Source: a virus. Taken from it: 21,802 nt of DNA. Position numbers and translations under genes: made by a program. The stretch covers positions 1 to 21,802 of the IMG/VR virus record IMGVR_UViG_3300030085_004068, one strand, 5' to 3'. Of this stretch, positions 1 through 21,802 are shown one piece after another. The number at the start of each line of letters is the position of its first letter. Within the stretch, counting starts at the first letter, position 1. The notes under the pieces were generated by a model. It saw only the letters and a list, made by a program, of their open reading frames with translations. It did not search any database and was not told where the DNA came from.

Positions 1-420
1 CTCCAAACCGTAAACACCGCCACTAGTGCCACAGTCAAGATACGAGATGCCAAGTTTAGCAAGCCTGTCTGCCCGTCTGCGAGAGTCCTTAAAATTACTA
101 TTGCCATGATCAATAATAATATCTCCCTCCACACAAAACTGTAGTAACTCATTTAATGTTTCCTCTACTAATTCTGCTGGTACGACCATCATAAAGATTC
201 CAGGAACTTTTACCGTATCAGTAAATACACCCTTATCAGAATGAACTACTTGAACAAGGCCTTCCAGAGAAGGGGTACATCCACTAATATAACCCTTTTC
301 AAATTGTTGATTAGCTTTTTCATAGTTCCTCCGATAACCCCAGACTTCAATGCCTGCTTTTAACATTCGGCGGGACATGCCTTCGCCCATCCTACCTAAC
401 CCAATTAAACCTACCTTCAT
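1..420 (-). CDS. gnd: 6-phosphogluconate dehydrogenase, N-terminal part (runs off the window)
   Basis: This is the NADP-binding domain of a 6-phosphogluconate dehydrogenase, the enzyme that oxidises and decarboxylates 6-phosphogluconate to ribulose 5-phosphate with gain of NADPH. The reading frame is open from the ATG at 420 to base 1 (140 codons), so the C-terminal part lies outside the window. The protein opens with the Rossmann motif GLGRMG (residues 7-12). Residues 107-112 read DHGNSN and residues 130-136 read GTSGGVY, both typical of the family's substrate-binding region. The start overlaps the stop of the upstream 77-residue gene as ATGA, so the two are probably translationally coupled. 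Cyanophages commonly carry gnd, and it is thought to supply NADPH and pentoses for nucleotide synthesis. The assignment is firm; only the full length is unknown. Confidence 0.93.
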   Translation of the reverse strand, partial: MKVGLIGLGRMGEGMSRRMLKAGIEVWGYRRNYEKANQQFEKGYISGCTPSLEGLVQVVHSDKGVFTDTVKVPGIFMMVVPAELVEETLNELLQFCVEGDIIIDHGNSNFKDSRRRADRLAKLGISYLDCGTSGGVYGLE

Positions 421-650
421 CCTTTAACCTCTTTTTGAAAATATTCTGGAAGGGGACATCCCTTGAACTCGTTAATTTCGTTTACTGATAATACAAACAT
501 GGTAACAAAACCAAGACAGAAAGCGAAAAGCATCTGAGGAAAGTTATAGTTTCCCATATATGCAGTGGGATCAGGCTCATCATCGTGAGGATGAATATGC
601 TTCGCTATTTTTTCTATTCTTTCTCTTTTTTGCCTCTCGTTTTCATTCAT
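417..650 (-). CDS. Small single-pass membrane protein, unknown function (77 aa)
   Basis: I do not recognise a family. The N-terminal third is charged and hydrophilic, rich in Lys, Arg, Glu and His. One hydrophobic segment follows at about residues 39-56 (MLFAFCLGFVTMFVLSV), and then a short polar tail of about 20 residues. It is probably a single-pass membrane protein. The gene sits between a 27-residue membrane peptide (one base upstream) and gnd (ATGA overlap downstream), in the same transcription unit as plastocyanin and terminal oxidase. A role at the photosynthetic membrane is therefore possible, but this is only inference from position. Confidence 0.75.
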   Translation of the reverse strand: MNENERQKRERIEKIAKHIHPHDDEPDPTAYMGNYNFPQMLFAFCLGFVTMFVLSVNEINEFKGCPLPEYFQKEVKG

Positions 651-651
651 C

Positions 652-735
652 TTAACCTCTGAATCTACCTGGCCATGTTAGTTGCATTCCAGCAACTAGC
701 AATGAAATGAAAGCAAATACAAACAATAAACTCAT
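652..735 (-). CDS. 27-residue single-helix membrane peptide coupled to the terminal oxidase
   Basis: This short frame begins with an ATG that overlaps the stop codon of the upstream oxidase gene as ATGA and ends one base before the next start. It encodes 27 residues: an almost uninterrupted hydrophobic helix (residues 2-18, beginning SLLFVFAF), then a short tail ending in GRFRG. Size and layout resemble the tiny single-helix subunits of photosystems and the cytochrome b6f complex, but I cannot match it to a named one. The tight overlaps on both sides, together with the membrane-helix composition, are the evidence that it is a real gene. It may help hold or assemble the oxidase at the thylakoid membrane; that is inference. 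Confidence 0.65.
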   Translation of the reverse strand: MSLLFVFAFISLLVAGMQLTWPGRFRG

Positions 736-1238
736 TTAATCATCTCCATTGCTTCTTCTAATTCTTTTGAATGTGCTAATTCATCATTTAAGATCTCAAG
801 GATCTTTTCATCTGGACCATTCTCTGCAAGATACTTGGCGTATGTAGTAGCAGCGTGAATCTCTACTTCATAAGACAAATGGTATGCAGAGCGAGGAGCC
901 ACCCAGTAATAAGCCACATTGACCCAATAATATATGAGAACGAGGTGTCTGGCAAAAGCGCGATCGATCCAATAACGATTACCGTCCCGACTTTCCATAT
1001 ACTCCAGATGTTCGGTTTCATTAATCGTTTGAGCGAAGTGTTCTTTCATCAAGTATAGGTGTTCTGGACCACGCAAACCCAAAGATTCTCTTAAATGCAA
1101 CACACTCAAGAATGCAAAATAAGGTGCCCGAGCAATCTCCTCAAGCACCCAGAATCTTTGATAATCTCTTCCTTGATATAAGAAGTCAATGATCGCTACA
1201 GTAATATTGAGTGTAACTTCATTGAATTTTTTCATCAT
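732..1238 (-). CDS. ptox: Plastoquinol terminal oxidase (alternative oxidase family)
   Basis: This is a di-iron quinol oxidase of the alternative oxidase/PTOX family. It moves electrons from plastoquinol to oxygen, relieving over-reduction upstream of photosystem I. The family's iron ligands are visible: E33 in LEEIARAPYF, the pair E74 and H77 in NETEH, E126 in VEIHA, and the pair E153 and H156 in DELAH. The motif SVLHLRESLG (residues 45-54) is also typical. At 168 residues it is compact and lacks a long N-terminal extension. Its start overlaps the stop of plastocyanin as ATGA, and its stop overlaps the next tiny gene in the same way. Marine cyanophages are known to carry PTOX next to plastocyanin, which this arrangement matches. 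It probably acts on the cytoplasmic face of the host thylakoid. Confidence 0.93.
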   Translation of the reverse strand: MMKKFNEVTLNITVAIIDFLYQGRDYQRFWVLEEIARAPYFAFLSVLHLRESLGLRGPEHLYLMKEHFAQTINETEHLEYMESRDGNRYWIDRAFARHLVLIYYWVNVAYYWVAPRSAYHLSYEVEIHAATTYAKYLAENGPDEKILEILNDELAHSKELEEAMEMIK

Positions 1239-1558
1239 TCAACATGCACAGTACCAATCATACCAGCTCCTTTGTGGGGAGCACACCAATAAGTATAGTC
1301 ACCTGGATCATTAAAGACAAGATCAAACTCTTCACCTGGTAACATTGCCAGGGATTCATGACCTAAGTCTGGACGATCCTCAACGATTACATTGTGTGGT
1401 GGAAGCATGTTATTAACAAAATGAACTGATTCGCCAGCACTGATTGTAACTTCTGCAGGATCAAATACTAAGTTGCCATTGGAACCCATCTGGACATCTA
1501 CAGCCCATGCAGGAGCACTAAAAAATAGTGTAGCGAGAAGTGCGAAAAAGAACTTCAT
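1235..1558 (-). CDS. petE: Plastocyanin
   Basis: This is a small blue-copper electron carrier that moves electrons from cytochrome b6f to photosystem I in the thylakoid lumen. The precursor has a signal peptide of about 19 residues ending in the cleavage motif AWA, and a mature domain of about 88 residues. The four copper ligands are in place: H55 (PPHNV), C92, H95 and M100 in the motif CAPHKGAGM. Mature plastocyanins are usually about 97-105 residues, so this one is somewhat short, as is typical of cyanophage copies. The upstream gene ends 23 bases before the start, so the gene is probably read through from there. The downstream oxidase starts inside its stop codon. The assignment is firm. 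Confidence 0.95.
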   Translation of the reverse strand: MKFFFALLATLFFSAPAWAVDVQMGSNGNLVFDPAEVTISAGESVHFVNNMLPPHNVIVEDRPDLGHESLAMLPGEEFDLVFNDPGDYTYWCAPHKGAGMIGTVHVE

Positions 1559-1581
1559 ATTAGTTTACTCGACTACACTAT

Positions 1582-1794
1582 CTATATCTTTCTGATTGAA
1601 ATGTAACGTGGATTTGTCTTGACTTCCTGACTTACAAGTTCACCAAATTCTGTAACACAGTTACACCATTTTTTTCTCAAATCTTTACACTCTTGCGAGT
1701 ATTTTGTTGCTGGATTATTAAAAAGCAAGAACCACTCATGCCAAATGGCAGAACACTGATCAGATTTTTTGTTCAGATGTGGTTCTTGGTACAA
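1582..1794 (-). CDS. Small unknown protein, start uncertain (possible frameshift)
   Basis: The frame encodes about 70 residues, rich in Trp, Cys and charged residues (for example CKDLRKKWCNC in the middle), with no signal or membrane segment. I do not recognise it. The only available start in frame is a TTG at 1794 with no visible Shine-Dalgarno sequence. An ATG at 1801 overlaps the upstream stop as TAATG, the junction style used all over this window, but it is in another frame and stops after 13 codons. Removing the single G at 1792 would join that ATG to this frame as MKIYQEPH. So either the gene starts at TTG, or a one-base insertion or sequencing error has broken its start. Confidence 0.5.
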   Translation of the reverse strand: MYQEPHLNKKSDQCSAIWHEWFLLFNNPATKYSQECKDLRKKWCNCVTEFGELVSQEVKTNPRYISIRKI

Positions 1795-1800
1795 TTTTCA

Positions 1801-2232
1801 TTACATCTTATATGTGTCATCCGACTTAGGAGGTCCCTGTGTAAGTTGAACAGGTGCCTGCTCGATCCTGATTGTTTGAGCAGGAGCAGTTTGTGATGCT
1901 TTTTCAATTAGTCTTTCTATGTCTGATCTACTAAGACCCCCGTTTCCATTTTTATCTCCATTCTTTTTCGCTGTCTGAACACCGAAAGTAGCCAAAACTC
2001 CCGTGAAGACGCTGGCTATGAATGTCGGATCGAGTTTCTGTTCGGGAATACCCAGAGCAGGTGGTAACTTTATGTACGCAAGAGTTAAAATACCACCTGA
2101 CCATACTAAGATTCCTAAGCGTACAAAAGTAGAAAGAATAGCAAGTTGCTCATCAGAATCATCAATTTTATCTTTGAGTTTGCCTATGGGGCCCTTTTTC
2201 TTAGGGTCTTCTCCTTTTACTTCTTCTGCCAT
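1801..2232 (-). CDS. Two-helix membrane protein, unknown (holin-like topology)
   Basis: The protein has 143 residues. The N-terminus is highly charged (about residues 1-28). Two hydrophobic segments follow, at about residues 30-54 (LAILSTFVRLGILVWSGGIL onward) and 70-86 (FIASVFTGVLATFGVQT). The C-terminal half is polar and rich in Gln, Pro and Lys, without a recognisable domain. Two membrane helices with charged ends would fit a holin or a membrane-bound accessory protein, and a lysozyme-like gene lies 1.4 kb upstream on the same strand. No holin-specific motif is visible, so this remains a guess. A late-type promoter box (GATAAATA) lies 23-30 bases before the start, which points to late expression. 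Confidence 0.7.
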   Translation of the reverse strand: MAEEVKGEDPKKKGPIGKLKDKIDDSDEQLAILSTFVRLGILVWSGGILTLAYIKLPPALGIPEQKLDPTFIASVFTGVLATFGVQTAKKNGDKNGNGGLSRSDIERLIEKASQTAPAQTIRIEQAPVQLTQGPPKSDDTYKM

Positions 2233-2254
2233 AAATTCCCGATGAACGCAAATT

Positions 2255-2262
2255 TATTTATC
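2255..2262 (-). promoter_or_regulatory. Late-type promoter box GATAAATA
   Basis: On the minus strand this reads GATAAATA, one base from the T4 late promoter TATAAATA and matching the looser ATAAATA core reported for cyanomyoviruses. It lies in the 45-base gap between the HExxH-protein gene and the two-helix membrane protein gene. That would place a transcript start about 15-18 bases before the ATG at 2232. The region is AT-rich, so chance is possible. Confidence 0.45.
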
Positions 2263-2277
2263 AATAAGATGCGTAAA

Positions 2278-3129
2278 TCAGTGACTATGATGGAACTTAT
2301 ATCCCTTATGCTTTCTACCTACACGATGATGGCGATGGCCATATCCATGCTTATGATAATGGGCATGAATTCTATCAGTTTTTGGGTGGTAATGAAGATG
2401 AGAATGCACTTGTGGATAGTAGAAAAAATATGGATTATACTCATACTCATATTCAATATGAGGTAGATAATTATTTTCTTCCAACCATTCTCGTGTCAAA
2501 GGAGTGGGTTCATAGTCAGTCCACATAGAGCCACGAGCACAAGATTCAAGTGCATCCTGAGTCATCTTTTCACTCTTACCTGCCCATGTTGCTTCTGCTT
2601 CCCAGGGCACAGCATTAGCAGGATAAGTTCGCTTCACCATCTCACGCCAGATCGGTGGTACATCTTCCTCAGGCAGAATAATAGCAATCATACTATTATC
2701 AATAGTTCCTGCCATACAATCCTGTGCAGCGTGCCATCCTTCATGACGCATCACACTCATTAGAGCTCCAGGGCGACTCATATAACGCTTATTGAGGAAG
2801 AAATTATTGCTTACAGTGTGATAAACACCACGATGCCCGTAAGGAAAATACTTCTCTGGTGCTAGAAACACTTTAACTCCGACTGCATTGAGAGCAGTGA
2901 GCATTCGGTTGAACTCGTCAGCAATAAAAGTAAACTCATCAGTATTGGGATACTGACTAGAAATATCCAAAAGACTAAAGACCTGTTCGACTTCATCGGT
3001 GCATTCCCTCAGTATCATACACCCCAGTGAATCCATAGTTCCATAACCCTTAGTAATCTTAGAGTCATCAGCAAGTGCAGGAGTTCCCAGTGAAACTGCT
3101 GCAAGCATAGCAAGAATTGTTTTTTTCAT
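2278..3129 (-). CDS. Secreted putative zinc metallopeptidase with His-rich C-terminal tail
   Basis: The 283-residue protein has a clear signal peptide (MKKTILAMLAA..., cleavage after ALA at residue 20), so it should be exported. Residues 126-135 (SVMRHEGWHA) contain an HExxH zinc-binding motif, H129-E130-H133, in a hydrophobic helix-like setting typical of zinc peptidases. Several cysteines (C37, C43, C138 and others) could form disulphides. The last 42 residues or so contain about 15 histidines in repeats of the HYH/HRHH kind, suggesting metal binding. The third zinc ligand is not obvious. The stop is followed 45 bases later by the next gene; the upstream stop abuts the ATG (TAAATG). It could help break the host envelope together with the lysozyme-like protein two genes upstream, or act on virion or surface proteins. 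Substrate unknown. Confidence 0.7.
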   Translation of the reverse strand: MKKTILAMLAAVSLGTPALADDSKITKGYGTMDSLGCMILRECTDEVEQVFSLLDISSQYPNTDEFTFIADEFNRMLTALNAVGVKVFLAPEKYFPYGHRGVYHTVSNNFFLNKRYMSRPGALMSVMRHEGWHAAQDCMAGTIDNSMIAIILPEEDVPPIWREMVKRTYPANAVPWEAEATWAGKSEKMTQDALESCARGSMWTDYEPTPLTREWLEENNYLPHIEYEYEYNPYFFYYPQVHSHLHYHPKTDRIHAHYHKHGYGHRHHRVGRKHKGYKFHHSH

Positions 3130-3624
3130 TTAAAATTTTCCGATACCAGTGCCAGAATTCCATCCTCCAGGTCCTTCATGAAAGTTTTCAGAACCACCAG
3201 GAGGATTCAATTGTATTGTAGTCGAAGAACTGCTTGTTGCAAGCTCATACATCTTTTGATGAATGTCTTCGGATTCCACAGAGAAACTCTTTTCAAACTC
3301 TTGACGTTTGATTTCTGTTTCTCTCTCCATGTAATCTTTTTGTTTGTCAGTGTATTCAGGAGCAGGTCCAAACCATTCATCATCTTTTAGATATACAGGT
3401 GCAGGAATACCAGTATACCTATTTTCTGGAGAAATGTCACCATAAGGACTATACCCGTGACTCAAATGTCCTGGACCACACTCAACAATAGGTGCCTCCA
3501 ATTCACTGTAATCAATTACATCCTCGTCGATTGCACGTTCTGCATTAACCTTTGGCCAACTAATCGTGTTACCTAAGGCATCTTTAAAAGATGTCATTGC
3601 CTGCTCGATTTTTTTCTTGATCAT
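3130..3624 (-). CDS. Unknown protein (164 aa), hydrophilic
   Basis: No known domain is visible. The protein is hydrophilic, with a Pro/Gly/Tyr-rich middle (about residues 48-90, including GPGHLSHGYSPYGD), a charged helix-forming stretch (about residues 91-126, rich in Lys, Glu and Gln) and a Ser/Thr/Gly-rich C-terminus ending in GGWNSGTGIGKF. There is no signal peptide. Its ATG overlaps the stop of the lysozyme-like gene as ATGA, and its stop abuts the start of the HExxH-protein gene, so the three are probably made together. A structural or virion-associated role is possible but not shown. Confidence 0.75.
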   Translation of the reverse strand: MIKKKIEQAMTSFKDALGNTISWPKVNAERAIDEDVIDYSELEAPIVECGPGHLSHGYSPYGDISPENRYTGIPAPVYLKDDEWFGPAPEYTDKQKDYMERETEIKRQEFEKSFSVESEDIHQKMYELATSSSSTTIQLNPPGGSENFHEGPGGWNSGTGIGKF

Positions 3625-4220
3625 GATAGCGTAAGTCGTTTGGAATAGTCGTATGCATATTGTTCACGATGTCCCTTAATGCCCCAGCCTAACCAATAAT
3701 AAGCAGGGACCATATATTGACTAACAGTATACCCACGTCCTTCAAATTCAGGAAGGTATCGTTGAAATACAGATTCATTAATCATGTAATTAGTTTGCCC
3801 TTCAAGACTGCTAGGGTCGCAATCATAGGTCTTACAAAATCTACCAAGATTATTATATCGATTTATTGAGGTCCACTGAACAAGACCATACCCACCCCTA
3901 TGGCAAGCGTCGTAAGGAACTCTAGCCCCTCCCTCGCATATGTTGGGATGGAAGTTGCTTTCCGATTTAATGTTTCCCATGATTGTTGCAAGGGCATTAC
4001 GATCGGAAATCTTGGTTTTTTCTTGGAGTTTTTCCAGGACATATTTTTCGTTGAAGTTACAGTCAGGACACTTCCAAGTTTCCTTTTTTTCTTCCATGTA
4101 TTCTTCCACTGGAAGTGATACTATCTTTTTTTCTGGAGGGGCACTAGATTGTAACAACAATCCAGTAACTCCAAGAACAGCGGTTGCAGTAATAGCAGTA
4201 GAAAGAATCATATTCCTCAT
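3621..4220 (-). CDS. Membrane-anchored phage lysozyme-like protein
   Basis: The protein has 199 residues. An N-terminal hydrophobic segment (about residues 5-24) looks like a signal anchor or signal peptide. A linker with a CPDC pair (C51, C54) follows, then a domain resembling the phage tail-type lysozyme family (Phage_lysozyme2). Residues 76-90 (ALATIMGNIKSESNF) hold the likely catalytic glutamate E87, and GGYGLVQW (109-116) followed by the Asn/Arg-rich RYNNLGRF is typical of that fold. It probably cleaves peptidoglycan, either as an endolysin exported by its anchor or as a tail-associated lysin. A perfect consensus promoter lies immediately upstream, giving a very short leader of about 8 bases. 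Downstream genes overlap or abut, so it leads an operon. Catalysis is inferred from motif only. Confidence 0.78.
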   Translation of the reverse strand: MRNMILSTAITATAVLGVTGLLLQSSAPPEKKIVSLPVEEYMEEKKETWKCPDCNFNEKYVLEKLQEKTKISDRNALATIMGNIKSESNFHPNICEGGARVPYDACHRGGYGLVQWTSINRYNNLGRFCKTYDCDPSSLEGQTNYMINESVFQRYLPEFEGRGYTVSQYMVPAYYWLGWGIKGHREQYAYDYSKRLTLS

Positions 4221-4234
4221 AATTTTACATCCCT

Positions 4235-4263
4235 ATTATACCAACAAAGAAAGGGGCTGTCAA
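4235..4263 (-). promoter_or_regulatory. Perfect sigma70-type promoter TTGACA-17-TATAAT before the lysozyme operon
   Basis: On the minus strand TTGACA (4258-4263) and TATAAT (4235-4240) are separated by exactly 17 bases. Both boxes match consensus completely. The expected transcript start is near 4228, only about 8 bases before the ATG at 4220, so the leader is very short and without a good Shine-Dalgarno sequence. The -35 box falls in the loop of the hairpin that ends the upstream ferredoxin/hli unit. Confidence 0.85.
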
Positions 4264-4273
4264 TGCCCCTTTT
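4244..4273 (-). terminator. Terminator-like hairpin after the ferredoxin/hli unit
   Basis: Bases 4250-4257 (AAAGGGGC) pair with 4265-4272 (GCCCCTTT) around a 7-base loop. On the minus strand the stem is followed by TTTCTTTG, a poor T-run. It lies just after the stop at 4285, so it fits a rho-independent terminator of moderate strength. Its loop carries the TTGACA box of the next promoter. Confidence 0.65.
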
Positions 4274-4284
4274 GTATGATTTAT

Positions 4285-4434
4285 TTAGTTTGAGGGTGAT
4301 GGGGCATATGCGGGAATCATCATGCCCCCACCAGGACCATTGTCGTCATCATCAAAATCTCCATCAGTCAACAGGGCAGCAAAGATAAACCCTCCTATCA
4401 TGGAGAATGCTATGACTAACATGTCAGTCACCAT
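4285..4434 (-). CDS. Small single-pass membrane protein, unknown (49 aa)
   Basis: The chosen start is the ATG at 4434, which overlaps the stop of the short hli gene. A longer frame is open up to 4506 but would run through the whole hli coding sequence, so I reject it. The 49 residues hold one hydrophobic helix (residues 5-20, MLVIAFSMIGGFIFAALL) followed by an acidic stretch of consecutive Asp residues and a Gly/Pro/Met-rich tail. It is probably a small membrane protein. It is the last gene of the ferredoxin-49aa-hli-49aa unit; a terminator-like hairpin follows within 12 bases. Confidence 0.65.
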   Translation of the reverse strand: MVTDMLVIAFSMIGGFIFAALLTDGDFDDDDNGPGGGMMIPAYAPSPSN

Positions 4435-4535
4435 ATACCTGGGATAAGTTGACCAGTAGCGGCATAGGATCCCATTGCTGCGATCACACCGATCATAGCG
4501 GCCCAACCATTGATGCGTTCTGCTTTTTCGTTCAT
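4428..4535 (-). CDS. hli: Very short high-light-inducible (Hli) protein (35 aa)
   Basis: The frame from ATG 4535 to TGA 4428 encodes 35 residues containing the Hli/chlorophyll a/b-binding helix signature: E6, N9, G10 and M14 in AERINGWAAMIG, followed by a hydrophobic helix. Hli proteins are single-helix relatives of plant light-harvesting proteins that bind chlorophyll and carotenoid and protect photosystem II under light stress. This one is almost only the core helix, with five residues before it. Its ATG overlaps the stop of the preceding 49-residue gene as ATGA, and the next gene starts inside its end, so its translation is coupled on both sides. It acts in the host thylakoid membrane. Confidence 0.85.
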   Translation of the reverse strand: MNEKAERINGWAAMIGVIAAMGSYAATGQLIPGIW

Positions 4536-4681
4536 TTTCTTTCCTCTAAAGTTTTGTTTGTAATGATTATTTTTTCACCATCGTGGGTGAATTGTAGTTC
4601 GTCATCTGGATGCCATAGAAGTTCTTCGTACATGTCATCCAGTTTTTGGATGTCTCTCCAAAGTGCGTCTGGATCAGGCAT
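4532..4681 (-). CDS. Small acidic protein coupled to ferredoxin (49 aa), unknown
   Basis: The ATG at 4681 shares its A with the stop of ferredoxin (TGATG), and the stop overlaps the start of hli (ATGA). The 49 residues are acidic and hydrophilic, with no membrane segment ([20 protein letters not shown] at the start; HPDDELQFTHDGEK in the middle). No family recognised. Its fixed place between ferredoxin and hli, and the two overlaps, argue that it is a real gene. Confidence 0.65.
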   Translation of the reverse strand: MPDPDALWRDIQKLDDMYEELLWHPDDELQFTHDGEKIIITNKTLEERK

Positions 4682-4971
4682 CAGTAAAGGCTCTCCTCTT
4701 GTTCAGTTTCAATTACACAATCACTAGTGGGATATGCTACACAAGTAAGAACAAAACCTGCATCAATCTGATCATCATCCAAGAAGGATTGATCACTTTG
4801 ATCAACAGTTCCGCTTACAATCTTACCAGCACAAGATGAACAAGCACCTGCACGGCAAGAGTAGTTCATATCAATTCCACTTTCCTCAGCAGAGTCCAGG
4901 ATGTACTGGTCGTCTTCACAAGTGATGGTTTGTTCTCCATCAGGAGTGCGGAGAGTGATGTTAAATGTCAT
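4681..4971 (-). CDS. petF: Plant-type [2Fe-2S] ferredoxin
   Basis: This 96-residue protein is a photosynthetic-type ferredoxin. It accepts electrons from photosystem I and passes them to reductases such as FNR or, in cyanophages, the bilin reductases and ribonucleotide metabolism. The four cluster ligands are visible: C39, C44 and C47 in the motif CRAGACSSC, and C77 in LTCVAYP. The acidic C-terminus (ETEQEESLY) is typical. Length matches the family (about 97). A near-consensus promoter lies immediately upstream and overlaps the end of the previous gene. Three short genes follow with overlapping starts, the second being an hli. Confidence 0.95.
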
Positions 4972-4990
4972 TGTAGTTGTGTAAAATTAT

Positions 4991-5019
4991 ATTATAGAGA
5001 AGAGTAGTTGTTAAGTCAA
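4991..5019 (-). promoter_or_regulatory. Sigma70-type promoter TTGACT-17-TATAAT before ferredoxin
   Basis: On the minus strand TTGACT (5014-5019) and a perfect TATAAT (4991-4996) are 17 bases apart. The predicted start is near 4984, about 13 bases before the ferredoxin ATG at 4971. The -35 box overlaps the stop codon of the upstream 72-residue gene, so ferredoxin can be read from its own promoter as well as from the hli unit upstream. Confidence 0.8.
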
Positions 5020-5234
5020 CCTAATTCAAGAAAGAATTTGGTATTGTCACTTGGCGTGTTCTCGTAGATAGAGGAATCGCCATATGTTTTGTGGTCTTTG
5101 TATCCAACCATACGACCTTTCGTATTTTGAAGGGCGGGTTGGAATACAATAAAGAAGAATACTCCTGGAGCACCGATAAGCAGGGCTCCCCCAATAACAT
5201 AATAAGTGAGAATTTCAAGAAGGGAGTTTTCCAT
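5016..5234 (-). CDS. Small single-pass membrane protein, unknown (72 aa)
   Basis: A hydrophobic helix spans about residues 8-30 (ILTYYVIGGALLIGAPGVFF onward), followed by a polar tail of about 40 residues rich in Lys, Asp and Asn. The layout resembles small photosystem subunits but I cannot name one. The ATG shares a base with the stop of the preceding 28-residue gene (TGATG). It lies between an hli gene and ferredoxin, so a role in the host photosynthetic membrane is plausible by position only. The competing 65-residue frame at 5021-5218 is a shadow of this one. Confidence 0.7.
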   Translation of the reverse strand: MENSLLEILTYYVIGGALLIGAPGVFFFIVFQPALQNTKGRMVGYKDHKTYGDSSIYENTPSDNTKFFLELG

Positions 5235-5320
5235 CAGTAAGTTTCAGAAAGTTGTTCGACAGTATAACCGAGAAGACAGAAGAAAGCAACGGTCGTCACG
5301 GTAAAAATAATTTCAGTCAT
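5234..5320 (-). CDS. 28-residue membrane peptide between hli and the 72-aa gene
   Basis: The ATG at 5320 overlaps the hli stop as TGATG, and its own stop overlaps the next start as TGATG. The 28 residues (MTEIIFTVTTVAFFCLLGYT at the start) form one hydrophobic helix with a short polar tail ending SETY. It resembles tiny single-helix photosystem subunits in size and shape, without a match I can name. The double coupling is the main evidence that it is translated. Confidence 0.62.
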   Translation of the reverse strand: MTEIIFTVTTVAFFCLLGYTVEQLSETY

Positions 5321-5538
5321 CAGAACCCGAAAACTCCAAAGAAAAATACACTACCGCTAGTAGCATAGCTGATAAGAGCAGCAGCAAATCCAAGCATAGC
5401 AGTGCGTCCATTTAACTTCTCTGCCTTCTCTGCATAGGTCTCATATCCATAACGCTCTGCGTCAGTCTGAGACACATACATGCGTGGTTCTTTTGCAAAG
5501 AGATTCTGCTGACCACGCTCATTCGTTGTTACAGTCAT
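5320..5538 (-). CDS. hli: High-light-inducible protein (Hli)
   Basis: This 72-residue protein has the family layout: a polar N-terminal part of about 38 residues, then the signature AEKLNGRTAMLGF (residues 39-51) with E40, N43, R45 and M48, and a single membrane helix ending FFFGVFGF. It is expected to bind chlorophyll in the host thylakoid and protect photosystem II from excess light during infection. Cyanophages often carry several hli genes; this is the full-length one of two in the window. It has its own near-consensus promoter, with a leader of about 20 bases, and is followed by two coupled small membrane protein genes. Confidence 0.94.
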   Translation of the reverse strand: MTVTTNERGQQNLFAKEPRMYVSQTDAERYGYETYAEKAEKLNGRTAMLGFAAALISYATSGSVFFFGVFGF

Positions 5539-5564
5539 TTACTTAATGTTGTAAATCTTTACAT

Positions 5565-5593
5565 AGTATATAGTAAAAAAGCAGCCCTGTCAA
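5565..5593 (-). promoter_or_regulatory. Sigma70-type promoter TTGACA-17-TATACT before hli
   Basis: On the minus strand TTGACA (5588-5593) and TATACT (5565-5570) are 17 bases apart. The predicted start is near 5558, about 20 bases before the hli ATG at 5538. The -35 box sits in the loop and upper stem of the terminator that ends the previous gene, and the T-run of that terminator lies in the promoter spacer. Confidence 0.8.
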
Positions 5594-5603
5594 GGGCTGC
5601 TTT
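5575..5603 (-). terminator. Rho-independent terminator after the 61-aa gene
   Basis: A perfect 8-bp stem (GCAGCCCT at 5581-5588 with AGGGCTGC at 5593-5600) closes a 4-base loop and is extended by A-T pairs. On the minus strand a run of six T follows (5575-5580). It lies 8 bases after the stop codon at 5611. The stem could also terminate plus-strand transcripts, but no plus-strand gene is present. Confidence 0.88.
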
Positions 5604-5610
5604 GTAGTTG

Positions 5611-5796
5611 TTAATACTCATCTTCTAAGTAAGACCGACATGTGTCAGGATTTTTAGAGCAAAACTGACGGACATATCCATGAACATCTTCTTCTACATC
5701 ATGATGATATAAATTATGCATTACGCCAACCAAAATCAAAAAACCCACAAGCAACAAATTCAAGTGGGTAACTGGAGAGAGGAGAATTCTTTTCAT
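5611..5796 (-). CDS. Small membrane or exported protein, unknown (61 aa)
   Basis: A short basic N-terminus is followed by a hydrophobic segment (about residues 12-28, LNLLLVGFLILVGVMHN) and a polar, acidic tail with two cysteines (FCSKNPDTC). It may be a membrane-anchored protein or a small secreted one. No family recognised. The gene lies between two terminators, so it forms its own short unit, or depends on readthrough of the terminator upstream. A start-like ATGAAAAGA also occurs 14 bases upstream but stops after five codons. Confidence 0.65.
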   Translation of the reverse strand: MKRILLSPVTHLNLLLVGFLILVGVMHNLYHHDVEEDVHGYVRQFCSKNPDTCRSYLEDEY

Positions 5797-5810
5797 AAAA
5801 ATCTTTTCAT

Positions 5811-5840
5811 AAAAAAAGTGGGTCCCTCGTCAGGGACCCA
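5811..5840 (-). terminator. Rho-independent terminator after the porin-like gene
   Basis: A perfect 9-bp stem (TGGGTCCCT at 5819-5827 with AGGGACCCA at 5832-5840) closes a 4-base loop. On the minus strand a run of seven T follows (5811-5817). It lies about 40 bases after the stop codon at 5881 and is the best-formed terminator in the window. Confidence 0.9.
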
Positions 5841-5880
5841 AACACCTTGATGTTTAATATTAACTTTTACGACTTACAAC

Positions 5881-6252
5881 TCAGAAGCTGTACTTGACGC
5901 CCAGTTTTGCACCGTATCCACGGTCGATGTCATCATCGCCAGAGCCGATGAAGGAGACTTCACCATATGCACCCAGGGAGTCGGTGATAGCGAGTCCCAG
6001 ACCTGCCTTACCGGAAGGAACGGTCTCAGCATCGCCACCATCAGGGCTGACGTATGAAGCGCCTGCTTGAACGTAGTATGAAGCAGACTCACCAATAGGA
6101 CCTTCGTAGCCTACGTGGAAATCGGTGGTAGCACCAGAGTAGTCAGCGCCAGTCCAGCCAGCGTTGGTCTCTACGTTAACATAGGGGCCTGCAACAGCAG
6201 CGCCAGCAGAAACGGACAGTGCAGCGGTCGCTGCGAATACAGATTTGATCAT
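5881..6252 (-). CDS. Secreted small beta-barrel (porin-like) outer-membrane protein
   Basis: The protein has 123 residues. A signal peptide of about 21 residues (hydrophobic, Ala-rich, ending AVA) precedes alternating hydrophobic and polar strands separated by Gly/Asp/Ser turns, and the chain ends in GVKYSF. A terminal aromatic residue is the usual recognition signal for the outer-membrane assembly machinery. Length allows about 8 strands, so it could be a small barrel like OmpX/OmpA domains. Base composition here is visibly more GC-rich than in the neighbours. The gene is a single-gene unit: a strong Shine-Dalgarno sequence (AAGAGG, 8-9 bases before the ATG), two candidate promoters upstream and a strong terminator downstream. 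It may alter host outer-membrane properties or block superinfection; this is inference. A virion protein is the alternative. Confidence 0.72.
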   Translation of the reverse strand: MIKSVFAATAALSVSAGAAVAGPYVNVETNAGWTGADYSGATTDFHVGYEGPIGESASYYVQAGASYVSPDGGDAETVPSGKAGLGLAITDSLGAYGEVSFIGSGDDDIDRGYGAKLGVKYSF

Positions 6253-6329
6253 TTTTGATACCTCTTAGTTTTCTTGCGGAGTGGATACCCGCAGATGATG
6301 GATCGGTTCGACATCCGATCGCTTTAGTA

Positions 6330-6358
6330 ATTGTACTACCTCTTGGTAGTGTTGTCAA
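6330..6358 (-). promoter_or_regulatory. Sigma70-type promoter TTGACA-17-TACAAT with operator-like dyad
   Basis: On the minus strand TTGACA (6353-6358) and TACAAT (6330-6335) are 17 bases apart. The spacer is almost filled by the perfect inverted repeat ACTACC-4-GGTAGT (6335-6350), which looks like a repressor-binding site. The predicted transcript start is near 6322, giving a leader of about 70 bases that begins with a stable hairpin. Confidence 0.8.
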
Positions 6359-6419
6359 CAGATCTGTTCGCGATTAATTGAGGCGTTCGATTTGTTGTAA
6401 TTTGTAACGTCACAGTCAG

Positions 6420-6427
6420 TATTTATA
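6420..6427 (-). promoter_or_regulatory. T4-type late promoter TATAAATA
   Basis: On the minus strand this reads TATAAATA, a perfect match to the T4 late promoter recognised by the gp55-type sigma factor. It lies in non-coding DNA, 14 bases after the stop of the last glycan gene, and points towards the porin-like gene. A transcript from here would have a leader of about 160 bases. Confidence 0.65.
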
Positions 6428-6440
6428 CCTGTAACAAAAT

Positions 6441-7244
6441 CTACTCGTTTTTAGTAGGTTCGGAAGTCCTGCCAATGTATGGGTTAAGATCCGTAATTTG
6501 ATCTACGGTCATTTGTGCTCCCATCTGTTGCCAGAAGTTCAAGATGCCATTGTAACTATTCTTGTGAAAAACGTCAACATGCTCAGGATGAATTGAAGAA
6601 CCTAGTTCACATCTATACAAAAGCAATGGAGTCGCGAAAGTTACTCCAGAATTATACACCAAGTCATCAGCAACTGGCCTTGGTTTTACACCATTATCAA
6701 GTTTATACTTTTCTCCTCTGACATGATTCCTTACTAACTTCTCAGCATGATGTCTGGTGATGACATAACATGCAGTGGAGAAATCATTAATGAAACGATA
6801 ATGCACAGGGACAACAATGTCACCCGTACAAATAATGGCAAGTTGAATTACATCCCAAGCATATGGAGCCCGTGCAATAAAGTCCTTCCAAGTAAAGTTC
6901 CAGAAGTGAACCGTATCCAAGTTACAATCATCTTCCATGATGACTGCATATGGAGAATCAGAGGTGTTCAACCAATGATTAAGTGCTTTTAGATGAGAAG
7001 TAGTGCATCCAATCTCACCCGATGACATCATATCAGGATACTTACCCTTAATGATACTGCTGAGATCATCATCTCTACCATCGTAAGCAGAGATGCGTTC
7101 ATAGTTTTCTACACCCCAATACTTGAATTGGTCTTCCATATACTTTCTTCTTTCTGGTTGCCCGTCAAGATTAAGATAGTAAATGGGCCCGAATCCATCT
7201 AACTTGTATTGTGCTTTATTCTTATCTAAATTTTCAAATCCCAT
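6441..7244 (-). CDS. GT25-family glycosyltransferase (LPS type)
   Basis: The 267-residue protein matches the GT25 family of LPS glycosyltransferases (LgtB/LgtE/Lex type, usually galactosyl- or glucosyltransferases). Visible signatures are YLNLDGQPERR (residues 23-33) at the start of the fold, GEIGCTTSHLKAL (76-88), and the acidic motif MEDD (103-106) that takes the place of DxD. It probably adds one hexose to a lipopolysaccharide or oligosaccharide acceptor, using a nucleotide sugar in the host cytoplasm. It is the last gene of the glycan island; the upstream stop lies two bases before its ATG. A second, shorter GT25-like gene lies at 11149-11802. Confidence 0.88.
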   Translation of the reverse strand: MGFENLDKNKAQYKLDGFGPIYYLNLDGQPERRKYMEDQFKYWGVENYERISAYDGRDDDLSSIIKGKYPDMMSSGEIGCTTSHLKALNHWLNTSDSPYAVIMEDDCNLDTVHFWNFTWKDFIARAPYAWDVIQLAIICTGDIVVPVHYRFINDFSTACYVITRHHAEKLVRNHVRGEKYKLDNGVKPRPVADDLVYNSGVTFATPLLLYRCELGSSIHPEHVDVFHKNSYNGILNFWQQMGAQMTVDQITDLNPYIGRTSEPTKNE

Positions 7245-7246
7245 GA

Positions 7247-8074
7247 TCAGATAAAGTCTTTAATAATTTGGTTGAATACTTCTGCTTTTTTTCTAATTGG
7301 ATCTTCCTTCGTTTTCCAGGAGGATTGCGTGTGCCAATTTGTTCCTGCCCTATAGTGCAAGAACTTATTTTCTAAGTGTAACTCAAAGCTAAATCCACCT
7401 TCTGGTTTTGTCCACATATCATCATTGTTTCCAAATACCAAACTAATACCATTGTATTCTTCTGGATACTCTGGACAGTCATCAGGTGTAGTGCCACCCT
7501 CATTCACATTCTTAAATTTGACATTATTCTTTAGGAACCAGTAGTAAAGATGTCCACCAATATCAGTCATGTTTCCTTCAACATTTCCATCAGAAAAATT
7601 TAAGTCAGGATCAATCTTGGTAATCTCAGACATGTTAAAGAACATGATCCCATTCCAGATATACTCAATTGGTCCTCTAACTTGGAGAGAACCAGCAATC
7701 ACTTCGTCTTTAATGTATTCCTCAATAGAAAATTCATCCAAGAGAAACATATCTGAGTCACAGAAAAGAACCATGTCTTCATCATGTTTCTCTTTGATAA
7801 TGGTATCATATGTCCACTGAATCGTCTCAGTAGCGTGTCTGGCTCCTGCAAGAGGATTATCAAACTTCTTGTTAGGATTTTGTGGTTTACGATAATATTT
7901 GATCCCGTAAATATCACAAACGCTTTTGAACTCTTCAGTGATGGATTCCTCCATGGAATCATCGACTACATTGAATTGCCAATCTTCATCTTTCAGAAAA
8001 GTTTTGAACAATCTATATTGTGTTTCAACAAAGTCAGGCCTGTTTACAACAGACGTAAAAATTTGAGTGGTCAT
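7247..8074 (-). CDS. GT-A-type glycosyltransferase
   Basis: The protein has 275 residues. An N-terminal nucleotide-binding half carries the metal/nucleotide motif DSD (D106-D108, in LFCDSDMFLLD) typical of GT-A folds. The C-terminal part is rich in Trp, Tyr and His (for example HYRAGTNWH), which is common in acceptor-binding regions. I cannot place it in a numbered family with confidence. The ATG overlaps the stop of the upstream epimerase gene as ATGA. Following an epimerase and an activated-heptose module, it may transfer the sugar those enzymes make; this is inference from gene order. Confidence 0.75.
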   Translation of the reverse strand: MTTQIFTSVVNRPDFVETQYRLFKTFLKDEDWQFNVVDDSMEESITEEFKSVCDIYGIKYYRKPQNPNKKFDNPLAGARHATETIQWTYDTIIKEKHDEDMVLFCDSDMFLLDEFSIEEYIKDEVIAGSLQVRGPIEYIWNGIMFFNMSEITKIDPDLNFSDGNVEGNMTDIGGHLYYWFLKNNVKFKNVNEGGTTPDDCPEYPEEYNGISLVFGNNDDMWTKPEGGFSFELHLENKFLHYRAGTNWHTQSSWKTKEDPIRKKAEVFNQIIKDFI

Positions 8075-8979
8075 GCATTCTCCTTCAGTTTATTCTTTAC
8101 CCATTGCTCGATTGATACAGTTGGTTCCCATCCAATAACTCTCTTTATTTTATCAATGTTTGCCAGACTTGTCTGCGCTTCACCAGGTCTTGGATCAATA
8201 TGAATCTGATTATCGGTGATTAGATTTGCAAGATCTTTTACTGAAATATTACTTCCACTACCGACGTTATATACCTCCCCGAAATGCTTTGGTTCCAATT
8301 CCTTCAAAGCAGAAAGAACATTTGCCCTTGCAACATCTTTGACGTAAATAAAATCTCTCCTCTGCTTTCCATCACCGACAATTGTCAGAGGTTCTCCTGC
8401 AGCATGTTGCCTGAAGAAAATACCTGTGACAGGAGCATATTGTCCTCTAGTAGGGGCTCCCTCACCAAAGACATTGAAATATCTAAAAACAATGGTTGGT
8501 AGATTATATAGTTCACTATACATCTTACACATTTTTTCACCAGAGATCTTAGAGACTGAATATGGATTCAGACAATCATCTGGCTGAGTCTCGATATTTG
8601 GGGAAGAATTCAGACCATATCCCGAAGAGGTCGAAGAATACATCACTCTCTTTACACCTGCCTCACGAGCACACTGTAAGACAGTGCAGGTGCCAAGAGA
8701 ATTGACTTTCACTGCATTGATCGGATTCTTGATTGCGGGACCAATGCGTGCCTCTGCAGCAGCATGAAACACATAATCAACATTCTTGTATAATTTTCTA
8801 GTCTTAGAATAGTTGAGAATACTTTCCTTATGATTCTCCACATCATCTCTCCAGACAAAGTTATCATTGTCTGAATATTCATTATCGATGACGACAACTT
8901 CATGTCCTAGTTTCAGAAGTTCCTCTACGATATGAGAACCAATAAATCCAGCACCACCAGTAACCAATGATTTAGTCAT
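8071..8979 (-). CDS. Nucleotide-sugar epimerase/dehydratase (extended SDR family)
   Basis: The 302-residue protein is an extended short-chain dehydrogenase acting on a nucleotide sugar. The NAD-binding motif TGGAGFIGSH is at residues 7-16 and the catalytic YxxxK pair is in NPYSVSKISGEK near residue 145, preceded by the serine/threonine-rich YSSTSSGYG. RYFNVFGEG and RRDFIYVKDVA are typical of the UDP-glucose/UDP-GlcNAc 4-epimerase group (GalE/WbpP-like). The exact substrate cannot be read from sequence. It starts 8 bases inside the end of the HAD-nucleotidyltransferase gene, so it may act on that gene's NDP-heptose product rather than on a UDP-hexose. Confidence 0.85.
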   Translation of the reverse strand: MTKSLVTGGAGFIGSHIVEELLKLGHEVVVIDNEYSDNDNFVWRDDVENHKESILNYSKTRKLYKNVDYVFHAAAEARIGPAIKNPINAVKVNSLGTCTVLQCAREAGVKRVMYSSTSSGYGLNSSPNIETQPDDCLNPYSVSKISGEKMCKMYSELYNLPTIVFRYFNVFGEGAPTRGQYAPVTGIFFRQHAAGEPLTIVGDGKQRRDFIYVKDVARANVLSALKELEPKHFGEVYNVGSGSNISVKDLANLITDNQIHIDPRPGEAQTSLANIDKIKRVIGWEPTVSIEQWVKNKLKENA

Positions 8980-9718
8980 AATCTTCTCTTTTGAAATTTT
9001 CGATGGATTGATAAATTTTAGTCTTTAATTTAGTCGTTGAATATCCGTGGTCTCTACTAAGCCATACTATCGGAATATGAATGTCTATGCCAGTGTATGA
9101 ACCATCAATATAATCAGATCCAAGGAACCTCATGTCATATTTTCCACTCCTCAAAAAGTCATGGAACTGATTTTCAGTATGATAATAAACAACATCGTCC
9201 ACATTTTTGAGGGATCGCAATATTTCTTCTCTTTCTTCTGCAGTATGAACTGGTGTCATCTTATGTGCTCGTTCCATAGATGGATCTACATGAAGAGCAA
9301 CAGTGAGATGATTACAACTATTTTTAGCCTCTTCAAAGAGTCTCACATATCCTGGATGGATAACATCAAATGCACCTCCAATGATACCTTTTGTCAAAGG
9401 AAGAGATGCTTTCCAATCTTCAACATTGATACCTTTGTCATCCACAAAGAGATCTGCAGTAGGTTTATGAAACATTGGTTCCAACTCATGATACATCAAT
9501 CTCCACTGCCTCAACTGCATCTTAGTGAGAACAGTATGATCTATTCCAGATCCTCTCCCTCTGGCCGTCATGATAGTAATATGATGTCCCTGCTCATAAA
9601 GACGGTTAACTTGACTAATCATAAAGGGGATGGGATATGAATTCTCATAGTCAGGTTTCCCCTTTTCATTATTTGGTGTGACACATAGAGTGCCATCAAG
9701 ATCAAAACAATATCTCAT
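8972..9718 (-). CDS. Fused HAD phosphatase and cytidylyltransferase-like nucleotidyltransferase
   Basis: Two domains are joined in 248 residues. Residues 1-105 or so form a HAD-type phosphatase: DLDGT (6-10), TARG (51-54) and DDK (93-95). From about 108 the chain is a nucleotidyltransferase of the glycerol-3-phosphate cytidylyltransferase/HldE type: GGAFDVIHPGYVRLF (114-128) and the signature YSTTKLK near the C-terminus. The usual HxGH is HPGY here. The start is the ATG at 9718, overlapping the upstream stop as ATGA; a longer frame to 9751 lies inside gmhA. Following heptose kinase and isomerase genes, it could remove the C7 phosphate of heptose 1,7-bisphosphate and then load the sugar with a nucleotide, completing NDP-heptose synthesis in one protein. 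Confidence 0.82.
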   Translation of the reverse strand: MRYCFDLDGTLCVTPNNEKGKPDYENSYPIPFMISQVNRLYEQGHHITIMTARGRGSGIDHTVLTKMQLRQWRLMYHELEPMFHKPTADLFVDDKGINVEDWKASLPLTKGIIGGAFDVIHPGYVRLFEEAKNSCNHLTVALHVDPSMERAHKMTPVHTAEEREEILRSLKNVDDVVYYHTENQFHDFLRSGKYDMRFLGSDYIDGSYTGIDIHIPIVWLSRDHGYSTTKLKTKIYQSIENFKREDYD

Positions 9719-10218
9719 ACTACTCCATGCAAGAAGATTTGATGAACACACTCAACAACACCATATGATTCACTATCAACATGATAGTTCCACAAAGCAT
9801 ACTGAGACTTTCTCCTTAGGGAATTGTGTGGGTGAAATCCTGTAAGAACTCCATATTTAATACCATACTTTTCACAATGCCTCATGCAATTAAGGATATT
9901 AATTGATTCTCCACCAGAACTCATAAGAACAACAAGAGTTCCTGGTTCTGCATGATACTCCAAAAACTTTTGATATGCATTCTCATATCCAAAGTCATTA
10001 GCTAACATTGTCAGCATTGAGGGATCAGAGAATACACACACCCTCTTCATGTGAAACTTCATGTAATCCTGAGAGATATGAGAAGCAACAGAATTGCTGC
10101 CACCATTTCCCAGGATTATAATCCGTTCATGTTCATTGAATGCTTTTTGATACTTCTCAAACTCACTTTCCATGTGAGCCTTTTCTAAAGTATCAATATA
10201 TTCTCTAAATGGATTCAC
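9715..10218 (-). CDS. gmhA: Sedoheptulose-7-phosphate isomerase (SIS domain)
   Basis: This is a SIS-domain phosphosugar isomerase of the GmhA type, which turns sedoheptulose 7-phosphate into D-glycero-D-manno-heptose 7-phosphate, the first step to nucleotide-activated heptose. The motif GNGGSNSVASHIS (37-49) and the later LMSSGGES are the two phosphosugar-binding loops. I chose the GTG at 10218 because a GGAG Shine-Dalgarno sequence lies six bases before it; an ATG at 10242 would add eight residues but has no visible ribosome site and a longer overlap with the kinase gene. At about 167 residues it is slightly shorter than E. coli GmhA (192). The heptose kinase is upstream and the HAD-nucleotidyltransferase downstream, which supports the assignment. 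Confidence 0.85.
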   Translation of the reverse strand: MNPFREYIDTLEKAHMESEFEKYQKAFNEHERIIILGNGGSNSVASHISQDYMKFHMKRVCVFSDPSMLTMLANDFGYENAYQKFLEYHAEPGTLVVLMSSGGESINILNCMRHCEKYGIKYGVLTGFHPHNSLRRKSQYALWNYHVDSESYGVVECVHQIFLHGVV

Positions 10219-11152
10219 CCGTAACTCCAGTTGAAATAACATTAATTTTAACTTTGTCGAAAGGAATTGTCAAGGAGTTCTTCTTAGAAAAAGTCAAGAA
10301 AAATCCACCGTTCCCAGCACCACAAAGTTTATGAGCAATTACATTTTGACACATTTCCAGAGTATTATCGATAAAAGAAACCCGATCATTCTCAGTAATC
10401 GAAGAACTTGTCTTCTTTTTTTGTGTCCATGCACTATTTAACTCACTTAGGAAGTCATCATAATTTGATTGATTGATGTGGTCATATGCACTATTCAAGT
10501 TATCGAGTAGTGGCTTTATCTTTTCAATATTACAACTCAACTCTTTCAGTATTTTCTTTGAGTTTCTAGTTACACCAGTGAAAACCAGGTGCATATCATA
10601 CTTCTCAAATAATTCCGTGGGAAGATATTCATACTTAATGCTACCATCTCGGAAAAATTCCATTCTCTTAAATCCACCCATACCACATCCATAAGGATCT
10701 TGATATCCACAGTAAGGATTGAACTTGAGTTCGAGTTCATATGCAAGTTTACATATTTCCGAATCAGTCATTTGCTGATCTTTAAAAATGCAGCAGGCTT
10801 TGATAAGAGAAATAATGTATGATGAGGATGAAGCAAGTCCACTTCCTTGGGAATATGCGTCACTTGTAAGTGTCACCTGAACTGGTGGCATTTCAAAGTG
10901 CTCCAGGACAACTCTCACAACCTCATTATCAATCTCCTCAACAGAAGATACCTCTTCTCTTCTTGAATAGTTGATGATATATTTGTGCTTATCTTTATTA
11001 AATCCAAACTTATCTTGACTGATGGTCACATAAGTTTTTAAGTCACAAGTAAAACTCATAACGGATCCATATCCATACTCTTTGACAAAGTATGGATTGT
11101 CAGTAGATCCACCGAACAAAGAAATCCTAAGAGGACAAGAGGCAATAATCAT
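10205..11152 (-). CDS. hddA: D-glycero-D-manno-heptose 7-phosphate kinase-like GHMP kinase
   Basis: The 315-residue protein is a GHMP-family sugar kinase. The N-terminus (SCPLRISLFGGSTDNPYF, residues 5-22) is typical of the HddA and fucokinase-like branch. The ATP-binding glycine/serine loop GSGLASSSS is at residues 103-111, and the C-terminal LCGAGNGGFFL is the third family motif. HddA phosphorylates C1 of D-glycero-D-manno-heptose 7-phosphate. The gmhA gene overlaps its end and the HAD-nucleotidyltransferase follows, so the three steps to activated heptose are consecutive. The ATG overlaps the stop of the upstream GT25-like gene as ATGA. Gene symbol by family and context. Confidence 0.85.
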   Translation of the reverse strand: MIIASCPLRISLFGGSTDNPYFVKEYGYGSVMSFTCDLKTYVTISQDKFGFNKDKHKYIINYSRREEVSSVEEIDNEVVRVVLEHFEMPPVQVTLTSDAYSQGSGLASSSSYIISLIKACCIFKDQQMTDSEICKLAYELELKFNPYCGYQDPYGCGMGGFKRMEFFRDGSIKYEYLPTELFEKYDMHLVFTGVTRNSKKILKELSCNIEKIKPLLDNLNSAYDHINQSNYDDFLSELNSAWTQKKKTSSSITENDRVSFIDNTLEMCQNVIAHKLCGAGNGGFFLTFSKKNSLTIPFDKVKINVISTGVTGESI

Positions 11153-11802
11153 AAGACAGGTTCTGGGAGGAAGAGTTGTGGAATTGGTTGAACAATTTCA
11201 ATTGATTGTTGATTAGACAACTTTTCATAGGTCACTGTTTGATTCCCATCAGAGCTTGTCTGATAGAAATATGGATCGTCAAAAGCATAAACATTATAAA
11301 ATCTCATAATTTCAGCGACCTGAACATCATAGAAACTTTGGATTTCATATCCAGCAAAACTACATGCTCTCTGTGCTGCTTTGATCCACTCATCACTGAG
11401 ATACAAGATTGCATGACCACTAAGCATGTTTCTGATTCTGACAATGTTGTTCCCAACCTTTTCATGCTGAACACAGGGACCAGAGTGACCATTCATTCTT
11501 CCCCATCCAGAGATGCCGAGATAAAAAGCATCAGCATCATCAGGAATATCGATGATAGGTTCCCAGTTCTTCAGAGCAATATCATCCTCCAAAAGAACAA
11601 AAGGCCCAGACTGCAGGGTGTCTAAAACATCCGCAACAGTCTGAGCACAACCAGCAAATCCATTCTGATGTGATTTTGCATCAATTCTATAATACTCTTC
11701 GATTTCAAGAGAGGAAAGTAACTCTTCCATCTTCTCCATTCTTTCTGGTTGCCGCTCCAGATTGATATAGTAGAAGGGGACTTTTCTAAGATCTAAGTTC
11801 AT
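11149..11802 (-). CDS. GT25-like glycosyltransferase, short form
   Basis: The protein has 217 residues. The opening YYINLERQPERMEKM (residues 11-25) and the acidic LEDD (71-74) match GT25 glycosyltransferases and the second gene of this type at 6441-7244. The usual GxxGCxxSH segment is reduced: here NGFAGCAQTVADVL (47-60), with no SH pair, and the chain is about 50 residues shorter than its relative. It may be a divergent or specialised transferase, and activity is less sure. The start at 11802 lies 17 bases inside the end of the GT6 gene. There is no frameshift visible. Confidence 0.75.
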   Translation of the reverse strand: MNLDLRKVPFYYINLERQPERMEKMEELLSSLEIEEYYRIDAKSHQNGFAGCAQTVADVLDTLQSGPFVLLEDDIALKNWEPIIDIPDDADAFYLGISGWGRMNGHSGPCVQHEKVGNNIVRIRNMLSGHAILYLSDEWIKAAQRACSFAGYEIQSFYDVQVAEIMRFYNVYAFDDPYFYQTSSDGNQTVTYEKLSNQQSIEIVQPIPQLFLPEPVL

Positions 11803-12484
11803 TATGATTCTTCTTCAGTGCAATAATTTTTGGTTCAGTGTATGGATAATTCTCAGCTCCAATAAACTCCTCAGCAAAACAATAGTTTGGATTAAGAGAT
11901 AGTGTGGGAGGATTATCAATGAAATAGCGATTCATGTGAGATTCATCATGCCAGAGTGCAACTACATCTCTTCCCAAGTCATGATTCACTCTACTTGCAA
12001 TAGTTTCAGACATCTCCATGAACTTATCAGTGCGTCCTCCATTGAACCCACCAGCATAATATGTCACTGTCTCTTGATCATACGGAACATATGCCAAAGA
12101 CTCAGGATTTCTATCGAAAGATTGATTGTGAGGTGCCATCAAAGATTGATATGGATGCATCGTTCCGACCAGATCACTAAGAATCTCATCTCCTACAGGA
12201 GCATCAATTCTCATATCTGCATCAAGATAGAAGCAATAATCATGCTCCAGGATAAAATCCTTCTCTTTGAGAAAGTAATTATATCTCTTGAGCGTTGGCA
12301 TTGGCCATGGTTCATGGTCGATGTAATGAACTCTGACATTATCAGAAGTTTCTACCTCATGATCTGTCAAAAGAAGACAGTTGATCTCATGACCATCTAA
12401 GAAATTCTTCTCAATATCGTTGTAGAGTCTCTCAACAAACTGAATATATTTGTTCGTTGCAATCGTAAGAATACAAATTTTCAT
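11786..12484 (-). CDS. GT6-family glycosyltransferase (ABO blood-group transferase type)
   Basis: The 232-residue protein carries the hallmarks of GT6, the family of mammalian ABO and alpha-1,3-galactosyltransferases: HEPWPMPTLKRYNYF (57-71), the metal motif DAD (88-90, in FYLDADMRI), YYAGGFNGGR (142-151), ALWHDESHMNRYF (176-188) and PPTLSLNPNYCF (192-203). Family members add Gal or GalNAc in alpha-1,3 linkage, in the ABO case to an alpha-1,2-fucosylated galactose. Length matches the minimal catalytic domain without a membrane stem, as in bacterial and phage members. Many bacterial GT6 enzymes have NxN in place of DxD, whereas this one keeps DxD like the animal enzymes. It follows two GT11 fucosyltransferase-like genes, the logical acceptor makers. 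Start and upstream stop overlap as ATGA. Confidence 0.87.
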   Translation of the reverse strand: MKICILTIATNKYIQFVERLYNDIEKNFLDGHEINCLLLTDHEVETSDNVRVHYIDHEPWPMPTLKRYNYFLKEKDFILEHDYCFYLDADMRIDAPVGDEILSDLVGTMHPYQSLMAPHNQSFDRNPESLAYVPYDQETVTYYAGGFNGGRTDKFMEMSETIASRVNHDLGRDVVALWHDESHMNRYFIDNPPTLSLNPNYCFAEEFIGAENYPYTEPKIIALKKNHNELRS

Positions 12485-13329
12485 TCTTCAAATAATGATA
12501 ACAGTTTTTTCACAGAAATTTTATTAGATAATTCAGAATCTACTAATTTCTTTGAGTTATATCTATCTATATTAGCACAAAACCTCTCAAAAGTATCGTC
12601 TAACTCTGAAAGTTCATAGAACTTTTCACCACAATCTTCCGACCAATATGGCACTGATGTTGCTGGGACTTTATAAGTTTCTCCCATATGATCCCACTCC
12701 TTCACATCCCAAACCAACATCGGTTTATTTACTGCCATCATTTCTTGTATAGCAATTCCTTGACTCTCTGTATTATCAACAATCAAACAGTATTTTACCT
12801 CACTCAGACACTCTCTAAAATCATTCGGATTGTAGTTTCCATATTGAAGTCCTACAAAAGAAACACCTTTCTGATTTAAAAATTGAACGATACTACTAAT
12901 ATCCTGTTCACTTCTATTTTTATAATAGACTAAACAATCATACTTGATATTATTCTCAATATCTGGTGTGTAGATTGGAGCAGGCCACACCCCTGTTCTT
13001 ACTTCTGGCCAGAATTTGTTTAATTTATTTTCTACCCAATTTGATGGGGCGATTACCTTAGTGTATTGTATTTCTTTTAAATATTCCCAGCGAGGATCCC
13101 ATGGCCATATCTGAGGTCCAATCAACACGTTGTCTTTATTCTGAAGGGAATTGTAACTTGCAAGAGTTGCATCGTCCCAACCTAAAAATATATTTCGATC
13201 GTATACTTCTTTATTATCGGAATATGGAATATCACAATCCGACAATGCTTGCAAAAGATTCTTTACTACTTTCGTTGGTCCCCTTGTATTTGCACCATAA
13301 CTAGACACATCATAAAAAACATTCAACAT
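12481..13329 (-). CDS. GT-B-type (GT4-like) glycosyltransferase
   Basis: The protein has 282 residues from the ATG at 13329, four bases after the stop of the upstream gene; a TTG at 13344 would add five residues. The N-terminus (MLNVFYDVSSYGANTRGPTK) resembles the start of GT-B enzymes, with a Gly-rich acceptor loop. The C-terminal half has a conserved E-x7-E pattern (ESQGIAIQE, after LIVDNT), characteristic of retaining transferases such as GT4. It is shorter than typical GT4 proteins (about 350-400), so part of the N-terminal domain may be reduced. Sugar and linkage unknown. Confidence 0.75.
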   Translation of the reverse strand: MLNVFYDVSSYGANTRGPTKVVKNLLQALSDCDIPYSDNKEVYDRNIFLGWDDATLASYNSLQNKDNVLIGPQIWPWDPRWEYLKEIQYTKVIAPSNWVENKLNKFWPEVRTGVWPAPIYTPDIENNIKYDCLVYYKNRSEQDISSIVQFLNQKGVSFVGLQYGNYNPNDFRECLSEVKYCLIVDNTESQGIAIQEMMAVNKPMLVWDVKEWDHMGETYKVPATSVPYWSEDCGEKFYELSELDDTFERFCANIDRYNSKKLVDSELSNKISVKKLLSLFEE

Positions 13330-13333
13330 AATA

Positions 13334-14119
13334 TCAAATAACAATCCAATCTTTCAAATATTTATCGGAAATATCAACGTTCTGTAATGGACCAAACCAA
13401 TTCTTAGGTGCGATGACCTGTTTGCTTTTTGCAAGATAGGCACCCCACCAACTAAAAGAGCTATTGGCAATGATGTGATAATTGCACTTTGTCATCAGAT
13501 ACATATCCACTCCTGGTGGATTGTTCTCAGAAATCAAAACATTATCTGATTGAAATGCTGTTTGATTTTTACACCATTCTGGATCATCCGAAAAGACGAT
13601 CATAGGAGTGTCAGGAAAATAATCAAGACCTCTTTCATAATACGACATTGATTGTAAGGGGTGGTGATCTTGAAGATTCACATAATCACCTCTTCTAATA
13701 TGAATAGAAACACACTCAGAGTCATCAATAACTCCCTCACATGATTCTACAATTTCATCAGAGAAAGTAAAATCTTTTCTAATCTCTTCCTCAATCTTTT
13801 CAAAATATTTGTGTGTCTGAAAGTATCCGAGAAAATCTACATTATCTGGACAGTTTTCAAAAAGGTTAGCATCAAAAGCATGAGTGGATTCCTGCACCAT
13901 GGAGTTTCTGCAGAACCCTTGTTTATGATCTCCGAGTTTAAAAACATCATAGATGTTTGTGTCATCAGAACGGACATTCTTATCATCTTGACCAAAGGAC
14001 TCTCTTGGAGGTATACACCAATCATGTCCATGATATGATGCAATACCTTTAATGGCAGCATATTGGAACATCTGGTTTCCGAGTCTTCCCAGATTTCCAA
14101 GTCTATTGAAAGAGATCAT
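13334..14119 (-). CDS. GT11 alpha-1,2-fucosyltransferase-like protein, copy 2 of tandem pair
   Basis: The 261-residue protein belongs to GT11. The family motifs are LGNQMFQYAA (13-22), HIRRGDYV (140-147), the FSDDPEWC segment (176-183) and ANSSFSWWGAYL (218-229). HxRRxDY binds GDP. GT11 enzymes transfer L-fucose from GDP-fucose to C2 of galactose; some relatives transfer the related sugar colitose. The neighbouring gene at 14121 is a clear paralogue of the same length, one base away. GDP-fucose synthesis genes lie 2-5 kb upstream in the same operon. The donor could be GDP-fucose or GDP-colitose. Confidence 0.9.
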   Translation of the reverse strand: MISFNRLGNLGRLGNQMFQYAAIKGIASYHGHDWCIPPRESFGQDDKNVRSDDTNIYDVFKLGDHKQGFCRNSMVQESTHAFDANLFENCPDNVDFLGYFQTHKYFEKIEEEIRKDFTFSDEIVESCEGVIDDSECVSIHIRRGDYVNLQDHHPLQSMSYYERGLDYFPDTPMIVFSDDPEWCKNQTAFQSDNVLISENNPPGVDMYLMTKCNYHIIANSSFSWWGAYLAKSKQVIAPKNWFGPLQNVDISDKYLKDWIVI

Positions 14120-14120
14120 C

Positions 14121-14903
14121 TCAAATTTTTACCCACTCTTTACAGTATACATCCCTTGTATCCTGAATGCCATCTGGCATCCATATTTTAGGAATGACTG
14201 ACAATTTACTATTTGCCAAGTATGCAGCCCACCAACTAAAAGTGCTATTAGCCATGATGTGATAATCACACAAAGTCATCAGACAAAGATCAATATATGG
14301 GTCATTAACTTCAGACACTAAAAATCTTTCGTCAGAGAAAACAGGTTGTCTCTTACACCACTCTGGTTCATCAGAAAAGATAAGAACGTTGATATTATCA
14401 GGAACAAGTTTCAGTGCTTCATCGTAATAACTCATGTCCTGAGTAACGTGATTCTTATTAGTTACATAGTCGGTTCTTCTAATGTGAATAGAAACCACTT
14501 CACTAGTAAACGAATCCTTAATACCTTTTGCAACGTCTAGAATTTCTGGTCTAAAAGTAAAATCTTCTCTAATTTCATCATCAATGTGCTTGAACCATTT
14601 GTCACTCTGAAAGAAACCCAGTAGATTTGTATCCTCCTTTGGAGGATTTTCAAAAGTTTCCCTATCAAAATGAAAATGCCTTTCCTCATGTGTAGGAAAA
14701 TTACTGATTCCCCTCTGACATTTTAAGTCAAAACAACTATCAAGATTACTTCGTAGAGTTGTATAATAATATTTTCCAAAAACTTCTTTAGGGGCAATCA
14801 TAAAGTCCCTATTATGTTTCCGTGCTAATCCTTTAGTAGCTGCATACTGAAACATCTGGTTTCCCAGATGTCCATGATTTCCGATATGATTAAATGAAAA
14901 CAT
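14121..14903 (-). CDS. GT11 alpha-1,2-fucosyltransferase-like protein, copy 1 of tandem pair
   Basis: The 260-residue protein shares the GT11 layout of its neighbour at 13334: HLGNQMFQYAATKG (12-25), HIRRTDYV (140-147), FSDEPEWC and ANSTFSWWAAYL. Here the donor motif reads RRTDY instead of RRGDY. The two copies keep motif positions almost residue for residue but differ widely between them, so the duplication is old or the copies arrived separately. Different acceptor or donor specificity is likely. Its ATG shares a base with the stop of the ColD-like gene (TGATG) and the next copy starts one base after its stop. Confidence 0.9.
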   Translation of the reverse strand: MFSFNHIGNHGHLGNQMFQYAATKGLARKHNRDFMIAPKEVFGKYYYTTLRSNLDSCFDLKCQRGISNFPTHEERHFHFDRETFENPPKEDTNLLGFFQSDKWFKHIDDEIREDFTFRPEILDVAKGIKDSFTSEVVSIHIRRTDYVTNKNHVTQDMSYYDEALKLVPDNINVLIFSDEPEWCKRQPVFSDERFLVSEVNDPYIDLCLMTLCDYHIMANSTFSWWAAYLANSKLSVIPKIWMPDGIQDTRDVYCKEWVKI

Positions 14904-16066
14904 CAGATATTCCCCAGCATTTCGTGTAAAACATTCATTTCATTATAACCGATAAAATGATTGTTGCCAATATAACAACCACGTTCATTGAGAACTTCTA
15001 CGTTAGGATTTTCTCTTTCCATTCTAAACTCTCTAAGAAAAGGTTGCTTTAATAAGTTGCCACTAACAACTGGTCTGTATTCAATCCCAACTTCTTCAAA
15101 TCCTTCTATAAGTTTATTGTGAGTCTCTTTGTTGTGAGATATAAAAGGAAACGCAAAACTACTCATATTTTCTATCCAACTGTCATCTGGCACATAAAAT
15201 TTATCCATGTAGTCCATCATGACCTCATACCACATCTGATAGTTTTCATTACGAGTATGAATCATTTCGTCCAGTCTTTTAAGTTGAGAAAGACCCAAGA
15301 CTGCACCAATATCATTGTTTCTAAAATTATATCCATCAGTCATAAACAAGAAAGATGGAATGATGTCTGGATTCTGTTTGGCATATTCTTCATACTTTGG
15401 AGACTCTCTAGCCAATCCATGACTTCTCTTCATCTTCATGATGTCGTAGAGTTCTGGATCATTTGTAGAAACCATTCCACCCTCAACAGTGGTCATATGA
15501 TGTCCAAAGTAAAAACTAAATGTACCACCAACGTTATGAGGACCACACTTTCTTCCCATTAGATCTTTACAACCATGTGACTCACATACATCCTCAAGGA
15601 GTAATGCGTCGGGGAAGATTTGTCTGATAATACACTCGTCCGAAGTATATCCAAGAAGATGTGTAATAAAAACAGCCTTGATATCCTTATGCTTTACTGC
15701 AAGTTCTTTTAGATGCTCCTCATCAAAACTAAAGTTATCAAAGTTAATATCACAAAATACTGGTTGAAGACCTAATTGAATGATGGGTGCAACATTAGTA
15801 ACCCATGTACAAGCAGGTACGATAACTTTGTCTCCTCTCTTCAGACCATACTTCTCGATAGTAGCAGCAACCAAAAGAAAATTAGCAGTGCTTCCAGAGG
15901 AAACATAGAGAGAATATTCTGATCCCAACCATTCATTCCATTGCTCTTCAAACTCTCTTACCTTAGGTCCAGCAGTGAGTTTAGAACTTGTAAGAACAAA
16001 TTTTGCAAGTTTAAGACGATCTTTCAGTGTAACAGTGTCTTTCATCAAAGGCCATAACATAGTCAT
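14903..16066 (-). CDS. colD: ColD-like PLP-dependent GDP-4-keto-6-deoxymannose 3-dehydratase
   Basis: The 387-residue protein has the DegT/DnrJ/EryC1/StrS aminotransferase fold: SSGSTANFLL (56-65), VPACTWVTN (83-91), LLEDVCESHG (156-165). At the PLP-lysine position it reads FSFYFGHHMTTVEGG (183-197), so the lysine is histidine (H189, six residues before the conserved acid of EGG). That replacement is the hallmark of ColD, which removes the C3 hydroxyl of GDP-4-keto-6-deoxymannose on the way to colitose, and of the related E1 enzyme RfbH. The C-terminal region (IEYRPVVSGNLLKQP and GCYIGNNH) also resembles ColD. Its expected substrate is the product of gmd, two genes upstream of fcl in the same operon. 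RfbH-like action on CDP-sugars is less likely since no CDP-glucose genes are seen. Confidence 0.83.
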   Translation of the reverse strand: MTMLWPLMKDTVTLKDRLKLAKFVLTSSKLTAGPKVREFEEQWNEWLGSEYSLYVSSGSTANFLLVAATIEKYGLKRGDKVIVPACTWVTNVAPIIQLGLQPVFCDINFDNFSFDEEHLKELAVKHKDIKAVFITHLLGYTSDECIIRQIFPDALLLEDVCESHGCKDLMGRKCGPHNVGGTFSFYFGHHMTTVEGGMVSTNDPELYDIMKMKRSHGLARESPKYEEYAKQNPDIIPSFLFMTDGYNFRNNDIGAVLGLSQLKRLDEMIHTRNENYQMWYEVMMDYMDKFYVPDDSWIENMSSFAFPFISHNKETHNKLIEGFEEVGIEYRPVVSGNLLKQPFLREFRMERENPNVEVLNERGCYIGNNHFIGYNEMNVLHEMLGNI

Positions 16067-16067
16067 A

Positions 16068-16997
16068 TCAGTTGTTCTCCAAATACCACTTGTAAGTTTT
16101 TTCTAATCCTTCATCTAATTCTATCATATGTTTCCAATGACATTCATTGTGAAGTCTTTCTACATCTAATAATTTTCTAGGCATTCCATTTGGTTTAGAT
16201 GTATCCCATTTAATTTCGCCATCATATCCAACAACCTTTGCCACTTTCTCTGCAAGTTGTTTAATCGTATAGTCAACCCCAGGACCAACATTGACGATAT
16301 CATCACCCTCATAAAATTTCATAAGGTGCAGACAAGCATCTGCAAGATCTTCAACATGAAGGAACTCTCGATATGGAGTGCCGTCACCCCAACATTCAAC
16401 AAAAGGATCATTGTTGATTTTTGCATTATGAAACTTATACAGCAAAGAACCAACTACATGGCTGCTAGTTTCGTTAAAAGTATCAAAGGGACCGTAGATA
16501 TTACAAGGTTGTGCAGATATAAAATTACTACCATGTTGCTGTCTGTATGACTTGCAGAGTTGTATACCTGCAATTTTAGCGACAGCATACGCTTCATTTG
16601 TTGGTTCTAGTTTACCAGTCATCAACGCATCTTCTTTGATGGGTTGCTCTGCAAGTCTGGGATAAATGCAGGAAGAACCAAGGAACAAAAGTTTCTTGAC
16701 CGCAAACTTATGAGAACAATTAATAATATTAGATTGTATCATCAAGTTATCGTAGATGAAATTTGCAGGATAAGTTTTATTATCCATGATTCCACCGACT
16801 CTTGCAGCAGCAAGAAACACATACTTAGGCCTCACTTCATTAAAAAAGTGAAGAGTATCTAATTGATTGGTAAAGTCAACTTCTTTTCTTGTTCCGAAAT
16901 GTAAGTTGTTATAACCTTTCTCTTGTAATTTTCTAACAATAGCAGATCCAACACATCCATTGGATCCTGCAATCAAAATTCTAGAATTACTCTTCAT
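16068..16997 (-). CDS. fcl: GDP-L-fucose synthase
   Basis: The 309-residue enzyme is an epimerase-reductase that converts GDP-4-keto-6-deoxymannose to GDP-L-fucose with NADPH. The chain resembles E. coli Fcl along its length: AGSNGCVGSAI (10-20), AAARVGGI (63-70), GSSCIYP (107-113, catalytic C110), YAVAKIAG (Y137, K141), SSHVVG with the catalytic His, and GTPYREFLHVEDLA. I take the ATG at 16997, which overlaps the FkbM stop as ATGA; a TTG 27 bases earlier is unlikely. Because a ColD-like gene follows directly, this enzyme might also accept the 3-deoxy intermediate, the ColC reaction, since ColC and Fcl are related. Confidence 0.92.
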   Translation of the reverse strand: MKSNSRILIAGSNGCVGSAIVRKLQEKGYNNLHFGTRKEVDFTNQLDTLHFFNEVRPKYVFLAAARVGGIMDNKTYPANFIYDNLMIQSNIINCSHKFAVKKLLFLGSSCIYPRLAEQPIKEDALMTGKLEPTNEAYAVAKIAGIQLCKSYRQQHGSNFISAQPCNIYGPFDTFNETSSHVVGSLLYKFHNAKINNDPFVECWGDGTPYREFLHVEDLADACLHLMKFYEGDDIVNVGPGVDYTIKQLAEKVAKVVGYDGEIKWDTSKPNGMPRKLLDVERLHNECHWKHMIELDEGLEKTYKWYLENN

Positions 16998-17611
16998 TTC
17001 AAACTCCAGTTTTCCCAAACCCAATCAAATTTCCAATCTAAATTATGTGTTTCTGATAATTTTTCTCGAATATCAAGTACCAATCTTTCAGAGTCATCAG
17101 TTATATCATGAAACTGTATCTGAAAGTTATTAATCTTAGAGACTAAATCATTATCAAATATGTTTTGCATAATCTCATACTCAGCACCCTCAACGTTTAT
17201 TTTCATCAAGTCAATTTTATCAACTCCCGTTTCATCATATGCATCTTTAAAAGATTTGATCTTTACCGTTTCTATATCCCTTCCATCAGCATCTTCAACA
17301 TCTCTATGAGAAATTAAATATGATGCATCTTCAGAAACTACCAAGTCCAAATCTCCAGTTTTTCCACTAACACCATAATCAAAAACTCTAACTTTATTAT
17401 TTTCCTTAAATGTTTTCTTAATTTCTTTTATAAACTTAGACAAAGGCTCAAAGATATAGATATTTGATTCATATTTGTTGTAAATTTTTTCTGCAAATGT
17501 ACCTCTACATCCACCTAAATCAAATACAATAGAATCTTCGTTTAAAGGGTAATTTAATCTAAGAGTGTTTTCGGCATTTGATTCCCACCACGCATCAATT
17601 TCCGTTTTCAT
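16994..17611 (-). CDS. FkbM-family methyltransferase
   Basis: The 205-residue protein has the SAM-binding motif [11 protein letters not shown] (28-38), the acidic residue IFEP (53-56) and the family motif [16 protein letters not shown] around residues 132-147, all typical of FkbM-type O-methyltransferases. These often methylate hydroxyl groups on sugars of LPS, capsule or natural products. The start lies 17 bases inside gmd and the stop overlaps fcl as ATGA. It is more AT-rich than gmd. In this context it probably O-methylates a deoxyhexose or heptose in the phage-directed glycan; O-methylation of sugars is a known way to vary surface recognition. Confidence 0.87.
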
Positions 17612-18602
17612 TTAAACACATGTCCTTAACTAATTGTTCAAAACTAATCTCGGGTTCCCAACCAAGTTTTTCCTTTGCTTTAGTTGCATCACCAAGTAAA
17701 GTTTCTACCTCTGCAGGTCTGAAATATTTAGGATCAACCTGAATGATTGTCTTCTTGGTCTTACGATCTACACCAATTTCATCCATTCCCTCGCCATACC
17801 ACTCAATATTGTATCCAAAGTGAGGAGCACATTTTTCAACAAACTGACGAACAGAATACTGATGTCCAGTAGCAATCACATAATCATCTGGAATATCTTG
17901 CTGAAGAATCATCCACATTCCACGGACAAAATCTTTTGCATGTCCCCAATCTCTCTTGGCATTTAGATTACCAAGTTTAAGAAGGACTTGTTTGCCCTCA
18001 GAGATAGCCTTGAGACCCCTAACAATCTTACGAGTCACAAAGGTCTCACCACGACGAGGAGATTCATGATTGAAGAGAATGCCAGAACTGCAATGCATTC
18101 CATATGACTCTCTATAGTTTTTGACAATCCAGAAACCATAGATCTTAGCCACACCGTAGGGAGAGCGTGGGTAGAACGGCGTCTTCTCTGTCTGTGGAGT
18201 CTCTTGTACAAGACCATACAGTTCACTTGTAGACGCTTGATAGATGCGTGTATGCTCTTCCAGTCCAAGAAGACGAACTGCCTCAAGGACACGAAGTGTT
18301 CCTAATCCATCAACCTGACCTGTATATTCTGGTATCTCAAAAGAAACTTTGACATGACTCTGAGCGCCCAGATTATAAATCTCCTCAGGTTTAACCTCTT
18401 GAATAATCTTCACAAGATTAGTAGAGTCAGTCAGATCTCCATAATGAAGATGAATCTTTTTAAAGATGTGGTCAATACGAGAAGTATTAATAGAGGAAGA
18501 TCTACGAATGATACCATGAACTTCATAACCTTTTTCAAGGAGAAATTCTGCTAGATAAGATCCATCCTGACCAGTGATACCAGTAATTAATGCTTTTTTC
18601 AT
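17595..18602 (-). CDS. gmd: GDP-mannose 4,6-dehydratase
   Basis: The 335-residue enzyme turns GDP-D-mannose into GDP-4-keto-6-deoxy-D-mannose, the branch-point sugar for GDP-fucose, GDP-colitose, GDP-perosamine and GDP-rhamnose. Visible features are the NADP-binding [10 protein letters not shown] (8-17), the RRSSS segment that marks the family (33-37), catalytic T125/E127 in ASTSELYG, and Y149/K153 in SPYGVAK, plus NHESPRRGE and [10 protein letters not shown]. Length is slightly below E. coli Gmd (373), as in many cyanophage copies. In this operon its product can be used by fcl and by the ColD-like gene, and possibly by the aminotransferase at 19484. Confidence 0.95.
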
Positions 18603-18618
18603 GTTACTTTCTAAGTTG

Positions 18619-19482
18619 TCAAACTCTCTCCAATAAAATGTGTTTACCTTTTCCTTGGTATGCTAGACAATCGACTCCCTCATACAATTCAGGTTCATCT
18701 ATTTGATAATTGGTCCAATCACCCACATAAGGCCTATCAGTATCTATGATACCAGCAAGAGCATCGATTGATGCACCAACATCCAAGAATACAGCATCGG
18801 TATATTTCTTAAGACGATGTATCAATCCACTCTTAACGTGTCCTATTCCCATCAAGAATATTTTAGATGTTGATTTCTCAAGTTGTTCACCAACCATCTT
18901 CTCAGTCGCATCGATATCATCACATGCGAAAAGTTGTGGTATAGAAATATAATCCTCAAACTTTTCAAGTCCAAGATACTCTTGATATTGAGGTGCTTCA
19001 ATAATATTCTGAATGATATTCATTTTTGTATTAGCACCAATCAATCCAATCTTACCAGAAAATTCCTGAAGAATCCATCTATTAGCGACTAACCCATACC
19101 CATACTCTGCAGGATAATCAATTTCAATATCAGGAATAACTTCCTTGAACCTTGAAATATTTTCAGGATAGATTTCACATGTGTAGTAATCACACTTCTT
19201 AGAACCCTCTACAAATGCATCATGATCGATCAGTTCATAACTCTTACTCAATGCCCTACGGCCGGGGGCAGCACTACCAACTCCCTCCTTTTTAAGAAAA
19301 TAGTAATCACCATCACCAAACTTATAGAAAGTTTTAGATTCATTATTATCTACAAGATTAACAAGAAGATCTTTAAATTCTTCTAGTTTCTCTTGAAAGT
19401 TTGGATAACTGTTTGGATCCCCAAAACATGGATTAGGATCAAGGTTTACAGTTCCTTCAATTTTATATTTGTCCAAATACAT
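18619..19482 (-). CDS. GT-D-like (DUF1792-like) putative glycosyltransferase
   Basis: The protein has 287 residues. [12 protein letters not shown] (52-63) resembles the RFGDGE motif of the DUF1792 domain, which has the GT-D glycosyltransferase fold, and [16 protein letters not shown] followed by FLDVGASID resembles that domain's C-terminal nucleotide-binding part (G-x-x-...-LDVG). It has no signal or membrane segment. The similarity is by eye and modest. The stop is 16 bases before gmd, and its ATG lies one base after the stop of the aminotransferase gene. If correct, it would transfer a hexose in the cytoplasm; acceptor unknown. Confidence 0.55.
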
Positions 19483-19483
19483 A

Positions 19484-20656
19484 TCAATCCTCAGTTACAA
19501 TAGTTCCGTGATAAATTGCCGTCTTTCCATCATATGATGTAATACTTCTTTCCTTATAATATTCTTTAACCCAATAAATCACATAATCAATGTCTTCTTG
19601 AGTCATTCCAGGATGACAAGGAAGACTGAGCAGTTTACGCCACTCACGATCAGCAACAGGGTATTCACGATTCTGTTGCACGATATCATACTTGTGAAGA
19701 GGTTTAAAGTGAACACTAGTATGAATCTTTTTATCTGCAAGATAATCAATCATATCATCGCGTTCAGCAGCAGGAACACGAGCACAATAATACTGAACCG
19801 TTTCAGACCACACAGGTGGACGAATCAGACCTGCAAGGCCCTCATTATATGATTTTTGAATATGTCTACGCCATTCAAGATGCTTAGATAGTTTTTTCAT
19901 TTGCTCTAGACAAATCGCTGCCTGAAGGTCAATCATGTAGCACTTATATCCAAGAACATCAACCTCATAATCCCATGAATATCCAGGTCTACCAGTCAGA
20001 CCATCGTCTTTCTTGACACGAGAATAAGTGCTGGTGATTCCTAACCATGTCATGGGGACCAACTTTTCATACAGATCCTTATCATTAGTAGTAATCATTC
20101 CACCATCACCACATGGCATTGTCTTCACTGCTTGGAATGACCACACAGCAACATCACCTTGAGTTCCAGCACCAGGCGTATAACAACTATGAGCACAGTC
20201 CTCAATAATCAAACCATCATAAAACTTACGGATTTCATCAATGGGAGCCTGAACTCCTGCTTGATTAACTGCAATGATTGCCTTTGTATTTGGTTTGAGG
20301 TTCTTACGAACATCTTCAGGATCAAGACACATAGTGTCTTCCAAAACATCAACGATATTAGAGGTGCAATTATTCCAAAGAGGAACAACGGCAGTGGTCA
20401 TGAAAGAAATTGTAGGATTGATAATATCACAATCTTTGATCCCTAAAGCCTTAAGAACAAGATCTTGTCCACTGGTTGCACTATTTACTGCTACGGCATA
20501 CTTAGCACCGACCATCTCAGCAAACTTCTTTTCAAACTCAGCGACTTTAGGTCCTTTACCCCACCAACCGCTTTCGATTGATTCTTTGATAGCATTAACT
20601 TCCTCTTCTCCACCAACGGGACGAAGAACTGGCAATACAGTATCACGAATTTTCAT
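19484..20656 (-). CDS. DegT/DnrJ/EryC1/StrS sugar aminotransferase
   Basis: The 390-residue protein is a PLP-dependent nucleotide-sugar aminotransferase. The lysine that binds PLP is present: K178 in SFQAVKTMPCGDGG. Other family marks are NSATSGQDL (58-66), IEDCAHSCYT (151-160) and the C-terminal HFKPLHKY. It probably puts an amino group on a keto-sugar such as a 4-keto-6-deoxyhexose; with gmd in the operon, a GDP-perosamine-like route is possible, and with the RmlC-type gene upstream a dTDP-amino sugar is possible. The substrate cannot be decided from sequence. A good Shine-Dalgarno sequence (AGGAGA) lies seven bases before the ATG, the strongest ribosome site in the island. Confidence 0.88.
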   Translation of the reverse strand: MKIRDTVLPVLRPVGGEEEVNAIKESIESGWWGKGPKVAEFEKKFAEMVGAKYAVAVNSATSGQDLVLKALGIKDCDIINPTISFMTTAVVPLWNNCTSNIVDVLEDTMCLDPEDVRKNLKPNTKAIIAVNQAGVQAPIDEIRKFYDGLIIEDCAHSCYTPGAGTQGDVAVWSFQAVKTMPCGDGGMITTNDKDLYEKLVPMTWLGITSTYSRVKKDDGLTGRPGYSWDYEVDVLGYKCYMIDLQAAICLEQMKKLSKHLEWRRHIQKSYNEGLAGLIRPPVWSETVQYYCARVPAAERDDMIDYLADKKIHTSVHFKPLHKYDIVQQNREYPVADREWRKLLSLPCHPGMTQEDIDYVIYWVKEYYKERSITSYDGKTAIYHGTIVTED

Positions 20657-20668
20657 TAGTTTCTCCTA

Positions 20669-21370
20669 TTAGCAAATGTGAAAATTATTAATGTCAAGGA
20701 CTTCACCATTCCTTGCCCAATCGTTTCTAATCATACCCAACCAATCCAACCACTCAAAATCATGATCATTTTCAGTAATAAAATTATAAAGAAGTTGCTC
20801 TGATCCAAGAGCTAATGTAGTGTTCTCCTCAATGTATTTCATAGCATAATTAGCATAATCATTCATGACAGAAGTTTTCATGGAGAAAAACATATCATTG
20901 TATAATCCATCCTTGGGATTTTCCAAATAACTTCCATTCAAAAAAGAAAAGTCTGGATTAGACAGTAGTGCTTGTTTTTTTAAATTTTCTGTTCTTTCAA
21001 AGACATATGGGCAAGTAAACATTCTCCTTGCCGTAATGTAAGAAATATTCTCATAGTTATCTAGGTCAGTTTCATCAAGGGCAGTTTTGAGCATGAGAAG
21101 CTCTCCCATTCCTTTATTAGTTGTCCCAATATTACCACCACTTCCAGTAGTACACATCTCAGTCTCAGAGAGTAACTCCCGCAATTCTTCACTCTTTATT
21201 TGATCTGGATCATCAATTGTATTTTCACAGACCAAAAGATCGAAAGATTCTGGCAAAATTCTAATAAGTTGCTTCAAACAAATTAGATATTCATTCTCCC
21301 GAACGTCACAAACTTGTTCGCTAAGTTGAACTGGTCGCAATGAACAGAATGCCAATGCTAAATTTTTCAT
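20669..21370 (-). CDS. Unknown protein (233 aa), first gene after the glycan-island promoter
   Basis: I do not recognise a family. The chain is cytoplasmic in character: a beta-strand-like start (MKNLALAFCSLRPV), a Gly/Asn loop (GSGGNIGTTNKGMGELLMLK, about residues 76-95), and several aromatic clusters towards the C-terminus. Such a layout is compatible with a nucleotide-sugar-dependent enzyme, and the gene leads a glycan operon, but no catalytic motif is clear. I chose the ATG at 21370; a GTG at 21382 lies only about 5 bases from the predicted transcript start, so is less likely. The next gene starts 12 bases after the stop. Confidence 0.7.
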   Translation of the reverse strand: MKNLALAFCSLRPVQLSEQVCDVRENEYLICLKQLIRILPESFDLLVCENTIDDPDQIKSEELRELLSETEMCTTGSGGNIGTTNKGMGELLMLKTALDETDLDNYENISYITARRMFTCPYVFERTENLKKQALLSNPDFSFLNGSYLENPKDGLYNDMFFSMKTSVMNDYANYAMKYIEENTTLALGSEQLLYNFITENDHDFEWLDWLGMIRNDWARNGEVLDINNFHIC

Positions 21371-21393
21371 ATGAGACTTCACATTTATCCAGC

Positions 21394-21422
21394 ATTATAC
21401 TCGATATAATACGTTTATGCAA
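21394..21422 (-). promoter_or_regulatory. Sigma70-type promoter TTGCAT-17-TATAAT before the glycan island
   Basis: On the minus strand a perfect TATAAT (21394-21399) is 17 bases from TTGCAT (21417-21422), a weak -35 box. The expected start is near 21387, about 17 bases before the ATG at 21370. The -35 box overlaps the last codons of the RmlC-type gene. No other promoter of this quality was seen in the next 15 kb, so this could drive much of the island. Confidence 0.62.
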
Positions 21423-21802
21423 GTGTGCATTCCTTTAATACTTTACCTTCATCATCTTTTTTAGATAGAATTGGGTTACTAATCTGCCAATCAATATTCA
21501 ATTCAGGATCATTCCAGAGTAGAGTTCTTTCATTCTCTGGGCTATAATCATTAGTTACCTTATAAAAAAATTGTGTCCCCTCACTTAAAGATAAGAATCC
21601 ATGGGCAAAACCTGGGGGAACCCATAAAGAAAGATTATTTTTACTCGATAGAATGATAGAAAAAGATTTACCAAAAGTGGGAGACTTCTGTCGTATATCA
21701 ACAATAACATCCTGCACGGATCCTTTGATCACTCTAACAAGTTTGCCTTGAGGTTTTTTAAGTTGATAGTGAAGACCTCTCAGCACACCCTTCTTTGATG
21801 TG
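21415..21802 (-). CDS. rfbC: RmlC/RfbC-type dTDP-4-dehydrorhamnose 3,5-epimerase, C-terminal part
   Basis: This is a cupin-fold sugar epimerase of the RmlC type, cut by the window edge at its N-terminus. The frame is open to base 21802 and reads TSKKGVLRGLHYQ at the edge; an internal GTG at 21786 is a valine codon, not the start. Family marks are GLHYQ with the catalytic His, GKLVRVIKGSVQDVIVDIR, and WVPPGFAHGFLSL. RmlC epimerises C3 and C5 of dTDP-4-keto-6-deoxyglucose on the way to dTDP-rhamnose; relatives act at C3 only. The roughly 45-55 missing residues lie beyond the window. It may supply the same keto-sugar pool used by the aminotransferase two genes downstream. Confidence 0.9.
   Translation of the reverse strand, partial: TSKKGVLRGLHYQLKKPQGKLVRVIKGSVQDVIVDIRQKSPTFGKSFSIILSSKNNLSLWVPPGFAHGFLSLSEGTQFFYKVTNDYSPENERTLLWNDPELNIDWQISNPILSKKDDEGKVLKECTLA

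Follow-up and report, generated by a model that had tools for sequence, protein, structure and literature searches.

What does a marine virus make with a set of sugar-activating genes packed so tightly that they overlap? The question is raised by a T4-like cyanophage contig (IMG/VR record IMGVR_UViG_3300030085_004068; marine cyanobacterial hosts), whose 21,802 nt analysed here are referred to as the window. The minus strand at 8972–11152 holds a GHMP kinase, a SIS isomerase and a HAD–nucleotidyltransferase fusion, mutually overlapping as a preliminary description had stated. That description saw a compact three-gene pathway; four activation steps do fall in three genes, but the unit extends to a fourth, since the epimerase gene at 8071–8979 overlaps the stop codon of the fusion and is conserved in that position. 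The order kinase–SIS–fusion–epimerase recurs in 73 distinct fusion sequences, so the cassette is not a chance assembly (table 1). Kinase and isomerase lie upstream of the fusion in every member of this set for which upstream sequence is available, while the epimerase lies downstream in 69 of the 73. For one Prochlorococcus cassette (L290), a 580-kb contig shows a host gene location; a search for Gp23 in the cassette-bearing Prochlorococcus genomes gave no match, but the control was likewise empty.

Table 1. Features of the cassette, with positions in the window.
Feature	Position	Strand	Evidence
GHMP sugar kinase, HddA/WcbL-like, 315 aa	10205..11152	-	HddA, PDB heptokinases, WcbL residues, structure match
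SIS isomerase, GmhA-like, Asp/Glu variant of E65/Q172 pair	9715..10218	-	gmhA match, GmhA structures, residue comparison
HAD phosphatase + cytidylyltransferase-like nucleotidyltransferase fusion, 248 aa	8972..9718	-	profile, PDB, AlphaFold
HAD half, residues 1-106, AfhF-like sugar bisphosphatase (putative)	9401..9718	-	PDB 9iqw, catalytic residues
HAD motif I DLDGT (D6, D8)	9689..9703	-	fusion alignment
HAD motif IV D93 D94	9437..9442	-	fusion alignment
Nucleotidyltransferase half, residues 108-248	8975..9397	-	PF01467, rfaE_dom_II, TagD
HPGY, residues 121-124, replacing HxGH	9347..9358	-	75/75 fusions
NAD-dependent sugar epimerase, GalE/HldD-like, fourth gene of unit	8071..8979	-	PF01370, GalE/HldD scores

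The best-supported reading of these families, though unproven, is heptose: the cassette probably encodes a coupled phage pathway from sedoheptulose 7-phosphate (S7P) to an NDP-heptose for a surface glycan. The presumed substrate, S7P, would be converted to manno-heptose 7-phosphate by the GmhA-like SIS protein and phosphorylated at C1 by the GHMP kinase; the latter would yield the alpha-1,7-bisphosphate by precedent of WcbL, a GHMP heptokinase that acts on the alpha anomer (PMC4691232). Removal of the distal (C7) phosphate would fall to the HAD half of the fusion, after which the nucleotidyltransferase half would couple the 1-phosphate to an NTP. Finally the epimerase (E 2.1e-58 to PF01370; GalE 155 bits and HldD 110 bits, both below cut-off) would modify the NDP-sugar, its presumed product being used by glycosyltransferases of the surrounding island on a presumed glycan target. 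TalC produces S7P (PMC2984593), and the phage's own talC, present on the same viral record outside the window, may feed the cassette.

Heptose is favoured by the type of the SIS protein, the retention of residues essential in WcbL and a single genome in which gmhB has naturally taken over from the HAD half. In profile searches the kinase matched GHMP_kinases_N (E 6.4e-10) and HddA (E 7.8e-25); heptokinases in the PDB were matched at E 1e-20 to 1e-31, and WcbL was the top structural match. All the positions at which mutation abolishes WcbL activity (R13, D22, S118-S120, Q162 and D163; PMC4691232) have their equivalents in the kinase (R9, D18, S108-S110, Q151 and D152), invariant in the family alignment. 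The SIS reading frame is open to 10242 (9715–10242), and the start homologous to that of its relatives is a GTG at 10218, overlapping the end of the kinase gene. Its product matched gmhA (E 1.9e-14) and GmhA structures, with no KdsD match in the profile search. Of the GmhA catalytic and metal residues (E. coli numbering), H61 and H180 are kept, and E65 to D and Q172 to E are invariant changes in the family. This signature is common to the SIS proteins of cyanobacterial operons with an HddA-like kinase and an HddC-like–GmhB fusion.

Both proteins nevertheless score far below their curated equivalog cut-offs: the SIS protein reaches 54 bits against 209.45 for TIGR00441, a cut-off also missed by each of five cyanobacterial genomes compared, and the kinase 88 bits against 600 for NF049969, which no control genome reached either. 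These scores count against heptose and suit a cassette whose divergent SIS and kinase have drifted in substrate, the same steps activating another C6 or C7 sugar phosphate. The swapped acid residues of the SIS protein and the unique transferase motif described below would fit such drift. Synechococcus phage SynMITS9220M01 (MT408532; PMC7378029), whose genome contains all four genes in identical order (L025 7554-10633), also has a second, better HddA-like kinase alongside an NTP_transferase, so the cassette may make another sugar. The gmhB replacement and the SIS signature shared with HddA–GmhB–HddC-like operons point instead to heptose, and we regard a different C6 or C7 sugar as unlikely.

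The fusion starts at the ATG at 9718 rather than at the first possible start, 9751, and this codon overlaps the SIS stop (ATGA), an arrangement typical of translational coupling. Both halves were matched in the PDB, although the matches listed in a whole-model structure comparison covered the transferase half only. The structure prediction that had been proposed earlier, now run with AlphaFold, gave two well-formed domains (pLDDT 91, pTM 0.85). The idea that the protein joins the phosphatase and nucleotidyltransferase steps is supported, with HAD residues 1-106 preceding a cytidylyltransferase-like domain (PF01467, E 4.9e-11) at 108-235. All HAD catalytic residues (motifs I-IV) are kept in 74 of 75 fusions. 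The assignment of the HAD half to GmhB, on the other hand, is rejected: it has no match to the GmhB families TIGR00213 and NF006506 up to E 1, and it groups with AfhF of phage HY126, its nearest solved relative (PDB 9iqw; E 4.3e-19, 38% identity), a D-arabinose-1,5-bisphosphate (diphosphate) phosphatase according to the title of that entry. It also falls below the curated EcbF-BcbF cut-off (16.9 versus 162). The same HAD protein is labelled ‘phosphoheptose isomerase’ in many phage database annotations, labels that the present assignment corrects.

A nearest characterised relative that takes a pentose counts against heptose and suggests that the cassette might instead activate a pentose such as D-arabinose. 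The SIS protein would act on ribulose 5-phosphate, the kinase would make the 1,5-bisphosphate and the HAD half would behave like AfhF, leading to an NDP-pentose for glycans or DNA. RB69-like phages hold an analogous isomerase–kinase–HAD–transferase set (PMC6024577), and AfhF and RB69ORF051c resemble the HAD half as phage sugar-bisphosphate phosphatases, that of RB69 being encoded with kinase-like and transferase genes; AfhF is a stand-alone protein, and the RB69 partner has the NTP_transferase fold. However, the RB69 isomerase is of the KdsD/KpsF type (113 bits), whereas that of the window is of the GmhA type, and the RB69 kinase-like protein has another fold, whereas the window's kinase matches HddA. 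As gmhB also adjoins the one decayed HAD half, we consider a pentose product quite improbable.

That decayed half belongs to G265, the exception among the 75 fusions, on a host chromosome. A gmhB scoring above its curated cut-off lies 2.8 kb away, and the chromosome has no HddA-, GmhA- or HldE-like gene besides those of the cassette. Compared with L031, the transferase half retains 63% identity and the decayed HAD half 46%. In G265, a single case, gmhB thus appears to have naturally replaced the HAD half; this chromosome amounts to a natural complementation experiment and makes the function directly testable. No gmhB was matched in four other cassette-bearing genomes or in SynMITS9220M01, an absence weakened by incomplete genomes, and TIGR00213 had no match in the window's viral record.

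The transferase half matched rfaE_dom_II (E 5.1e-16; 58.8 bits, cut-off 181.5) and TagD TIGR01518 (44.8 bits, cut-off 165.4) without reaching either cut-off, and its predicted structure aligned with TagD 1coz at Z 17.7; it has the cytidylyltransferase fold and an STT motif led by Arg. The preliminary description had called it a cytidylyltransferase/HldE-type enzyme unlike HddC and left the nucleotide (A, C or G) undecided. This holds for the fold, which is that of HldE/TagD, and for the nucleotide, but the canonical HxGH is missing, replaced by HPGY in 75/75 fusions. Also absent is STTR5, (F/L)xxGRSTT, a hallmark of promiscuous HENases only (PMC11573728), in whose place stands RDHGYSTT. The invariant HPGY disrupts a motif considered catalytic, and the known HldE/HldC-type transferases prefer the beta form, in conflict with a kinase of the alpha type; both points weigh against heptose. 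That the half is inactive or otherwise employed, leaving the fusion a phosphatase only and activation to another enzyme, is nonetheless very improbable: although Tyr takes the place of the second HxGH histidine throughout, the remaining positions of the site (H121, R163, D202, R222, S227 and K232) are invariant, T228/T229 of the STT motif are nearly so, the half is conserved in G265 despite HAD decay, and LR756511 has it joined only to the kinase. Kinase–transferase fusions like the latter were absent from the viral contigs searched. No HPGY transferase was found in 398 Pseudomonadota genomes at E 1e-25, a set that lacked a positive control, or in Bacteroidota, which yielded only an HAGH sister family.

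Returning to heptose, the cassette resembles the Campylobacter jejuni pathway (PMC10680097) in the logic and order of its steps, its GmhA-like SIS protein and its HddA/WcbL-type kinase with essential residues, but has an AfhF-type HAD and a TagD/HldE-fold transferase in place of the non-homologous GmhB and HddC. Cyanobacterial operons L286 and L287 combine the same kinase and SIS types with an HddC-like–GmhB fusion (split in L288), whose domain order is opposite to that of the cassette fusion; the cassette also includes the epimerase. The P-SSM2-type cyanophage layout sets the same HAD family beside a cytidylyltransferase-fold transferase and a sugar kinase (T4-GC 304/305; PMC3037559), as RB69 sets it beside kinase and nucleotidyltransferase genes. 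It differs in being unfused, with a PfkB kinase, canonical HPGH in 80/80 and no neighbouring SIS gene recognised, and its transferase falls in a separate clade with HldE-like proteins. Like the cassette, the HENases of Tang et al. 2024 comprise a virus-encoded isomerase, kinase and HldE-type-fold nucleotidyltransferase, in single-domain, kinase/NT or isomerase/kinase/NT architectures (PMC11573728, PMC11461863); the cassette differs in its phosphatase/NT arrangement and in lacking STTR5 and HxGH.

Viral heptose enzymes have been reported before (PMC11461863), and the kinase, isomerase and epimerase of SynMITS9220M01 are annotated as heptose genes (PMC7378029), its fusion as a hypothetical protein only (QJT70212.1). 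Relevance as an innate immune signal is unsupported, since the kinase paired here with an HldE/TagD-fold transferase is alpha-type, known ALPK1 agonists are beta-heptoses (PMC11573728) and the hosts are marine cyanobacteria. Two features are new. The phosphatase–nucleotidyltransferase fusion matches none of the three architectures described so far and, if the heptose reading is true, is a fourth for cytidylyltransferase-fold heptose transferases. The invariant HPGY departs, in a way that can be tested, from a motif that is regarded as catalytic throughout the cytidylyltransferase superfamily.

More tentatively, the cassette may constitute a self-contained viral NDP-alpha-heptose route in which a bisphosphatase–nucleotidyltransferase fusion with an HPGY site performs the last two steps and replaces the host-type GmhB and HddC non-orthologously. 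If this is right, it would fill a named gap by supplying the phosphatase reported absent from viral heptose pathways (PMC11573728, PMC11461863), add a domain architecture for NDP-heptose enzymes and mean that phages rebuild a host-type glycan pathway from unrelated parts.

The viral record comprises 31203 bases, of which the window covers bases 1-21802. The window encodes an alternative oxidase, a ferredoxin and a plastocyanin-like ORF; talC and ribonucleotide reductase genes (the latter read by inspection of the sequence) lie on the remainder of the record. Together these genes match the set carried by T4-like cyanophages (signature genes in PMC2984593). A block of sugar genes occupies most of the window and contains the cassette of kinase, SIS isomerase, HAD-nucleotidyltransferase fusion and epimerase. 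At every cassette junction the start of a gene overlaps the preceding stop, and the ORF coordinates bear out the overlap of kinase, SIS and fusion genes reported in the preliminary description.

Features of the window cassette, its sugar-gene block and related loci
Feature	Location	Coordinates	Strand
GHMP kinase	window	10205-11152	minus
SIS isomerase	window	9715-10218	minus
HAD + nucleotidyltransferase fusion	window	8972-9718	minus
Epimerase (SDR), after fusion	window	8071-8979	minus
GDP-mannose 4,6-dehydratase, GDP-fucose-synthase-like reductase, aminotransferases, dTDP-sugar epimerase	window sugar block
Glycosyltransferases: two GT11, one GT6, GT25	window sugar block
Kinase-HPGY transferase fusion, 458 aa	LR756511 (L027)	3986-5362
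Epimerase	LR756511 (L027)	5978-6883
Host-chromosome cassette, decayed HAD half, intact gmhB nearby	L290 (G265:C3)	6468-10569
Second HddA-like kinase, cupin, NTP_transferase	SynMITS9220M01 (L025)	941-2941
Complete cassette	L033	4148-7272
HAGH sister transferase	Synechococcus phage S-B43 (L160)	3013-3513

Profile searches placed the kinase nearest to HddA/WcbL, and WcbL was also nearest to its predicted structure (pLDDT 89.7, TMq 0.86). Every residue that abolishes WcbL activity when mutated is invariant across 35 homologues; the WcbL ligand is the alpha anomer of heptose 7-phosphate (PMC4691232). Among solved structures, the SIS protein matched GmhA and DiaA only, and profile searches gave no match to the KdsD family. 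Relative to E. coli GmhA, a reference verified against the genome sequence, Asp stands in place of E65 and Glu in place of Q172 (E. coli numbering). The same D/E pair is present in the SIS proteins of Caulobacter phage Cr30 and of three cyanobacterial operons where an HddA-like kinase accompanies a fusion of HddC-like and GmhB domains (apparently split at L288, in genome G172), while SIS genes of NeuB-type loci mostly retain E/Q, with L061 an exception. In operons L286 (genome G190) and L287 (G132), a 422-425 aa protein adjoins the kinase and SIS genes and represents the converse fusion of unrelated domains, NTP_transferase then GmhB. Since kinase and SIS protein both score far below the curated equivalog cut-offs (GmhA for the latter), we do not claim strict-family membership for either.

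Scans of viral and genome contigs yielded 73 distinct full fusions. Upstream of 61 of these lie both the kinase and the SIS gene, and neither was missing wherever upstream sequence was available; in 69 of the 73 the epimerase lies downstream. Isolate SynMITS9220M01 shares the four-gene set, of which kinase, isomerase and epimerase were published as heptose genes and the fusion as hypothetical (PMC7378029). A second kinase of this phage is a far better HddA match (287 bits) and is accompanied by a cupin and an NTP_transferase; the genome gave a single SIS_2 match. A complete cassette also lies on an 11.4-kb contig of low coverage in a Mycobacterium bin (L033), where the contig was probably misplaced. 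Among 386 cyanobacterial genomes, only two (G002 and G265) have a fusion-type transferase at E < 1e-60, the next-best match being 3e-20. Both carry the full cassette, in one case on a 580-kb contig, and the cassette is therefore also present in a host chromosome.

The implied identity of the fusion phosphatase as GmhB did not hold at the level of family: GmhB gave no match to the HAD half in profile searches, and the nearest solved relative is 9iqw (2.3e-11), described in its entry as the D-arabinose 1,5-diphosphate phosphatase AfhF of phage HY126. RB69ORF051c is also related, and its locus has been proposed to function in arabinosylation in RB69 (PMC6024577). In that locus the isomerase is of KdsD type and the transferase of NTP_transferase type, and the kinase-like protein has a different fold. 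P-SSM2-type cyanophages encode members of this HAD family alongside a PfkB kinase and a transferase that is not fused. The family thus occurs with three different kinase/transferase pairings, which fits a bisphosphatase acting between those steps. Bacterial members are mostly free proteins of approximately 100 residues, often in NeuB/NeuA-like (nonulosonate) loci where SIS genes are usual (L037, L045, L055, L061, L062, L066 and L067); there they may be sugar-acid phosphatases. Two loci fuse the domain to a methyltransferase and two more to an ATP-grasp domain (L057, L060, L059, L070). Phage annotations commonly give this HAD phosphatase the wrong name, ‘phosphoheptose isomerase’, as in phrog_1238 and numerous phage entries.

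Residues D6, D8, T51, K85, D93 and D94 are all retained in 74 of 75 distinct fusions. In the lone exception, from G265, motif II and the leading Asp of motif IV are gone, with the reading frame intact; identity to the fusion of L031 is 46% in the HAD half and 63% in the transferase half. A gmhB gene lies 2.8 kb from this cassette (157 bits against a curated cut-off of 149.6), and a genome search found no HddA-, GmhA- or HldE-like gene in G265 besides those of the cassette itself. Searches for gmhB in G001-G004, SynMITS9220M01 and the window record gave no match, some of these genomes being incomplete. This is a single case of natural replacement, but for the HAD half it points specifically to heptose 1,7-bisphosphate.

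The transferase half has a predicted cytidylyltransferase fold (TagD Z 17.7, HldC Z 14.7), with HPGY at the catalytic HxGH position in 75 of 75 fusions. HPGY recurs where an uncultured phage of 595 kb (LR756511) fuses the transferase to a GHMP kinase, with the same epimerase again downstream; no SIS or HAD gene was recognised within 8.9 kb. P-SSM2-type transferases have HPGH (80/80) and a PfkB kinase at 77 of 80 loci. In a tree, HPGY transferases group as one clade (support 100/97) whose sister comprises HxGH proteins from phages and Bacteroidota, with the P-SSM2 group separate; HPGY thus goes together with GHMP kinases, as a single origin rather than a repeated correlation. Another cyanophage layout for sugar activation occurs in S-B43, where the HAGH sister transferase adjoins genes for sugar dehydratase/epimerase and neither a HAD nor a GHMP gene was recognised. 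Described heptose transferases have F/L leading the STT motif (PMC11573728), whereas the fusion has Arg, as in TagD. Among the candidate nucleotides, the TagD resemblance mildly favours CTP.

We consider the heptose reading of the whole cassette probable. From the observed genes, their order, overlaps and residues, the replacement case and the predicted folds, we infer the following substrates, anomer, nucleotide and target. The SIS protein would convert sedoheptulose 7-phosphate (S7P) to heptose 7-phosphate, the kinase would form the alpha-1,7-bisphosphate, the HAD half would dephosphorylate this to the 1-phosphate, the transferase half would yield NDP-heptose, and the epimerase would supply its epimer for incorporation into a glycan. 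S7P is produced by TalC (PMC2984593), encoded on the same record. The suggested relevance of viral heptose to immune signalling is weak, because the agonists are beta-heptoses and a WcbL-type kinase makes the alpha form. For cyanophage LPS genes, a role in altering the surface of the infected cell has been proposed (PMC2984593), and the possibility that they are mere stuffer DNA has also been raised (PMC3037559). Viral NDP-heptose enzymes are already known, with transferases in three described architectures and the phosphatase step reported absent from viruses (PMC11461863, PMC11573728). The HAD-transferase fusion is an architecture outside those three, and would offer the phosphatase missing from viral heptose pathways.

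Follow-up and report, generated by a model that had tools for sequence, protein, structure and literature searches.

A predicted ColD-type sugar 3-dehydratase and a predicted route to colitose in a cyanophage operon

A viral DegT-family protein that carries histidine in place of the PLP-binding lysine raises the question of whether a phage encodes a sugar 3-dehydratase, and of which sugar such an enzyme would help to make. We addressed this question in the window, by which we mean the whole stretch of 21,802 nucleotides analysed here, which spans bases 1-21802 of a virus record 31.2 kb in length. The record carries plastocyanin, PTOX, hli, ferredoxin and gnd genes, like Synechococcus phages, and these photosynthesis genes together with the nearest phages identify it as a cyanophage, infecting marine cyanobacteria, bearing out the phage origin assumed in the preliminary description. 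Starting from an rmlC-like ORF at 21801 and reaching down to 6441, the genes share one orientation, overlap in many places and are never more than 32 bases apart. The tight gene order gmd-fkbM-fcl-colD-GT11-GT11 within this operon corresponds to the enzymes with which E. coli O55 makes colitose, and the three that the pathway calls for (Gmd, ColD and an epimerase-reductase of the Fcl/ColC kind) occur together. Colitose is a rare bacterial sugar that is immunodominant in enterobacterial O-antigen.

The gene at 14903..16066 (minus strand) is a single open frame of 387 aa whose product has the DegT fold (Pfam PF01041). Residues 188-197 form the active-site motif GHHMTTVEGG (15476..15505, minus strand; coordinates from residue numbers), and alignment placed H189, the first histidine of this motif, in the same column as H188 of ColD, H220 of E1/RfbH and the lysine of K-type DegT proteins. 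Because the alignment through the motif was ungapped, no alternative lysine could fill the PLP position. Both the motif and the numbering given previously were correct. A second DegT protein of the same operon, predicted from Pfam and alignment to be an ordinary lysine-bearing sugar aminotransferase (19484..20656, minus strand), carries WSFQAVKTMPCGDGG with K in the H189 column, confirming the contrast that had been drawn between the two family members. The PLP column holds His in 80 of 80 deduplicated close viral relatives of the window ColD. Conservation within the first set of relatives alone is partly circular, because one search pattern used to collect it included the motif; His was also kept in relatives found by scans seeded with the neighbouring Fcl, not ColD. 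An independent contig (L003) encodes a 97% identical protein, indicating that H189 is no sequencing oddity.

To place the protein among known enzymes, we examined its sequence, tree position and predicted fold. When 50 DegT proteins were placed in a tree, one branch (SH-aLRT 100) parted all His-site from K-site proteins, and the His side divided into an E1-type clade (97) and a ColD-type clade (98), with the window protein and O55 ColD both in the latter. A PDB sequence search returned ColD as the best match (2gms, E 1.6e-61), followed by E1 (9e-37) and aminotransferases (1e-26), and the AlphaFold model (mean pLDDT 90.4) matched ColD with Z 46.8 and an rmsd of 2.4 over 376 residues, E1 with Z 43.9 and aminotransferases with Z 41.7 and below. 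W88, H215, R219, R250 and N371 (ColD numbering) are common to ColD and all 80 phage relatives, whereas E1-type enzymes differ at these positions; the comparison took in columns where O55 ColD agrees with 95% or more of the 80 relatives. On family, active-site residues, tree and fold, the product of 14903-16066 belongs to the ColD branch and is a predicted PLP/PMP-dependent sugar 3-dehydratase with H189 as its catalytic residue.

Two other enzyme classes were weighed against this assignment. Databases name the protein otherwise, since PHROG 3139 ("aminotransferase") mixes His-type 3-dehydratases (14903-16066) with lysine-type aminotransferases (19484-20656) and phage records use the same name, but an aminotransferase with an unusual active site is very improbable for a protein that has lost the PLP lysine, groups with ColD and E1 in the His clade and bears the ColD-specific residues. 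The Lys-to-His change is what separates 3-dehydratases from aminotransferases (review, PMC8987622), and since the window protein and its 80 close relatives all carry His at this position, membership of the DegT sugar aminotransferases was rejected. An E1/RfbH-type enzyme acting on CDP sugars with an Fe-S cluster is extremely improbable: although the RfbH model is the best NCBIfam match, its score of 190 bits lies far below the cut-off of 423, three of the four E1 Fe-S cysteines are absent (R, S and a gap instead), and no CDP-glucose dehydratase was recognised in the examined part of the virus record. E1 and SpnQ have the Fe-S cluster and ColD is without it (PMC8987622), and the cysteine set ruled out E1/RfbH membership. 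The earlier assignment to a class covering both ColD and RfbH therefore stands for the Lys-to-His change and the ColD-type 3-deoxygenation class, whereas RfbH/E1 is a relative of the wrong type. E1/RfbH-type 3-dehydratases with Fe-S cysteines do occur in other viral contigs (L014:15041, L035:12209, L077:3, L078:6270 and L199:6021), some of which carry a ColD-type gene too.

The predicted maker of the ColD substrate, the GDP-mannose 4,6-dehydratase Gmd, is encoded at 17595..18602 (minus strand) and scored 552 bits against TIGR01472 (cut-off 415), with 64% identity to E. coli Gmd. Between gmd and fcl lies a small methyltransferase-like gene (16994..17611, minus strand), a putative fkbM named by eye, which is found in relatives both with and without ColD. 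Downstream in the same operon, a glycosyltransferase of the GT6 (ABO blood-group A/B) family (11786..12484, minus strand; Pfam PF03414) follows the GT11 pair, and the succession of GT11 and GT6 recurs in many viral loci. Elsewhere in the operon, GmhA-like, HddA-like and HldE-C-like genes (8972-11152) suggest an NDP-heptose route. Four operon genes (18619-19482, 20669-21382, 12481-13344 and 7247-8074) had no Pfam match, and the first three of these had no PHROGs match either; the gene at 18619 is 70-74% conserved across related cassettes. Upstream in the record are rmlA-, rmlB- and rmlC-like genes (L083:2016-4729), among which no rmlD was recognised; the same region encodes a mannose-6-phosphate isomerase domain that stands alone.

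We next asked how regularly ColD accompanies these partners in other viruses. The gmd-fcl-colD order was found in ColD-seeded loci, in the cultured phage S-CAM7 and in the ACG-2014f group, and fcl was joined directly to colD, usually at a distance of no more than 10 bases, in 92 distinct junctions from viral contigs and S-CAM7. Scans seeded with Fcl, which make no selection for ColD, gave a mixed picture: most loci found with the window Fcl were without ColD, many of them gmd-fcl-GT11-GT6, while a ColD-type gene was present in the locus for at least 68 of the 78 Fcls nearest to that of contig L042. No ColD turned up when 39 ColD-less records were searched over their whole length, the same search having found it in 9 of 18 others; as the records are incomplete, such absence is not proof. 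On a tree of 161 proteins from the Fcl-seeded scans, from which undecidable truncated contigs were left out, ColD presence required 16 changes compared with 52 under shuffled labels, a result that reflects clustering and not rate because the shuffles ignore relatedness. One clade of this tree has ColD in 58 of 61 members and another in 12 of 72. ColD presence thus follows the phylogeny of the neighbouring Fcl and, as described below, of one GT11 type. Two contigs (L206:4941 and L207:4941) have, in the slot of ColD, a lysine-type DegT gene whose product adjoins the His clade in the DegT tree; the fcl immediately before it encodes a protein of the ColD-bearing clade.

The Fcl-like partner itself (16068..17024, minus strand; homology starts near residue 10, and the true start may be internal) is predicted from profile, identity and tree to be a GDP-4-keto-6-deoxyhexose epimerase/reductase and is a candidate GDP-colitose and/or GDP-fucose synthase. 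Its score of 442 bits falls short of the GDP-fucose synthase cut-off (500); identity is 52% with E. coli Fcl and 39% with O55 ColC. Catalytic residues do not discriminate ColC from Fcl, C109, Y136, K140 and H179 being identical in both, and changes at S108, W202 and K283 seen in ColD-linked Fcls were dropped as a colitose signature, since both the window Fcl and O55 ColC keep the fucose-type residues. In the tree, the window Fcl grouped on a long branch with seven ColD-bearing rows at a support of 91, below the starred level, and this placement among ColD-bearing phages is suggestive only. The near twin contig L003 has ColD, gmd, GT6 and heptose-like genes 97-99% identical to those of the window, while its Fcl is only 51% identical and falls in the ColD-bearing clade; at L003:6299-7998, fcl and the preceding gene are swapped for the 51% identical version and an unrelated gene. 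ColD has therefore been retained with either Fcl, as would fit if both Fcls serve colitose synthesis or if one of them has recently changed its product. Fcl is the least certain step of the proposed route, and we regard it as a candidate GDP-colitose synthase.

Both ORFs that follow colD match GT11 (PF01531), and they differ in type, as seen in the GT11 tree and in GT11-seeded scans. GT11a (14121..14903, minus strand) fell in a 17-row clade (98) in which every row comes from a ColD locus, and among the 20 loci nearest to it (at least 48% identity) ColD is present in the locus for 14 and elsewhere in the record for some others. The apparently ColD-less relatives of GT11a are partly explained by short flanks, as a whole-record search located ColD elsewhere in 9 of 18 records; three relatives (L364, L366 and L369) showed no ColD in their partial records. 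GT11b (13334..14119, minus strand) fell in a clade (95) in which most GT11s immediately follow fcl in loci that lack ColD, and ColD was present in 6, absent in 44 and undecided in 14 of its 64 nearest loci (at least 50% identity). Since b-type GT11s also accompany ColD in two contigs (L004 and L005), GT11 type is no proof of donor. Colitosyltransferase activity has been characterised for a GT11 enzyme, WbgN of E. coli O55, which can use GDP-fucose as well (PMC11987014, PMC12723683). The suggestion that the pair may be colitosyltransferases is kept for GT11a, a candidate colitosyltransferase of the ColD-linked type, and not for GT11b, which groups with ColD-less fucose-type cassettes and is a candidate fucosyltransferase. 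Given this resemblance, the phage may use both colitose and fucose, through GT11a and GT11b, respectively.

From these genes we infer the substrate and product of the cassette, the donor choice of its GT11s and its biological role, taking the ColD mechanism as reviewed (PMC8987622). Gmd would supply GDP-4-keto-6-deoxymannose, whose C4 ketone would form a Schiff base with the PMP of ColD; H189 would then abstract a proton from the cofactor and the C3 hydroxyl would depart, after which hydrolysis would release GDP-4-keto-3,6-dideoxymannose and glutamate would regenerate PMP. The Fcl-like enzyme would carry out C5 epimerisation and C4 reduction to GDP-L-colitose (3-deoxy-L-fucose), and GT11a would move colitose onto a surface glycan. 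Because GT11b is of the fucosyl type and Fcl is not clearly specialised, a parallel branch may lead from the same Gmd-derived intermediate to GDP-fucose and GT11b. We consider it probable that the window protein acts as a ColD-type 3-dehydratase in this route from Gmd through ColD and Fcl to GDP-colitose and GT11a. The route to colitose proposed in the preliminary description accordingly remains the likeliest outcome, on the O55-like gene set and the fcl-colD linkage, with the qualification that only GT11a is of the ColD-linked type. Whether the sugar would sit on host LPS or capsule or on the virion, and whether it would serve to block other phages, alter grazing or decorate tails, we can only suggest.

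Other fates of the 3-dehydratase chemistry were weighed against colitose. ColD homologues also act on GDP-heptoses (PMC10440746), and the same chemistry on GDP-heptose would yield a 3,6-dideoxyheptose like that of Campylobacter jejuni HS:5/HS:11. The heptose-like genes of the operon would suit such a pathway, and since O55 ColD shares 62-67% identity with the heptose C3-dehydratases of C. jejuni (PMC10440746), homology is unable to separate the substrates. We nevertheless hold a heptose product to be quite unlikely, because heptose genes are missing from most ColD-bearing viral cassettes, the nucleotidyltransferase is HldE/CTP-transferase-like and not of the HddC guanylyltransferase kind, Gmd strongly matches GDP-mannose dehydratase, and the donors of characterised GT11 enzymes are GDP-fucose-like. 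It is likewise unlikely that Fcl yields GDP-fucose only while the ColD product is used elsewhere, for example by the DegT protein at 19484 to form GDP-3-deoxyperosamine. The closeness of the window Fcl to the fucose type, a perosamine synthase structure with bound GDP-3-deoxyperosamine (3dr7, from its title) and the K-type DegT after fcl in L206/L207 speak for this fate, but the window K-type DegT matches ArnB better (166 bits) than perosamine synthase (105 bits) and is missing from most ColD cassettes, and ColD is joined directly to fcl in the 92 distinct junctions counted above.

Extending the colitose route to cyanophages more generally, we tentatively propose a swappable module, in which placing ColD after fcl and before GT11 would convert a cassette for fucose into one for colitose, with matching Fcl and GT11 types, and in which the window phage makes both sugars, placed by its two GT11s and followed by GT6; this would be the first viral 3,6-dideoxyhexose route, though we judge this fuller picture somewhat less likely to be right than wrong. 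LPS-type and fucose genes are known from cyanophages (PMC9602691), and a viral colitose route was not found in the literature searched, which covered few subscription papers. A colitose-type module that is optionally inserted into fucose cassettes and linked to a GT11 type appears to be unreported in that literature. Surface-glycan genes of phages usually carry mere "aminotransferase" or "epimerase" labels; here a product can be named and could be tested in the cultured phage S-CAM7. Natural pairs with and without ColD offer a ready comparison of what a phage gains from changing one hydroxyl of a surface sugar.

Fucose-type cassettes of cyanophages such as S-SCSM1 and P-SSM2 share gmd and fcl, often with GT11 and GT6, but no ColD was found in them, unlike the window. 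The proteins of S-CAM7 and ACG-2014f are 58-60% identical to the window ColD, with the same motif and the same gmd-fcl-colD-GT11 order; they differ in having a single a-type GT11 beside colD and an Fcl of the ColD-only clade, and their genes are annotated as "aminotransferase" or "putative CDP-4-keto-6-deoxy-D-glucose-3-dehydrase", the S-CAM7 gene already bearing the CDP-sugar-type name. E1/RfbH, the CDP-4-keto-6-deoxyglucose 3-dehydratase, shares the His clade and the first half-reaction but requires [2Fe-2S], a reductase and a CDP substrate, and the C. jejuni HS:5 GDP-heptose C3-dehydratase has ColD-type chemistry on a heptose. The closest characterised enzyme is ColD (WbdK) of E. coli O55, a GDP-4-keto-6-deoxy-D-mannose 3-dehydratase that has its fold, the Lys-to-His replacement and W88, H215, R219 and R250 in common with the window protein, likewise lacks the Fe-S cysteine set and is encoded adjacent to ColC in a colitose cluster that, like that of the window, includes gmd, an Fcl/ColC-like gene and GT11. 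The window protein is viral, is 36% identical to O55 ColD, has Gly (G188, invariant among the phage relatives) for S187 and is paired with an Fcl closer to Fcl than to ColC; it is a new viral branch of this known family.
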